A stretch of 64,000 nt of DNA, taken from Erythrobacter sp. (GTDB lineage Bacteria; Pseudomonadota; Alphaproteobacteria; Sphingomonadales; Sphingomonadaceae). The stretch's first letter is position 1. Every line of letters begins with the position of its first letter. The position numbers were made by a program, and so were the translations under genes. Under the pieces are notes generated by a model. It did not search any database. It saw only the letters and a program-made list of their open reading frames with translations, and was not told where the DNA came from. The stretch covers positions 1,974,001 to 2,038,000 of the forward strand of contig CP073261.1 of assembly GCA_019739335.1 (NCBI GenBank). Direction: 5' to 3'. Below are positions 1 to 64,000 of this stretch, in pieces.

Positions 1-2
1 AT

Positions 3-1253
3 GATGAAGGTGTGCCGCAGCTCGTCAGCTCGGTGGTCTGCCCCGGCGGGCAGGGGGACGTTTCGATCGTCGGCAATCTGCTCATCATGAGCGTCGAGGA
101 GCGACGCGGGCGCGTGGATTGCGGGTTTGAAGGCAATACAGAGGATGTCAGCCCGGAGCGGTTCCGCGGTCTGCGCATTTTCGACATTTCCGACATCCGC
201 GCTCCGGTGCAGGTCGGGCAAGTGCAGACCTGCCGTGGCAGCCACACCCATTCTGTCGTCAGTGCGGATGACACGCGCATCGTGGTTTACAATTCGGGCA
301 CGTCCGGCGTGCGTGAGGAGGAAGAGCTGCCGGGTTGCATCGGCTACGTCCCTGGCGATGACCGCACCGCGCTGTTCAGCATCGACGTGATCGAGATCCC
401 GCTCGCCGACCCCTCGCAGGCGCGCATAACGTCAAGCCCGCGGGTGTTCGCCGAAGATGGACGGATCGCCGGCCTGTGGATGGGAGGCGATCACGGCGAG
501 GGCACGCAGGAGACGAACCAGACCAACCAGTGCCACGACATCACCGTGTTCCCCGCGCTCAATCTGGCGGCCGGCGCTTGTTCGGGCAACGGGATCATCT
601 TCGACATTTCCGATCCCTACAATCCGGTGCGGCTGGATGCCGTGACAGACGAAGGTTTCGCCTACTGGCACTCAGCCACGTTCAACAATGACGGCACGGT
701 AGTGCTGTTCACCGACGAATGGGGCGGTGGCGGGCGGCCGCGCTGCCAGGCCACCGATCCGCGCAACTGGGGAGCCAACGCCTTCTACGAAATCGTCGAC
801 GGCCAGCTTGAACGGCGCGGGACCTACAAGTTACCCGCCGCGCAGGGCGAGATGGAGAATTGCGTCGCCCACAACGGTTCGATCATTCCTGTTCCGGGGC
901 GCGATGTGTTCGTCCAGGCGTGGTATCAGGGCGGGCTGTCGGTGATCGATTTCACCGATCCGGCCAATCCGTTCGAAATCGCCTACTTCGATCGCGGCCC
1001 GGTTGATGCAGACCAGCTGGTGACCGGCGGTTACTGGTCCGCCTACTGGTACAACGGCCGCATCTACGCGACCGAGATCGCGCGCGGTATCGACGTATTC
1101 GAACTGGTGCCCAGCGAGCACCTGACCGCCGAGGAAATCGCCGCTGCACAGGCCGCCGACATGGGCGAAACCTTCAATCCGCAGACCCAGCTGCCGGTCA
1201 CCTGGAGAGAGGATGTGATCGAAGCCGCCCGCCGCAGCCGGATGGGGGGGTGA
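3..1253 (+). CDS. LVIVD-repeat secreted/periplasmic protein, 5'-truncated
   Basis: The frame is open from the first bases of the window, so the true start and any signal peptide lie to the left; a GTG at position 12 is only the first start-like codon visible. The 413 visible residues contain repeated blocks of the type G-L-R-I-F-D-I-S-D-x-x-x-P (around residues 50-65, then 'IIFDISDPYNPVRL' and 'LSVIDFTDPANPFEI'). This is the LVIVD repeat, which builds a beta-propeller-like fold in extracytoplasmic proteins. Enzymatic function is unknown for the family. The protein is rich in His, Trp and Asp, and ends just before two small hairpins. Family call is firm; role unknown. Confidence 0.75.
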   Translation, partial: DEGVPQLVSSVVCPGGQGDVSIVGNLLIMSVEERRGRVDCGFEGNTEDVSPERFRGLRIFDISDIRAPVQVGQVQTCRGSHTHSVVSADDTRIVVYNSGTSGVREEEELPGCIGYVPGDDRTALFSIDVIEIPLADPSQARITSSPRVFAEDGRIAGLWMGGDHGEGTQETNQTNQCHDITVFPALNLAAGACSGNGIIFDISDPYNPVRLDAVTDEGFAYWHSATFNNDGTVVLFTDEWGGGGRPRCQATDPRNWGANAFYEIVDGQLERRGTYKLPAAQGEMENCVAHNGSIIPVPGRDVFVQAWYQGGLSVIDFTDPANPFEIAYFDRGPVDADQLVTGGYWSAYWYNGRIYATEIARGIDVFELVPSEHLTAEEIAAAQAADMGETFNPQTQLPVTWREDVIEAARRSRMGG

Positions 1254-1264
1254 CCAAAGTGTGA

Positions 1265-1325
1265 GTCCCCGCGCAGGCGGGGACCTCGTGCAGTTAGGCG
1301 CTGAGACTCCCGCCTTCGCGGGAGT
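1265..1325. repeat. Pair of short GC-rich hairpins (REP-like intergenic element)
   Basis: Two perfect 8-bp stem hairpins lie back to back between convergent genes. The first is GTCCCCGC/GCGGGGAC with loop GCAG at 1265-1284. The second is ACTCCCGC/GCGGGAGT with loop CTTC at 1306-1325. Neither has a T-tract, so they are not classical terminators. They resemble the dispersed 'tcccgcgaaggcggga'-like repeats common between genes in sphingomonads. They may also stop or stabilise the converging transcripts. Confidence 0.5.
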
Positions 1326-1340
1326 TCACACCGGCTGTAA

Positions 1341-2339
1341 TCAAAACCAGGTCCGCAGCCCGATGAGGAACACCAGCCCATCGGGATCGTCTCCCTCGGC
1401 ACGGATGATGTCTGCGGTCTGGCCGAGCGCCGCTTCGTATTCGACACCCACGTAAGGTGCGAATTCGGGGGCGATTTCGTAGCGCAGCCGCAGGCCGGTC
1501 TCGATCTTCACCGGCCCTGCGCCGATCCCGCGCTGCGGGATGTCCTGCGCCGACAGCTCGAATTCGATCCGCGGTTGCAGGATCAGCTTCTGGGTCAGCC
1601 GCATGTCGTGCTCGGCTTCGATCCGCGCGGTCAGGTCACCCTCGTCGGAAAGGAAAGCGGCGGCATCGACATGGATCATGTACGGGGCAAGGCCCTGCAC
1701 ACCCAGCGCCAGATGCGCGGTGGTTTCCGGTTCGACATCCAGCCGCACCCCGGTCTGGAGATCGAACCACGGGCCGATGGCATGGCCCCACAGCAATTGC
1801 AGTTCGGCACCGTCCACCGCGCCGCTAAACTCGCCTTCGCCTTCGGTCTTGAACACGATCCGATCGGTGGTGGTGCCATACCAGCCCTGCACGTCCCACA
1901 GATAGACGTCCTCGCCCGACGCGACCCGCGCTTCGAGCCGCTCAGCCATCAGCGTGGCAAAGCGCATCTGTCCGTGCATTTCATGATTCGCCGCGCGGGC
2001 GCGAGCCATGGCGGCATCGCCCCAGATCGCGGCAGCGGCATGGGCCGGGCCTTCGAAGGCCCGCGCAGGCGGCGGGCCGGAGGGGATTGCTGCGCCGTGA
2101 TCCATCTGTGAATGGTCCATCGCGCCATGATCCATCTGCGAATGGTCAACCGGGGGCGTCGCCGGTTGGCCTTGGTGCGAATGGTCCATGCCTTGATGCG
2201 CGGAGTGGTCTTCCGGCGCAGGTTGGGGCATAGGGGTGGGCGCAGGCGTCGTATGCCCGGCATGGCCCGAATGATCCTGCGCGGCCGCCGGAATCGCGAA
2301 CAGCAGCGCCGCGCCCGCCATCAGAACACTGCGCATCAT
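1341..2339 (-). CDS. copB: Copper resistance outer-membrane protein CopB/PcoB
   Basis: 332 residues. An N-terminal signal peptide (MRSVLMAGAALLFAIPAAA-QDHS) is followed by a His/Met-rich segment, roughly residues 22-80, with repeated DHSxMDH units expected to bind copper in the periplasm. The rest matches the CopB beta-barrel domain and ends in aromatic Phe, as outer-membrane proteins do. CopB works with the multicopper oxidase CopA in periplasmic copper sequestration. The ATG overlaps the copA stop codon by 4 bp (ATGA), so the two are translationally coupled. A second in-frame ATG directly follows the first. Family and pairing are clear. Confidence 0.93.
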   Translation of the reverse strand: MMRSVLMAGAALLFAIPAAAQDHSGHAGHTTPAPTPMPQPAPEDHSAHQGMDHSHQGQPATPPVDHSQMDHGAMDHSQMDHGAAIPSGPPPARAFEGPAHAAAAIWGDAAMARARAANHEMHGQMRFATLMAERLEARVASGEDVYLWDVQGWYGTTTDRIVFKTEGEGEFSGAVDGAELQLLWGHAIGPWFDLQTGVRLDVEPETTAHLALGVQGLAPYMIHVDAAAFLSDEGDLTARIEAEHDMRLTQKLILQPRIEFELSAQDIPQRGIGAGPVKIETGLRLRYEIAPEFAPYVGVEYEAALGQTADIIRAEGDDPDGLVFLIGLRTWF

Positions 2340-4141
2340 GCGTCACCTCCGGGGAAGGGTCGCACCGTCACCACCTGCATCATCCCGGCGTGCATGTGAT
2401 AGAGCAGGTGGCAGTGGAAGGCCCAGTCGCCCGGTTCGTTGGCGGTGAGATCGAATGTCGCCGTGCCGCCGGGCTGCACCACCAGCGTGTGCTTCAACGG
2501 CTGGTTCATCATCCCCGCGCCGTTGACCAGCTCGAAGAAATGCCCGTGCAGGTGGATCGGGTGCGCCATCATCGTATCGTTGACGAGCTTCACCCGCACC
2601 CGCTCGTCGAAGCCGAAGCGGATCGGATCGTCGGTGACGGCGCTGAACTGCTGGCCGTCGAACGACCACATGTAGCGTTCCATATTGCCGGTCAGATGGA
2701 TTTCGAGTTGCCGCTCGGGCATCCGGTGCGGATTGGTGCGGGCGGCCTTCAGGTCGGTGTAGCGCAGCACCCGGTGAGTGACGGTGTCGAGGCCGAGGCC
2801 GGGAAAGTCCATCCGGTCCACCGGCATCGGCGCGACCATGTCTACGCCCGGTCCGACTTCGACGCTGTCGGGAAGCAGCGAGGTATCGCGCATCGAATGG
2901 TCCATCGGCGCAGCTTCGCCGTCGGGCATGGCATGGCCCATCGCGGCGTGATCCACGCCGTCATTAGAAGCCCCGTGCCCGCTCCCGTGCCCGCCCCCAT
3001 GCCCGGCGCCGTGGTCCATTCCGCCCATTCCCATGTCCATCATGGTCAGCGTGACCGGCTCGCGCAGTGGCGGCGGAGTGGCGCGGCGGCCTGGATGCGA
3101 GGTGAGGCTGGCGATACCCATTCCCGAACGATCCATCGCTTCGGCCACGAAGGCATGGCTGCCATCGGGCGGGGTGACGATGACATCGTAGGTCTCGGCG
3201 GTGCCGATCTGGAATTCATCGACCTCGACCGGATCGACATCCTGCCCGTCCGCTGCGATCACCGTCATCGGCACGCCGGGAATGCGGACGTTGAAGAAAG
3301 TCATCGCCGAACCGTTGATGATCCGCAGGCGAATGCGCTCGCCCGCGCGGAAGGCGAATTCGAGATCGTCCGCCGGGCCGTGGCCGTTGACCAGGTAGGT
3401 ATAGGTCGCCCCGGTCACATCCGAAATGTCGCGCGGGTTCATCCGCATCGCGCCCCACATCAGCCGGTCCTCAAGGCTCATCGAACCATCGGTCACCGTC
3501 TGCATCTGGCGGTTGAAGTAATGCTCGCCCACCGCCAGCATCCGCGCAATCTCGTGCGGGTGGCGCGGGGTGAATTCGCTCAGCAGCACCACCAGGTCGC
3601 GGTCGTAGCGCGGGTCGGGCATGTGGTGGGCGTGCTCGGAATCGATCACGATCGGGCCGTAGTGCCCTGCCTGTTCCTGCAGGCCTGAATGGCTGTGCCA
3701 CCAGTAGGTGCCGCTCTGGCGGACGGGGAAGCGGTACTGGAAGGTCTCGCCGGGCCTGATGCCGGGGAAGCTGACGCCAGGCACGCCGTCGAACTGGAAC
3801 GGCAGCAGCAGCCCGTGCCAGTGGATCGAGCTATCCTCCGTCAGCAGGTTGGTGACGTTGAGCACCACGTCCTGCCCCTCGCGCAGGCGGATCAGCGGTC
3901 CGGGCACCGAGCCGTTCACCGCATAGGCATGGCCGCTGCGGCCGCCGGTGGTGAAGTGGTGATCGGCAATCATCAGGTCGATCGTATTGCCCGACAGTTC
4001 GCCGAAGCCGTTGCGTGCGTGGGTGAGGGACTGGCCCTTGGCCCAGCCAGGCACGGACAGACCGGCAGCAGCGAGCAGCGAACCACCGGCGATCAGCGAG
4101 CGGCGGGAAAGCGGCGCGCGAAGAGGGTTGAAATGTGTCAT
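2336..4141 (-). CDS. copA: Copper resistance multicopper oxidase CopA/PcoA
   Basis: 601 residues, the usual size for CopA. The N-terminus carries a twin-arginine signal (SRRSLIAGG, residues 12-20), which fits export of a folded copper enzyme. Type 2/3 copper ligands are visible as HWHG (107-110) and HSH (about 155), with C-terminal motifs HPIHLHGH (527-534) and HCHLLYHMHAGM (576-587) completing the T1 and trinuclear sites. A Met/His/Gly-rich insert around residues 370-420 (MGMGGMDH-type repeats) is the CopA copper-storage region. It is the first gene of copAB and is divergent from csoR, with the predicted copper-responsive operator directly upstream. It probably oxidises Cu(I) in the periplasm. 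Confidence 0.96.
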   Translation of the reverse strand: MTHFNPLRAPLSRRSLIAGGSLLAAAGLSVPGWAKGQSLTHARNGFGELSGNTIDLMIADHHFTTGGRSGHAYAVNGSVPGPLIRLREGQDVVLNVTNLLTEDSSIHWHGLLLPFQFDGVPGVSFPGIRPGETFQYRFPVRQSGTYWWHSHSGLQEQAGHYGPIVIDSEHAHHMPDPRYDRDLVVLLSEFTPRHPHEIARMLAVGEHYFNRQMQTVTDGSMSLEDRLMWGAMRMNPRDISDVTGATYTYLVNGHGPADDLEFAFRAGERIRLRIINGSAMTFFNVRIPGVPMTVIAADGQDVDPVEVDEFQIGTAETYDVIVTPPDGSHAFVAEAMDRSGMGIASLTSHPGRRATPPPLREPVTLTMMDMGMGGMDHGAGHGGGHGSGHGASNDGVDHAAMGHAMPDGEAAPMDHSMRDTSLLPDSVEVGPGVDMVAPMPVDRMDFPGLGLDTVTHRVLRYTDLKAARTNPHRMPERQLEIHLTGNMERYMWSFDGQQFSAVTDDPIRFGFDERVRVKLVNDTMMAHPIHLHGHFFELVNGAGMMNQPLKHTLVVQPGGTATFDLTANEPGDWAFHCHLLYHMHAGMMQVVTVRPFPGGDA

Positions 4142-4154
4142 GGCAGTCGCCTAT

Positions 4155-4186
4155 ATATACCCCCATGGGGTATATGGAAGGGGTAT
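4155..4186. promoter_or_regulatory. Predicted CsoR operator between copA and csoR
   Basis: A perfect 9-bp inverted repeat, arms ATATACCCC (4155-4163) and GGGGTATAT (4167-4175) separated by CAT, lies between the divergent copA and csoR starts. A further half-site GGGGTAT follows at 4180-4186. TACCC/GGGTA palindromes with G/C runs are the known operator type of CsoR-family repressors. The position lets one site control both directions, giving copper-induced copAB and autoregulated csoR. The assignment is by sequence and context. Confidence 0.75.
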
Positions 4187-4194
4187 TTTGGACC

Positions 4195-4470
4195 ATGCCG
4201 TCAACCGATAGCAAGCAGACCGTCAACCGGCTCAACCGCATTGCCGGGCAGGTGCAGGGGGTCGCCCGGATGATCGAGGGCGAGCGTTACTGCATCGACG
4301 TGCTGACCCAGTTGCAGGCGATCAAGTCGGCGCTCGCCAAGGTTGAAACCGCAGTGCTGAAACAGCACGCCGCCTCCTGCGTCGCCCAGGCCATCGCATC
4401 GGGTGACGAGGCCGAGCAGCGGGTGAAATTCACCGAATTGGTCGAACTGTTCGAAAAGGCAAGGAAATGA
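4195..4470 (+). CDS. csoR: CsoR-family copper-sensing repressor
   Basis: 91 residues from the ATG at 4195. An upstream GTG at 4135 would start inside copA and read through the operator, so it is rejected. The all-helical CsoR/RcnR fold is evident (KQTVNRLNRIAGQVQGVARMIE). The ligand set Cys33, His58, Cys62 has the 25- and 4-residue spacing of the Cu(I) site in Mycobacterium tuberculosis CsoR (C36, H61, C65), which favours copper over nickel or formaldehyde. The next gene overlaps it by 4 bp. It should repress copAB and its own operon until Cu(I) binds. Confidence 0.9.
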   Translation: MPSTDSKQTVNRLNRIAGQVQGVARMIEGERYCIDVLTQLQAIKSALAKVETAVLKQHAASCVAQAIASGDEAEQRVKFTELVELFEKARK

Positions 4471-5213
4471 CCGACAAGACAGCAACTCTCTATCGGATGG
4501 TCATGCCCGATCACCTGTGCCCGTCCGGGCTGAAGGCCAAGTGGCTGCTCGAAAGCGAAGGCTACACCATCGAAGATCACCCGCTGACCAACCGGGCCGA
4601 AGTGGACGCCTTCAAGGCCGAACACAAGGTCGACACCACGCCGCAGGCGTGGATCGGCGACAAGCGCATCGGCGGCTACACCGACCTGCGCGCACATTTC
4701 GGCAGGCACGTCGCGCAGAAGGGCGAGACGAGCTACACCCCGGTGATCGCGCTGTTCGCGATGACCGCGCTGATGGCGCTGGGTGCGGCATGGGTCACGA
4801 CCGGGCAAGCCGTGTCGGTCCTCAGTGCCGAATGGTTCGTCAGCTTTTCGATGTGTGCTCTCGCTTTCCTCAAGCTGCGCGATGTCGAAGCCTTTTCGAC
4901 CATGTTCCTCAATTACGACTTGCTCGCCCGGCGCTGGGTGCCCTACGGCTATATCTATCCCTTCGCCGAGGGGCTGGCAGGGGTGCTGATGACCGCCAAG
5001 CTGCTGCCGTGGCTCTCGATTCCGGTGGCGCTGCTCATCGGCGGGATCGGCACGGTGAGCGTGTTCAAGGCCGTCTATATCGACAAACGCGAGCTGAAAT
5101 GCGCCTGTGTCGGCGGCGACAGCAACGTTCCGCTGGGCTTCGTCTCGCTATCGGAAAACCTGTTCATGGTCGGCATGGCGCTGTGGATGCTGGTGGGGCA
5201 TTCAGCGATGTAA
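4467..5213 (+). CDS. Glutaredoxin-like domain fused to MauE/DoxX-type membrane domain
   Basis: 248 residues, overlapping csoR by 4 bp (ATGA). Residues 1-85 are a glutaredoxin-like fold with a single-cysteine active site C18-P-S-G and a 'TTPQAWIGDKRIGGYTDL' substrate-binding stretch. Residues from about 90 to the end contain four hydrophobic helices of the MauE/DoxX redox-associated family. A C-x-C pair (Cys212, Cys214) precedes the last helix. Such fusions are annotated as glutaredoxin/MauE proteins and probably pass electrons or thiols across the membrane. Cotranscription with csoR suggests a job in copper-stress thiol redox or copper-protein maturation. That role is inference. Confidence 0.8.
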   Translation: MTDKTATLYRMVMPDHLCPSGLKAKWLLESEGYTIEDHPLTNRAEVDAFKAEHKVDTTPQAWIGDKRIGGYTDLRAHFGRHVAQKGETSYTPVIALFAMTALMALGAAWVTTGQAVSVLSAEWFVSFSMCALAFLKLRDVEAFSTMFLNYDLLARRWVPYGYIYPFAEGLAGVLMTAKLLPWLSIPVALLIGGIGTVSVFKAVYIDKRELKCACVGGDSNVPLGFVSLSENLFMVGMALWMLVGHSAM

Positions 5214-5245
5214 TCCGCGCGGCTAACACTCGGGACAAACAAAAA

Positions 5246-5280
5246 GGCCCGGCAGGATCGCTCCTGCCGGGCCTCTTTCT
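5246..5280. terminator. Bidirectional rho-independent terminator
   Basis: A perfect 12-bp stem GGCCCGGCAGGA/TCCTGCCGGGCC with loop TCGC (5246-5273). TCTTTCT follows on the plus strand and, read on the minus strand, TTTTTGTTTG follows the stem. It sits between convergent genes and should end both the csoR operon and groESL. Confidence 0.88.
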
Positions 5281-5301
5281 GTGTGGCTGTTAGGCGCAGG
5301 C

Positions 5302-6990
<1,689 letters not shown>

Positions 6991-7007
6991 TCAGTGCGTG
7001 GTTCGGC

Positions 7008-7295
7008 TCAGCCGATCACGCCCATGATGTCGCTTTCCTTCATGATCAGCAGGTCTTCGCCATCGAGCTTGACCTCGGTGCCGGACCACTTGCCAAACAG
7101 CACGCGATCGCCGACCTTGACGTCGAGCGCGATACGATCGCCGTCTTCGTCACGGGTGCCATCGCCAACCGCGACGACTTCGCCTTCGCTGGGCTTTTCC
7201 TTGGCGTTATCGGGGATGATAATGCCGCCGGCGGTTTTTTCTTCGGCTTCAATGCGACGGACCAGTACACGGTCGTGCAGCGGACGGAATGCCAT
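7008..7295 (-). CDS. groES: Co-chaperonin GroES
   Basis: 95 residues from the ATG at 7295 ([20 protein letters not shown]), preceded by a good GGAAGAGG ribosome site. A longer open frame upstream would run through the CIRCE operator and is rejected. The mobile loop ([19 protein letters not shown]) and the C-terminal [10 protein letters not shown] are typical. It caps GroEL. First gene of groESL. Confidence 0.98.
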
Positions 7296-7333
7296 AGGGA
7301 TGACCTCTTCCTTGGTTTGAGTGGTTATGATGT

Positions 7334-7360
7334 TTGGCACTCCCCTCATGAGAGTGCCAG
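7334..7360 (-). promoter_or_regulatory. CIRCE operator (HrcA binding site)
   Basis: TTGGCACTC, 9 bp, GAGTGCCAG. This matches the CIRCE consensus TTAGCACTC-N9-GAGTGCTAA at 15 of 18 arm positions, with an uninterrupted 8-bp inverted repeat. It lies about 40 bp upstream of the groES start, in the expected 5' leader. The HrcA repressor gene is not in this window. Confidence 0.93.
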
Positions 7361-7370
7361 CGGCGCGGAA

Positions 7371-7396
7371 ATGGGGATGTGGGGCAGGGGAGTCAA
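7371..7396 (-). promoter_or_regulatory. Probable heat-shock (RpoH) promoter of groESL
   Basis: Reading the minus strand, TTGACT (7396-7391) is followed after 14 bp by CCCCAT (7376-7371) and then TT. This resembles the sigma32 -35 CTTGAA and -10 CCCCATtT elements at the normal spacing. The predicted start of transcription falls just before the CIRCE, so both RpoH activation and HrcA repression could apply. Moderate confidence because the -35 box is imperfect. Confidence 0.55.
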
Positions 7397-7453
7397 TGGG
7401 GGCGAGCCAGAAAAATGGCTGGCCGATGAATGAAGCAGCATGCCCGCCTCAAG

Positions 7454-8845
7454 TCATACCGGATGCGCCGTCAGCTCCAGCTTTTCGCGTAAGTGCCAGC
7501 GCCACAACAGCAGCCCTGCGGCGAAGGTTAAGCCCGTTGCCAATCCGATCCACACACCTGTGCCGCCCAAGGGAGTGGCCAACCCCAGCCCGGCAGCGAG
7601 GCCGAAGCCGGGCACCCAGTAGGAAAAGATTGCGATCCACATCGGCATCTGCGTATCTTTCAGCCCGCGCAGCGCGCCCGCCGCCACCGCCTGCACCCCG
7701 TCCGAAAGCTGGAACGCGGCAGCGATGACGAGGAAGCCGGTCGCCACCGAGACCAGTTGCGCGTTCTCCGGCGCCCACGGGTCGATGTAGAGCGCCAGCA
7801 GCGGGTGCGGCACCAGGATCATCGCCACGGCCGTCACCGCCATGAACCCGGTGCCGAGCACGATCCCCGTCCAGCCCGCGCGCGCCACGCCCAAAGGATC
7901 GCGCGCGCCGAAGAAATAGCCCACGCGAATGGTCGCCGCCTGCCCGACGCCGAAGGGCACCTGGAAGGCGAAGGCGGCGAGATTGAGCGCCAGCGTATGC
8001 GCCGCCAGTTCCAGCCCGCCGATCCGCCCCATCAGGAATGCCGCCGCGCCGAACACCCCCGCTTCCGCCAGCACGGTGATCGCGATCGGCGTGCCGATGC
8101 GGACGATCTCGCGCAGGCGCGCCCAGTCGGGCCGCCAGAAGTAGCCCATGATGTGATAGCGATGCAGCCGGGCATCGAAACGGATCGCCAGCGCATACAT
8201 GCCGACAATGGCCGCGGAGGTGATGAAAGTCGCCACCGCTGCACCCGGCAGGCCCAGCTCCGGCGCACCCAAGTTGCCGAAAATGAACATCCAGTTGCCC
8301 AGCGCATTCACCCCGATGCCGAGTGCGGTGATTGCCGTGGCGAACAGCGGACGGCCCAGAGTGGCGACGAAATTGCGCTGCACGGCGGCGACGATCATCA
8401 GCGGCGCGCTCCACAGCAGCACCTGCATGTAGCTGGCGGCGAGCGCGGCAATTGCCGGGTCCTGCCCGGTCCAGCGCATCAGCGGGCCGAGCATGGCGCA
8501 GATACCCATGCCGAAGAGGCCGACGATCAGCGCCAGCCAGATTCCCATCCGTACCGTGCGACGCACCGGGCGCAGCGCCGGTCCGCGTGCGCCCAGTTCC
8601 GCCGCCATGATTGGCGCGACCGCCCCGGTCAGGCTTTGCAACGACCACAGCACCAGCCCGAACAGCGCCACCGCCAAGGCCGATGCCGCCAGCTCGTCCG
8701 CTCCCAGCCGCGCGATGAAGATCACGTCGATCGCATAGGTGAGCATTTGCAACAGGTTGGCGAGCGCCAGCGGCCCGGCGATGCGGAAGGTTTCGCGCGT
8801 CTCGACTTTCCAGCCGGGCGTGGGAGGGTGGGCGACAGGGCGCAT
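7454..8845 (-). CDS. MATE-family multidrug efflux protein (NorM type)
   Basis: 463 residues from the ATG at 8845 (MRPVAHPPTPGWKVETRETF). The frame is open further upstream, but that extension is low-complexity and not hydrophobic. About twelve transmembrane helices and the typical opening 'IAGPLALANLLQMLTYAIDVIFIARLG' identify the MATE family, cation-coupled exporters of drugs and metabolites. Length fits the family (about 450-460). It stands alone, divergent from the cytochrome gene. Substrate cannot be told from sequence. Confidence 0.88.
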   Translation of the reverse strand: MRPVAHPPTPGWKVETRETFRIAGPLALANLLQMLTYAIDVIFIARLGADELAASALAVALFGLVLWSLQSLTGAVAPIMAAELGARGPALRPVRRTVRMGIWLALIVGLFGMGICAMLGPLMRWTGQDPAIAALAASYMQVLLWSAPLMIVAAVQRNFVATLGRPLFATAITALGIGVNALGNWMFIFGNLGAPELGLPGAAVATFITSAAIVGMYALAIRFDARLHRYHIMGYFWRPDWARLREIVRIGTPIAITVLAEAGVFGAAAFLMGRIGGLELAAHTLALNLAAFAFQVPFGVGQAATIRVGYFFGARDPLGVARAGWTGIVLGTGFMAVTAVAMILVPHPLLALYIDPWAPENAQLVSVATGFLVIAAAFQLSDGVQAVAAGALRGLKDTQMPMWIAIFSYWVPGFGLAAGLGLATPLGGTGVWIGLATGLTFAAGLLLWRWHLREKLELTAHPV

Positions 8846-9051
8846 GATCTGTTCTGCTGCGACCTGCGCAGCCGGTCCGGATAGGCGCAGTGCCGCGTCG
8901 GGGGAATGACTTGTGCGGCTGTCGGGTGCGATTGCCGCGCGGCTGCGGCGAAGCGGCAACAATCGCGCCGGTTTAGGCTCTTGCCAAGCGGGCGGCTTCG
9001 CTTCTAACGGACATAGTCAAGGTTGGATCAAAGTTTCGGGAAGAGGTTCAA

Positions 9052-9636
9052 ATGCGCAATATTCTCCGGTTTTCGGCAGCTCCGGCTCTCGCACTCGTGC
9101 TCGCCGCCTGCGGTGGCGATGCCGAAGAGGCAGACGCACCCGCCGATGCAGCGGGCGAGACTGCCGAGACTCCGCTAGCCGAAGGCGCTGTTGCACCTGT
9201 GGGTGCTGACAGTGCTGCTGCAACCGGGACCGAGGCCGAAGCCACGGGCGAAGCGGGCGAACCCACCCCGACTCCTTCGGTCTCCGCTTCAGCTTCTGCC
9301 GCGCCGACACCCCGGCCAACGCCGACCCCGACGCGCGTGGCTGTCGCTGCAACGCCCCCCGCTGCCTTCGCCACCTGCGGCGTGTGCCATTCGGTCGCGC
9401 CGGGGCAGAACGGCATCGGCCCTTCGCTGGCAGGCGTGGTCGGCCGCCGCGCAGGCAGCGTCGCGGGCGCGAACTACTCGCCAGCGATGCAGGCCGCGAA
9501 CCTCACCTGGACCGAAGCCAACCTCGAGCGTTACCTCGCCGATCCCGGGGCAGTGGTCCCTGGCACCACCATGCCCAATCCCGGCGCAAATCCCGCAGCG
9601 CGGCAGGCGATCATCGACTATCTGAAAACGCTGTAG
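9052..9636 (+). CDS. Lipoprotein c-type cytochrome (cytochrome c2-like)
   Basis: 194 residues. The signal peptide ends in lipobox LAAC (Cys20), so the protein is membrane-anchored on the periplasmic side. A long Ala/Glu/Pro/Thr-rich linker (residues 21-103) acts as a tether. The cytochrome domain begins near residue 104 with heme-binding CGVCH (109-113); Met174 in 'VPGTTMP' is the likely sixth ligand. GIGPSLAGVVGR and the C-terminal AIIDYLKTL helix are typical of class I cytochrome c. Probably an electron shuttle between bc1 complex and terminal oxidase. A GGGAAGAGG ribosome site precedes the ATG. Confidence 0.9.
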   Translation: MRNILRFSAAPALALVLAACGGDAEEADAPADAAGETAETPLAEGAVAPVGADSAAATGTEAEATGEAGEPTPTPSVSASASAAPTPRPTPTPTRVAVAATPPAAFATCGVCHSVAPGQNGIGPSLAGVVGRRAGSVAGANYSPAMQAANLTWTEANLERYLADPGAVVPGTTMPNPGANPAARQAIIDYLKTL

Positions 9637-9699
9637 TTTTTGGCGGTTAGTCGGCCGCCAGTCAGCTTTGTGAAAGCGAGCGGCTGGCAGGGCGCTGCC

Positions 9700-10257
9700 A
9701 TGCCCAGCAAATTCATGCGCCCTGCGGCCATTGTCGCCGCCATCGCCCTGCCTGCCTGCATCCCTGCCGTGGCCCAGGCGCAGGAACTGTTCGGCGGGGT
9801 CTATGCCCATGCCGTTGATACACCGTTCACGCTGGAAACCACCGAGACCGGATCGGTCGATATTGCAGGCGGGGTGCGCTTCGGCGGGATCGATGCGCTC
9901 GATTTCGTCGGCTCGCCCGAACCCTATCTGATCGCCTCGCTCAACCTTTCGGGCGATACGTCGTTTGCCGGGGCCGGGGTCAGCTGGACCATCGGCAAAG
10001 GCCCGGTCTATGTCCGCCCCGGCATCGGGCTGGTGGTGCATGACGGGCCGGAATTCCGCGTGAACCCCGAAAGCGGCTTCCGCACCGATCTCGGCAGCCG
10101 CGTGCTGTTCGAACCCGAAATCGGTGTCGGCTATCGCATCGGCGAGCGCGCTTCGGTGGAAGCACACTGGATGCACATCAGCCAGGGACAGATCTTCGAT
10201 GGTGACCAGAACCCGGGGATCGACATGATCGGGCTGCGGGTGAATTACCGGATGTAG
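9700..10257 (+). CDS. PagL-like acyloxyacyl hydrolase (lipid A deacylase family)
   Basis: 185 residues from the ATG at 9700 (MPSKFMRPAAIVAAIALPA), giving a clean signal peptide ending VAQAQE; an earlier in-frame start at 9640 would add 20 non-signal residues. The mature part is an eight-stranded outer-membrane barrel of the PagL type. The catalytic His and Ser are visible in W-M-H-I-S near residue 160. The third triad residue, Glu in Pseudomonas PagL, appears to be Asp here (NPGID), which occurs in many family members. PagL removes the 3-O acyl chain from lipid A. Activity is predicted, not certain. Confidence 0.72.
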   Translation: MPSKFMRPAAIVAAIALPACIPAVAQAQELFGGVYAHAVDTPFTLETTETGSVDIAGGVRFGGIDALDFVGSPEPYLIASLNLSGDTSFAGAGVSWTIGKGPVYVRPGIGLVVHDGPEFRVNPESGFRTDLGSRVLFEPEIGVGYRIGERASVEAHWMHISQGQIFDGDQNPGIDMIGLRVNYRM

Positions 10258-10311
10258 CCAGGGGCCAACGGCCTGCTATTCATCGTCTCCCGCCTTGCGT
10301 AGAACAGGTGG

Positions 10312-10731
10312 ATGGCCTCAAGGGGATTGCGGGACGTGAAGCAGCTGATCTACTATTCGCGCCCGTTCGGCTTCGACGAGGCCATGCTCACCGGCATCCT
10401 GATGCAGGCGCGGCGCAACAACAAGCGCGACGGCATCACCGGCGCGCTGATCTGCCGCCACGACATGTACCTGCAACTGATCGAAGGCCCGGACGCCGCG
10501 ATCGACGCGCTCTATGCGAAGATCACCGAGGACGACCGCCACGGCGAGGTGCGGCTGGCGCTGTCTTCCGAAGTCGATCAGCGGATGTTCCCCGATTGGG
10601 AAATGCTCGACGACACTGCGCCAACGATGGCCTTTTCGGAGGAGGGCGTCGAGAACGGCGCGATCGAGCAGGCGACGACCGATGCTTTGCGCGCCGTGTT
10701 CGAGCGTATAGTAGCCAAGGTTCGCAGGTGA
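10312..10731 (+). CDS. BLUF-domain blue-light sensor protein
   Basis: 139 residues, essentially a lone BLUF domain. The flavin-site residues are present: Tyr14 in LIYYSR, Asn36/37 in RRNNKRDGITG, Gln55 in YLQLIEGP, and the FPDW stretch near residue 95. Stand-alone BLUF proteins sense blue light through FAD and signal to partner proteins; there is no output domain here. A GTG at 10336, 9 bp after AGGGGA, is an alternative start that would begin VKQLIYYSR and may be the real one. The partner is unknown and no EAL/GGDEF gene is adjacent. Confidence 0.87.
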   Translation: MASRGLRDVKQLIYYSRPFGFDEAMLTGILMQARRNNKRDGITGALICRHDMYLQLIEGPDAAIDALYAKITEDDRHGEVRLALSSEVDQRMFPDWEMLDDTAPTMAFSEEGVENGAIEQATTDALRAVFERIVAKVRR

Positions 10732-10786
10732 ACGCAGTTGCACCATCTCCATCGTGCTGAATCTGGCCGAGCGCTCGGCAAGCCCA

Positions 10787-10815
10787 TTGACCCGCCGCGC
10801 CCGCCTGCCTATATG
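10787..10815 (+). promoter_or_regulatory. Predicted sigma70 promoter for rpoBC
   Basis: TTGACC (10787-10792), 17-bp spacer, TATATG (10810-10815). Both hexamers are close to the housekeeping consensus and the spacing is ideal. Transcription would start near 10822, giving rpoB a 5' leader of about 230 bases. It is the best promoter-like sequence between the BLUF gene and rpoB. Confidence 0.55.
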
Positions 10816-11002
10816 CACATCCCAACCGGAAAGCTTCGAGCAAGGTGTGCCTTTACGCGGGGGCATTACCCAGGACGGAAGTTCCGGTATCTGCGTGAGA
10901 CTGTTTTGATCAAGGCTGCACAGGCCGTGCCCTAGGGGGTGCGTCCGAATGCGGCCTTTCGCGCGTCTCACGCTGCTCTTTCCGCCCAGGCACATTTCCA
11001 GG

Positions 11003-11020
11003 CCCCGGCACGCGCCGGGG
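11003..11020 (+). repeat. Short GC hairpin in rpoB leader
   Basis: Perfect stem CCCCGGC/GCCGGGG with loop ACGC, ending 33 bp before the rpoB ATG, and followed by TGACAC. It has no T-tract. It resembles the REP-like hairpins found elsewhere in the window and could affect leader folding. Confidence 0.4.
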
Positions 11021-11053
11021 TGACACGCGAAGAAAAAGGCAACGGCTCCAATC

Positions 11054-15244
<4,191 letters not shown>

Positions 15245-15252
15245 CAGGGCTC

Positions 15253-15286
15253 GGCGGCCCACCGGAACTAACCGGACCGGGCCGCC
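15253..15286 (+). other. Stem-loop in rpoB-rpoC spacer
   Basis: GGCGGCCC (15253-15260) pairs with GGGCCGCC (15279-15286). Inside the loop CCGG-aactaa-CCGG gives a second stem. No T-run follows, so it is not a simple terminator. It may be an RNA-processing or attenuation structure that sets the rpoB:rpoC ratio. Confidence 0.5.
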
Positions 15287-15328
15287 TCCCCGCCAACCCC
15301 TGTTAATCCCCCCAAGGGAATTCGAAAA

Positions 15329-19714
<4,386 letters not shown>

Positions 19715-19741
19715 CGCTGCGGTCTACCGCGCGATTTCAGG

Positions 19742-19775
19742 AAACCCCGGCGGAGCGATCCGCCGGGGTTTTTCC
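19742..19775 (+). terminator. Rho-independent terminator of rpoBC
   Basis: Perfect 13-bp stem AAACCCCGGCGGA/TCCGCCGGGGTTT, loop GCGA, running into TTTTTCC. It starts 27 bp after the rpoC stop. Confidence 0.93.
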
Positions 19776-19825
19776 TTGTCCGGCGTTCAGCGCCGCGCAA
19801 GCGGAAGTCAGTTTATGTTCCGGCG

Positions 19826-20302
19826 ATGAGAATCGTTTTCCTTCCACTGATCTTCGCCTTGCTGGGCGGGTGTGGTGCAGAGCCCACCCCGGCTCCCGCC
19901 CCCACAGCTGTTGCCAGCCCAGTAGAGGCAGAAGAATCCCCCGCCGTTCCGGTTGACACACTGGCAGGCGAATGGCGCGTGGCGGGCATCGACGGGGCCG
20001 AGTTCAACGAAGCTTACGGCCTTGCCCTCTCCGCCAGCGAAGATGAAATCTGGTGGGAGCCGCGTTGCGCCGGGATGGTGCGAAGCTATGCGATCGACGG
20101 CCTCGAATTTTCCGCAAGCCCGCTGGCCGCTGAGGCACCAGCCCCTGACTCACCACCCCCGCCGGTCTGCGCCATCGCCGTGCCGCCGCGCCTAGCCGAT
20201 GTCGCCCGCGCGCTCGATCAGGCAGAGCAGATCGCGCGAACGCCTTCCAACGGCATCCTGATCTCGGGCGGTAGACACGATTTGCTTCTTTTCTCCCAAT
20301 AA
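19826..20302 (+). CDS. Small lipoprotein of unknown function
   Basis: 158 residues. The signal peptide MRIVFLPLIFALLGGC has a lipobox (LGGC, Cys16). A Pro/Ala/Glu-rich linker leads to a small domain starting 'LAGEWRVAGIDGAEF' and ending 'NGILISGGRHDLLLFSQ'. The opening pattern resembles the META/HslJ-like or lipocalin-type small beta domains, but this is only a loose likeness. Two further cysteines (in PRCAG and VCAIA) could form a disulfide. Monocistronic, downstream of the rpoC terminator. Confidence 0.72.
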   Translation: MRIVFLPLIFALLGGCGAEPTPAPAPTAVASPVEAEESPAVPVDTLAGEWRVAGIDGAEFNEAYGLALSASEDEIWWEPRCAGMVRSYAIDGLEFSASPLAAEAPAPDSPPPPVCAIAVPPRLADVARALDQAEQIARTPSNGILISGGRHDLLLFSQ

Positions 20303-20394
20303 TCCGATCAATCGCGCTATTGCGAGGCATTCGCATTGCAATCCTATGCAGAATCTGTAGCCTTGTTGCGAATCAATCGCAGGAAACGCAATCC

Positions 20395-20847
20395 ATGTCC
20401 GGCCCCCGCCAAACAGACCCCGCCCGAGCGCTGCACCGAACCCGGCGAGCGGCCATTGTTGCACGATTGGCCGTGCCGCCGCGGCTCACATCGCTTTCTC
20501 CCGTCGCGACCAAGCTGGTCATGGCGATCCGCTTCCTTGCCCTCTGCGCCCGCTCGCGGCAGGACCCGGTCGCGCATCTCACCAGTCGGCTCGGATCTGT
20601 CACGGCCGCCAAGGCGCTGCTCGACCTCGCCGACTGCGCCGCGCATAGCTGGCCGGAGACGGTGCAGGTGTGCAAACCCTGTTGTTGCGCGCTCAGCCCG
20701 GACGAAAGCGTGTTTGCAGGCATGGCCGAAGCTGCCCGGCGCGGTGATCGCGAGGGCTTTGGGGAAGTGCTCTCCGGTTTCATCAGGACAGACCGGCACG
20801 AGCGGCTTTATGCCCATGCGGTGGAGGCCGTAGCGCATATCGGCTGA
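20395..20847 (+). CDS. Conserved hypothetical protein with CCC motif (possible DUF6628)
   Basis: 150 residues from the ATG at 20395, which has AGGAAA at a proper distance; the frame is open upstream but without signal or domain. The protein is mostly helical, basic at the N-terminus, and contains the unusual run V-C-K-P-C-C-C-A-L-S-P-D-E near residues 103-115. A 'P-C-C-C-P' run near an acidic start of a helix is, from memory, typical of the sphingomonad DUF6628 family; this is a weak assignment. Function unknown. It precedes gltX in the same orientation. Confidence 0.6.
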   Translation: MSGPRQTDPARALHRTRRAAIVARLAVPPRLTSLSPVATKLVMAIRFLALCARSRQDPVAHLTSRLGSVTAAKALLDLADCAAHSWPETVQVCKPCCCALSPDESVFAGMAEAARRGDREGFGEVLSGFIRTDRHERLYAHAVEAVAHIG

Positions 20848-20908
20848 GCACCGACAGCGCGCCAACGCGCTTGTCGCCCAGCGCGCACCCGGCTAACCGG
20901 GGCGCCTT

Positions 20909-22264
20909 ATGACTGTCACCACCCGTTTTGCCCCGTCCCCCACCGGCCACCTGCATGTCGGCAATCTCCGAACTGCGCTGCACAACTGGATGCTGGCGCG
21001 CAAGGCAGGCGGGCGCTTCCTGTTGCGGATCGACGATACCGATGCCGAGCGCAGCCGCGAGGAACACGTCGCTTCGATCCGGGATGACCTCGCTTGGCTG
21101 GGCCTGACGCCCGACGGCGAGGAGCGGCAGTCGGCGCGGCTGCACATCTACGAGGCGGCGTTTGAAAAGCTGCGCGCGGCGGGGCGGGTCTATCCCGCTT
21201 ACGAAACCGCGCAGGAACTCGATCTCAAGCGCAAGGTCCGGCTCGGACGCGGCTTGCCGCCGATCTATGATCGCGGGGCACTGAAGCTGACTGACTACGA
21301 GCGTGCAGCAAAGGAAGCCGAGGGGATCGTCCCACACTGGCGCTTCCTGCTCGATCATGCCGAACCGATCGCCTGGGACGACGGCGTGCGCGGGCCGCAG
21401 AAGTTCGATCCGGCACAGCTATCCGATCCGGTGGTGCGCCGTGCCGATGGCTCTTGGCTGTACATGCTGCCGAGCGCGGTGGACGATATCGAAATGGGGA
21501 TCACCGACGTGCTGCGCGGGGAGGATCACGTGTCCAACACCGCCACGCAGATCCAGATGTTCACCGCACTGGGAGCCGCCCCGCCACGTTTCGCCCATGA
21601 AGCCCTGCTGGTGGGAAGCGAAGGCAAGCTCTCCAAGCGGCTCGGTTCGCTGGGCTGCGATGCTTTCCGCGAACAAGGCATCGAACCGCAGGCGCTTGTG
21701 GCAATGCTGTCGCGGCTGGGAACATCGCTGCCGGTGGAACCGATTGCCGATCGTGCTGCCTTGCTGGAGAGTTTCGACCTCTCCACTTTCGGCCGTGCGC
21801 CTGCCCGCTTCGACGATGCCGAGCTTGAGCGGGTCAATGTTGCTATCGTCCACCAACTGCCCTTTGCAGAGGTCGCGGCCCGCTTGCCAGAGGGCATGGA
21901 CGAAGCGGCGTGGCACGCGATCCGGCCCAATCTGGCCAAGCTGGATGATGCTGGCGACTGGTGGCAGGTGGTGACGGGCTCCATTGTGCCCCCAGCGCTT
22001 TCCGAAGATGACCGGACCTATATTGCCGAAGCTGTGAAAGCATTCGGCCAACTCGAATGGCGATACGCCGACATCCGCCAAGAACTATGGAAGACCCTAA
22101 CCCAAATCCTCAAACGAGAAACCGGGCGCAAGGGCAAGGACCTGTTCCTCCCATTGCGGCAGGCACTGACTGGGCGCGATCACGGCCCCGACATGAGCGA
22201 GCTGCTGCCGCTGATCGGCGAGGAGCGGGCGCGCGAACGGTTGCGGGCTGCTGCGTCGGGCTGA
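20909..22264 (+). CDS. gltX: Glutamate-tRNA ligase
   Basis: 451 residues. Class I synthetase signatures: HLHVG (HIGH motif) near residue 13, and KLSKR (KMSKS motif) near residue 240. FAPSPTG at the start and DDTDAERS are typical of bacterial GluRS. It lacks the four-cysteine zinc insertion and has no GlnRS-type C-terminal barrel. Many alphaproteobacteria carry two GluRS forms, one of which also charges tRNA-Gln before GatCAB amidation; which one this is cannot be decided here. Confidence 0.93.
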   Translation: MTVTTRFAPSPTGHLHVGNLRTALHNWMLARKAGGRFLLRIDDTDAERSREEHVASIRDDLAWLGLTPDGEERQSARLHIYEAAFEKLRAAGRVYPAYETAQELDLKRKVRLGRGLPPIYDRGALKLTDYERAAKEAEGIVPHWRFLLDHAEPIAWDDGVRGPQKFDPAQLSDPVVRRADGSWLYMLPSAVDDIEMGITDVLRGEDHVSNTATQIQMFTALGAAPPRFAHEALLVGSEGKLSKRLGSLGCDAFREQGIEPQALVAMLSRLGTSLPVEPIADRAALLESFDLSTFGRAPARFDDAELERVNVAIVHQLPFAEVAARLPEGMDEAAWHAIRPNLAKLDDAGDWWQVVTGSIVPPALSEDDRTYIAEAVKAFGQLEWRYADIRQELWKTLTQILKRETGRKGKDLFLPLRQALTGRDHGPDMSELLPLIGEERARERLRAAASG

Positions 22265-22365
22265 AGGGCGAACAACTTTCCTACATGCCCGCGCCTGTGC
22301 TCTGCCGGCAGGCATGATCCGGTCTATCGCTCGCCTCGCCGCCGTCCCCGATTCCGCAACCACAG

Positions 22366-22476
22366 AGGTGACGCTCCGCCACCTCGCGGTGACAAATTGC
22401 CTCCCGAAGGTGACGCTTTCCGGCGCAAGGTGACACATTTGCCAGGCAAGGTGACACGTTTGCTCCGGAGGGTGAC
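22366..22476. repeat. Six GGTGAC units at 20-21 bp spacing
   Basis: GGTGAC occurs at 22368, 22388, 22409, 22429, 22450 and 22471, so the spacing is 20, 21, 20, 21, 21 bp, two helical turns. Flanking bases are partly conserved (AAGGTGACRC, then T-rich, then a G/C patch). The array ends about 120 bp upstream of the receptor promoter. Units are too short and too degenerate for CRISPR. The helical phasing suggests a protein-binding array on one face of the DNA, or a decayed tandem repeat. Confidence 0.7.
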
Positions 22477-22598
22477 GCAAGGCCGCTTTTTGCTCCTGAA
22501 CAGTGCTCCAGGTGCTCCATAATTCGCAATTGCGCGCGCTCACCTCCGGCAAACCATCGCAGCAGGCCCTCAGTTCACCGCAGGAGGATGGGGTTCAC

Positions 22599-22626
22599 TT
22601 GACGTCCGGCCGCCTTGCTCTATCTG
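22599..22626 (+). promoter_or_regulatory. Predicted sigma70 promoter of zinc-type TonB receptor
   Basis: TTGACG (22599-22604), 16-bp spacer, TATCTG (22621-22626). Predicted start near 22633, about 40 bp upstream of the ATG at 22673. This supports that ATG over the earlier one at 22631. Confidence 0.45.
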
Positions 22627-22672
22627 CGCGATGATACAACGTCACACCAATCGGGAATGCCCTCACACCGCC

Positions 22673-24853
22673 ATGAAAAGCCTTGCCCTGACCCTTCTCG
22701 CCACCGCTGCCATGCCAATGGGCGCCTATGCCCAAGACACTGGAACCGACCCCGGATCCGAAACCGCCGAAGCGCAATCCCGCGGCGAACCCGCCTCGGA
22801 CGACCTGCATTCCTCCACGATCTACGTCACCGCCGCCGGTATCGACCGTCTCGATGTGATCGCGGGAACTTCGGTCATCACCGGGATCGCCTTGCAGCGC
22901 GAATCCAATGGCCAGGTGGGCGAGGTGCTTGCCAGCCTGCCGGGTGTCGATTCCAGCGGCTTTGCGCCGGGTGCCTCGCGCCCGATCCTGCGCGGCTTTG
23001 GCGGTGACCGGGTGCGCGTGCTGACCGACGGAATTGGCTCGCTCGATGCATCCGGCGCTTCGGACGATCACGCGGTTGCGGTCGATCCGTTGATCGCCGA
23101 GCGCATCGAAGTGCTGCGTGGTCCTGCCGTCCTGCTTTATGGCAGCCAGGCCATCGGCGGTGCCGTGAATGTCATCACCAAACGCATCCCCCCACGGATG
23201 CCCGACGAAGCGATCCACATCGACGCGCTGGCTGGCTTCGATACCGCCAGCGATCTGCGTGAAGGGGGTCTCTCGTTCGATTTGCCGCTGGGCCGCAACC
23301 TCGCCTTCCACGTCGATGGCTCGTATCGCAATACCGACGATATCGAGGTTCCCGGCTTCGCCGCCTCGCCGATCCTGCGCGCCGACCTGCTGGCAGACGC
23401 CGCCGAGGAAGAAGAGGAAGGCCATCAGGAAGAAGCCGACGAATTGCGCGAAGCCGCCAATATCCGCGATGTGCTACCCAACAGCTGGAGCGAGACCTGG
23501 TCGGTTGGCACCGGGCTCGCCTTCTTCTCCGGCCAAAGCAGCTTCGGGGTCTCGTTCGACTATTACGACACAGCTTACGGCATCCCCGGCCTTCCCGGCA
23601 TCGGCCATGTCCACGGTGAAGAGGAAGAGGAGCACGAGGGCGAAGAGGATCATGACGAGCATGAGGGCGAAGAGGAGGAGGAAGTCCCCGTCTCCATCGG
23701 CCTCCAGCGCTACCGCGTCGACCTGCGCGGCACGCTCGATCTCGGCACCGGCTTCTTCGACGAAGTGCAGACCCGTTGGGGCTGGTCCGATTACACCCAC
23801 ACCGAATTCGAAGGCGACGAGATTGGCACGGTGTTCGACGTTCAGGGCATAGAGGGCCGGGTGGAACTGGTGCAATCGCGGCGTGGCGGACATAGCGGAT
23901 CGATCGGCGCGCAATTCTCCAACGTCGATTTTGAGGCGATCGGTGATGAAGCTTATATCCCACCTAACGTGACCGAGAACTTTGCGCTGTTCACCCTGCA
24001 GGAGCTCGATTTCGATAATTTCGAACTCGAAGCAGGAGCGCGGTTCGAAAGCACTTCCATTGACGCGGAAACGCTGGGGATCGAGCGCAGCTTCGATACC
24101 TTCTCGGCGGCAGTGGGTGGCGGCTACATGCTGTTTCCGGATTTCCGGATGGGCGTGAACCTTTCGCGCACCGAGCGCGCTCCCTCGGCACAGGAACTGT
24201 TCGCCGACGGACCGCATCTGGCGACGCAACAGTTCGAACTGGGCGATGCCACGCTCGGGACTGAGGGCAGCTGGGGGCTGGAAGGATACCTGCGCGGCGA
24301 GATCGGCGAAGTGAAGATCAATGCCAACTTCTACCGCAACTGGTTCGACGATTTCATCTATCTCGCTGCAACCGGGGAAGAGGAAGACGGTCTGCAGGTG
24401 TTCGCTTTCGACCAGCAGGATGCGGATCAATGGGGCTTTGAAACGCAGGTGACTTTCCCGCTGATCGAAGGGCGCGATTTTACCCTGCTCGGCGATCTGC
24501 GCGGCGATTATACGCGCGCCACTCTGGCGGACGGCAATGCCGTGCCGCGCATCCCGCCGCTCAGCCTGTATGGCGCACTGGAAGCTCGCTGGGAGCATTT
24601 TGACCTGCGCGGCGAAGTGGAATGGCACGATGACCAGACCCGGCTGGCCGAGCTGGAAACGCCAACCGACAGCTTTGCTTTCGTGAATCTATCGGTGGCG
24701 TGGCACCCGTTCGAAGGCTCGGAGAATTTCACTCTGCTGGCGCAGGTGGACAATGTGTTCGACACCGAAGGCCGCCGCGCGACCAGCTTCACCAAGGATT
24801 TCGTGCCGTTGCATGGCCGCAACTTCCGCCTGAGCGCGCGGGCGAGTTTCTAA
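22673..24853 (+). CDS. TonB-dependent receptor, probably zinc uptake (ZnuD-like)
   Basis: 726 residues from the ATG at 22673, which starts a signal peptide (MKSLALTLLATAAMPMGAYA). The plug domain spans roughly residues 50-160, with 'GVDSSGFAPGASRPILRGFG' and 'IEVLRGPAVLLYGSQAIGG'. The 22-strand barrel ends in Phe. A first acidic/His segment lies near residues 242-262. A striking His/Glu/Asp-rich extracellular loop (HVHGEEEEEHEGEE...) spans about residues 312-338. Such loops mark ZnuD-type zinc or heavy-metal receptors. The metal is inferred; family call is firm. An alternative start at 22631 would add 14 residues. Confidence 0.87.
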   Translation: MKSLALTLLATAAMPMGAYAQDTGTDPGSETAEAQSRGEPASDDLHSSTIYVTAAGIDRLDVIAGTSVITGIALQRESNGQVGEVLASLPGVDSSGFAPGASRPILRGFGGDRVRVLTDGIGSLDASGASDDHAVAVDPLIAERIEVLRGPAVLLYGSQAIGGAVNVITKRIPPRMPDEAIHIDALAGFDTASDLREGGLSFDLPLGRNLAFHVDGSYRNTDDIEVPGFAASPILRADLLADAAEEEEEGHQEEADELREAANIRDVLPNSWSETWSVGTGLAFFSGQSSFGVSFDYYDTAYGIPGLPGIGHVHGEEEEEHEGEEDHDEHEGEEEEEVPVSIGLQRYRVDLRGTLDLGTGFFDEVQTRWGWSDYTHTEFEGDEIGTVFDVQGIEGRVELVQSRRGGHSGSIGAQFSNVDFEAIGDEAYIPPNVTENFALFTLQELDFDNFELEAGARFESTSIDAETLGIERSFDTFSAAVGGGYMLFPDFRMGVNLSRTERAPSAQELFADGPHLATQQFELGDATLGTEGSWGLEGYLRGEIGEVKINANFYRNWFDDFIYLAATGEEEDGLQVFAFDQQDADQWGFETQVTFPLIEGRDFTLLGDLRGDYTRATLADGNAVPRIPPLSLYGALEARWEHFDLRGEVEWHDDQTRLAELETPTDSFAFVNLSVAWHPFEGSENFTLLAQVDNVFDTEGRRATSFTKDFVPLHGRNFRLSARASF

Positions 24854-24864
24854 GCGCCAGAAAC

Positions 24865-24904
24865 GGGCCGGGGCCGGAGCAAGCCAATGCTCCGGCCCCG
24901 GCCC
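24865..24904. terminator. Very stable 17-bp stem-loop after TonB receptor
   Basis: GGGCCGGGGCCGGAGCA pairs perfectly with its complement across loop AGCCAA. It starts 12 bp after the receptor stop codon. No T-run follows on the plus strand, so it may act as a 3'-end stabiliser or a factor-dependent terminator. Confidence 0.6.
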
Positions 24905-24945
24905 GGGACGCATCCTGTTGGTCGCCATACCTGGTCGTAGAAAGC

Positions 24946-24972
24946 GGGTCGATTCGACAGGTCGATCGACCC
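24946..24972 (-). terminator. Stem-loop downstream of typA
   Basis: GGGTCGAT (24946-24953) pairs with ATCGACCC (24965-24972), and the inner CGAC/GTCG extends the stem. It lies 15 bp after the typA stop on the minus strand and is followed there by GCTTTCT. A weak terminator or 3' end structure. Confidence 0.45.
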
Positions 24973-24987
24973 GACAGTCGGAAGCGG

Positions 24988-26805
24988 TCAGTTGCCCGAA
25001 CGCCGCGCCTTTTTGCGCTCGTGCGGATCGAGGTGGAGCTTGCGCAGCCGGATCGACTGCGGGGTGACTTCCACGATCTCGTCGTCGCCGATGTAAGCAA
25101 TCGCCTGTTCCAGCGTCATCCGGCGCGGCGGGGTCAGGCGGATGCCTTCGTCCTTGCCGCTGGCGCGGAAGTTGGTGAGCTGCTTGGACTTGAGCGGGTT
25201 CACTTCCAGATCGTCGGGCTTGGCGTTCTCGCCGATGATCATGCCTTCGTAGAGCTTCTCGTTCGGCTTCACGAACAGCGTGCCGCGTTCTTCCAGCATG
25301 TTGAGCGCATAGGCCTGCGCCTCGCCCTGTTCCATGCTGATGAGCACGCCGTTCTGGCGGCCTTCGATCTTGCCCTTGTAGGGGCCGTACTTCTCGAACA
25401 GCCGGTTCATGATGCCCGTGCCGCGCGTGTCGGACAGAAACTCGCCGTGATAGCCGATCAGGCCGCGGCTGGGGGCGAGGAAGGTGATCCGGGTCTTGCC
25501 CGCGCCGCTGGGGCGCATGTCGGTCATCTCGGCCTTGCGCTGCGCCATCTTCTCGACGACCGTGCCCGAATATTCGTCGTCCACGTCGATCACGACGGTT
25601 TCGTAGGGCTCCTCGCGGCCGTCGGGGCCATCCTTGTAGAGCACGCGCGGTCGGCTGATGGAGAGTTCGAAGCCTTCGCGGCGCATGTTCTCGATCAGCA
25701 CGCCAAGCTGCAATTCGCCGCGGCCCGCGACGTCGAAAGCATCCTTGCCCGAACTTTCGGTGACGCGGATGGCGACATTGGTTTCGGCCTCGCGCTCGAG
25801 CCGGTCGCGGATCACGCGGCTCTGCACCTTGTCGCCCTCGCGCCCAGCATAGGGGCTGTCGTTGACCGAGAAGGTCATCGAGAGGGTCGGCGGATCGATT
25901 TCCGACGCCGGGACGGGCACGGTGACGGTGGGGGCGCAGATGGTGTTCGAGACGGTGGCGGTGGTCAGCCCGGCGATGGCGACGATGTCGCCTGCCTGCG
26001 CGTGGAGCACGGGAACGCGCTCCAGCCCGTCGAAAGCGAAAACCTTGGTGGCGCGGCCGGCTTCAACGAGGTTGCCCGCTACGTCGAGCGCCTTGATCGG
26101 CATCCCGACTTCGAGCCGCCCGCTCTCGATCCGCCCGGTGAGGATACGGCCGAGGAAGCTGTCACGATCGAGCAGCGTCGCCAGCATGGCGAATTCGGCA
26201 TCGGGATCGAGATCGGGGGCAGGGACGTGTTCGAGGATCTTGCGGAAGAGCGGATCGAGTGTGCCCTCGCGCGCATCAGGGTCCTCGCTGGCGTAGCCAT
26301 CGCGGCCGCTGGCGTAGAGGACGGGAAAATCGAGCTGGTCGTCATCAGCTTCGAGATTGACGAACAGATCGAACACTTCGTCGAGCACTTCGGAATGGCG
26401 GCCATCGGGACGGTCGATCTTGTTGACCACCACGATCGGGCGCAAGCCGAGCGAGAGCGCCTTGCCGGTTACGAACTTGGTCTGCGGCATGGCCCCTTCG
26501 GAACTGTCCACCAGCAGGATCACGCCATCGACCATGCTGAGGATGCGCTCCACCTCACCGCCGAAATCGGCGTGCCCGGGGGTATCGACGATGTTGATGC
26601 GGGTGCCGTGCCATTCCACGCTGGTGCACTTGGCGAGAATGGTGATCCCGCGTTCCTTTTCCAGGTCGTTCGAATCCATCGCCCGTTCTTCGATGCGCTG
26701 GTTGTCACGGTAGGTACCGGACTGGCGGAACAACTGATCGACGAGTGTGGTCTTGCCATGGTCGACGTGGGCGATAATCGCCACATTGCGTAGGGACGCG
26801 GACAT
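24988..26805 (-). CDS. typA: Ribosome-associated GTPase TypA/BipA
   Basis: 605 residues. G1 AHVDHGKTT (residues 12-20), switch I 'ERGITILAK', G3 DTPGHADFGGEVER and G4 NKIDRPD are all present. EF-G-like domains III and V and the BipA-specific C-terminal domain (ending KLHLDPHERKKARRSGN) follow. It is a translational GTPase needed for ribosome assembly at low temperature and for stress adaptation. Monocistronic, divergent from the next receptor gene. Confidence 0.97.
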   Translation of the reverse strand: MSASLRNVAIIAHVDHGKTTLVDQLFRQSGTYRDNQRIEERAMDSNDLEKERGITILAKCTSVEWHGTRINIVDTPGHADFGGEVERILSMVDGVILLVDSSEGAMPQTKFVTGKALSLGLRPIVVVNKIDRPDGRHSEVLDEVFDLFVNLEADDDQLDFPVLYASGRDGYASEDPDAREGTLDPLFRKILEHVPAPDLDPDAEFAMLATLLDRDSFLGRILTGRIESGRLEVGMPIKALDVAGNLVEAGRATKVFAFDGLERVPVLHAQAGDIVAIAGLTTATVSNTICAPTVTVPVPASEIDPPTLSMTFSVNDSPYAGREGDKVQSRVIRDRLEREAETNVAIRVTESSGKDAFDVAGRGELQLGVLIENMRREGFELSISRPRVLYKDGPDGREEPYETVVIDVDDEYSGTVVEKMAQRKAEMTDMRPSGAGKTRITFLAPSRGLIGYHGEFLSDTRGTGIMNRLFEKYGPYKGKIEGRQNGVLISMEQGEAQAYALNMLEERGTLFVKPNEKLYEGMIIGENAKPDDLEVNPLKSKQLTNFRASGKDEGIRLTPPRRMTLEQAIAYIGDDEIVEVTPQSIRLRKLHLDPHERKKARRSGN

Positions 26806-27129
26806 TTCGGACTTCCTGTAGGATTAAGCATGGGGCGGGCGCATTCATGCTGCACCTGCGAATACGCGCGCCCCTAGCGGAGAGGGGCGCTTGCTGCAAG
26901 CCGGATGCGGCAGGGCGGCGTGGGCACGTGCTTTACCTATACGTCAGATACCTCCCTGTTGCGATAATGTTACAGGGGTAACCGCATTGGGGAAAGGGCT
27001 GGAATTCGCCGATTGTGTGCGGGCCTGCCCGCGCGTATTGATTGACTGCCTTAACGCAGGTCGCAGAGGGGGCGGGATGACCACCATGAAGGTGGCGTCC
27101 CCGATCCGGCGGGAGAGATGGAGAAATCA
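26806..27129. other. Divergent promoter region between typA and TonB receptor
   Basis: 324 bp with no supportable gene. It contains an 8-bp hairpin GCGCCCCT/AGGGGCGC (26868-26890), a GATAAT that could be a -10 box (26963-26968) without a good -35, and a CCACC-atgaa-GGTGG mini hairpin close to the receptor start. No riboswitch recognised. Confidence 0.4.
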
Positions 27130-29862
27130 ATGACAAAGGTTCGTGCCGGCTCTGCCGGTTATTCGCGCAAGTTCATGTGCGGCGTAGCTGCGGCCGCGCT
27201 TCTCGTTCCCGGTGTGACTTTGGCGCAGGATGCCGATCCGGCAGATGCCGATGAGGAAGCCGCGCAGGGCAACCAGATCGTGGTGACCGCGACCAAGCGC
27301 GAAACCACCTTGCAGGAAATTCCCGTCGCCGTGTCCGTGACCGGCGCAGAAACGCTGGAGCGGGACCAGATCCGCGACATCCGCGATCTGCAGACCGTCG
27401 TCCCCTCGCTCACCGTCGGGCAGCGCCAGTCGAGCGCCAACACCGGCTTCTTCATCCGCGGCTTCGGCAACGGCGCGAACAACGCCGGGATCGAGCCTTC
27501 GGTCGGCGTGTTCATCGACGGCGTCTATCGCAGCCGCACGGCATCCTCGATCTCTGACCTTCCCAACGTGCAACGTGTCGAAGTGCTGCGCGGCCCGCAG
27601 TCCACGCTGTTCGGCAAGAACGCTTCGGCGGGCGTGATCTCGGTCGTCACCGAGGAACCGCAGTTCGACTTCGGCGGATCGGCCGAACTCACTTACGGGA
27701 ACTACGACGCACTTGTCGCACGCGGTTACGTCACCGGCCCACTTTCCGATGAAGTGGCGGTCAGCATCGCTGGCGGCATGAATAGCCGAGACGGGTTCTT
27801 CGAAGACCTGAACACCGGCAGCAGCGTCAACAACCGCGATCGCTGGTTTGTTCGCGGGCAGGCGCTGATCGACAACGGCGAGAATCTGTCGCTGCGGATC
27901 ATTGCCGATTACGACAGCATCGATGAAGTGTGCTGCAACGCGATCAATGTGCAAAGCGGCCCTGCGACCGGCGCCATTCTGGCTGTGGGCGGCCAGGTGG
28001 CCGATCCGAACAACCCGTTTGCCGATGTCACCTACAACAACTTCGATTCTACCAACGACATCGTCAACCAGGGCATTTCCGCCCAGCTGGATTACGATGT
28101 CGGCAATTTCACTTTCACCTCGATCACCTCCAGCCGCACGACCGACGCCGTGACCGTGCAGGATTCGGACTTCTCCAGCGCCGACCTGATCTACCCCAAC
28201 TCGCAGGATCTCACGATCGATACCTTCACCCAGGAATTCCGTATTGCCGGATCGATCGGTGACCGGATCGACCTGTTGCTGGGTATTTTCTACATCAACG
28301 AGGACGTCGATCAGTCGAACCAGTTGCTCTATGGTGCGGATTTCCGCAACTATGCCAACCTGGTAGTTGCCAGCCAGTCCGGTGGCGCGTTTTCGCTCTT
28401 CCCGACGCCTGCCGCGCCCGGCGCGGTTCCGCTGGAGCAGGTGTTCAGCGCTGCCTTCGGCCAGAACTACGTTGGTACTTTCTTCAACCAGGGGCAGGGC
28501 TTCACCGAAGCCTACACGCTGAATTCGGAAGCCTATTCGCTGTTCGGGCAGGTTGATTTCGAAATTGTCGATGGCTTGGTGCTGACGCTGGGCGGCAACT
28601 ACACCGATGATAGCAAGGACTTCACCCAACAAGCAGTTTCGACCGACGTGTTCTCGTCGATCGATTTCGATGCGCCGCAGCTTGCTCCGTTCCGCGGGCA
28701 GGTGCTGACGCAGGGTGCCGTGGCAGCCACCGTGGGTACGCAGCTCGGCCTAGGTCGTTCGGCAACCGCTGCCGAAGTCACCGCCTTCGCTACCGGCACC
28801 AGCCCTGCCGGTGCGGCGGGGGCAGCTGCCTTCCCGACGATCCTTGCCGGGGCACAGGCGTTCGCCGCAGCCAATGTCAACAACCCGCTGGCCAATCCGC
28901 TGAACCCGCTGCGCGCGCTGCAATTCCTGCCGCCGTTCCTCGGGCTACCCAACTCGGTCGAGGACGGCCGGGTGAGAGACGATAATTTCAGCTACACCGC
29001 TCGCCTCGCCTACGATGTGACGCCGGACGTGAACATTTACGCCAGCTACGCCACCGGCTTCAAGGCCAGTTCGATAAACCTGTCGCGCGATGCCCGGCCT
29101 TCACTGATCGACCGCGCAGCAATCATTGCGGCCGGTCTGGAACAGCCGAACCAGACCTATGGTTCGCGCTTTGCCGGGCCGGAAGAATCCGCTGTGATGG
29201 AAGCGGGGATCAAGGCCAATTTCGACTGGGCCTCGATCAACCTTACGGTGTTCGATCAGGAGATCGACGGCTTCCAGTCCAACATCTTCACCGGATCGGG
29301 CTTCGTGCTCGCGAACGCGGGTAGCCTGTCCACCAGAGGCGTGGAATTCGAAAGCCAGTGGTATCCGGTAGACGATCTCACCATAAACGCGGCAGTGACC
29401 TACCTTGACCCGACTTTCGACAGCTTCGTGCAATCGGCGCAGGGCGACATTTCGGGCACTACGCCTTCGGGCATTCCCGAATTCACCGTGATCGTAGGTG
29501 CGCAGTATGAAGCCGATGTCGGCAATGGCCAGCTTGTGCCGCGCATCAACTATCTTTGGTCCAGCGAGTACCAGCTTGTCGAAGGCCTGCCCGCCTTTGC
29601 GGTACGCGGTCCCGATGGCACGATCACCGATGGTGCCCCGGCAATTGCCGCCGGTCTGCCGTTCACCGGACGCCAGAACAATCTCACTGCTTCGCTGACC
29701 TACGAGTGCGATTGCGGGTTCCAGGTCTCGGTCTGGGGACGCAATATCCTCGACGACCGCTATCTGGGCACGGTATTCGACAGCCCGGCGCAGCCGCGCA
29801 GCGTATCGGGCTATCCGAACGATCCGGCTACCTACGGCGTCACCGGCCGCTTCCGCTGGTAA
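27130..29862 (+). CDS. TonB-dependent outer-membrane receptor, sphingomonad type
   Basis: 910 residues from the ATG at 27130, which has GGAGA 5 bp upstream; an ATG at 27118 sits on top of its own ribosome site and is less likely. Signal peptide ends near VTLAQDAD. The TonB-box/plug start 'QIVVTATKRETTLQEIPVAVSV' and 'VQRVEVLRGPQSTLFGKNASAGVISVVTEEP' are the classic sphingomonad receptor hallmarks. The barrel ends YGVTGRFRW. A hydrophobic Ala/Pro-rich insert near residues 555-600 and two cysteine pairs (CC near 270, CDC near 860) stand out. Substrate unknown; related receptors take up siderophores, glycans or peptides. Confidence 0.9.
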   Translation: MTKVRAGSAGYSRKFMCGVAAAALLVPGVTLAQDADPADADEEAAQGNQIVVTATKRETTLQEIPVAVSVTGAETLERDQIRDIRDLQTVVPSLTVGQRQSSANTGFFIRGFGNGANNAGIEPSVGVFIDGVYRSRTASSISDLPNVQRVEVLRGPQSTLFGKNASAGVISVVTEEPQFDFGGSAELTYGNYDALVARGYVTGPLSDEVAVSIAGGMNSRDGFFEDLNTGSSVNNRDRWFVRGQALIDNGENLSLRIIADYDSIDEVCCNAINVQSGPATGAILAVGGQVADPNNPFADVTYNNFDSTNDIVNQGISAQLDYDVGNFTFTSITSSRTTDAVTVQDSDFSSADLIYPNSQDLTIDTFTQEFRIAGSIGDRIDLLLGIFYINEDVDQSNQLLYGADFRNYANLVVASQSGGAFSLFPTPAAPGAVPLEQVFSAAFGQNYVGTFFNQGQGFTEAYTLNSEAYSLFGQVDFEIVDGLVLTLGGNYTDDSKDFTQQAVSTDVFSSIDFDAPQLAPFRGQVLTQGAVAATVGTQLGLGRSATAAEVTAFATGTSPAGAAGAAAFPTILAGAQAFAAANVNNPLANPLNPLRALQFLPPFLGLPNSVEDGRVRDDNFSYTARLAYDVTPDVNIYASYATGFKASSINLSRDARPSLIDRAAIIAAGLEQPNQTYGSRFAGPEESAVMEAGIKANFDWASINLTVFDQEIDGFQSNIFTGSGFVLANAGSLSTRGVEFESQWYPVDDLTINAAVTYLDPTFDSFVQSAQGDISGTTPSGIPEFTVIVGAQYEADVGNGQLVPRINYLWSSEYQLVEGLPAFAVRGPDGTITDGAPAIAAGLPFTGRQNNLTASLTYECDCGFQVSVWGRNILDDRYLGTVFDSPAQPRSVSGYPNDPATYGVTGRFRW

Positions 29863-29886
29863 GCTGCTGAAATTGCTGAATTCTGG

Positions 29887-29917
29887 AAAGGGGGCCGATT
29901 TGGCCCCCTTTTTATTT
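29887..29917 (+). terminator. Rho-independent terminator
   Basis: Stem AAAGGGGGCC/GGCCCCCTTT, loop GATTT, followed by TTATTT. It ends the TonB receptor transcript. Confidence 0.9.
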
Positions 29918-29991
29918 GAATACGCCTTGCCAGAAGCTGCAATGTGTGATGGTTTCGCGCCCATTGGTTTGCAACGAAGGGGGACTTCAAA

Positions 29992-30453
29992 ATGCCTTAT
30001 GCCGGTTTCTGGATTCGCGTGGGTGCCTATCTGATTGATGCGATTCTGCTCGGAATTGTCGGCGCAGTGATCGGGGGGATTTTCGGCGCCACGGGTGGCA
30101 TGACGGCTACCGATCCCAACGATGTGATGGGCGCAACCAGCCCGTTGCTCAATCTGGTAAGCATTGCCATCGGCGTGGCATATTTCGGCGGAATGGAAAG
30201 TTCATCCTGGCAGGCAACACTGGGCAAGAAGGCCTGCGGCCTGATCGTTACCGATACCAACGGCAACCGCATCAGCCTGGGGAAGGCCATCGGCCGCTAT
30301 TTCGCCAAGATCCTCTCGGCCCTCATCCTGCTGATCGGTTTCATCATGGTCGCTTTCACCGACAAGAAGCAGGGCCTGCACGATATGCTGGCAGGGACGC
30401 TGGTGCTCAAGGGCCAGCCAGGAAGCCACGGTACGGCGGGCGTTTTCGACTGA
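29992..30453 (+). CDS. RDD-family membrane protein
   Basis: 153 residues. The RDD signature is complete: Arg-Asp motif 'WIRVGAYLIDAILLG' near residue 8, a second helix after a Gly-rich turn, 'WQATLGKKACGLIVTD' in the cytoplasmic loop, and 'KQGLHDMLAGTLVL' at the C-terminus. Three to four membrane helices. Biochemical role is unsettled; some RDD proteins affect osmotic or sodium balance. Preceded by GGGGGA and followed by its own terminator. Confidence 0.9.
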   Translation: MPYAGFWIRVGAYLIDAILLGIVGAVIGGIFGATGGMTATDPNDVMGATSPLLNLVSIAIGVAYFGGMESSSWQATLGKKACGLIVTDTNGNRISLGKAIGRYFAKILSALILLIGFIMVAFTDKKQGLHDMLAGTLVLKGQPGSHGTAGVFD

Positions 30454-30477
30454 TTGCCAGTTTGCGCTAACCGAAAG

Positions 30478-30507
30478 AAAAGAGGGGCCATCGCGCCCCT
30501 CTTTTTG
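30478..30507 (+). terminator. Rho-independent terminator
   Basis: Stem AAAAGAGGGGC/GCCCCTCTTTT with loop CATCGC, ending in a T-run. Sits between the RDD gene and the DUF805 gene. Confidence 0.9.
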
Positions 30508-30533
30508 TCAGTGGGAACGAGAGGACTCTACCT

Positions 30534-30995
30534 ATGGGATGGATGATCCTGCCGTTGAAGCGATACGCCGATTTCAGCGGTCGTTCGCGGCGGATGGAAT
30601 TCTGGATGTTCACGCTGTTCTTCTGGATCGTCACCATAGTGCTGGGGCTGATTGCCATGTCCGGCATACCATGGACCGGACTAGAATCCTGGAACCCGGA
30701 ACAGGAATGGGGCGGCACGATCATGTTCATGATCGGAGCGGTTCTGCTGGTGATATGGTGGCTGGGAACGCTGGTGCCTGTCACCGCCGTCACCGTGCGC
30801 CGCCTGCACGATCGTGGGTTGTCGGGCTGGTGGTACGGCGGGCTGATCATTGCGGGCTTCGTCCCGCTGGTGAACATGATCACTTTTCCCGGCTATCTGG
30901 TCCTGCTGGTATTCCTGTGCCTGCCAAGCCAGGAAGGAACCAACAAGTGGGGGCCAAGCCCGTTCGATCCGGGCATGGCGAGCGTTTTCAGGTAG
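30534..30995 (+). CDS. DUF805 membrane protein
   Basis: 153 residues with four hydrophobic helices. 'KRYADFSGRSRRMEFWMFTLFF' at the start and 'AVTVRRLHDRGLSGWWYGG' near residue 85 are the DUF805 hallmarks. The C-terminal 'LCLPSQEGTNKWGPSPFDP' is also typical. Function unknown; the family often appears as single small genes near other small membrane proteins, as here. Converges on the ABC permease gene with a 3-bp gap. Confidence 0.9.
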   Translation: MGWMILPLKRYADFSGRSRRMEFWMFTLFFWIVTIVLGLIAMSGIPWTGLESWNPEQEWGGTIMFMIGAVLLVIWWLGTLVPVTAVTVRRLHDRGLSGWWYGGLIIAGFVPLVNMITFPGYLVLLVFLCLPSQEGTNKWGPSPFDPGMASVFR

Positions 30996-30998
30996 GCC

Positions 30999-33509
30999 TT
31001 ACAACGACCTCAACGTCTGCGCCGGGCGCGCCCGCAGCAACGGGAGCGAGGCGGCGAAGGCGAAGGCCAGCACAAGCACCAGCCCGCCGCCGAGCACGGC
31101 GAGGATTTCGGTCCAGTCGGGCAGCCAGTCGAATTCGAACATCTGGGTGACGATCAGCCACGCCACCCCGGTCCCCAGCAGCAGCGCTACGCCCGCCAGC
31201 ACGCCCGCGAGCAGGCCGAATTCGGCGAATTGCAGCGCCAGCAATTGCCCCCGGCTCGCGCCGAGCACGCGCAGGATCACGGTATCATAGGTGCGCGCCG
31301 CCCGCGCGGCCGCAATCGCGCCGAGCAGCACCGCGATCCCCGCCAGCACCGCCACCGAGGCGGCGGCAAGGATAGCGAGCGAGACCTGGTCGAGGATGGC
31401 CCGCGCTTCGGTCAGCAGCGGACCGACTTCTATCACGCTGGACGAGGGGAAGGCGGTGACGAGGCTGCGCAGCAGGCCGCCCGCTTCGGTCCCCTCAGGC
31501 AGGTCGATAGTGGCGGCGAGATTGTGCGGGGTGTCCTCCAGCGTGTTGGGGGAGAAGATATAGACGTTGTTGAAGCCGAGGCTTTCCCAGTCGATCCGCC
31601 GCAGGTTGGCCACCCGCGCAGTGCGCTCGACGCCGAGGATCGACACGGTGATGGAGTGGCCGACTTCGATCCCCGCAGCGAGGGCGAGTTCCTCGTCCAC
31701 CGAGACGAGGTTCTCGCCGTCGTAGTCGTCGGGCCACCATTCACCGTCGGTCACCACATTGCCTTCGGGCAGGTCAGCGGCGTAGGTCAGCCCGCGCTCG
31801 CCCGAAAGGCCCCAGGCGCCTTCGGGCAATTCCTCCAGCTCGGCGACGACGATCTGCGCGTCCTCCGGCCCGTAGGAAACGATTGAGCCGCGCATGGTCG
31901 GTACGGCGTCCACCACCGCATCGGACGAAATATCGTCCACGATGGTGTAGAACTGCTCCAGCCCGTCCTTGGGGATGTCGAGCACGAAATAGTCGGGCGC
32001 GCGTTCGGGCACCGAGCGCTGGATATTACCGTCGAGGCTCGATTGCAGCGAGGCCAGCAGCACGAAGGCGCTGAGGCCGAAGCCGAGCGCGGTCACCAGC
32101 GCGCCGGTAGCGGCACCGGGGCGGTGGAGATTGGCGAGCGCGGCGCGGGCAATCGGATCGGCCGGGCGCGGTGCGCGCGCGGCGGCGGACCGGATGCCGC
32201 GCCCCAACAGCGCCAGCAGGCCGAGCACGGCGGCAGTCCCGGCGAGGAACCCTGCCGAGAGCAACGGCTGCGGCGAGAAGGCAATCGCCAGCACCGCGAT
32301 CCCGGCGAGACCAAGCCCCACCGGCAGCGCCGCATCGCGCCACTGGCGGGCCAGCGGTGAGACCCGCGCGCGCATCAGCGCCATCGCCGGGAAGCTCTTG
32401 GCGCGGGCAAGCGGCGGCGCGGCGAAGACCAGCGCCACCAGCAGTCCGAACAGCAAAGCGCGCAGCAGCGCCCATGGATCGACCACGAAGTCGCTTGTCA
32501 CCGGCAGCAGCGAACCGAGCGCAGAGGCCAGCAGCGGCGTCACCAGCACGCCCGCCACCAATCCGGCGAGCGAACCCGCCAAAGCCGCGGCGCCCACTTC
32601 CAGCGCATAGATGCGGGCAATATCGCCCGATGTCGCGCCGAGGATCTTGAGCGTGGCGATAGAATTGCGCCGCGCCTCCAGATAGGAATTCACTCCGCCA
32701 CCTATGCCGATCCCGGCGATCACCAGCGCCGCGAGGCCGACCAGCGCAAGGAATTCGCCCATCTGGCTGACGAACCGCTCCGCGCCGGGGCTGGCGCGAT
32801 CTGCGGTGCGGGTATCGAAGGGAACGCCGGGGAATTCTTCCGCCAGCGCTTCTTCCAGCGCTTCGGCATCGGTCGGGCTGTCGAAGGCGAGGCGGGTCTT
32901 GCTTTCGAACATCGCGCCGGGCGCGGTCAGCCCCGCCGTTTCGGGCATTTCCAGCGGAACGATCACGGTCTGGCCGAGCGCGAAGCCTTCGGACAAGCGA
33001 TCCGGTTCCTCGGCGATGATCCCTGCCACGGTCATCTGTTGCGTGCCGATGGTGATTGAATCGCCCAAAGCCACGTCCAGCCGCTCCGCCGCGCCGGAGG
33101 AAAGGTACGCCTCACCCGCCGCCGGAGCCGAGGCCGCGCCCGATCCTTCGAGCAGCAGCGTGCCGAACATCGGGTAATTGTCCGCCACCGCCTTCAGTTC
33201 GATCGGCACGGCGACTTCTTCGGTGCTGGCCATGGCCTGCAAGCGGTATCCCGGCGACAGCGTGCCATATTGCGCGAGAAATTCGCTTTCCTCGCCGGTC
33301 AATTGCCGCTGCCACAGTTCAACTTCAAAATCGCCGCCGAGGATCGTCTGCCCCTGCGAGTCCAGCTCGCCCTGAATCGCCGAAGTTAGCGAGCCTATCG
33401 CCGCGAGCGCGCCGACGCCGAGGAACAGGCACACCAGTAGCAGCCGCAGGCCGCGAAACCCGCTCGCCAGATCGCGCCGGGCAATGGTCCAGGCCCGTGT
33501 CCAACTCAT
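30999..33509 (-). CDS. ABC transporter permease, FtsX/YbbP type
   Basis: 836 residues from the ATG at 33509 (MSWTRAWTIARRDL), which follows a strong GGAGGGGGACAGA ribosome site; an upstream extension is rejected. First helix 'LLLVCLFLGVGALAAIG' near residues 22-40, a large periplasmic domain, then an FtsX block (three helices) around 255-390, a central hydrophobic region, a second periplasmic domain and a second FtsX block at the C-terminus. This duplicated layout matches YbbP. With the adjacent ATPase and tesA it recalls the E. coli ybbA-ybbP/tesA locus. Likely moves lipids or hydrophobic compounds; substrate unknown. Confidence 0.88.
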   Translation of the reverse strand: MSWTRAWTIARRDLASGFRGLRLLLVCLFLGVGALAAIGSLTSAIQGELDSQGQTILGGDFEVELWQRQLTGEESEFLAQYGTLSPGYRLQAMASTEEVAVPIELKAVADNYPMFGTLLLEGSGAASAPAAGEAYLSSGAAERLDVALGDSITIGTQQMTVAGIIAEEPDRLSEGFALGQTVIVPLEMPETAGLTAPGAMFESKTRLAFDSPTDAEALEEALAEEFPGVPFDTRTADRASPGAERFVSQMGEFLALVGLAALVIAGIGIGGGVNSYLEARRNSIATLKILGATSGDIARIYALEVGAAALAGSLAGLVAGVLVTPLLASALGSLLPVTSDFVVDPWALLRALLFGLLVALVFAAPPLARAKSFPAMALMRARVSPLARQWRDAALPVGLGLAGIAVLAIAFSPQPLLSAGFLAGTAAVLGLLALLGRGIRSAAARAPRPADPIARAALANLHRPGAATGALVTALGFGLSAFVLLASLQSSLDGNIQRSVPERAPDYFVLDIPKDGLEQFYTIVDDISSDAVVDAVPTMRGSIVSYGPEDAQIVVAELEELPEGAWGLSGERGLTYAADLPEGNVVTDGEWWPDDYDGENLVSVDEELALAAGIEVGHSITVSILGVERTARVANLRRIDWESLGFNNVYIFSPNTLEDTPHNLAATIDLPEGTEAGGLLRSLVTAFPSSSVIEVGPLLTEARAILDQVSLAILAAASVAVLAGIAVLLGAIAAARAARTYDTVILRVLGASRGQLLALQFAEFGLLAGVLAGVALLLGTGVAWLIVTQMFEFDWLPDWTEILAVLGGGLVLVLAFAFAASLPLLRARPAQTLRSL

Positions 33510-33527
33510 TCTGTCCCCCTCCTGCTG

Positions 33528-33593
33528 GCGGGAGGGGTTAGGGGTGGGAACGACCACCCGTGCGGCTTCAGGCCCACCCCCGGCCCCTCCCGC
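33528..33593. repeat. Imperfect 21-bp inverted repeat inside ABC operon
   Basis: Arms at 33528-33548 and 33573-33593 match at 18 of 21 positions when folded (core GCGGGAGGGG / CCCCTCCCGC). It fills the 109-bp gap between the ATPase and permease genes. The sequence has the look of a dispersed REP-like element. If transcribed it would form a long hairpin inside the operon mRNA. Confidence 0.6.
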
Positions 33594-33618
33594 AAGGCGG
33601 AGGGGAGGGTTACCAGCA

Positions 33619-34317
33619 TCACCCACTGACATCACTCGCGATCAGCCCGTCAGCCAGCGTCACAACGCGGTGGCAGCGTTGGGCCAAGTGCGGATCGTGG
33701 GTGATGACGATCAGCGTCGCGCCGGTTTCCTCGCGGCGGCGGAACAGCACGTCTTCCACGCTGCCACCGGTGGCGGTGTCGAGATTGCCGGTCGGCTCGT
33801 CGGCGAAGATCAGCGGCGGGCGCGAGGCGATGGCGCGGGCGATGGCGACGCGCTGCTGCTCGCCGCCCGAAAGCTGCGCCGGATAGTGAGTGAGGCGATG
33901 GCCGAGGCCGACCGCTTCGAGTTCCGCCTTGGCCCGTTCCCACGCGCCCTCGGTGCCCGCGAGTTCGAGCGGGGTAGCGACATTTTCGACCGCCGTCATT
34001 GTCGGCAGCAGGTGAAACGCTTGCAGGACAATACCGATACGGCCGCGCCGCGCGCGGGCGAGGGCGTCCTCATTCAAGGCGGTGAAATCGGCACCCGCCA
34101 CCATCAACTGGCCCGACGTGGCGCGTTCCAGCCCCGTCAGCACCGCCATCAGCGAGCTCTTGCCGCTGCCCGATGGGCCGAGCAGCGCGAGGGTTTCACC
34201 GGGCGCGACATCGAGATCGATACCGCGCAGGATTTCCACCGCAGCGTCCCCCTCGCCAAGCGTCAGGCGAAGGTTGCGGGCGGAAATGACGGGAGTTGCA
34301 TCAGGGGGACTTGTCAC
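33619..34317 (-). CDS. ABC transporter ATP-binding protein, YbbA/LolD type
   Basis: 232 residues. Walker A GPSGSGKS near residue 46, Q-loop 'IVLQAFHLLPTMTAVENV', signature LSGGEQQRVAIARA near 145, Walker B LIFADEPTGNLD, and H-loop THD. This belongs to the MacB/LolD/YbbA group that powers mechanotransmission or lipoprotein and lipid release systems. Cotranscribed with the FtsX-type permease; divergent from tesA. Confidence 0.92.
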   Translation of the reverse strand: MTSPPDATPVISARNLRLTLGEGDAAVEILRGIDLDVAPGETLALLGPSGSGKSSLMAVLTGLERATSGQLMVAGADFTALNEDALARARRGRIGIVLQAFHLLPTMTAVENVATPLELAGTEGAWERAKAELEAVGLGHRLTHYPAQLSGGEQQRVAIARAIASRPPLIFADEPTGNLDTATGGSVEDVLFRRREETGATLIVITHDPHLAQRCHRVVTLADGLIASDVSG

Positions 34318-34344
34318 GTTGGTGCGATGGCATAGCTATGCGTT

Positions 34345-35076
34345 ATGAACAAGCCATCCGAAAGACCGTGGCGGAGCGTCAGGCGCGCTTTGTCGATCAT
34401 CCCCGCCGCTGCTTTGGCCGCCTGTGGTGCGACGGCTCCCCCGGCAGAGGCTCCCACCGCTGCCGATGCGCCCATCGAGGAGGTACTGCCGGTGATGGGG
34501 CCGGAGCGGGTGATCCTCGGCTTCGGCGACAGCCTGATGGCGGGGTACCAACTGGAGGAAGATCAGGGCTATCCCGAGAAGCTCGAAGCCGTGATGCGCG
34601 CACGCGGGATCAATGCGCGGGTGATCGACGCGGGCGTGTCCGGCGACACCACTGCGGCGGGGTTGCAACGGATCGGCTTCGTGCTCGACAATCTCGGCGA
34701 GGTTCCCGATCTGGCCATTGTCGAGCTGGGCGGCAACGACCTGCTGCGCGGCATTTCGCCCGAACAATCGCGCGCCAACCTGACCGGCATTCTCGACGCG
34801 CTGGCCGCGCGCGAGATTCCGGTGGTGCTGATGGGGATGCGCGCGCCGCCCAATTATGGGGCGCAGTTCCAGGCCGAATTCGACGGGATCTATCCCGCAC
34901 TGTCAGAGGAGTACGACGCCGTGCTGGTGCCGTTCTTCATGCAGCCGCTGTTCGAAAACCCGGACCTGCTCCTGCCCGATCGCGTGCATCCCACGCCGCA
35001 GGGGGTAGAGGAAATGGTCGCCGCAACTGTGGATACGGTGATTGGCGCGCTACCGGAAGAGGATGCATCCCGCTAG
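34345..35076 (+). CDS. tesA: SGNH arylesterase / TesA-like lysophospholipase, lipoprotein form
   Basis: 243 residues. The N-terminus has a twin-Arg-like stretch and lipobox LAAC (Cys27), so the enzyme is probably lipid-anchored in the periplasm, unlike soluble E. coli TesA. SGNH blocks: GFGDSLMAGY (nucleophile Ser), VSGDTT (Gly), GGNDLL (Asn) and DRVHP (Asp/His). It cleaves thioesters and lysophospholipids. Its pairing with the divergent YbbAP-like transporter is conserved in many proteobacteria. The 3' end overlaps recF by 4 bp on the other strand. Confidence 0.9.
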   Translation: MNKPSERPWRSVRRALSIIPAAALAACGATAPPAEAPTAADAPIEEVLPVMGPERVILGFGDSLMAGYQLEEDQGYPEKLEAVMRARGINARVIDAGVSGDTTAAGLQRIGFVLDNLGEVPDLAIVELGGNDLLRGISPEQSRANLTGILDALAAREIPVVLMGMRAPPNYGAQFQAEFDGIYPALSEEYDAVLVPFFMQPLFENPDLLLPDRVHPTPQGVEEMVAATVDTVIGALPEEDASR

Positions 35077-36158
35077 ATTCGTTCAGCTGTCCCGTCTGCC
35101 ACTTGCCACGTCGAGGCATCGTCGATGATACCCGCGAACGGCCCCGCCTCGGTCCCGGTCAGCCATACCTGCGTAGCACCGCCGCGCAGCCGTTCGAACA
35201 GCGCCTCGCGCCGTAGCGGATCGAGATGCGCGGCCACTTCGTCGAGCAGCAGCAGGCTGGGCCGACCGCGAGCGGCCAGCGCGGCATGGGCGAGGGTGAT
35301 GGCGATCAGCATCGCCTTCTGCTCGCCGGTCGAACATTCGGCGGCGGGCATGCCCTTGCTGGCCATCGTTACCTGCAATTCGTCGCGGTGCGGGCCGATC
35401 AGCGTGCGCTGCGCTGCCCGGTCTCGCGGACGACTGGCGGCGAGGGCCGTGCGCAGTGCCGCTTCCTCCTGCGCGCCGCCGGGGACGAGGGTAAGCGCCG
35501 GGCGGGCGAAGGGTTCGGCAGGCACGGCTGCCAGTTCGGCGGACAACCGCTCCACCAGCAGCGCGCGACCCTGCGCCAGTGACGCTCCGGCAGCAGCCAT
35601 CTGTGTCTCGATCGAATCGACCCAGGCAGGATCTGGCGCGCGATCATCCGCCAGCAGCCGGTTCCGTTCGCGCAGGCTTGCTTCGTAGCGCGCGGCGTGG
35701 CGGGCGTGGGCGGGGTCGAGCGCCACCGCCAGCCGGTCCATATAGCGCCGCCGTGCGCCCGCGCTGTCGGCGAACAGCCGGTCCATCGCCGGGGTCAGCC
35801 AGCCCAGCGCAAGCCATTCGCCCAGGCTTGCCGCGCTCGTTTCGGCACCGTTGACCTGCACGATCCGCCGCCCCGGGCGCTCGGCCTGCACGCCGGTGCC
35901 CAGTTGCACCGGCTCGCCGCCATCGCCCGGGTCGAGCCTTGCGCTGACCGCAAATCCGCCCGTGCCCGCCAACCCGGCCATATCGCCCAGTGCCGCGCGC
36001 CGGAGCCCGCGACCGGGCGCGAAGAGGGAGAGCGCTTCGAGCACGTTGGTCTTCCCCGCGCCGTTTTCCCCCACCAGCAGGTTCAGTTGGCGCGTGCCCT
36101 CGAGCCATGTTCCGGCGTGGTTGCGAAAGCTGGATAGGGTGATGCGATCGAGCGGCAT
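35073..36158 (-). CDS. recF: DNA recombination/repair protein RecF
   Basis: 361 residues. Walker A GENGAGKTN (residues 30-38), 'FRNHAGTWLEG' near the start, the signature 'CSTGEQKAMLIAITLAHA' near 280 and Walker B 'LLLLDEVAAHLDP' are all visible. RecF loads RecA at gaps with RecO and RecR. The gene is away from dnaA-dnaN here. 'STWQVADGTA' at the end is typical. Confidence 0.95.
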   Translation of the reverse strand: MPLDRITLSSFRNHAGTWLEGTRQLNLLVGENGAGKTNVLEALSLFAPGRGLRRAALGDMAGLAGTGGFAVSARLDPGDGGEPVQLGTGVQAERPGRRIVQVNGAETSAASLGEWLALGWLTPAMDRLFADSAGARRRYMDRLAVALDPAHARHAARYEASLRERNRLLADDRAPDPAWVDSIETQMAAAGASLAQGRALLVERLSAELAAVPAEPFARPALTLVPGGAQEEAALRTALAASRPRDRAAQRTLIGPHRDELQVTMASKGMPAAECSTGEQKAMLIAITLAHAALAARGRPSLLLLDEVAAHLDPLRREALFERLRGGATQVWLTGTEAGPFAGIIDDASTWQVADGTAERI

Positions 36159-36222
36159 AGGAGCCTGCGCGTCCTATTCCACCGCCGTTGCGCAAGCCAC
36201 CGGAAAACTACATCCCGCAAGA

Positions 36223-36237
36223 TGGGAAAAATTCCCA
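36223..36237. promoter_or_regulatory. Predicted PspF binding site (locus 2)
   Basis: Perfect palindrome TGGGAAAAATTCCCA, that is TGGGAA-N3-TTCCCA. Its centre is 84 bp upstream of the GG of the sigma54 -24 box at 36314. A near-identical palindrome with the same 84-bp distance lies upstream of the psp operon. Spacing and position fit an upstream activating site for the enhancer-binding protein PspF. Confidence 0.75.
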
Positions 36238-36294
36238 ATGCTTGGGATGTAAATTCCTGCAACCTGTCTGGTCCGTGAACGGAAATGGCAGAAT

Positions 36295-36327
36295 TCCGCC
36301 ACTTTCACGGTTTGGCACGGCTCCTGC
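36295..36327 (+). promoter_or_regulatory. Sigma54 promoter of the micropeptide/PspC-like locus
   Basis: TTGGCACG (36312-36319), then CTGCA; the invariant GG and GC are separated by exactly 10 bp. TCCGCCA (36295-36301) sits 10 bp upstream of the -24 box, as it does at the two other sigma54 promoters in this window. Transcription would begin near 36338, 44 bp before the first small gene. Confidence 0.87.
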
Positions 36328-36381
36328 AGTGTTGGTTGCATGAAGCAAGCCCGCTTCGAACCCAAACTTAGGAGACCCAAA

Positions 36382-36510
36382 ATGACCCAGACCAATGAAA
36401 TCGCCACCCGCATTTTCGCCGCTTTCGGCGCGCTGACCATCACTGTCACGCTGCTGGTGTCGAGCTTCGCCAACCCCAATGCCACCAGCCTCATCACCGT
36501 GCTGGCCTGA
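36382..36510 (+). CDS. 42-residue single-helix micropeptide, sigma54-controlled
   Basis: MTQTNEIATRIFAAFGALTI and onward, 42 residues, with AGGAGA 7-8 bp before the ATG. One membrane helix (about residues 11-30) and a short polar tail. It is a clear paralogue of the next peptide: both read A-F-G-A-L-x-I-T-x-T-L-L-V-x-S-F-A-N-P. First gene behind the sigma54 promoter. A role as small modulator of the psp response is inferred from regulation only. Confidence 0.78.
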   Translation: MTQTNEIATRIFAAFGALTITVTLLVSSFANPNATSLITVLA

Positions 36511-36543
36511 TCGCCAACCACTTCAACACAGGGAGTAATGAAA

Positions 36544-36669
36544 ATGAATACCGAGTCCGTCGCCAGCAAGATCCTCGCAGCCTTCGGCGCGCTTGCCATC
36601 ACCACGACGTTGCTCGTCACGAGCTTCGCGAACCCCGCCGCCACCACCGTTGCAGGAATTCTCGCATGA
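36544..36669 (+). CDS. 41-residue single-helix micropeptide, paralogue of preceding
   Basis: MNTESVASKILAAFGALAIT and onward, 41 residues, with GGGAGTAATG-type ribosome site. Same architecture as the preceding peptide with about 60% identity by eye, so a tandem duplication. Its stop overlaps the start of the PspC-like gene by 4 bp (ATGA), so translation is coupled. Confidence 0.78.
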   Translation: MNTESVASKILAAFGALAITTTLLVTSFANPAATTVAGILA

Positions 36670-36875
36670 ACGATCTTCGCACTTCGGGCGGCGGAAGCCC
36701 CGTCGGCTTCCGCCTCGACAAGACCAACGGCAAGATCGCCGGCGTGTGCGCCGGGATTGCCAACTACTTCAACATGGATCCGCTGATTGTCCGGCTGATC
36801 TTCGCGATCGGAGCGATTGCCGGGTTCGGCAGCTTCATCGTCATCTACCTCGCGGTGTGGTTGCTGGCCAAATAG
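36666..36875 (+). CDS. Minimal PspC-domain membrane protein
   Basis: 69 residues. 'FRLDKTNGKIAGVCAGIANYFNMDPLIVRLIFAIGAI' is the PspC domain, followed by a second hydrophobic stretch (FIVIYLAVWLLAK). It lacks the C-terminal coiled-coil extension that the PspC at 49575-49955 has. Translationally coupled to the micropeptide upstream and under the same sigma54 promoter. In E. coli the distant PspF target is pspG; this locus occupies the same regulatory position with different genes. It may sense or anchor PspA at the membrane. Confidence 0.9.
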   Translation: MNDLRTSGGGSPVGFRLDKTNGKIAGVCAGIANYFNMDPLIVRLIFAIGAIAGFGSFIVIYLAVWLLAK

Positions 36876-36888
36876 GCCGGCAACCCAC

Positions 36889-37641
36889 CTACCGGCTACT
36901 CGCGCCGAAGGGAGAAAAGTCGGTATCGGTATCGAACACTTCCACCCCTTCGCGGCGCTTGAGGAAATTGATCACCAGATAAGTGAACGGCGTCAGCAGC
37001 GCTTCCCATGCTACCTTGATGAGCCACTGGGAAAGGACCACCTGCCACAGCGTCTCGATCGGCCAACCGGCCAGCCCGTAGAAAGCAAGCGGGTAGAAGA
37101 CCAGGCTGTCGAGCCCCTGGCCGACCACGGTCGAACCGATGGTACGGCTCCACAGCATCCGTCCCCCGGTCCAGACCTTCATCTTCGCCATCACGAACGA
37201 ATTGGCGAATTCTCCCGCCCAGAAGGCGACCATGCTGGCGAGCACGATCCGCCACGAATTGCCGAACACGAATTCGTAGGCAGGCTGCCCCGGCCACCCT
37301 TCCGCCGCTGGCAGCGCCACCACCACCCAGGCCATGAAGGCCATGAACAGCAGCGCGGCAAACCCGGTCCAGATCACCCGGCGAGCGTTGGCATAGCCGT
37401 AGACCTCGGTCAGCACGTCGCCGATGATGTAGCTGATCGGGAAGAACAGCACTCCCGCGCCGAACGCCCACTGCGCGCCGCCCGGCAGCACCACGTAGCT
37501 GGGCTTGGACGCGCCGATGATGTTGCTCAGCAGCAGGATGGCGACGAAGGCCGCCATGACATAGGGAAAATAGCGGAACTGCGCAGGCACCGCGCTGCTT
37601 CCGGCGATTTTCGTGGTGCTGGTGCTGGTCCCCTGATCCAT
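36889..37641 (-). CDS. Queuosine-precursor transporter (YhhQ/VUT family)
   Basis: 250 residues with six membrane helices. 'LLLSNIIGASKP', 'FPISYIIGDVLTEVYGYANARRVIW' and 'WAGEFANSFVMAKMK' are signatures of the YhhQ family, which imports 7-cyano-7-deazaguanine for queuosine tRNA modification. The C-terminus is slightly extended (about 15 polar residues). Convergent with the PspC-like gene, 13 bp apart. Confidence 0.92.
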   Translation of the reverse strand: MDQGTSTSTTKIAGSSAVPAQFRYFPYVMAAFVAILLLSNIIGASKPSYVVLPGGAQWAFGAGVLFFPISYIIGDVLTEVYGYANARRVIWTGFAALLFMAFMAWVVVALPAAEGWPGQPAYEFVFGNSWRIVLASMVAFWAGEFANSFVMAKMKVWTGGRMLWSRTIGSTVVGQGLDSLVFYPLAFYGLAGWPIETLWQVVLSQWLIKVAWEALLTPFTYLVINFLKRREGVEVFDTDTDFSPFGASSR

Positions 37642-37698
37642 TTCCGATGACTAACCGCATTTGCGGAAGCTGCAAACATCGCTAATGGCCCATGCCAC

Positions 37699-37775
37699 GC
37701 GCCCGTAGCTCAGCTGGATAGAGCACGGGACTTCTAATCCTGAGGCCGCAGGTTCGAATCCTGCCGGGCGCGCCA
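37699..37775 (+). tRNA. tRNA-Arg (anticodon TCT)
   Basis: 77 nt cloverleaf with encoded CCA. Acceptor stem GCGCCCG/CGGGCGC, D stem GCTC/GAGC, anticodon stem CGGGA/TCCTG with loop CTTCTAA (anticodon TCT), T arm GCAGG-TTCGAAT-CCTGC. It decodes AGA, a rare codon in such high-GC genomes. Confidence 0.97.
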
Positions 37776-37833
37776 TTTCCTGCCGGCGCAGGAAATGGCC
37801 TTTCCAGTTTTTCGAAGGCGCCTCCGCGCCTTC
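37773..37833 (+). terminator. Hairpins at the tRNA-Arg 3' end
   Basis: A perfect 11-bp stem CCATTTCCTGC/GCAGGAAATGG with loop CGGC begins at the tRNA CCA itself and is followed by CCTTTCCAGTTTTT, so it can end the tRNA transcript. A second hairpin GAAGGCGC/GCGCCTTC follows at 37814-37833. The next 100 bp are GC-rich with no gene. Confidence 0.65.
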
Positions 37834-37940
37834 GTCCTCGCGGCTGTTCCCCTCGCCGGGGCTTCGCTCCGGCTGCGGGGCCGCTGCGGGCGGGCGGTCG
37901 CCCTTGCGGCGCGGTGCGCCGAGCTTTCCTTGGCGCGCGA

Positions 37941-39029
37941 TCAGTCCCCCGGCATCGGATCGATGGTGACGATGCTGCCGTCGGCGCGGAATTCGAGCGG
38001 GGTCATTTTCACGTTGCGCAGGTGGGTCACGCCGCCACTCAACTGGGTGTCGTGGTAGAACAGGTACCACGCGCCATCGACTTCGACGATCGAATGGTGG
38101 GTGGTCCAGCCTTCCACCGGTTCGAGGATTCGCCCGCGATAGGTGAACGGTCCGTAGGGCGAAGTGCCGGTGGCGTAGACGAGGTAGTGCGTGTCCCCGG
38201 TCGAATAGGTGAAGTAGTAGGTGTCGCCCCGGCGGAATACCCAGGCGCCTTCGAAGAAGCGCCGGTCATGGTCGCCCGCGGTGATCGGCGAGCCGTCGGG
38301 ATCGAGGATCTGCACCCGCCGCGGTTCCTCCGCGAACTCGAGCATCGAGGGGGCGAGCCGCGCCACCACCGGCGCGATGGCCGGGTCGTCAGGGGGCGTA
38401 TCGTCCTGGTCGGGCCCCGTGGGATCATATGCGCCCGATTGCCAGCGCTGCAACTGGCCGCCCCAGATGCCGCCGATATACATGTAGTGCTCGCCATCGG
38501 CATCGCGCATCACCGCAGGGTCTATCGAGTAGGAGCCGCGCATGGGCTGGGGCTGGGCGGTGAAGGGTCCGGTCGGGCTGGAGGAGGTGGCCACGCCGAT
38601 GCGGAACACGTCATTCTCATCCTTGGCGGGGAAGTAGAGGTAATAGGTGCCGTCGCGGTAGGCGGCGTCGGGTGCCCACATTTGGCGGCTGGCCCAAGGC
38701 ACGCTGTCCACGTTCAGCACCGGCGGATGCACCGTCACCGCGCCGCCGGGTTCGTCCATCGACAGGATCAGGTAGTCGCGCATGTCGAAAGCGTCCGCGC
38801 CTCCTGCCGCGATCAGCGGATTGTCGACATCGTGGCTAGTGTAGACGTAGATTCGGCCATCTTCCCAGACATGGGCGGAAGGGTCCGCAGTGAAATATTC
38901 GCTGACCAGCGGCGGCGCGAGATAGTGCGAAGGCGGGCTCGCTTCGCTCGTACTTTCCGTGGTGGCGCACCCTGCAAGCGCCAAAGCTGCGCCGAGCACT
39001 ACCGCGCGCGAACCGATTCTTGCCGACAT
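37941..39029 (-). CDS. GH43-family glycoside hydrolase lipoprotein
   Basis: 362 residues. The lipobox LAGC (Cys21) makes it a lipoprotein. Five-bladed propeller of glycoside hydrolase family 43: catalytic base Asp49 (TADPSAHVW), pKa-modulating Asp170 (YSIDPAVM) and acid Glu260 (FFEGAWV) are visible. GH43 enzymes remove arabinose or xylose from plant hemicellulose. No other sugar genes lie nearby. A perfect LacI-type operator is just upstream, so expression is probably sugar-controlled. Exact substrate unknown. Confidence 0.9.
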   Translation of the reverse strand: MSARIGSRAVVLGAALALAGCATTESTSEASPPSHYLAPPLVSEYFTADPSAHVWEDGRIYVYTSHDVDNPLIAAGGADAFDMRDYLILSMDEPGGAVTVHPPVLNVDSVPWASRQMWAPDAAYRDGTYYLYFPAKDENDVFRIGVATSSSPTGPFTAQPQPMRGSYSIDPAVMRDADGEHYMYIGGIWGGQLQRWQSGAYDPTGPDQDDTPPDDPAIAPVVARLAPSMLEFAEEPRRVQILDPDGSPITAGDHDRRFFEGAWVFRRGDTYYFTYSTGDTHYLVYATGTSPYGPFTYRGRILEPVEGWTTHHSIVEVDGAWYLFYHDTQLSGGVTHLRNVKMTPLEFRADGSIVTIDPMPGD

Positions 39030-39050
39030 GTTCTCTCCTGTTCCTTTATG

Positions 39051-39066
39051 GTGGTAGCGCTACCAC
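39051..39066 (-). promoter_or_regulatory. LacI/GalR-family operator upstream of GH43 gene
   Basis: GTGGTAGCGCTACCAC, a perfect 16-bp palindrome with the central GC step typical of LacI-family operators. It lies 21 bp upstream of the hydrolase ATG, where a repressor could block transcription. No LacI-type gene is in the window. Confidence 0.75.
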
Positions 39067-39163
39067 AATTGCGAAGAGGGGAAAAGGCAAGTTGCGATTT
39101 GTCGGCGATCTTTACAGCGAAGGCGGCCATTAATCTTTTGCCAACCATCGTCTGCCGCACAAA

Positions 39164-39197
39164 TCCGCCATTCGCGCAAACTGGCACGCGCCGTGCA
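39164..39197 (+). promoter_or_regulatory. Orphan sigma54 promoter
   Basis: CTGGCACG (39181-39188) and GTGCA (39193-39197), with GG and GC exactly 10 bp apart. TCCGCCA (39164-39170) precedes by 10 bp. Over about 39 bp it is identical to the psp promoter at roughly 31 positions. It points into the 3' end of the SRAP gene from the opposite strand. No TGGGAA-N3-TTCCCA site is found 84 bp upstream, and no convincing gene follows. Confidence 0.72.
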
Positions 39198-39310
39198 ATG
39201 TTACTTGCGTACCCAAGGTCTTCGATAGAGGCGGGGCCGTCCAAATGGTCCCCAACCAGTCTCCCGGTCCCGCCTCCCCGAAGTCTTCCCTGCCGAAAAT
39301 CCGCGAAAAA

Positions 39311-39928
39311 CTAGCGCCGACCGGCCCAGGGCTCGTCCGTACGATCAACCCGTATGGCGTCGGGGAAAGGGCGGCATAGCAGGTGCGCGGCATCGGGTGC
39401 GCCGTCCAGCCAGTCGCGCCAGTCATGCTGCCGCAGGATCACCGGCATCCGGTCATGCACACCCTGCACATATTGGCAGGCCTCGGTCATCACCATCGTA
39501 TAGACCCGGCCCCACTCCGCACTGTCGCGCCACAGCCCCGCGACCGCGAACAGCTCGTCCTCCGGCATCGCAAACCAGGTCCGCGTCATCCGCCCGCGCT
39601 CGCCCTCGGCCTCGGCAAAGGCGGACACGGGGATCAGGCAGCGGCGAGCGCGGAAACTGGCGGACCAGAACGGCGATTGCAGCTTGTCGGCGCGGGCATT
39701 GTTGACCGGCTTGGGCTTGAGCGGCTGGCCCTTGGCTCCGGTGCGCGCGAGCGGGAAGCCCCAGACCATCTGCTGCAACCTGCCCTCAGCCAGCACTGTG
39801 CCGGGATAGCCGGGGTAGATCATTTCCGGCGCATTGCCGCCGGGGCTGACGGCCATATCCTGCGCAATGGCATCGAAGAAATGCGCCACCTCGTCCTGCG
39901 ATTTCGCCATCTTGTAGAGGTTGCACAT
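39311..39928 (-). CDS. SOS-response-associated peptidase (SRAP/YedK, HMCES family)
   Basis: 205 residues. Catalytic Cys2 directly after the initiator Met (MCNLYKM), Asn in 'VNNARADKL', Glu in 'LIPVSAFAEAEG' and His in 'GVHDRMPVIL' complete the SRAP active site. The protein forms a crosslink with abasic sites in single-stranded DNA and protects them. Slightly shorter than E. coli YedK (222). The orphan sigma54 promoter reads antisense into its 3' end. Confidence 0.93.
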   Translation of the reverse strand: MCNLYKMAKSQDEVAHFFDAIAQDMAVSPGGNAPEMIYPGYPGTVLAEGRLQQMVWGFPLARTGAKGQPLKPKPVNNARADKLQSPFWSASFRARRCLIPVSAFAEAEGERGRMTRTWFAMPEDELFAVAGLWRDSAEWGRVYTMVMTEACQYVQGVHDRMPVILRQHDWRDWLDGAPDAAHLLCRPFPDAIRVDRTDEPWAGRR

Positions 39929-39938
39929 AGCGTGTGGC

Positions 39939-40793
39939 CTACGGGGTGGTGGGGACGGGCGGGGCGATCATGCCGTCGGTAATCTGCCAGACGATGTCCC
40001 CAGTCACCACGCCCAGTCGCATCGGCAGCAGGCCGGAGAGAAAGGCGTGGACCGGCGTCGGCGCGATGCCCTCGTCCTGTTCGGTCTGGTAGATAGCACT
40101 TGCCAAGTCGGTACTGGCAGGATCCCAGGTCACCACTTCGCAGGTGTCGATCACCAGTTCGGGTGCGCCGTCAATCCCGAACTGGTCGAACCCAACTCGG
40201 TAATGGCGGCCCAGCGGGATCGCGCCTTCTTCGATCGGGCCGTTGAGGACATAGGCATCGAAAGTGCCATCGTCGCGCGGGGGCAGGACAAGCGTGGCGA
40301 AGGTCACTGCCCTCGCGCTCACGCCTTCGTCGAGGCAGAAGGCGGCCGAATTCGACGCCAGCACCGCGCGCGGGGCGAAATAGCGCGCCTGCGCCATCGC
40401 CGAGGCCACGCCTTCGAGCGGCGGCACGGCATTGCCGGGATGGAGCGTTTCGGAGAGAATCTCGCCCTGCGCGATATCGTATTCGGCGAGCGCCAGCCAG
40501 GTCGCATCCGGCCCGTCGCCCTGCCGCCCGACGATTACCGCGCGCCACACGCCAAGGTCCTCGCTGGGATAGGCAATCGCGCCCTGATAGCCGGGACCGG
40601 GAGAGCCGCCCACCATGCCCGCATATTGCACCTGCGCCAGCGCCACCGCGTCCTGCACATCGCTCATCAGCCGGGCAATTTCCTCGGCTTCGCGCGCCGC
40701 CTGCGAGCGGGCGGCAAGATCGGGGATTTCCTGCGCCAGCGCCGCGGCGGGCAGGGTGATGGCGAGCAGGGAGGCGGCGAAGATGCGGATCAT
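39939..40793 (-). CDS. Secreted protein of unknown function
   Basis: 284 residues with a clear signal peptide (MIRIFAASLLAITLPAAALAQ). The mature part starts with a helical stretch rich in Ala/Glu and continues as a mixed alpha/beta protein; two cysteines ('AAFCLDEG' and 'VIDTCEVV') may pair. No recognised family. It is 10 bp upstream of the SRAP gene in the same direction and may be cotranscribed with it. Confidence 0.7.
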   Translation of the reverse strand: MIRIFAASLLAITLPAAALAQEIPDLAARSQAAREAEEIARLMSDVQDAVALAQVQYAGMVGGSPGPGYQGAIAYPSEDLGVWRAVIVGRQGDGPDATWLALAEYDIAQGEILSETLHPGNAVPPLEGVASAMAQARYFAPRAVLASNSAAFCLDEGVSARAVTFATLVLPPRDDGTFDAYVLNGPIEEGAIPLGRHYRVGFDQFGIDGAPELVIDTCEVVTWDPASTDLASAIYQTEQDEGIAPTPVHAFLSGLLPMRLGVVTGDIVWQITDGMIAPPVPTTP

Positions 40794-40841
40794 GGCAGCT
40801 CCGGTAGCTGGTGCGCCTTTACCGCGGCTGAAGCGGGAGGA

Positions 40842-41186
40842 TCAATCCTCCGCGCGGGCAACCTGCTTTTCGTCCAGCAGCGCCTGCAATTCACCCGCTT
40901 CGAACATTTCCATCATGATGTCGCTGCCGCCGATGAATTCGCCCTTCACGTAGAGCTGCGGGATGGTCGGCCAGTCGGAAAAGGCCTTGATGCCCTGCCG
41001 CACTTCCATGTCCTGCAACACGTCGACGCTGTCGAAGGCGACCTTGCAATGGTCGAGGATGGCCACCGCCTTGTTGGAGAAACCGCACTGCGGGAACAGC
41101 GGGGTGCCCTTCATGAACAGCACGACGTCGGAGCCGTTTACGATTTGCGAGAGGCGCTGATTGGTATCGGCGTTAGTATCAGTCAT
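40842..41186 (-). CDS. grxD: Monothiol glutaredoxin, Grx4/GrxD type
   Basis: 114 residues. The monothiol active site CGFS lies in '[11 protein letters not shown]', followed by '[23 protein letters not shown]' for glutathione binding. Such proteins carry [2Fe-2S] clusters between two monomers and hand them on. The next gene upstream is bolA, its usual partner, so a Grx-BolA iron-sulfur or iron-sensing complex is likely. Confidence 0.95.
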
Positions 41187-41221
41187 AAATTTCCCACCCG
41201 AAGGAGTATGTCTCTGGCGAT

Positions 41222-41455
41222 TCAGTTGGGAACGCCGGTGTGCAGTTGCAAGGCGTGAAGTTCGCCGCCCATCCGTCCGCCGAGCGCGGCGAACACCAGC
41301 TTGTGCTGCTGCACCCGGCTCTTGCCGACGAATTGCGCCGAGATGACCCGCGCCTGCCAGTGATCGTTATCGTCCGCCAGCGCGGTAATCGTCACTTCGG
41401 CATCGGGCAGCGCGGCCTTGATCAGTTCCTCGATCTGCGCGGCGGGCATCGGCAT
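41222..41455 (-). CDS. BolA-family protein
   Basis: 77 residues. BolA fold with '[47 protein letters not shown]'; His in the HWQ loop and the conserved RVQQHKLV (ligand His) are present, and '[15 protein letters not shown]' is the helix-turn ending. It partners with GrxD in cluster trafficking. It begins where the zeta-subunit gene ends, 35 bp upstream of grxD. Confidence 0.94.
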
Positions 41456-41778
41456 CAGGAATCGCTCATCAGCTGGCGGCGCGATTCGACCGTCTTTTCC
41501 TCCAGCATGGCGCGCACCGTGGCTTCGTCCACGTTGCAGCCCGCGCTGGTGAGATCGCCGACGAGCTTGCGGACGACATCTTCGTCACCGGCTTCCTCGA
41601 AATCCGCCTGCACCACGGCTTTCTTGTAGGCATCGGTTTCTTCCGGAGTGAGACCCATCAGCCCCGCCGCCCACTCGCCCAGCAACCGGTTACGGCGGGC
41701 GGCGACGCGGAAGGCGGTTTCCTCGTCCATCGCGAACCGGGCTTCCTCGGCGCGTTCGCGGTCTTTGAAATCGGTCAT
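41455..41778 (-). CDS. ATPase inhibitor zeta subunit (DUF1476)
   Basis: 107 residues from ATG 41778 (MTDFKDRERAEEARFAMDEE). This start region, the 'RRNRLLGEWAAGLMGL' helix and the four-helix layout define DUF1476, shown in Paracoccus to be the zeta inhibitor of F1-ATPase that blocks ATP hydrolysis. A frame extension to 41859 overlaps the leuD end region and is rejected. Shares a base with the bolA start. Confidence 0.92.
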   Translation of the reverse strand: MTDFKDRERAEEARFAMDEETAFRVAARRNRLLGEWAAGLMGLTPEETDAYKKAVVQADFEEAGDEDVVRKLVGDLTSAGCNVDEATVRAMLEEKTVESRRQLMSDS

Positions 41779-41825
41779 GCTGGTGCTCCTGATAAGATCT
41801 TGCGCGGGGAATAGGGCGGCAAGGT

Positions 41826-42431
41826 TCAGGCCGCAACACCCGTTCCGCGCGCCAGCCACGGGCGCGACCTGACGAGCCGCGCTTCATAGTCCGAAATGGC
41901 CTCATCGCGCGACAGGGTCAGCCCGACTTCGTCCAGCCCTTCGAGCAGGCAGTGCTTGCGGAAGGCATCGATCTTGAAGGTGAAGCGATCCTGGAACGGC
42001 GTGGTGACGGTCTGTGCTTCAAGGTCGATGGAGACCGGATCGGTCTGCGCGACTTCAAGCAGCCGGTCCACCGCCGCCTGCGGCAGGGCCACGGTGAGGA
42101 TGCCGTTCTTGAATGCGTTGCCGGCGAAAATATCCGAAAAGCTCGGCGCGATAACTGCGGTGATGCCCAGATCGAGCAGCGCCCATGCGGCGTGCTCCCG
42201 GCTGGAGCCGCAGCCGAAGTTGTCCCCTGCGATCAGGATCGGCGCACGGACGAATTCGGGCTGGTCGAACACGTTGTGGGGATCGTCCGCCCGCACCGAT
42301 TCGAACGCGCCCTGGCCCATGCCCTCGCGGCTGACCGTCTTGAGCCAGCGCGCCGGAATGATCAGGTCGGTATCGACATTCTTGCGGCCGAACGGAATCG
42401 CGCGGCCCTCGACGCTGCGCAGCGGTTCCAT
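41826..42431 (-). CDS. leuD: 3-isopropylmalate dehydratase small subunit
   Basis: 201 residues from ATG 42431 ([20 protein letters not shown]). '[15 protein letters not shown]', '[17 protein letters not shown]' and '[20 protein letters not shown]'-like blocks are diagnostic. Together with LeuC it isomerises 2- to 3-isopropylmalate in leucine synthesis. The start overlaps by one base the stop of the 52-residue gene upstream (TGATG). Confidence 0.96.
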
Positions 42432-42589
42432 CAATCGGTCTCCGGCTTTTCGCCGCTGGGAATCGGGCCGGGCTGGGTCGGCTCGTTCTTCTTCTTGCGC
42501 CGGTTGACGTAAAGCAGCGCCGCCGCAACCGCCGCCGAACCGACCGCACCCGCCGCCATCGCGGCCTTTCCGGAGATTTTCTTTGTCAT
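42431..42589 (-). CDS. 52-residue membrane-anchored small protein in leu operon
   Basis: [20 protein letters not shown] then [17 protein letters not shown], ending in a Pro/Glu-rich tail, 52 residues. One short hydrophobic helix (about residues 9-28) followed by a strongly basic patch, so cytoplasmic tail predicted. It overlaps both neighbours (ATGA with the glycosylase gene, TGATG with leuD), which argues that it is really translated. Homologous small frames sit in the leu cluster of other sphingomonads, to my knowledge. Function unknown. Confidence 0.72.
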
Positions 42590-43119
42590 GATTCTGCAAT
42601 GGGGCCTTCACCTTGCGGTGACAAGATGGGGTGCAGGAATTCGCGCAGGATTGTCCATTGTTTTGACTTCTGGTCCGCCGAATATCCGGCGTTGGCAGGG
42701 CTGGAGGACAGCAGTTTTACTGTCGGAACTTCAGCCGGGACCAGTGCGCTGCCGAGCTTGAACGCAGTGGCGCCGTTGAAAGCGACCGCGCGCAGGTGCG
42801 GGAGGGTTTGGCATAGCGCGGCGATCGGGTTGGCGGTGGGGTTGCGAAGCTGCGCATCGAGGCTACCCTCGCGTTGGGCGCTGGCGACCACGTCCCACAG
42901 GCCGACGCCGTTTTCGCGCAGTGTGTTGAGCCGTGCGGGGTAGGGCAGCCCTACCAGTTCGACATCGATGACCTGCCCGATCAGGTGCCAGAAAAGGTTG
43001 CGCGGATGAGCGTAGTACTGCTGCTGCGCCAGCGACTTTTCGCCGGGCAGGCTGCCGAGGATCAGCACGCGGCAATTGTCCCCCACGACCGGAGGGAACG
43101 AGCTCTTACGCAGGTTCAC
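42586..43119 (-). CDS. DNA-deoxyinosine glycosylase (uracil-DNA glycosylase superfamily)
   Basis: 177 residues. '[20 protein letters not shown]' and '[16 protein letters not shown]' match the hypoxanthine-DNA glycosylase branch; '[11 protein letters not shown]' is the second active-site motif. It excises deaminated adenine (hypoxanthine) from DNA. The start lies 14 bp inside the 3' end of leuC and its stop overlaps the next gene, so it is embedded in the leu operon. Functional link to leucine synthesis is unlikely; position looks like operon hitch-hiking. Confidence 0.86.
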
Positions 43120-44548
43120 GCGCCAGTTCGCGGACGTCGGTCAATCGCCCGGTCACCGCCGCTGCTGCCGCCATTGCTGGCGAGACGAGGTGGGTGCGCG
43201 CGCCCGGACCTTGCCTGCCGACGAAATTGCGGTTGCTGGTGGAGGCGCAGCGTTCTCCCGGCGGGACCTTGTCCGGGTTCATGCCGAGGCACGCCGAGCA
43301 GCCCGGTTCGCGCCATTCCATTCCGGCATCGGTGAACACCTGGTCGAGCCCTTCGGCCTCCGCCATTGCCTTCACCAGCCCCGATCCGGGGACGACGATG
43401 GCCCATTTGATGTTCCCCGCAATCCGCCGCCCGCGCAGCACGGCAGCAGCGGCGCGCAGGTCTTCGATGCGGCTGTTGGTGCAGCTGCCGATGAAGATGT
43501 TCTGCACCTCGACTTCGCGTATCGGCGTGCCGGGAGCGAGGCCCATGTATTCAAGGCTCTTGCGCGCGGCATCCTGCTTCGAAGGATCGGCGAAGCTCTC
43601 GGGCGCGGGGACCACGCCGCCGATCGCCACCACGTCTTCGGGGCTGGTGCCCCAGGTGACGGTCGGCTCGATATCGCGGGCAAGAATAGTGATCGACTTG
43701 TCGAACCGCGCGTCGGGGTCCGAATGGAGCGTGCGCCAGTATTGCACCGCCGCGCCCCACTCCTCGCCCTGCGGCGCGAAGGGGCGGCCCTTGAGATAGG
43801 CGAAAGTTGTTTCGTCGGGCGCGATCAGCCCCGCGCGTGCACCGCCCTCGATGCTCATGTTGGACACGGTGAGGCGGCCTTCGACGCTCATCTTCTCGAA
43901 TACTTCGCCGCGATATTCGATCACGTGGCCGGTACCGCCCGCGGTGCCGATCACACCGATGATGTGCAGGATCAGGTCCTTGGGCGTGACGCCGGGGCCG
44001 AGCGTGCCTTCCACCCGCACTTCCATCGTTTTGGACGGAGTGAGCAGCAGCGTCTGCGTGGCGAGCACATGCTCGACTTCGCTGGTGCCGATCCCGAAGG
44101 CCAGCGCGCCGATCCCGCCGTGGCAGGCGGTGTGCGAATCGCCGCAGACGATGGTAGTGCCGGGCAGCGAAAAGGCCTGTTCCGGGCCGACCACATGGAC
44201 GATCCCCTGCTCGCGCGCGGTAGCACCGAAATAGCGCACTCCGAATTCGGCGACGTTGCGTTCCAGCGCGGCGAGCTGCTGCGCGCTTTCGCCATCGGCA
44301 ATCGGAATTCGCGCGCCGCTGGCATCGGTGCGCGCGGTGGTGGGCAGGTTGTGATCGGGCACCGCCAGCGTCAGTTCGGGCCTCCGGACCTTGCGCCCGT
44401 TCAGCCGCAGCGCCTCGAACGCCTGTGGGCTGGTGACTTCGTGGACCAGGTGCCGGTCGATGAAGATCAGGCAAGTGCCATCCTCGCGCCGCTCCACCAC
44501 ATGAGCGTCCCAGATTTTCTCGTAAAGCGTGCGCGGTTTGCTGGCCAT
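43106..44548 (-). CDS. leuC: 3-isopropylmalate dehydratase large subunit
   Basis: 480 residues from ATG 44548 ([18 protein letters not shown]). [4Fe-4S] ligand cysteines are in 'IGSCTNSR' and '[11 protein letters not shown]'; '[31 protein letters not shown]' carries catalytic residues. The frame extends 20 residues upstream but family members start at MASK. First gene of the leuC-glycosylase-small protein-leuD cluster. Confidence 0.97.
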
Positions 44549-44649
44549 GGCGGGCCAGATAGCGCGGCGCGGCAGGCGCGCCAAGGAAATGCCAAAAATG
44601 ATTTGCATTCCGACTTGGAAGTTTAACTATTCATGCCTAACTTACAGCT

Positions 44650-45075
44650 ATGTCAGCCAAATCCTATTCCATGCCGATCCGCATCCTGCCCGCCGATATC
44701 GATTTCATGGGCCATGTGAACAACGCCCGCTATCTGAACTGGGTGCAGGATGTCGTGCTGGCGCACTGGAACAAGCTGGCCCCGGCAGAAGAAGTGGCGA
44801 GCAAGGCCTGGGTCGCATTGAAGCACGAGATCACTTATCGCCGCCCCGCGTTCCTCAACGACGAGGTGATTGCCGAGACGGTGCTGGAAAAGATCGCCGG
44901 CGCGCGCAGTTTCTACAACACGGTGATCCGCCGGGGCGAGGACGTGCTGGCCGAAGTGCAGAGCATGTGGTGCTGCATCGACGCGACGACGTTGCGACCG
45001 GCGCGGATCGACCGCGACGTGGCGGAAACGCACTTCGGCATTCCACGCAAGCAGGCCGCTGTAACCGGCGACTAA
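44650..45075 (+). CDS. Acyl-CoA thioesterase (4HBT hotdog fold)
   Basis: 141 residues. 'PADIDFMGHVNNARYLNWVQDVVLAHW' is the 4-hydroxybenzoyl-CoA thioesterase motif with catalytic Asp and the HVNNARYL loop. Two further hotdog strands follow. Similar proteins are annotated FadM/YbgC-like and hydrolyse acyl-CoAs; substrate unknown. Divergent from leuC and 44 bp upstream of crtZ, so perhaps cotranscribed with it. Confidence 0.88.
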   Translation: MSAKSYSMPIRILPADIDFMGHVNNARYLNWVQDVVLAHWNKLAPAEEVASKAWVALKHEITYRRPAFLNDEVIAETVLEKIAGARSFYNTVIRRGEDVLAEVQSMWCCIDATTLRPARIDRDVAETHFGIPRKQAAVTGD

Positions 45076-45109
45076 AGGCGGCTTTGCGTCGGCGCGCGCA
45101 GCAGCCTAT

Positions 45110-45637
45110 ATGGCCGTTATGGACGTTCTCATACCCATCCTGATCGTGATCGCCACCATCCTCGCGATGGAAATGGTCGCTTGGTCGAGCCACAAATACA
45201 TCATGCACGGCTGGGGCTGGGGCTGGCACCGCGATCATCATGAGCCGCATGACAACACGTTCGAGAAGAACGATCTCTACGGCGTCGTCGGGGCAGCGAT
45301 GAGCATTTCAATGTTCGCGCTCGGCAGTCCGCTGGTTCTCGGCGATGCGGCGTGGATCCCGGCGACGTGGATCGGGATCGGCATCCTCGGCTACGGCATC
45401 ATCTATACGCTGGTGCATGACGGGCTGGTGCATCAGCGCTATTTCCGCTGGGTGCCCAAGCGCGGCTATGCCAAGCGGCTGGTGCAGGCGCACAAGCTGC
45501 ATCATGCGACGATCGGCAAGGAGGGCGGGGTGAGCTTCGGCTTCCTGTTCGCCCGCGATCCGGCGGCGCTGAAGGCCGATCTCAAGCGCCAGCGCGAGGC
45601 GGGCATTGCCGTGGTGCGCGACAGCGCGGGTGCCTGA
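45110..45637 (+). CDS. crtZ: Beta-carotene hydroxylase CrtZ
   Basis: 175 residues; an ATG three codons later (45119, MDVLIPIL) is equally possible. Histidine boxes of the fatty-acid-hydroxylase superfamily are clear: HKYIMH, HRDHHEPH, HDGLVHQRYF and HKLHH. It adds 3-hydroxyl groups to the beta rings of carotenoids to give zeaxanthin, the route to the yellow xanthophylls of Erythrobacteraceae. Membrane-bound, di-iron. Other crt genes are not in the window. Confidence 0.94.
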   Translation: MAVMDVLIPILIVIATILAMEMVAWSSHKYIMHGWGWGWHRDHHEPHDNTFEKNDLYGVVGAAMSISMFALGSPLVLGDAAWIPATWIGIGILGYGIIYTLVHDGLVHQRYFRWVPKRGYAKRLVQAHKLHHATIGKEGGVSFGFLFARDPAALKADLKRQREAGIAVVRDSAGA

Positions 45638-46019
45638 CCTGACGGGGACATGGGACGGGCAATTCGCCTATCCCGCCGGGACAGGTCCGGTCACGCCCTT
45701 CCTCGCCACGATCACCCAGAGCGGCGGCAACTTTTCAGGCAGCATCATCGAGCCGGACCTCTACCGGCCTTCCGCCACCACCGAAGCGGTGATCGCGGGT
45801 GTGGTGGCGGGCGCGGCGGTGGATTTCACCAAGACCTATCGCAAGGCGAGCATGGGCTATGAAAACCCCGTCGATTACGTCGGCCAGCTGAGCGAGGATG
45901 GCAATCGCATCTGGGGCGTGTGGAGCTTGCTCGAATGGAACGGTACCTTCGAGATGACCCGCTCCGAGAGCGTGAAAGTGGAGGAAGAGGCGCGGGCGAC
46001 CGAGGAGGTCGATCGCTAG
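45630..46019 (+). CDS. Hypothetical protein overlapping crtZ
   Basis: 129 residues from a GTG at 45630 that overlaps the crtZ stop by 8 bp, suggesting coupling; an ATG at 45606 further inside crtZ is less likely. The protein is a small beta-rich domain: 'LTGTWDGQFAYP', 'FLATITQSGGNFSGSIIEPD', 'VDYVGQLSEDGNRIWGVWSL'. The pattern of repeated G-x-W/G-x-I strands recalls calycin-like lipid-binding folds, but no family is recognised. No signal peptide. The 3' end overlaps DUF3422 by 4 bp. Confidence 0.72.
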   Translation: MPDLTGTWDGQFAYPAGTGPVTPFLATITQSGGNFSGSIIEPDLYRPSATTEAVIAGVVAGAAVDFTKTYRKASMGYENPVDYVGQLSEDGNRIWGVWSLLEWNGTFEMTRSESVKVEEEARATEEVDR

Positions 46020-47254
46020 GCTACCCCGCTTTCGCAGACACCCAGCAACCGCTTCTTGGCGAGGTGGATGCCCAGCCAGACCAGGAAGATCGTGGGCACG
46101 ACCAGCACCGCGACCACCGTTGCTCCGTCCACGCCCGGAAGGCCGTGCAAAGCCATTTCGACAAGGCCAAGCAGGTAATAGCTGAGCGCCACGACCGAGA
46201 GCCCTTCGACCAGTTGTTGCAGCCGCAGTTGCAGGCGCGAAGAGCGATCCATGCTGCGCATCAGTTCGGCGTTCTGGTTCTCGATCCGCGTATCGATCCG
46301 CGCCCGCAGCAAATTGCCGAGCCGGCCGGCGCGTTCGGACAATTGCTCGACCCGCACCGTCAGCGCTTCGCAGAACCGGACGGCGGGCTGGAAGCGGCGC
46401 TTGGTAAAGGTGTTGAGCGAGGCGAAACCGTCGATCGGGATGACCTGCAGTTCCTCCAGCCGTTCCTGCACCAGTTGCGCATAGGCCTGTGTGGCGCTCA
46501 TGCGATAGCCGATGATGGTCGCCACGGTGGTCAGCTCCAGCGAAAGCGAGGAAAGTTCCGCCATCAGCTCGTCATCGCGCTGGCCGCTGCCGCACAGGCG
46601 ATCAGCCAGCTTCGCCAGCTCGCTTTCAATGGCATCGAGGCGCGGCCAATGTTCCTGCGCCATCGGCAGGCCGAGCAGCGCCTTGTTGCGGTAATTGCCC
46701 AGTTCCTGCAGCCGCTGCACAGTGCGGGTAAAATCAAGATCATCCATGCCGTTGGCGGCCACCAGAAAATGCCCGAAGCCATCGCCTTGCAGGCGGAAAT
46801 CGGCCCACAGCCGCGCCTTTCCCCCGATCACGCAGGAGACGACTTCGTCGGTGGCAAAATGCATCTGCGGCAGCAGCCGTTGCGCTGCCCGATCATCTTT
46901 CAGCAGGGTGAGCCGCGAGGCGCGGACAATACGACCGGGCAGGTCCTGCGCCCAGGCCAGGGCTTCCGAAAGATCGGGATCGGCGCCGTTGGCAAACAGG
47001 GTCAGACTGCTGCCTTCGCTGTGCCGTTCCCAGGCGACCGAAATGCCCGGGGCAAAATGGCCCGCGCGGTGCGCTGCATTGGGATTTTCCGGCGGAGCGG
47101 GCAGGACCGCATCGAGATGGGCGGCCTCCGCAGCGCGCTCGTCTGGATCGGTCACCAGCACCCATTGCACGACCTTGCCCGGCACTGTGAGCGATGGCCA
47201 GCGGCGCAGGTGCATTTCCGATACCACCTGCCGTCGCAATTCATGTTCGCGCAT
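46016..47254 (-). CDS. DUF3422 membrane protein
   Basis: 412 residues from ATG 47254 (MREHELRRQVVSEMHLRRWP). The DUF3422 core is soluble and helical in its middle, with 'AELSSLSLELTTVATIIGYRMSATQAYAQLVQERLEEL' and 'TFTKRRFQPAVRFCEALTVRVEQLSERA'. Two C-terminal helices (SVVALSYYLLGLVEMAL and TVVAVLVVPTIFLVWLGIHL) place it in the inner membrane, much like a CorA-type layout. Function is unknown. Lies downstream of sufE in the same direction. Confidence 0.88.
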   Translation of the reverse strand: MREHELRRQVVSEMHLRRWPSLTVPGKVVQWVLVTDPDERAAEAAHLDAVLPAPPENPNAAHRAGHFAPGISVAWERHSEGSSLTLFANGADPDLSEALAWAQDLPGRIVRASRLTLLKDDRAAQRLLPQMHFATDEVVSCVIGGKARLWADFRLQGDGFGHFLVAANGMDDLDFTRTVQRLQELGNYRNKALLGLPMAQEHWPRLDAIESELAKLADRLCGSGQRDDELMAELSSLSLELTTVATIIGYRMSATQAYAQLVQERLEELQVIPIDGFASLNTFTKRRFQPAVRFCEALTVRVEQLSERAGRLGNLLRARIDTRIENQNAELMRSMDRSSRLQLRLQQLVEGLSVVALSYYLLGLVEMALHGLPGVDGATVVAVLVVPTIFLVWLGIHLAKKRLLGVCESGVA

Positions 47255-47329
47255 TGCTCTTGACCCCCGCTGGCGCGAGGATGGCAAATGCAGAGCAGTC
47301 CGGCAATACCGGCCTTGGCCCGCGACGGC

Positions 47330-47737
47330 TTAGCTGCTGGCGATCCGGCCTGCGTGTTCGCGCACCAGCGCAATCATGTTGGGTACGCCCTGGGTGCGGT
47401 TGGAGCTGAGCTGGTTCTTCAGATCGAACGGGGCCAACGCTTCGGCCACGTCCATCGCCGCTACTTCGGCCGCAGGACGGTCCTGTACCGCGGCGATCAC
47501 CAGCGCAACGATGCCCTTGGTGATGGCGGCATTGCTGTCTGCCAGGAAATGCAGCTTTTCTGCATCGCCGGTAGGATAGACCCACACCTGGGCCGAACAG
47601 CCGCGCACCAGAGTGGCATCGGTCTTGAGCGCGGCAGGCATCTCCTCCAGCTCGCGGCCCAGCTCGATCAGCAGGCGATAACGTTCGTCACTGTCGAGAA
47701 AATCGAATTCTTCGTGGATGTCGGTAAGGGTGCGCAT
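47330..47737 (-). CDS. sufE: SufE-family cysteine desulfurase activator
   Basis: 135 residues. Active-site Cys in 'LVRGCSAQVWVYP'; 'LDSDERYRLLIELGRELEEMP' and 'GVPNMIALVREHA' frame the fold. SufE takes persulfide from SufS for iron-sulfur cluster assembly. It follows the last psp-operon gene by 24 bp and could be cotranscribed with it; no sufS is nearby. Confidence 0.92.
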   Translation of the reverse strand: MRTLTDIHEEFDFLDSDERYRLLIELGRELEEMPAALKTDATLVRGCSAQVWVYPTGDAEKLHFLADSNAAITKGIVALVIAAVQDRPAAEVAAMDVAEALAPFDLKNQLSSNRTQGVPNMIALVREHAGRIASS

Positions 47738-47761
47738 GGCTGCGCATCTAGTGGATCGCGT

Positions 47762-48007
47762 CTACAAATCCACCCCGCTGGCAATCGCTTCCAGCTTGCG
47801 GATGCGTTCCTTGAGGTCGGCAATCTCGATCCGGGCCATGCCTTCGGGCGATCCGCGCTCACGCTCCGGCGGAAACTGGCGCATGTCCAGTTCGCGGTTC
47901 TTGAGCGCCAGCCAACTCTGCCAGCCCGCCAGCAGGGTGCCAGCCATGATTACCAGCGCCAGCAGCGCGGTGGCGGCAACAAGCATGTCGACTTCCATCA
48001 TCATCAT
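47762..48007 (-). CDS. PspB-like accessory membrane protein 6 (last psp gene)
   Basis: 81 residues starting with four Met codons (ATG at 48007 or any of the next three). One helix (LVAATALLALVIMAGTLLAG) near residues 9-28, then a charged coiled coil ending 'IADLKERIRKLEAIASGVDL'. This is the most diverged member of a set of six small proteins with the tail motif R-x-R/K-V-L-E-R-I-V-T-D. It lacks the EIExLR end. Separated by 20 bp from the preceding gene. Function unknown; probably an interactor of PspA or PspC by analogy with PspB. Confidence 0.8.
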   Translation of the reverse strand: MMMMEVDMLVAATALLALVIMAGTLLAGWQSWLALKNRELDMRQFPPERERGSPEGMARIEIADLKERIRKLEAIASGVDL

Positions 48008-48027
48008 GTACTCCCTGCCTCTCGTTC

Positions 48028-48273
48028 CTAATCGTCGCGCAGTTTCTCGATTTCCTCGGCGGTGCGCCGCGCCGGATCGGTGGCAATGCGTTCGAGCACT
48101 TTCACCCGCTCGCGCAAGGATTCCACCTCGTGCTCCAGTTCCTCTTCCCGCTCGCTGGGCAGCACGTCCTGGCGATCATTTGGCGGTGGAGCACCGCTGC
48201 CGGAGCGGGCGCGCATCAAACCGGCCACCGCGATAATCAACACGATCAGGACAATGGCGCTCCACATGCTCAC
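48028..48273 (-). CDS. PspB-like accessory membrane protein 5
   Basis: 81 residues from GTG 48273, which overlaps the upstream stop as GTGA; ATG at 48267 is an alternative. Helix near residues 5-20 (AIVLIVLIIAVAGLM), then an acidic linker and 'SLRERVKVLERIATDPARRTAEEIEKLRDD'. The tail shares VLERI-x-TD and EIEKLRD with its neighbours. Orientation likely N-out/C-in, as in PspB. Confidence 0.84.
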   Translation of the reverse strand: MSMWSAIVLIVLIIAVAGLMRARSGSGAPPPNDRQDVLPSEREEELEHEVESLRERVKVLERIATDPARRTAEEIEKLRDD

Positions 48274-48566
48274 AGAACCCTTTCTCCTTGCGTCTGGAGT
48301 TCGCGCAGGTCTTCGATCCGGCGCGAAAGATCGTTCGATGGATCGGTGACGATCCGTTCGAGCACGCGCAGCCGGTCTTCGAATTGCTGACTGGCTTCGT
48401 TCCCGCGCGCAATTTGGCCCGCCTTCGCTTCCTCGATCCGCGCTTGCAGTTCCAGTTTGCGTTCCTTGTGCTGGTGTTCGCGCCTGGTGAGGACGTAGGC
48501 GAAGGGAAAGATGATCATCAGCAACGCCACGATAAAGGCGAAGATCAGCATGAGGTCGCTGTCCAT
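48270..48566 (-). CDS. PspB-like accessory membrane protein 4
   Basis: 98 residues from ATG 48566, which overlaps the previous stop by one base (TGATG); a longer frame upstream runs through the neighbouring gene and is rejected. Helix near residues 5-26 (LMLIFAFIVALLMIIFPFAYVL), basic cytoplasmic coiled coil, and the tail 'FEDRLRVLERIVTDPSNDL' followed by RRIEDLREL. Tight coupling with both neighbours. Confidence 0.86.
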   Translation of the reverse strand: MDSDLMLIFAFIVALLMIIFPFAYVLTRREHQHKERKLELQARIEEAKAGQIARGNEASQQFEDRLRVLERIVTDPSNDLSRRIEDLRELQTQGERVL

Positions 48567-48907
48567 CAATTCGTCTCCTGCTTGCTGCGCAGGTTCTCGA
48601 TCTCGTGCGTCAGGTGGTAGCCACTGTCGGTGACGATCCGCTCCACATTGGCGAGGCGATCCTTCATCGAGCCGACTTCGGCGCGCAGCTGGGCGTTTTC
48701 CTGTGTCAGCAGCGTCACCCGTTCGAGCGCTTCGCTGGTGCCCTGCGGCTTTAGTGACTGGCCCCACATGCCTTCGAGCGGATAGCCGTTCTTGATCTTG
48801 AGTTTGGTGCTGTGGACCGAGGCCCATATCCCGGCGACCGAGATCACCACAGCTCCGGCCACGATCAGCGGGACATAGTTGAGAATGGCGGCAAGATCGG
48901 GGCTCAT
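48566..48907 (-). CDS. PspB-like accessory membrane protein 3
   Basis: 113 residues; the start overlaps the upstream stop as ATGA. Helix near 12-30 (VPLIVAGAVVISVAGIWASV), then 'NGYPLEGMWGQSLKP', a coiled coil with heptad Leu, and the tail 'KDRLANVERIVTDSGYHL' followed by EIENLR. The 'GYPLEGMWG' segment recurs as 'GYSLEDEWGG' in the next gene, so the two are close paralogues. Confidence 0.86.
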   Translation of the reverse strand: MSPDLAAILNYVPLIVAGAVVISVAGIWASVHSTKLKIKNGYPLEGMWGQSLKPQGTSEALERVTLLTQENAQLRAEVGSMKDRLANVERIVTDSGYHLTHEIENLRSKQETN

Positions 48908-49233
48908 GATACGCGTTCCTTGTTGGTGAAGTCCACCTGCAGGCCGTTACCGGGCGAGCGCGGACTATCGCGCAGCGCCTCGATTTCGGCGGCGACTGTG
49001 TAGCCCTTGTCGGTGACGATGCGTTCGAGCACGATCATGCGATCCTGCATTTTCTCCACCGTTTCCATCAGCTTGCGATTCTGGTCGGCGAGCGCAGCGT
49101 TCTGGCGGGTATCCGAACGGTCGGTCTTGCCGCCCCATTCGTCTTCCAGCGAATAGCCGTGCTTGGCGCGAATCCAGTTGTTCACCAGCCAGCCGATGGT
49201 GCTGATGGCGACGATCCAGATGACGAATTCCAT
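48904..49233 (-). CDS. PspB-like accessory membrane protein 2
   Basis: 109 residues from ATG 49233 (a GTG one codon earlier is possible), with the start overlapping the upstream stop (TGATG). Helix near 2-18 (EFVIWIVAISTIGWLV), the 'HGYSLEDEWGG' box, then coiled coil 'LADQNRKLMETVEKMQDRM' and tail VLERIVTDKGYTV, AAEIEALRD. A polar stretch of about 25 residues closes the protein. Confidence 0.86.
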   Translation of the reverse strand: MEFVIWIVAISTIGWLVNNWIRAKHGYSLEDEWGGKTDRSDTRQNAALADQNRKLMETVEKMQDRMIVLERIVTDKGYTVAAEIEALRDSPRSPGNGLQVDFTNKERVS

Positions 49234-49544
49234 CACACGTTCTCCCGCTTGGCAAAGGACACGGGCACGCCGTTGTCCGCCGCTTCAACAGAGCGGGTAT
49301 CGCGCAGTGCCTCGATCTGGGTGGCAATGTCGTAACCGCGATCGGTGACGATCCGTTCGAGCACCTGTACCCGGTCTTCGAGCCGCTGGATGTGCGTCGC
49401 ATATTGCGCGGCTTTCTCGGCGGTGTGCTCGGCGGTGGCACCGACTTGCATTTCGGCGATCTTCTGCTGGTGCTTAGACCAAATCGCGACGATCGGGATC
49501 ATGCAGCCGAAGATAATGGCAACGATCGGTATCAACTCACCCAT
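49233..49544 (-). CDS. PspB-like accessory membrane protein 1
   Basis: 103 residues from ATG 49544 (MGELIPIVAIIFGCMIPIVA), preceded by GAGGGGAACTACA; a TTG five codons earlier is rejected. One N-terminal helix, Lys/Gln/Ala-rich coiled coil, then 'RLEDRVQVLERIVTDRGYDI' and QIEALRDT. First of six accessory genes after pspC, 30 bp downstream of it. Confidence 0.87.
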   Translation of the reverse strand: MGELIPIVAIIFGCMIPIVAIWSKHQQKIAEMQVGATAEHTAEKAAQYATHIQRLEDRVQVLERIVTDRGYDIATQIEALRDTRSVEAADNGVPVSFAKRENV

Positions 49545-49574
49545 TGTAGTTCCCCTCAATGCGGTTCGGTGGGC

Positions 49575-49955
49575 TCAGCGCAGCCGTTCGATTTCGGCGG
49601 TCAGGCGCGGATTGGAATTGACGTAGAAGCTTTCCACTTCGGCCAGGCGACGATCGACATCCTTCATCTGCGCGCGGATTTCGCGGGCGGTGCGCTTGGG
49701 GTTCTGGCGAACGCGCTGCCAATATTGCGTTTCACCCGGATCGGCAGAGTAGAGGTGCGCGGGCTTCTTGTTCAGCAAGATTCCCATGATGATATAGATC
49801 GGAATGATGACGCCGCTGGTGATGAACACCATCATGATGGCACCCAGCCGGACCCACAAGGCATTCACCCCGGTATAGTCGGCAACGCCGGAGCATACAC
49901 CCAGGATCTTGCCATTCTGCTTGTCGCGATAAAGCGTTGTGCGGGGGCTGTTCAT
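49575..49955 (-). CDS. pspC: Envelope stress protein PspC with coiled-coil tail
   Basis: 126 residues. 'LYRDKQNGKILGVCSGVADYTGVNALWVRLGAIMMVF' is the PspC domain, followed by a second helix (VIIPIYIIMGILL). The tail of about 45 residues ends 'LAEVESFYVNSNPRLTAEIE' + RLR, which echoes the VERIVTD...EIExLR ending of the six accessory proteins. PspC with PspB senses membrane damage and releases PspF from PspA in enterobacteria. Start overlaps the pspB stop (ATGA). Confidence 0.94.
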   Translation of the reverse strand: MNSPRTTLYRDKQNGKILGVCSGVADYTGVNALWVRLGAIMMVFITSGVIIPIYIIMGILLNKKPAHLYSADPGETQYWQRVRQNPKRTAREIRAQMKDVDRRLAEVESFYVNSNPRLTAEIERLR

Positions 49956-50248
49956 TTCCGATTTCCCTTCTTTTCAGCAAGCAGTTCTTCCAGTTCGCGC
50001 AAGGGAACATTGTCCACTTCGCGATCGTGCTGGATGCGGGCGGGTTTAAAATCGACATTGTCGGCGGCAACGAGCCGCTCAACGGTGTCCATCCGCTCGT
50101 CCAGCCGCTTGGCAAGACTGTAGAGATCTTCCAGCAGCGCCTCGTCATCCGTAGTGATGGTGGCGGCGGTCTTCCACTTGGTCACGTAGTGGAGGATGAT
50201 CCAAGGCAGGGCGATGAAGATCGCCGCGACGATAAAAAACTCTTCCAC
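49952..50248 (-). CDS. pspB: Envelope stress protein PspB
   Basis: 98 residues from a GTG start, three bases after the pspA stop codon, with GGGGAA as ribosome site. Helix near residues 4-20 (FFIVAAIFIALPWIILHYV), then the cytoplasmic coiled coil 'YSLAKRLDERMDTVERLVAA' corresponding to the RMRERIQALESIL region of E. coli PspB. It is about 25 residues longer than E. coli PspB, with an added charged helix at the end. Confidence 0.9.
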   Translation of the reverse strand: MEEFFIVAAIFIALPWIILHYVTKWKTAATITTDDEALLEDLYSLAKRLDERMDTVERLVAADNVDFKPARIQHDREVDNVPLRELEELLAEKKGNRK

Positions 50249-50251
50249 GGT

Positions 50252-50950
50252 CTATTCCCCTTCACTTGTCTTGTCGGCGCTACTGCCCTTCCCGAGCAGG
50301 CGCTTCATTTCCTCCAGTTCCTCATCGACCCGGTCACCGCCTTCAAGAGCGGCGAACTGGTCTGCGAGGCTGCCGGTATTGCCCTGCGCGATGCTGAGCG
50401 AATCCGCCCGACCTTCGGCATAGTCCACCCGGCGTTCGAGCTGGTCGAAGCGGGTCAGCGCTTCGTCCACCCGTTCGTTGGTCATCAGGCTGCGCAGCTT
50501 GACGCGGTTTTCCGCGCTTTCCAGCCGTGCAGCGATCTGGGTCTGGCGGCTGCGGGCTTCGCGCAGCCGGTGCTGCAACTTGGCGATGTCCGCCTCGTAG
50601 GCGCGCAGGGCATCGTCGAGGACGGTGATTTCCTGCTTCAGCTGATCGATCATGTCGGTCGCCTTGCGCTTTTCCATCAGCGCGGCACGGGCCAGGTCCT
50701 CGCGATCCTTGCTCAGCGCGAGCTGGGCCTTTTCGCCCCAGTCGGCCTGCAACCGGTCCAGCCGCACGGTGTGGCGGTGCATTTCCTTCTGGTCGGCGAT
50801 CGTCCGCGCGGCGCTGGCGCGCACTTCCACCAGCGTTTCCTCCATTTCGAGGATGATCATGCGGATCATCTTCGCCGGATCGTCTGCCTGGTCGAGCAGC
50901 TCGTTGAAATTGGCAGCGATAATGTCACGGGTGCGGGAAAAAATACCCAT
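50252..50950 (-). CDS. pspA: Phage shock protein A (PspA/IM30)
   Basis: 232 residues from ATG 50950, which has a very strong GGAGGAAACTGG ribosome site and begins in the canonical way (MGIFSRTRDIIAANFNELLD). Long coiled-coil hairpin of the ESCRT-III-like PspA family. PspA binds and inhibits PspF in resting cells and coats damaged inner membrane under stress. The same frame stays open for another 47 codons to ATG 51091, which overlaps the stop of the upstream 51-residue gene; an N-terminally extended form is therefore possible. Confidence 0.95.
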   Translation of the reverse strand: MGIFSRTRDIIAANFNELLDQADDPAKMIRMIILEMEETLVEVRASAARTIADQKEMHRHTVRLDRLQADWGEKAQLALSKDREDLARAALMEKRKATDMIDQLKQEITVLDDALRAYEADIAKLQHRLREARSRQTQIAARLESAENRVKLRSLMTNERVDEALTRFDQLERRVDYAEGRADSLSIAQGNTGSLADQFAALEGGDRVDEELEEMKRLLGKGSSADKTSEGE

Positions 50951-51087
50951 CCAGTTTCCTCCGGAATAAAGTGCGCGTGCGGTAGGCGTGGGGCTGGTGC
51001 GGAGCCGCTCGATCTCCTGATCGAGCCGCGTGCCAACGCGCTTGAGCCCGTCACCGATCGGCACCAGCGGGTTCTTGCTGTGGTCGG

Positions 51088-51243
51088 TCATGCCAGTTCA
51101 ACCATCGGCGTGGCGGAGAGCAGCATCTCGTTGCCGGCAATGTCGTGCTGCATCTGTGCGAACACGGTGAAGGCGATCATCGCGGCAATGCTCACCAGCG
51201 CCGCATGGCCGAGCTGGGTGCGAAAGAAGCCGGACTTGAACAT
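51088..51243 (-). CDS. 51-residue membrane leader peptide of psp operon
   Basis: 51 residues (MFKSGFFRTQLGHAALVSIA and onward) with AGGAG upstream at 9 bp; the frame extends further up but through the promoter. One helix (about residues 13-29) and a short tail ending MVELA. It is the first gene behind the sigma54 promoter, in the same place as the two micropeptides of the second PspF locus, and similar to them in size and layout. Its stop codon overlaps an ATG in frame with pspA (ATGA). Confidence 0.75.
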   Translation of the reverse strand: MFKSGFFRTQLGHAALVSIAAMIAFTVFAQMQHDIAGNEMLLSATPMVELA

Positions 51244-51280
51244 GCTCAAAAACTCCTGAAAACCTGTATGCGGGGTGAAT

Positions 51281-51314
51281 TGCAACCCGCGTGCCAATTC
51301 GCAGGAATGGCGGA
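51281..51314 (-). promoter_or_regulatory. Sigma54 promoter of the psp operon
   Basis: On the minus strand, TTGGCACG (51297-51290) and TTGCA (51285-51281) match the sigma54 consensus exactly, GG and GC 10 bp apart. TCCGCCA (51314-51308) stands 10 bp upstream of the -24 box. Start of transcription near 51270, 27 bp before the leader peptide. Confidence 0.95.
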
Positions 51315-51371
51315 TTTCCGTGGTTTTTCGCGTCGCCGCATTCGCTTGATATGGTTTTTCTTGCCAGAATA

Positions 51372-51386
51372 TGGGAAAATTTCCTA
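51372..51386. promoter_or_regulatory. Predicted PspF binding site at psp/pspF
   Basis: TGGGAAAATTTCCTA, that is TGGGAA-N3-TTCCTA, one mismatch from the perfect palindrome found at 36223-36237. Its centre is 84 bp from the GG of the psp -24 box, the same distance as in the other locus. It lies just before pspF, so binding could also repress pspF, as PspF autorepression does in E. coli. Confidence 0.78.
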
Positions 51387-51397
51387 TGTCTTGGGGG

Positions 51398-52423
51398 ATG
51401 GATCACAAGTCCCAATTTATCGGCCAATCGGGGGCCTTTCTCGATGCGGTGGAACGCGCCAGCCGCGCCGCGCCGATGGCCCGCCCGGTGCTGGTGATCG
51501 GCGAGCGCGGGACCGGCAAGGAACTGATCGCCGAACGCCTGCATCGCCTGTCCAACCGCTGGGAAGGGCCGCTGGTCACGATGAACTGCGCCGCCTTGCC
51601 GGAGACGCTGATCGAGGCGGAACTTTTCGGGCACGAGCAAGGCGCATTTACCGGTGCTACCAAGGCGCGCGAGGGAAGGTTCGAGGAAGCCGACGGAGGC
51701 ACGCTATTTCTCGACGAACTGGGCACCTTGAGCATGGGCGCGCAGGAACGGCTGCTGCGAGCGGTGGAATATGGCGAAGTGACGCGAATCGGGTCCAGCC
51801 GCCCGATCCGGGTGGACGTGCGGATCGTCGCCGCCACCAACGAAGACCTGCCGCGCATGGCTGAGGAAGGCCGCTTCCGCCCCGACCTGCTCGACCGGCT
51901 GAGTTTCGAGGTGATCACCCTGCCGCCGCTGCGGGTGCGCGAAGGCGATATCCAGGTGCTGGCCGAATATTTCGGGCGGCGGATGGCGGCGGAACTGGGG
52001 TGGGAGCAGTGGCCGGGATTTACCGATCACATTGCCTTCGCGATGGAAGACTATCCGTGGCCGGGCAACGTGCGCGAACTGCGCAACGTGGTGGAGCGTG
52101 CAGTCTATCGCTGGGACAACTGGGAACAGCCGATCGGCGAAGTGGCCTTCGATCCGTTCGAGAGTCCATGGAAGCCGATCGCCCCGCCGGTCCATGCCAC
52201 GGGGACTGCTCCCACAAGCAAGCCGACTACCGCACCCGCTTCAACGCCCCGCTTCGACCGTGTAGATGATCTGCGCAGCGCGGTAGACGCGCACGAAAAG
52301 GCGATTCTCGAATATGCGCTGGGTGCCAACCGCTGGAACCAGCGCCAGACCGCCAAGGCGCTAGGCCTGACCTATGACCAGCTACGCCACTGTATCAAGA
52401 AACACGATTTGACGGCGGCTTAG
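51398..52423 (+). CDS. pspF: Sigma54 enhancer-binding activator PspF
   Basis: 341 residues from ATG 51398, which aligns with the E. coli PspF start; ATGs at 51371 and 51386 fall in the operator. There is no N-terminal receiver domain, as in PspF. Walker A GERGTGKE (35-42), GAFTGA (82-87) for sigma54 contact, Walker B TLFLDEL, and a C-terminal Fis-type helix-turn-helix (RWNQRQTAKALGLTYDQLRH). PspA would inhibit it. Divergent from the psp operon and probably also controls the locus at 36.3 kb. Conserved Pro/Thr linker precedes the HTH. Confidence 0.96.
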   Translation: MDHKSQFIGQSGAFLDAVERASRAAPMARPVLVIGERGTGKELIAERLHRLSNRWEGPLVTMNCAALPETLIEAELFGHEQGAFTGATKAREGRFEEADGGTLFLDELGTLSMGAQERLLRAVEYGEVTRIGSSRPIRVDVRIVAATNEDLPRMAEEGRFRPDLLDRLSFEVITLPPLRVREGDIQVLAEYFGRRMAAELGWEQWPGFTDHIAFAMEDYPWPGNVRELRNVVERAVYRWDNWEQPIGEVAFDPFESPWKPIAPPVHATGTAPTSKPTTAPASTPRFDRVDDLRSAVDAHEKAILEYALGANRWNQRQTAKALGLTYDQLRHCIKKHDLTAA

Positions 52424-52583
52424 TCAAGTGCCTGTCGATTGAAGAATTCGACTGTTGCTTTCCACCAAGGGCAGGACTACATAGCCGCCATCCCGGCATT
52501 GTCGTGACACTGAAGGGCTGGCGCCAGACGGGGCCGGCACCAAACCGCTTTTGTCACGCCGCTGCCGACCCGCTGGAGACCGA

Positions 52584-53144
52584 ATGGCCGATATCGCCCG
52601 CCTTGCCCAGATTATCGAACCCGAAGCCGCAGCGCTCGGATTCGATCTCGTGCGCGTCAAGCTGACGGGCAGCGGCGAGGAGCGTACGCTTCAGGTGATG
52701 GCGGAAGATCCTTCCACCGGCCAGCTGGTGGTGCAGCAGTGCATGGAACTGTCGCGCCGGATTTCGGACCGGATCGACGCCGTGGAAGAAGGCGGCGAGG
52801 AACTGATCGAAGGTGCCTACCACCTCGAAGTCAGCAGCCCCGGCATCGATCGCCCGCTGACCCGCGCGAAAGATTACGCGCACTGGGCGGGGCACGAAGC
52901 GAAGATCGCGCTGACCGAGGAAGTCGATGGCCGCCGCAAGCTGCGCGGCGAACTGCTTGGCATCGATGGCGAGACCGTGACGATCGCGGATAACAAGTCG
53001 GGCAAGGTTGCGATCCCGCTCGAACAGATACACTCGGCCCAGCTCGTCCTGACGGACAGGCTGATCGCCGCCACCCGCCCGCTCGATCTTTCGGGCGTCG
53101 AAGACATCGAAGAAACAACAGACGAAGAAGAGGTCCAGGACTGA
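52584..53144 (+). CDS. rimP: Ribosome maturation factor RimP
   Basis: 186 residues from ATG 52584 (MADIARLAQIIEPEAAALGF). RimP N-domain 'YHLEVSSPGIDRPLTRAKDY' and the C-terminal SH3-like domain are present; an acidic tail rich in Glu and Thr follows. Needed for 30S maturation. First gene of rimP-nusA-ylxR-infB; the nusA start overlaps its stop by one base (TGATG). Confidence 0.95.
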   Translation: MADIARLAQIIEPEAAALGFDLVRVKLTGSGEERTLQVMAEDPSTGQLVVQQCMELSRRISDRIDAVEEGGEELIEGAYHLEVSSPGIDRPLTRAKDYAHWAGHEAKIALTEEVDGRRKLRGELLGIDGETVTIADNKSGKVAIPLEQIHSAQLVLTDRLIAATRPLDLSGVEDIEETTDEEEVQD

Positions 53145-54802
53145 TGGCCAGCCCCATTTCCGCCAACAAGGCCGAATTGCTTGCAATCGCGAATGCCGTC
53201 GCATCGGAAAAGATGATCGACAAGAGCATCGTGATCGAAGCGATGGAAGAAGCGATCCAGAAGGCCGCGCGCGCCCGCTTCGGTCAGGAAAACGATATCC
53301 GCGCCAAGCTCGATCCGCTCACCGGCGACCTGCGCCTGTGGCGCGTTGTTGAAGTGGTCGAGGAAGTCGAGGACTACTTCAAGCAGGTCGATCTGGCGCA
53401 GGCGGAAAAGCTGGAGCCGGGCAGTAAGGTGGGCGATTTCATCGTCGATCCGCTCCCGGCGATGGACGATCTGGGCCGCATCGATGCGCAGAGCGCCAAG
53501 CAGGTGATCTTCCAGAAGGTCCGCGATGCCGAGCGTGAACGCCAGTACGAGGAATTCAAGGACCGCGCGGGCGAAGTCATCACCGGCGTGATCAAGTCGG
53601 TTGAATTCGGCCATGTGATCGTCAACCTCGGCCGCGCCGAGGGCGTGATCCGCCGCGACCAGCAGATCCCGCGCGAGGCCGCCCGCGTAGGCGAGCGGGT
53701 GCGGGCGCTGATCAGCAAGGTGGAACGCAACAACCGCGGGCCGCAGATCTTCCTCAGCCGCGCGCACCCCGAATTCATGAAGAAGCTGTTCGCGCAGGAA
53801 GTGCCCGAAATCTACGATGGCATCATCGAGATCAAGGCCGCCGCCCGCGATCCGGGCAGTCGCGCCAAGATTGGCGTGATCAGCCACGATTCTTCGATCG
53901 ATCCGGTCGGCGCCTGCGTCGGCATGAAGGGCAGCCGCGTGCAGGCGGTGGTGCAGGAACTGCAGGGCGAGAAGATCGACATCATCCCCTGGTCGCAGGA
54001 TACCGCCACTTTCGTCGTCAACGCATTGCAGCCCGCCACCGTGGCGCGCGTGGTGCTGGACGAGGAAGAGGGCCGCATCGAAGTGGTCGTTCCCGATGAC
54101 CAGCTTTCGCTCGCCATCGGTCGTCGCGGCCAGAACGTGCGCCTTGCCAGCCAGCTGACCGAGAGCCAGATCGACATCATGACCGAGGAAGAAGCCTCGG
54201 AAAAGCGCAGCCGCGAATTTGCCGAGCGTTCCAAGATGTTCGAGGAAGAGCTGGACGTCGACGAAACGCTGTCGCAGCTGCTCGTGGCCGAAGGCTTCGT
54301 CGAGCTGGAAGAAGTCGCCTATGTCGCGCTCGACGAACTGGCGAGCATCGAAGGCTTCGATGACGAACTGGCCGAGGAATTGCAGAGCCGGGCCATCGAA
54401 GCGCTCGAGCGGCAGGAAGCCGCGCACCGCGCCACCCGCCGCGAACTGGGCGTCGAAGATGCGCTGGCCGAAATCCCGCACCTGACCGAAGTCATGCTGG
54501 TGGTGCTGGGCAAGGCCGGAATCAAGACGCTGGACGATCTGGCCGATCTCGCCACCGACGAACTGATTGCCAAGCGCCGCGAAGCGCCGCGCCGTCGCAA
54601 GACCGAGGAAGGCCCGCAGCCGCGCCGCCCGCAGCGCGCGGAAGACAAGGGTGGGGTGCTCGGCATGTTCGGCCTGACCGAAGAGCAGGGCAACGAGATC
54701 ATCATGGCCGCCCGCGCGCACTGGTTCGAGGACGAAGACGCAGCAGTTGCTGCGCCCGCGTCCCAAGCAGAGGAGGCCGCTGATGCGGAATCCTCGCAAT
54801 GA
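53144..54802 (+). CDS. nusA: Transcription termination/antitermination factor NusA
   Basis: 552 residues. N-terminal RNAP-binding domain, S1 domain ('[25 protein letters not shown]'), two KH domains ('[33 protein letters not shown]' and '[18 protein letters not shown]'), and C-terminal helix-hairpin repeats rich in Glu, as in other alphaproteobacteria. Modulates pausing, termination and antitermination. The 3' end overlaps the ylxR start by 20 bp. Confidence 0.97.
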
Positions 54803-55526
54803 CCCATTAGGTTCGCCTAAAACCGAGGCCGATCACTCCTGTGAAAGCGGGAGCGAGCGGCGCTGTGTGCTGACCGGCACCACCGGCTCGCGCGATACGC
54901 TCGTGCGGCTGGCGCTTTCGCCTGCCGACGACGACGGCGCCTGCCACGTCCTGCCTGATCCGCTGGCCAAGGCCCCCGGTCGCGGCGCGTGGATTGGTGT
55001 GCAGCGCGAGGAACTGACGGCGGCGGTCGCATCGGGCAAGTTGCGCGGCGCGCTTTCCCGTGCGTTCAAGACCGGAAAGCTGGCGATCCCCGACGACCTG
55101 CCGCAACGGGTGGAGCAAGGTCTGCGGAAGGCTTTGCTGCAACGGCTCGGCTTGGAAATGCGCAGCGGCAAGCTTATCTTGGGTTCCGACCGGATTGCCC
55201 AGGAAGCCCGCGCCGGGGCCGTTGCCGCGCTCTATCATGCCGCCGATGCCAGCGAGGATGGCAAGCGCAAGCTGGACCAGGCTTGGCGAGTCGGTACCGA
55301 TGCCGAAGGGTCCGGAATGCGGGGTGAAGTCCTGCCACTGGACCGGGAGGCCCTGTCTGTGGCATTGGGCCGCGACAATGTCGTCCACCTGGCGCTTGCC
55401 GATGCCAGATCGGCGGAGCGGGTTGCAAGCCCGCTGGGGCGCTTGCAAGCCTTTCTGGGGGCCGCAAACGTGGCCGAAGTGAGCGCGGAAGGGGTAGCGG
55501 ATGCCGCTGCCCGCACTTCTGCGTGA
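54783..55526 (+). CDS. YlxR (DUF448) - L7Ae-like two-domain RNA-binding protein
   Basis: 247 residues from ATG 54783, inside the nusA 3' end. Residues 25-100 form the YlxR domain (RRCVLTG, LVRLALSP, PGRGAWIGV, LARAFKT-like end). Residues about 120-230 form an L7Ae/L30e-type RNA-binding domain (LGLEMRSGKLILGSDRI). This fusion is common in alphaproteobacteria. YlxR proteins bind RNA or nucleoprotein and affect transcription. The first 24 residues are poorly conserved. Between nusA and infB as usual. Confidence 0.9.
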   Translation: MRNPRNDPLGSPKTEADHSCESGSERRCVLTGTTGSRDTLVRLALSPADDDGACHVLPDPLAKAPGRGAWIGVQREELTAAVASGKLRGALSRAFKTGKLAIPDDLPQRVEQGLRKALLQRLGLEMRSGKLILGSDRIAQEARAGAVAALYHAADASEDGKRKLDQAWRVGTDAEGSGMRGEVLPLDREALSVALGRDNVVHLALADARSAERVASPLGRLQAFLGAANVAEVSAEGVADAAARTSA

Positions 55527-55557
55527 TTGATTGATTCTGAAGGAAAAGTACGAGCAC

Positions 55558-58095
55558 ATGAGCGATAACAACGAGACACCGCGCGAACGCAAGCCATTGG
55601 GGCTGAAGCGCTCGGTCGAATCAGGAGAGGTCAAGCAGACCTTCAGCCACGGCCGCACCAACAAGGTGACGGTCGAGGTGAAGCGCCGCCGTACGCTCGT
55701 GAAGCCGGGCGAAGCGGCTCCCCCGCCGCCGCCGCCAGTGGCTGCTCCGCCTCCTCCGCCGCCCGCACCGGCTCCGGTCGTGGCCCAGCCTGCGCCCAAG
55801 CGCGTCTCCGCGCCCGCCGGGGAGACCCCGCAGGAACGCGTAGCGCGCCTCCAGCGCGAGGCCGAGGAAGATCGCCTGCGTCAGGCCGAAGAAGCGCGCA
55901 AGCGCGAGGATGAAGCTGCGCGTCTCGCCGCCGAGAGCGAGAAAAAGCGCGCCGAGGACAATCGCCGCGCGCAGGAAGAAGCAGCGAACGCTCCTGAAGT
56001 GGCGCCGGAGGCAGCCGATGCGGGCGAACCGGCGGGCGATCCCGCACCGGAGACCGAAGCGACTCCGACAGCCGAAAGCGCTGCTCCGGCGGTGCCCGCC
56101 GCACGCCGCTTTACGCCCGTTGCCCGGCCCGAACCCAAGAAGCCGGAAAAGAAGCGCGAGGAAAAGCCCAAACGCGGCACTGCTCCGGCCGATCCTGCCG
56201 ACAAGAAGTATTCCGGCAAGCTCACGGTCAACCGCGCGCTGAACGAGGACGAGGGCCGACGTGCCCGCAGCCTCGCGGCGTTGAAGCGCGCGCGAGAGAA
56301 GGAACGTCGCCTGCACGGCGGCGGTTCGCAGCAGGTCCGCGAAAAGCAGGTGCGCGATGTGATCGTGCCCGAAGCCATCACCGTGGGCGAACTGGCCAAG
56401 CGGATGGGCGAAAAGGGCGCGCATCTGGTGAAGGAACTGTTCGCCAACTTCGACATGATGGTCACCGTCAACCAGACGATCGACCAGGACACCGCCGAGC
56501 TGCTGGTCGAATCGTTCGGCCACAATATCCAACGCGTTTCCGCCAGCGATGTCGATATCGCGCACGATGTCGATCAGGATCCGGAAGACACGCTGCGTCC
56601 ACGTCCGCCCGTCGTGGCCGTCATGGGCCATGTCGATCACGGCAAGACCAGCCTGCTCGATGCGCTGCGCAAGACCAATGTCACGCGCGGCGAAGCGGGA
56701 GGCATCACCCAGCATATCGGTGCCTATCAGGTGACCACCAAGGACAAGTCCAAGGTGACCTTCCTTGATACGCCGGGTCACGCCGCTTTCACCGAAATGC
56801 GCCAGCGCGGGGCCAATGTCACCGATATCGTGGTGCTGGTGGTGGCTGCCGATGACGGGATCATGCCGCAGACGATCGAGGCGATCAAACATGCCAAGGC
56901 GGCGGGAGTGCCGCTGATCGTGGCTATCAACAAGATCGACAAGCCCGAAGCCAATGCCCAGAAGGTGCGCGAGCGCCTGCTGGAGCACGAGGTGGTGGTG
57001 GAAGCCATGTCCGGCGACGTGCAGGACGTGGAAGTCTCCGCCAAGACCGGCGCGGGTCTCGACGATCTGATCGAGAAGATCGCCCTCCAGGCCGAACTGC
57101 TCGAACTGAAGGCCCGCCCCGATCGCGATGCCGAGGCAACCGTGATCGAAGCGCAGCTGGACAAGGGCCGCGGCCCGGTCGCTACCGTGCTGATCAATCG
57201 CGGTACGCTGAAGCGCGGCGACAACTTCGTGGTCGGCACGCAGAGCGGCAAGGTGCGTGCGCTGGTGGACGATCAGGGCAAGCAGATCGCCGAAGCCGGC
57301 CCGTCGATGCCGGTCGAAGTGCTTGGGCTGGGCGGGGTGCCTTCGGCGGGTGACCGCCTGACCGTGGTGGAGAATGAACAGCGCGCCCGGGAAGTGGCCG
57401 CCTATCGCCAGGAACTGGCCACCGAACAGCGCACCGCGCTCGCACCGACCAATTTCGATACCATGTTCAACAAGTCGAACGTGATCGAATGGCCGGTAGT
57501 GGTGAAGGCCGATGTGCAGGGTTCTGTGCAGGCAATCGTTTCGGCGCTGCACAACCTTTCGAACGACGACATCAAGGTGCGCGTGCTCAATGCGGGGGTG
57601 GGTGCGATCACCGAAAGCGACGTGGTGCTGGCGAATGCCTCCAAGGCACCGATCATCGGTTTCAACGTGCGCCCCAATGCCAAGGCGCGAGAACTGGTGA
57701 AGCGCGATGGCGTGCGGATGATGTATCACGATGTGATCTATCACCTGACCGACGAAGTGACGAAGGAACTGCTTGGTGAACTCGGCCCGCTGCGGGTGGA
57801 AAACGTGCTTGGCCGCGCCGAGGTCAAGGACGTGTTCAAATCGGGCAAGCGCGACAAGGCCGCCGGTCTGCTGGTGGTGGAAGGGGTTATCCGCAAGGGT
57901 CTCCACGCCCGCCTCACCCGCGCCGATGTCATCGTTTCGGCCACGACCATCGCTTCGCTGCGGCGCTTCAAGGACGACGTGGACGAAGTCCGCGCCGGTC
58001 TGGAATGCGGCGTGGTGCTGTCCGATACCAACGACATCAAGCCGGGCGACCAGCTTGAAGTGTTCGAGGTGAACGAGGAAGTGCGCACGCTTTGA
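55558..58095 (+). CDS. infB: Translation initiation factor IF-2
   Basis: 845 residues from ATG 55558 (MSDNNETPRERKPLGLK), with GAAGGAAAAG upstream; an extension to 55531 is rejected. A Pro-rich run near residues 58-80 and a long Glu/Arg/Ala-rich helix follow, then the IF2 N-terminal RNA-binding domain (VGELAKRMGEKGAHLVKELF). G1 GHVDHGKTS near residue 356, DTPGHAAF and NKIDKPEA complete the GTPase. Loads initiator tRNA on the 30S subunit. The stop overlaps a possible TTG start of the next gene. Confidence 0.98.
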   Translation: MSDNNETPRERKPLGLKRSVESGEVKQTFSHGRTNKVTVEVKRRRTLVKPGEAAPPPPPPVAAPPPPPPAPAPVVAQPAPKRVSAPAGETPQERVARLQREAEEDRLRQAEEARKREDEAARLAAESEKKRAEDNRRAQEEAANAPEVAPEAADAGEPAGDPAPETEATPTAESAAPAVPAARRFTPVARPEPKKPEKKREEKPKRGTAPADPADKKYSGKLTVNRALNEDEGRRARSLAALKRAREKERRLHGGGSQQVREKQVRDVIVPEAITVGELAKRMGEKGAHLVKELFANFDMMVTVNQTIDQDTAELLVESFGHNIQRVSASDVDIAHDVDQDPEDTLRPRPPVVAVMGHVDHGKTSLLDALRKTNVTRGEAGGITQHIGAYQVTTKDKSKVTFLDTPGHAAFTEMRQRGANVTDIVVLVVAADDGIMPQTIEAIKHAKAAGVPLIVAINKIDKPEANAQKVRERLLEHEVVVEAMSGDVQDVEVSAKTGAGLDDLIEKIALQAELLELKARPDRDAEATVIEAQLDKGRGPVATVLINRGTLKRGDNFVVGTQSGKVRALVDDQGKQIAEAGPSMPVEVLGLGGVPSAGDRLTVVENEQRAREVAAYRQELATEQRTALAPTNFDTMFNKSNVIEWPVVVKADVQGSVQAIVSALHNLSNDDIKVRVLNAGVGAITESDVVLANASKAPIIGFNVRPNAKARELVKRDGVRMMYHDVIYHLTDEVTKELLGELGPLRVENVLGRAEVKDVFKSGKRDKAAGLLVVEGVIRKGLHARLTRADVIVSATTIASLRRFKDDVDEVRAGLECGVVLSDTNDIKPGDQLEVFEVNEEVRTL

Positions 58096-58256
58096 GCGAG
58101 AAGGACGACAACGAGATCGTCAGCGAGAGCTATCGGCGCCGTATGCGGTTGATGGACCGGATCATGGCACCGTTTGATGCGCTCTCGCTGATCGAGTTTT
58201 TGTTCTATTTTATCGCTGCGACAGGCATCGTTACCCTCGTGATTGTGAGCATCTAG
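58092..58256 (+). CDS. 54-residue membrane protein between infB and thioesterase (TTG start)
   Basis: TTG at 58092 overlaps the infB stop (TTTGA). The product is 54 residues: a charged N-terminus (SEKDDNEIVSESYRRRMRLM), an amphipathic stretch, and one helix (IEFLFYFIAATGIVTLVIVS). An ATG at 58143 would give 37 residues with the helix only. The frame ends 1 bp before the next gene, so the spacing fits an operon. No known family. Small single-helix proteins at this location are not standard in the infB operon. Confidence 0.6.
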   Translation: MSEKDDNEIVSESYRRRMRLMDRIMAPFDALSLIEFLFYFIAATGIVTLVIVSI

Positions 58257-58257
58257 G

Positions 58258-58677
58258 TTGGAACAGAGTAACATTCTCCAATGGCCCTCCGTCCGGCTGA
58301 TGGGCGGGCGCTTCGTCGGCATGGATGCCGAGGCGGGAACGGTCGAGATGGCCTTCACCGCGCCGCCGGAGTTCGCCAACATGCGCGGCACCGTTCAGGG
58401 CGGGCTGGCGGCGGGTTTCCTTGACGAGGTGATGGGCGCGGCGGTCTATGCCGCGTGCAAGGGCCGCCTGCAGCTGACGCTCGACATCAATCTCTCGCTG
58501 CTGCGCCCGATCCCGCTGGGTGAACTCACCGCCAAGGCGCGGGTGGTGCGGGCCGGGGCTCGGGTGGCCTTCGTCGAAAGCGAACTGTTCGCTCCCGACG
58601 GTACGCTCTGCGCCCGCGCGACCGCCACCACCCTGCCGACCGACTGGCCGGGAGCCAAAGCAGGACCCGACGCCTGA
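58258..58677 (+). CDS. PaaI-family thioesterase
   Basis: 139 residues from TTG 58258 (an ATG at 58300 is an alternative). Hotdog-fold motif '[24 protein letters not shown]' carries the catalytic G-G-x-x-A-x-x-x-D pattern of PaaI-like acyl-CoA thioesterases. '[24 protein letters not shown]' is the central strand. It is inserted between infB and rbfA, whose ATG overlaps its stop by one base. Substrate unknown. Confidence 0.85.
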
Positions 58678-59072
58678 TGCCCAAACACACCGCCCCCGAA
58701 GACCAGTCCGTCCGCCTGCTCAAGGTGGGCGAACGCGTGCGGCATATCCTCTCCGAACTTCTCGCGCGCGGCGAAGTGCATGACGATGTGCTCAGCGCCG
58801 TCACCGTCAGCGTCACCGAAGTGCGGATGTCTCCCGACCTGCGCAATGCCAAGGTCTATGTGAAACCGCTGCTGGGCGAGGACGAAGGCAAGGTGCTGAA
58901 AGCCCTGCGCACCAACACCGCATTCTTCCAGCGCGAAGTGGCGCAGCGTCTAGGGCTGAAATTCGCCCCGAAGCTGCAATTCCGGGCGGATGAGAGCTTC
59001 GACGAAGCAAGCCGGATCGAGCAATTGCTCGACGATCCGAAGGTGCGGCGGGACATTGCGGGCGAGGAATAG
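58677..59072 (+). CDS. rbfA: Ribosome-binding factor A
   Basis: 131 residues. '[24 protein letters not shown]' and '[21 protein letters not shown]' define RbfA, with the KH-like fold and '[24 protein letters not shown]'. It acts in late 30S maturation, especially in the cold. Ends the rimP-nusA-infB operon here; truB, the usual next gene, is not present. Confidence 0.96.
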
Positions 59073-59088
59073 TCGCGCTTGGCGTGTC

Positions 59089-59538
59089 TCAGCGCGGAGC
59101 CAGCGCTACGCCCAGTCCACTGCCAAGCACCAGCGCGTCCTCCACTGCGCCCGTCGCGGTCTGTCCGTATCGCTTCATGGCCGCACACCGCAGCCGCCAG
59201 CCGACATAGGATGCGCCGATTGCTGTGACCACGGCAACAGCTCCGCCTGCAACGCGACTGCCGCGCGGGGCGAGGGCTGCGCCAGCGTAGGCGGAAGTGA
59301 GCGTGCGGGCGATCAGGCCGAGCGGCACGATTCGGTCCGGGGCGGTTTTCATCTTGTCCCCGGCCATTTCGGCCGCTGCTAATGCGACAGTCCCGCCAGC
59401 TATGAGGGGATGGCCGATGAGCCGCTCCAGCGGCGCGCCCTTTGGCAGGGTGCCATTGCGCGCCGCGGCGGCAGTCGCGGCAAGCGGGATCATGCTACGT
59501 TGGCCGGCAACCAGGCCCATGAGGATCGATCGGATCAT
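59089..59538 (-). CDS. DUF4126 membrane protein
   Basis: 149 residues from ATG 59538, which has AGGAG at proper spacing; the longer frame to 59631 is rejected. 'GLVAGQRSMIPLAATAAAARNG' matches the DUF4126 N-terminus, and 'GLIARTLTSAYAGAALAPRGSRVAGGAVAVVTAIGASYVG' the glycine-rich helices. Four predicted helices. Function unknown. Convergent with rbfA. Confidence 0.82.
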   Translation of the reverse strand: MIRSILMGLVAGQRSMIPLAATAAAARNGTLPKGAPLERLIGHPLIAGGTVALAAAEMAGDKMKTAPDRIVPLGLIARTLTSAYAGAALAPRGSRVAGGAVAVVTAIGASYVGWRLRCAAMKRYGQTATGAVEDALVLGSGLGVALAPR

Positions 59539-59652
59539 TCTCGTGCTCCTGCAAGTGGGTGTCTTTTCGACAATGCGCGGCGGACGCGGTTTTTCCCGAA
59601 AACCGTAAGGCAGGTGGATGGCGGCGAACACGGAAATGCGTCACATAGCCGC

Positions 59653-60234
59653 ATGGCCAAGCTCTATTTTTACTACGCCAGCATGAACGCGGGCAAATCG
59701 ACCACGCTGTTGCAGGCCGATTTCAACTATCGCGAGCGCGGCATGGGCACCATGCTGTGGACCGCCGCGATCGACGTGCGGTCCGAACATCCCATCGCCA
59801 GCCGCATCGGGCTGAGCGCGGACGCGCGGCGGTTCACTCCCGGCACCAATCTGTGGCGCGAAGTGATGGCGCAGCACGAGGCCGCGCCGCTCGCCTGCGT
59901 GCTGATCGATGAAGCGCAGTTCCTTACCGCGCTGCAGGCGTGGCAATGCGCGCGGCTGGCAGACGAAGGAAACATTCCGGTGCTATGTTACGGCCTGCGC
60001 ACCGATTTTCGCGGCGACCTGTTCCCCGGCTCGGCAGTGCTGCTGGGGATCGCCGACTCGCTCGTCGAGCTGAAAGCGGTGTGCCACTGCGGCCGCAAGG
60101 CGACGATGAACCTGCGCGTTTCGCGCTCCGGCGAAGCGGTGGACGAGGGCGCGCAGACCGAAATCGGCGGTAATGAGCGCTACGTCGCGCTGTGTCGGCG
60201 GCACTTTGCGGAGGAACTGGGGATGTACCGGTAG
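59653..60234 (+). CDS. tdk: Thymidine kinase
   Basis: 193 residues from ATG 59653 (MAKLYFYYASMNAGKSTTLL). Type II thymidine kinase: P-loop YASMNAGKST, base-binding 'CVLIDEAQFL', zinc site with CHCGRKA and CRRH, and 'TEIGGNERYVALCRRHF'. Phosphorylates thymidine in the salvage pathway. The open frame to the left (from 59410) has no support. Converges on the AbgT gene 8 bp away. Confidence 0.95.
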   Translation: MAKLYFYYASMNAGKSTTLLQADFNYRERGMGTMLWTAAIDVRSEHPIASRIGLSADARRFTPGTNLWREVMAQHEAAPLACVLIDEAQFLTALQAWQCARLADEGNIPVLCYGLRTDFRGDLFPGSAVLLGIADSLVELKAVCHCGRKATMNLRVSRSGEAVDEGAQTEIGGNERYVALCRRHFAEELGMYR

Positions 60235-60241
60235 ATTGCGC

Positions 60242-61825
60242 CTAACCCGGCAACGCCTCCATAAACACCCCCGCGCCCGGCCCCAGCGGCAGATCGAGCA
60301 CCACCCAGGCGACCATCAGCAGCGTCCCCGCTGCCAAAATGCCCAAGCAATAGGGCATCATCATCGCGGTCAGGCTGCCGAGGCCGAAAGTGCGGTTCCA
60401 GCGCTGACAGAAGATCAGGATCAGCGGAAAATAGACCATCAGCGGGGTGACGATGTTGGTGGCACTGTCACCCACGCGATAGGCCGCCGTGGTCATTTCC
60501 GGCGAGATGCCCACCAGCATCAGCATCGGCACCAGCACAGGGGCGAGGATCGACCACTTGGCGCTGGCCGAGCCAATCAGCAGGTTGAGCGCCGCGCCGA
60601 AGAACAGGATCGCCACCAGCATGGCCCAGATCGGCAGTCCGCTGGCCTTCAGCGCGTCCGCGCCCGTTACCGCCAGCACCAGCCCCATGTTGGACCAGGC
60701 GAACATCGCCACGAAATGCGCGGCGACGAAGCTGAGGACGAGGTAATAGGCCATGTCCTTCATCGCCTCTGCCATCATCCCGATCAGATCGCGATGATTG
60801 CCGATGGTGCCCGCCGCACGGCCATAGACATATCCGGGCAACAGGAAGACCAGCAGGAAGAACGGCAGCAGGCTCTTGTAGAACGGTGTCATCCGGCCTT
60901 CGGGCGGCGCGGCGGCGTCGATCAGTGGCGCGTTCGGGCCTATGGTCAGCCAGGTCCACAGGAGCACGAGCGCCACTACCACCAGCCCGGCATTGCGCAG
61001 GCCGCGCTTCTGTTCAGGGGAGACCTGCCCGGCGGTTTCGCCAAGCGGTGCATCGCCCGCCAGCGCCGGATCGTAGAGGCCCAGCCGCGGTTCGAGCACG
61101 CGGTCGGTTATGAACCAGATTACCGGCAGGTAGGCCACCAGCATCGCGGCGATGAAGTACCAGTTGCCCGCGATATTGGCGGTGTAGGTGCCGAATACCG
61201 TCTTCACTGCCGCCTCGGTGATGCCCAGCAGCAGCGCATCGAGCTGGCCGGGAAGCAGGTTGGCGCTGAATGCTCCGGACACGGCGGCAAAGCTGACCCC
61301 GATCCCCACCAGCGGATGTCGGCCCGCTGCGTGATAAATGATTGCCGCCAGCGGGATCATCACCACAAAAGCGGCATCGGCGGCGTGGTTGGCCATCATG
61401 CAGGCGAAGGCGACTGCCGGAGTCAGCCAGAAACGCGGCGCCCTGGCGACAGTGGCGCGCATTGCTGTCGTGAACAGGCCCGATCGCTCCGCGACTCCCG
61501 CGCCCAGCATCACTACCAGCACGAAGCCCAGCGGCGGAAAGCGGGTGAAGGTTTCGGGCATTTCGGTCAGCAGGCGGCGCAGGTTTTCGGTCGAGAGCAG
61601 GCTGTCGACCGTGACAATGCGGAAAGTGCCGGTTGCGGGATCGATTTCCGCGGGGTGTGGGGCAGACCATCCGGCCATGCTGGCGGCGACCGAAATCGCC
61701 ACCAGCACGCCGATAAAATAAACGAACAGCAGCACCGGATCGGGCAGGCGGTTGCCCGTCCGCTCGATCCAGCCGAGAAAGCCTGCCTGTGTCTCGCCCT
61801 GTGCTGCCGCGCCCGCTGCCGTCAT
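60242..61825 (-). CDS. AbgT-family transporter (copy 2)
   Basis: 527 residues with about 11 helices. Signatures 'FLGWIERTGNRLPDPVLLFVYFIG' at the start, 'ERSGLFTTAMRATVARAPRFWLTPAVAFACMMANHAADAAFVVMIPLAA' and 'YRVGDSATNIVTPLMVYFPLIL' match AbgT. The family contains p-aminobenzoyl-glutamate importers and MtrF/YdaH-type sulfonamide exporters. Downstream of and highly similar to the neighbouring AbgT gene, 66 bp apart, so a tandem duplication. Confidence 0.93.
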   Translation of the reverse strand: MTAAGAAAQGETQAGFLGWIERTGNRLPDPVLLFVYFIGVLVAISVAASMAGWSAPHPAEIDPATGTFRIVTVDSLLSTENLRRLLTEMPETFTRFPPLGFVLVVMLGAGVAERSGLFTTAMRATVARAPRFWLTPAVAFACMMANHAADAAFVVMIPLAAIIYHAAGRHPLVGIGVSFAAVSGAFSANLLPGQLDALLLGITEAAVKTVFGTYTANIAGNWYFIAAMLVAYLPVIWFITDRVLEPRLGLYDPALAGDAPLGETAGQVSPEQKRGLRNAGLVVVALVLLWTWLTIGPNAPLIDAAAPPEGRMTPFYKSLLPFFLLVFLLPGYVYGRAAGTIGNHRDLIGMMAEAMKDMAYYLVLSFVAAHFVAMFAWSNMGLVLAVTGADALKASGLPIWAMLVAILFFGAALNLLIGSASAKWSILAPVLVPMLMLVGISPEMTTAAYRVGDSATNIVTPLMVYFPLILIFCQRWNRTFGLGSLTAMMMPYCLGILAAGTLLMVAWVVLDLPLGPGAGVFMEALPG

Positions 61826-61891
61826 TTTTGTCCCCCGTCTGGCGGAGAGACTGTCACGACAGGCGGGCGCGGTCCAGCCCTATGCCCGGCC

Positions 61892-63508
61892 TTACGGCGT
61901 GGCGGTGGCCGGGGCTGTTGGCGCGACTGCCGTAGGTACCTCCATGAACACGCTCGCTCCCGGCCCGAGCGGCAGGTCCAGCGCAACCCAGCCCACGGTC
62001 ATCAGCACGCCCACGATCATCAGGCCGATGGAATAGGGCAGCATCGTTGCGGCCAGCGATCCGAGGCCGAAATCGCTCTGCCAGCGCTGGCAGAAGATCA
62101 GGATCAGCGGGAAGTAAACCATCAGCGGGGTGATGATGTTGGTCGCACTGTCGCCCACGCGATACGCCGCCGTTGCCATTTCCGGCGAAATGCCCAGCAG
62201 CATCAGCATCGGCACCAGCACCGGAGCGAGCAGCGCCCACTTGGCGCTGGCCGAACCCACGAACAGGTTGAGCAGGGCTGCCACAATCACGATTGCGCCG
62301 AGCAGTGCCCAGGCCGGGAGGCCCAGGCCGCCGAGGAAATCCGCGCCGTTCACGGCGAGGATCAGGCCAAGGTTGGACCAGGCGAACATCGCCACGAAAT
62401 GCGCGGCGGCGAAGGCGAGGACGAGGTAATAGGCCATGTCGCCCATCGAACCGGACATCATCTTCACCAGATCGCGATGATCGCCGATCACTCCAGCGCC
62501 CTTGCCGTAGGCCCAGCCCGCCAGCAGGAAGAGCAGGAAAAAGCCGCCGACCAGGCTCTGGTAGAACGGTGTCAGCTGCGCTTCGGCACTGGCGGTCTCG
62601 TCAATCAGCGGAGTGCCGGGGCCGAAGGTGAACAGCCCCCACAGCGCGCAGACGGCAAGCACGGCAAGCCCGGCCCATTTGAGGCCCTTCTTTTCGCCGA
62701 AGGTAAGCGCGCGGTCCTGCTGTTCGTCATCAGCCGGGCGACCGGCCATCGCGGGGTTCCAGGTGCCGAGGCGCGGTTCGATCATCCGGTCGGTCACGAA
62801 CCAGATGACCGGCAGGAAAATGAAGGTCATCCCGGCGATGAAATACCAGTTGCCCGCGATATTGGCGGTAAAATCTCCGAACACGGTCTCCACGGCCGCC
62901 TCGGTAATGCCGAACAGCAATGCATCGAGCTGACCGGGAACGAGATTGGCGGAAAAGCCGCCCGAAACCCCGGCGAAGGCTGCTGCGATCCCTGCAATCG
63001 GATGGCGCCCGGCGGCGTGGAAGATGATGCCCGCCAGCGGAATCAGCACGACATATGCCGCATCGGCAGCAAGGTTGCCGATCATTCCGACCAGCACCAC
63101 GATCGGGGTCAGTAGCGTCTTGGGGGCATTGCGAACGCCCGCGCGCATCGCGGTGCCGAACAGGCCGGACCGTTCCGCCACGCCCGCTCCCAGCATCACC
63201 ACCAGCACATAGCCGAGCGGATGGAAGTGAGTGAATGTGGCGGGCATTTCCACCCACAGCCGGGCGATGTTCTCCGCGCTCAGCAAGCTGACGGCATCGA
63301 TCACCCGGTTGGTGCCGGTCGCCTCGTCGATTTCCACCGGATGGGCGGCGGACAGACCGGCAAGGCTGGCCACGATCGAGATCACCACCAGGATAGCGAT
63401 CAGCCAGAAGAACAGGAAAACCGGATCGGGCAGCTTGTTGCCCGTGCGTTCGATATAGCCCAGAAAGCCCTTCTGCGGCTGGGGCGGGGTGGCGGCAGTT
63501 TCGTTCAT
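61892..63508 (-). CDS. AbgT-family transporter (copy 1)
   Basis: 538 residues from ATG 63508, which has AGGAA upstream; the frame extends 51 codons further but without homology. Same family signatures: 'FLGYIERTGNKLPDPVFLFFWLI', 'ERSGLFGTAMRAGVRNAP', 'YRVGDSATNIITPLMVYFPLIL'. Two or more AbgT copies in tandem are unusual and may differ in substrate or energy coupling. Directly upstream of copy 2, likely cotranscribed. Confidence 0.93.
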   Translation of the reverse strand: MNETAATPPQPQKGFLGYIERTGNKLPDPVFLFFWLIAILVVISIVASLAGLSAAHPVEIDEATGTNRVIDAVSLLSAENIARLWVEMPATFTHFHPLGYVLVVMLGAGVAERSGLFGTAMRAGVRNAPKTLLTPIVVLVGMIGNLAADAAYVVLIPLAGIIFHAAGRHPIAGIAAAFAGVSGGFSANLVPGQLDALLFGITEAAVETVFGDFTANIAGNWYFIAGMTFIFLPVIWFVTDRMIEPRLGTWNPAMAGRPADDEQQDRALTFGEKKGLKWAGLAVLAVCALWGLFTFGPGTPLIDETASAEAQLTPFYQSLVGGFFLLFLLAGWAYGKGAGVIGDHRDLVKMMSGSMGDMAYYLVLAFAAAHFVAMFAWSNLGLILAVNGADFLGGLGLPAWALLGAIVIVAALLNLFVGSASAKWALLAPVLVPMLMLLGISPEMATAAYRVGDSATNIITPLMVYFPLILIFCQRWQSDFGLGSLAATMLPYSIGLMIVGVLMTVGWVALDLPLGPGASVFMEVPTAVAPTAPATATP

Positions 63509-63605
63509 GTGCGAATTCCTGTCGGCAATTGAGATCGATCTGGCGTAACACGCGCAGCGGCGTAGGTCTTTACCGCCGCAGACGCATTCCCCATCTAGGA
63601 CGATA

Positions 63606-64000
63606 ATGACCGATACGCTTCTTCTCGCAAGCATCCTGATCCCTTGCTTAATCGTCGCCATTGTTTTTCATGAGGTCGCCCATGGCTGGACCGCGCTGAT
63701 GCTGGGCGATCCCACCGCGCAGGAGCAGCGGCGATTGAGCCTCAACCCCCTGCGGCATGTGGACCCTATCGGCACACTGTTGGTGCCGGGTGGGCTGGCA
63801 CTGGCGGGATTGCCGGTGTTCGGCTGGGCCAAGCCAGTGCCGGTAAACAAGTGGCGACTCAAAAATCCGCGCTTCGGGATGATGGCAGTTGCGGCGGCGG
63901 GGCCAGGGACCAATTTTGTCCTGGCGCTGATGGGCGCGGTAGGGCTGGGCCTGTTCGCCGCATCGGTCGATCCCTTTTCGCCAAGCGATCCCGGCGTGAT
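63606..64000 (+). CDS. Site-2 protease family (M50) protein, 3'-truncated
   Basis: The reading frame from ATG 63606 is open to the window edge (131 residues seen). HExxH zinc site in 'IVFHEVAHGW' near residue 21, 'SLNPLRHVDPIGTLLVP' and 'GWAKPVPVNKWRLKNPRFGMM' belong to the M50 zinc metalloprotease group, with a 'AAGPGTNFVLAL' membrane helix. Short SREBP-like proteins of this type cleave in the membrane; this is not RseP because no PDZ domain precedes the second motif so far. The C-terminus is outside the window. Confidence 0.9.
   Translation, partial: MTDTLLLASILIPCLIVAIVFHEVAHGWTALMLGDPTAQEQRRLSLNPLRHVDPIGTLLVPGGLALAGLPVFGWAKPVPVNKWRLKNPRFGMMAVAAAGPGTNFVLALMGAVGLGLFAASVDPFSPSDPGV

What the first reader, a model, noticed from the sequence alone, without database searches (positions are those of the whole stretch)
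47762..51243. Expanded psp operon with six extra PspB-like small membrane proteins
After pspA, pspB and pspC, six more genes follow on the same strand with 4-bp or 1-bp overlaps or short gaps. Every product has one N-terminal helix and a cytoplasmic coiled coil. Five end in variants of V-L-E-R-I-V-T-D followed by E-I-E-x-L-R. The tail of PspC itself ends in a matching pattern (VESFYVN...AEIERLR), and E. coli PspB has RIQALESILD at the same place. This points to repeated duplication of PspB into a family of membrane-linked coiled-coil proteins that could form a hetero-oligomeric sensor or a scaffold for PspA. Enterobacterial psp operons have one PspB. I know of no description of such an array, but I could not search.
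Basis: partly seen in the sequence, partly recalled or inferred. Interest (0 to 1): 0.93.

Follow-up and report, generated by a model that had tools for sequence, protein, structure and literature searches.

The report
Sphingomonad psp operons carry PspC-tail arrays
The membrane-stress operon of this sphingomonad bacterium carries six extra small genes, part of an array of one to eight such genes seen across its bacterial family, most of whose products resemble the membrane protein PspB and the tail of its partner PspC and are predicted to give the membrane-repair protein PspA extra docking sites.

Summary
Six short coding genes (47762-49544, minus strand) follow pspABC with 1-4-bp overlaps or short gaps, behind a sigma-54 site facing pspF. 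Five products end in (V/N)-(L/V)-E-R-I-(V/A)-T-D...I-E-x-L-R.

The interpretation needs correcting. By profile the tails match PspC's C-terminal half about as well as PspB, and only the PspC match reaches the last residues. A tree puts PspB on one branch and PspC tails on another; AU tests reject derivation of the array from sphingomonad PspB (p 7e-5) or PspC (p 0.002). A single unlinked gene of this kind sits outside psp in related families, so a third family probably moved into the operon and multiplied. The sixth gene, a6, links only through its siblings.

The array is family-wide (its profile hits 235 of 236 sampled genomes). Members are diverged, long-kept paralogs (median 39.6% identity within a locus). 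Three genomes keep array genes without PspB; one of them also lacks PspC's tail.

Best mechanism (inferred): natural counterparts of E. coli PspC40-119, docking PspA at the membrane. Ravi et al. 2024 mention "PspB duplicates" in one clause, so this is a new variant of a known kind.

The parts
51281..51296 (-). sigma-54 -24/-12 site TGGCACGCGGGTTGCA upstream of the operon
   Evidence: Only exact match in 64 kb. An exact site lies in the 840 bp ahead of pspA in 78 of 122 relatives' loci, against 10 of 366 random slices of the same loci.
51398..52423 (+). pspF, divergent sigma-54 activator
   Evidence: TIGR02974 477 bits, cut-off 444; divergent homologue upstream in 69 of 80 named loci.
51088..51243 (-). 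small 51-aa predicted membrane protein, first gene of the operon
   Evidence: Hydropathy 2.01 at residues 11-29; homologue ahead of pspA in 63 of 80 named loci; no Pfam or NCBIfam match.
50252..50950 (-). pspA
   Evidence: TIGR02977 276 bits, cut-off 243.
49952..50248 (-). pspB (canonical)
   Evidence: TIGR02976 88 bits, cut-off 51.7; PF06667 69 bits, cut-off 25.6.
49575..49955 (-). pspC (canonical, with C-terminal tail)
   Evidence: TIGR02978 127 bits, cut-off 104.
49233..49544 (-). array gene a1, single-TM protein with PspC/PspB-like tail
   Evidence: TIGR02976 E 8.6e-5 and TIGR02978 positions 49-120 E 0.0012, both below cut-off; profile-profile.
48904..49233 (-). array gene a2
   Evidence: hhalign 91% to PspB, 92% to PspC tail.
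48566..48907 (-). array gene a3
   Evidence: hhalign 96% to PspC tail (reversed control 47.5%), 82% to PspB.
48270..48566 (-). array gene a4
   Evidence: TIGR02978 positions 40-121 E 3.6e-4, below cut-off; hhalign 90% PspC, 71% PspB.
48028..48273 (-). array gene a5 (GTG start)
   Evidence: hhalign 90% to PspC tail, 9% to local PspB, 85% to outgroup PspB.
47762..48007 (-). array gene a6, divergent; conserved tail RIEIADLKERIRKLEAIA(A/S)GVDL
   Evidence: 22-sequence alignment with 12 invariant columns; hhalign 85-94% to a1, a4, a5, none to PspB/PspC; present in 76 of 76 scored named loci.
47330..47737 (-). sufE-like gene that ends the conserved block (boundary, not part of the array)
   Evidence: PF02657 122 bits, cut-off 27; downstream of the array in 76 of 76 scored named loci.

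Best explanation
The six genes after pspC encode short proteins with one predicted N-terminal membrane helix and a tail that, for five of them, is related by profile comparison to the C-terminal tail of PspC and to PspB; they likely act as extra inner-membrane docks that bind PspA. Shown: the gene array, its family-wide conservation, the tail relationship, and a tree position separate from PspB and PspC. Inferred: the operon is transcribed from the PspF/sigma-54 promoter. Under membrane stress PspF would make PspA and, with it, several different membrane-anchored copies of the PspC-type switch tail. As reported for the E. coli fragment PspC40-119 (one membrane helix plus tail), such proteins would bind PspA (and PspB in the membrane), pull PspA away from PspF and hold it on the bilayer. 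This would both sustain the response (positive feedback) and supply many docking points for PspA assemblies. The differing middle segments (for example the GYPLE..WG stretch of a2 and a3) would give each dock its own partner or membrane context. a6 would be a variant dock or spacer. Evolution (inferred): an unlinked single-copy relative, still found outside psp in other Sphingomonadales families, was recruited into the operon and multiplied early in the family.
For: Profile similarity to the PspC tail up to its last residues, and to PspB. Own-genome scan with the array profile finds the array, PspC's TM2-plus-tail and a6, nothing else at E<=0.001. E. coli PspC40-119 binds PspA and PspB in two-hybrid tests and induces psp when overproduced even without PspB; leucine-zipper mutants lose PspA binding (PMC3068692 sections 20-22). 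In the ON state the cytoplasmic C-terminal domain of PspC binds PspA (PMC5596341 passage). Operon signs: single exact sigma-54 site, divergent pspF, no minus-strand terminator-like site among the array genes, 231 of 254 internal array junctions overlapping by 4 or 1 bp in 80 named loci. The array profile hits 235 of 236 sampled genomes of the family (a few single hits may be PspC's own tail). Three genomes have array genes and no PF06667 match anywhere (G042, G123, G163); in G042 the PspC protein also stops after its core (TIGR02978 positions 3-67 of 121) while its two array proteins match the later positions. In family f8, four of the five psp loci read (L177, L179, L199, L202; not L178) pair a tail-less PspC core with a separate single-TM tail protein.
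Against: No interaction, expression or phenotype was tested. All six score below curated PspB and PspC cut-offs. Helical tails inflate profile scores: one reversed control reached 47.5% (a3 against PspC). With the outgroup alignments (10 PspB, 9 PspC) PspB matched better than PspC for a1, a2, a4 and a5, which favours the PspB-partner rival; on rechecking I lowered this reading from 0.50 to 0.47 and raised that rival from 0.27 to 0.30. a6 shows no direct similarity to PspC or PspB. Full-length PspC, not the 40-119 fragment, was needed for stress-dependent induction in E. coli, and that paper's model placed the PspC tail in the periplasm, with a proposed topology switch. The AlphaFold2 model of a1 is one long helix with pTM 0.33, which says little. 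A sigma-70-like promoter match lies inside the array (48935-48906), at chance frequency. The tree rests on about 80 columns. PspB loss is seen in few genomes and could be unrelated to the array.
Confidence: 0.47

Rival explanations
1. The array proteins are PspB-like partners of PspC rather than PspA docks: they bind the PspC tail or membrane helix, hold it in the OFF state or tune which stress releases it, so the cell has a mixed population of sensors.
For: Single-TM architecture and operon place as in PspB; profile similarity to PspB, better than to PspC for four of five when outgroup alignments are used; PspB absent in three array-bearing genomes, as if an array member had taken its place; PspB of E. 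coli binds PspC through the membrane region.
Against: The end of the tail (EIExLR), shared with PspC, has no counterpart in the PspB matches; the tree keeps PspB apart; PF06667 still finds a PspB in 288 of 297 genomes of the order.
Confidence: 0.3
2. They are PspA-independent envelope-protection effectors (as PspB/PspC are for mislocalised secretins, or as PspG), co-regulated with psp but not part of its switch.
For: PspB and PspC protect Yersinia cells from secretins without PspA (PMC3467454 passages); unlinked relatives exist outside psp in other families.
Against: Tail similarity covers the part of PspC that binds PspA; a second PspA locus in one genome keeps pspC plus an a6 gene (L155).
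Confidence: 0.14
3. One reading: repeated duplication of this lineage's PspB.
For: Shared single-TM layout and the L-E-x-I core; profile matches to PspB.
Against: AU test rejects array plus sphingomonad PspB as one clade (p 6.9e-5); PspB is its own 100/100 branch.
Confidence: 0.05
4. The shared tail is convergence of unrelated membrane-anchored coiled coils, or chance.
For: Short amphipathic helices; all scores below curated cut-offs; generic coiled-coil models also match some members; one high reversed control.
Against: PspB leads the Pfam scan and PspC then PspB the NCBIfam scan; reversed controls were 9% or less in 44 of 45 profile pairs; R, ER, TD, I and L positions of the tail are 90% or more conserved in 64 array proteins.
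Confidence: 0.03

Closest known systems
'PspB duplicates' in psp operons, Ravi et al. 2024 mSystems (PMC11237479; example AOL22920.1)
   Same: Extra PspB-type genes inside a pspFABC operon; the same paper calls the C-terminus of some PspC a divergent PspB.
   Different: One clause in the text (section 17 read); array size, family-wide spread, separate ancestry, PspB loss and split PspC are not in the section and passages I read, and the main text holds no word beginning 'sphingo'. Figure 3, Table S3 and the web app could not be seen. The organism of AOL22920.1 was not verified.
PspC C-terminal half, E. coli PspC40-119 (PMC3068692)
   Same: One membrane helix plus helical tail; profile match over the corresponding half of PspC.
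   Different: There it is part of PspC or a laboratory truncation; here it is several separate genes without the PspC core.
PspB (PF06667, TIGR02976)
   Same: Small single-pass protein encoded next to pspC; shared L-E-x-I core.
   Different: Below cut-off, separate branch in the tree, extra EIExLR end.
Zymomonas mobilis psp genes (PMC3495753)
   Same: A psp gene cluster with a hypothetical gene (ZMO1062) proposed as part of the regulon; pspA, pspB and pspC rise under ethanol (passages).
   Different: The hypothetical gene was not compared here; no array described in the passages seen.

Membership tests
PspB (PF06667 / TIGR02976) | Score above curated cut-off | tested here: not met
   Best of the six is a1: 16.1 of 25.6 bits, 22.8 of 51.7 bits.
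PspB (PF06667 / TIGR02976) | Single N-terminal membrane helix followed by a helical tail | tested here: met
   Hydropathy for all six; AlphaFold2 helix 5-90 for a1 only, mean pLDDT 74.6.
PspB (PF06667 / TIGR02976) | Groups with PspB in a tree | tested here: not met
   PspB is its own 100/100 branch; AU p 6.9e-5 against array plus sphingomonad PspB.
PspB (PF06667 / TIGR02976) | Binds PspC and controls psp induction | not testable with these tools
   Needs two-hybrid or cross-linking.
PspC (PF04024 / TIGR02978) | N-terminal PspC core domain | tested here: not met
   No PF04024 match in a1-a6 at E<=1.
PspC (PF04024 / TIGR02978) | C-terminal TM2-plus-tail half | tested here: met
   a1, a3 and a4 match TIGR02978 below cut-off in its C-terminal half, to position 120-121; a1-a5 profiles 73-96%; 36 of 64 array proteins match TIGR02978 at E<=0.1. 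Weaker (15-73%) against outgroup PspC, and not met for a6.
PspC (PF04024 / TIGR02978) | Tail binds PspA | not testable with these tools
   In print only for E. coli and Yersinia PspC.
psp operon (PspF/sigma-54 regulon) | Sigma-54 promoter, divergent pspF, uninterrupted same-strand genes | tested here: met
psp operon (PspF/sigma-54 regulon) | Co-transcription and stress induction of the array | not testable with these tools
   No transcript data held.

The most novel reading that the evidence does not exclude
In Sphingomonadaceae the psp sensor has become modular: the PspA-binding switch tail has been taken out of PspC's hands and spread over an ancient, diversified set of one to eight separate membrane-anchored proteins that assemble into mixed receptors, each paralog reporting a different membrane defect to PspA, so that in some lineages PspB and even PspC's own tail have become dispensable.
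Probability: 0.3. Interest if true: 0.82.

Novelty: new variant of a known kind. Interest (0 to 1): 0.62.

Why it matters
How PspA (a bacterial ESCRT-III relative) is brought to damaged membrane, and what PspB/PspC sense, remain open. A family in which PspC-type tails exist as many separate natural proteins, with genomes that have lost PspB or the PspC tail, gives ready-made material to test which part recruits PspA and whether different tails report different stresses. The standard Pfam PspB model finds a single match in most genomes of the order (about 267 of 297 by hand count), so much of the psp system of this widespread family is invisible to it; of the listed array relatives that carry a name, most are 'hypothetical protein'.

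Tried and rejected
A literature search for PspBC with AlphaFold found nothing; PspB with PspC and Novosphingobium found nothing. PDB sequence searches with the array profile and PspC gave only generic coiled coils and weak, unrelated matches, so no solved relative by sequence. AlphaFold2 models gave helices; I ran no fold search because a single long helix matches everything. Phage search with a5 and plasmid search with a1 found no match. My first census undercounted the window (5 instead of 6) because overlapping ORF starts were merged; one search replaces it. One search stopped on a script error and was rerun. The 247-aa antisense ORF 47288-48031 was set aside as spurious because it covers conserved a6 and sufE. 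I considered calling the genes PspB and did not, since cut-off and tree tests fail.

Results against my reading: the reversed control for a3 against PspC reached 47.5%; a5 against local PspB only 9%; a6 none; outgroup PspB matched a1, a2, a4 and a5 better than outgroup PspC; PspB is kept in 288 of 297 genomes; one f8 locus (L178) and 13 f8 genomes show no tail protein; one sampled genome of the window's family (G243) has no array hit, and also no PspA or PspB hit. The long-kept-paralog point weakens when only distant loci are compared: array proteins closer to an own-locus neighbour are 0 of 334 against all loci and at PspA identity under 90%, 2 of 334 under 85%, 21 of 334 under 82%. Rows dropped: named loci L041, L076, L083, L094 (contig ends) and L170 from the census; second psp loci L155 and L180 not counted; the careful tree used 91 of the 159 rows of the quick one.
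Full report
WHAT IS THERE. The minus strand between 51243 and 47762 holds a small 51-aa gene, pspA, pspB, pspC and six further genes, a1 to a6, followed by sufE; pspF is divergent. From pspB to a5 every junction overlaps by 1 or 4 bp except a 30-bp gap after pspC; a5-a6 is 20 bp. The only exact sigma-54 -24/-12 match in the 64 kb (TGGCACGCGGGTTGCA, 51281-51296) precedes the operon. No terminator-like site on the minus strand lies among the array genes; one sigma-70-like match does (48935-48906); both kinds of site are at chance frequency in the region. Against seven relatives, third codon positions differ most in all six genes.

WHAT THE PROTEINS RESEMBLE. Each product has one N-terminal hydrophobic stretch. 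Single sequences score below cut-off: a1 hits TIGR02976 (PspB) at E 8.6e-5 and TIGR02978 (PspC) positions 49-120 at 0.0012; a4 hits TIGR02978 positions 40-121 at 3.6e-4. Alignment A1 holds 64 array proteins: five from the window, 59 from relatives, chosen for diversity. Scanned one by one at E<=0.1, the model matched by most members was PspB in Pfam (21 of 64; next bZIP_1, 10) and PspC (36) then PspB (31) in NCBIfam. Profile-profile comparison joins a1-a5 to each other at 98-99.9%, to PspC of the same family over 35-44 columns at 73-96%, and to PspB of the same family at 71-91% for a1-a4 and 9% for a5, mostly over 24-28 columns. Against outgroup alignments (10 PspB, 9 PspC) the figures are 25-96% for PspB and 15-73% for PspC, PspB being better for all but a3. 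a6 joins a1, a4 and a5 at 85-94% but not PspB or PspC. Reversed-profile controls gave 9% or less in 44 of 45 pairs; a3 against PspC gave 47.5% reversed against 96% forward. In the window's own genome the array profile finds a1-a5, PspC's TM2-plus-tail (model positions 4-82 of 85) and a6, and nothing else at E<=0.001.

HOW WIDESPREAD. Of 80 named Erythrobacteraceae-type loci fetched with PspA, 76 could be scored: array size 2 to 8, median 5; all 76 have a6 and a downstream sufE. In 11 loci of other families of the order, 10 scored: eight have none, two have one. Across 297 genomes of the order, the array profile hits 281; by hand count 235 of 236 genomes of the window's family (f1) and 46 of 61 others. 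Some hits are PspC's own tail, a6 or PspB, so match counts are not copy numbers. Outside the order it is rare: 25 of 289 in the class sample, which includes five family members and many weak hits that look like PspB.

DIVERGED, LONG-KEPT PARALOGS. In the named loci 231 of 254 internal array junctions overlap by 4 or 1 bp. Array proteins of one locus share a median best identity of 39.6%, against 76.5% with the best counterpart in another locus; 0 of 334 is closer to an own-locus neighbour. Because many loci are close kin, I repeated this with only loci whose PspA differs more: under 90% identity 0 of 334, under 85% 2 of 334, under 82% 21 of 334. Types such as a2 (NNWIRAKHGYPLEDEWGG) and a3 (KNGYPLENSWGK) recur across genera.

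ORIGIN. A quick tree of 159 rows and a careful tree of 91 of them put PspB on one branch and PspC tails on another (careful: 100/100 each), with array, a6 and orphan proteins outside both. Holding array plus sphingomonad PspB together is rejected (p 6.9e-5), as is array plus sphingomonad PspC tail (p 0.0022). The tree has only 80 columns, its bootstrap had not settled, and the PspC group was tested after the first tree had been seen. In ten genomes of other families of the order (f2, f5, f6, f7) a single 71-86-aa protein of the same layout is encoded away from psp (L191-L198, L200, L201; 1.5 kb read on each side). Similar proteins outside psp occur in another family of the class (L187, L237) and in more distant families of the phylum (L238-L241). 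In family f8, four of five psp loci read show pspABC, then a PspC core without tail, then a separate tail protein (L177, L179, L199, L202; not L178). The simplest reading is recruitment of a third, PspB/PspC-tail-like family into the operon, then multiplication early in Sphingomonadaceae. This order of events is inferred.

NATURAL EXPERIMENTS. PF06667 finds no PspB in 9 of 297 genomes; four are of this family: G042, G123, G163 and G243. G243 also lacks PspA and array hits. G123 and G163 keep pspA, pspC and three array genes (L215, L216). G042 keeps pspA, a PspC that ends after its core (TIGR02978 positions 3-67 of 121), and two array genes (L144). G278 has only a weak PspB hit (E 9.2e-4) and keeps an array. 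These suggest that array proteins can stand in for PspB and perhaps for the PspC tail; the number of cases is small.

MECHANISM. In E. coli, PspC40-119, one membrane helix plus C-terminal domain, binds PspA and PspB and, when overproduced, induces psp even without PspB; its zipper mutant loses PspA binding; yet only full-length PspC supports stress-dependent induction, and the authors' model had this domain in the periplasm with a possible topology switch (PMC3068692, sections 20-22 read, other passages). In Yersinia the cytoplasmic C-terminal domain of PspC binds PspA in the ON state, which frees PspF (PMC5596341, passages). That PspC's tail also binds PspB's tail in the OFF state is recalled (Flores-Kim and Darwin 2015), not read here. 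Array proteins have the layout of PspC40-119. I therefore commit to extra PspA docks that would also make induction self-sustaining; PspB-like modulators of PspC are the main rival. Nothing here tests binding.

WHAT IS KNOWN. Ravi et al. 2024 (PMC11237479; outline with abstract, section 17 and passages read) state that PspB duplicates appear in some operons, citing AOL22920.1, and that PspC can be fused to a divergent C-terminal PspB. Popp et al. 2022 (PMC9239133; passages) has no word beginning 'sphingo' in its main text, and the one passage on duplication concerns PspA and PspC. Searches for these genes in sphingomonads (listings only) showed no paper on such an array; two searches listed only the top 12 and 15 of many. 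Subscription papers and supplements were not searchable. In the homolog search (120 of 6345 hits listed, 8000 candidates scored) most names given are 'hypothetical protein', a few 'Phage shock protein B'.

VERDICT. A new variant of the psp system, with a plausible but untested mechanism.

Noticed in passing
window 50252-51091 (-): The pspA frame stays open 47 codons upstream of the MGIFSRT start, to an ATG overlapping the small ORF's stop by 4 bp. Many relatives show a similar open extension (called PspA ORFs of 276-321 aa with -4 overlap). A longer PspA or a leader peptide is possible.
   Followed up: partly
window 51088-51243 (-): First gene of the operon encodes a 51-aa single-helix protein without any Pfam or NCBIfam match; a homologue is ahead of pspA in 63 of 80 named loci.
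   Followed up: partly
L060, L062, L072, L096 and others, between a6 and sufE: An extra 57-59-aa ORF overlaps a6 by 4 bp in many Erythrobacter/Qipengyuania-type loci; absent in the window.
   Followed up: no
L155, L180: Second psp-like loci in two genomes of the family: pspA paralog plus pspC, one of them with an a6 gene, neither with pspB.
   Followed up: partly
L177:2936-3190, L179:3040-3276, L202:1308-1475, L199:1222-1449: Tail-less PspC core proteins (55-84 aa) following pspC, next to a separate tail protein, in one other family of the order.
   Followed up: yes
L037:6981-7639: Two pspC-like genes in tandem (94 and 126 aa) in one named locus.
   Followed up: no
L187 and L237: In another alphaproteobacterial family two adjacent tail proteins (64 and 76 aa) lie near dut-like and coaBC-like genes, not near psp (neighbour names recalled from sequence).
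   Followed up: partly
window 46016-47254 (-): A 412-aa DUF3422 protein (PF11902, 401 bits) after sufE, with homologues downstream of sufE in some of the named relatives.
   Followed up: partly
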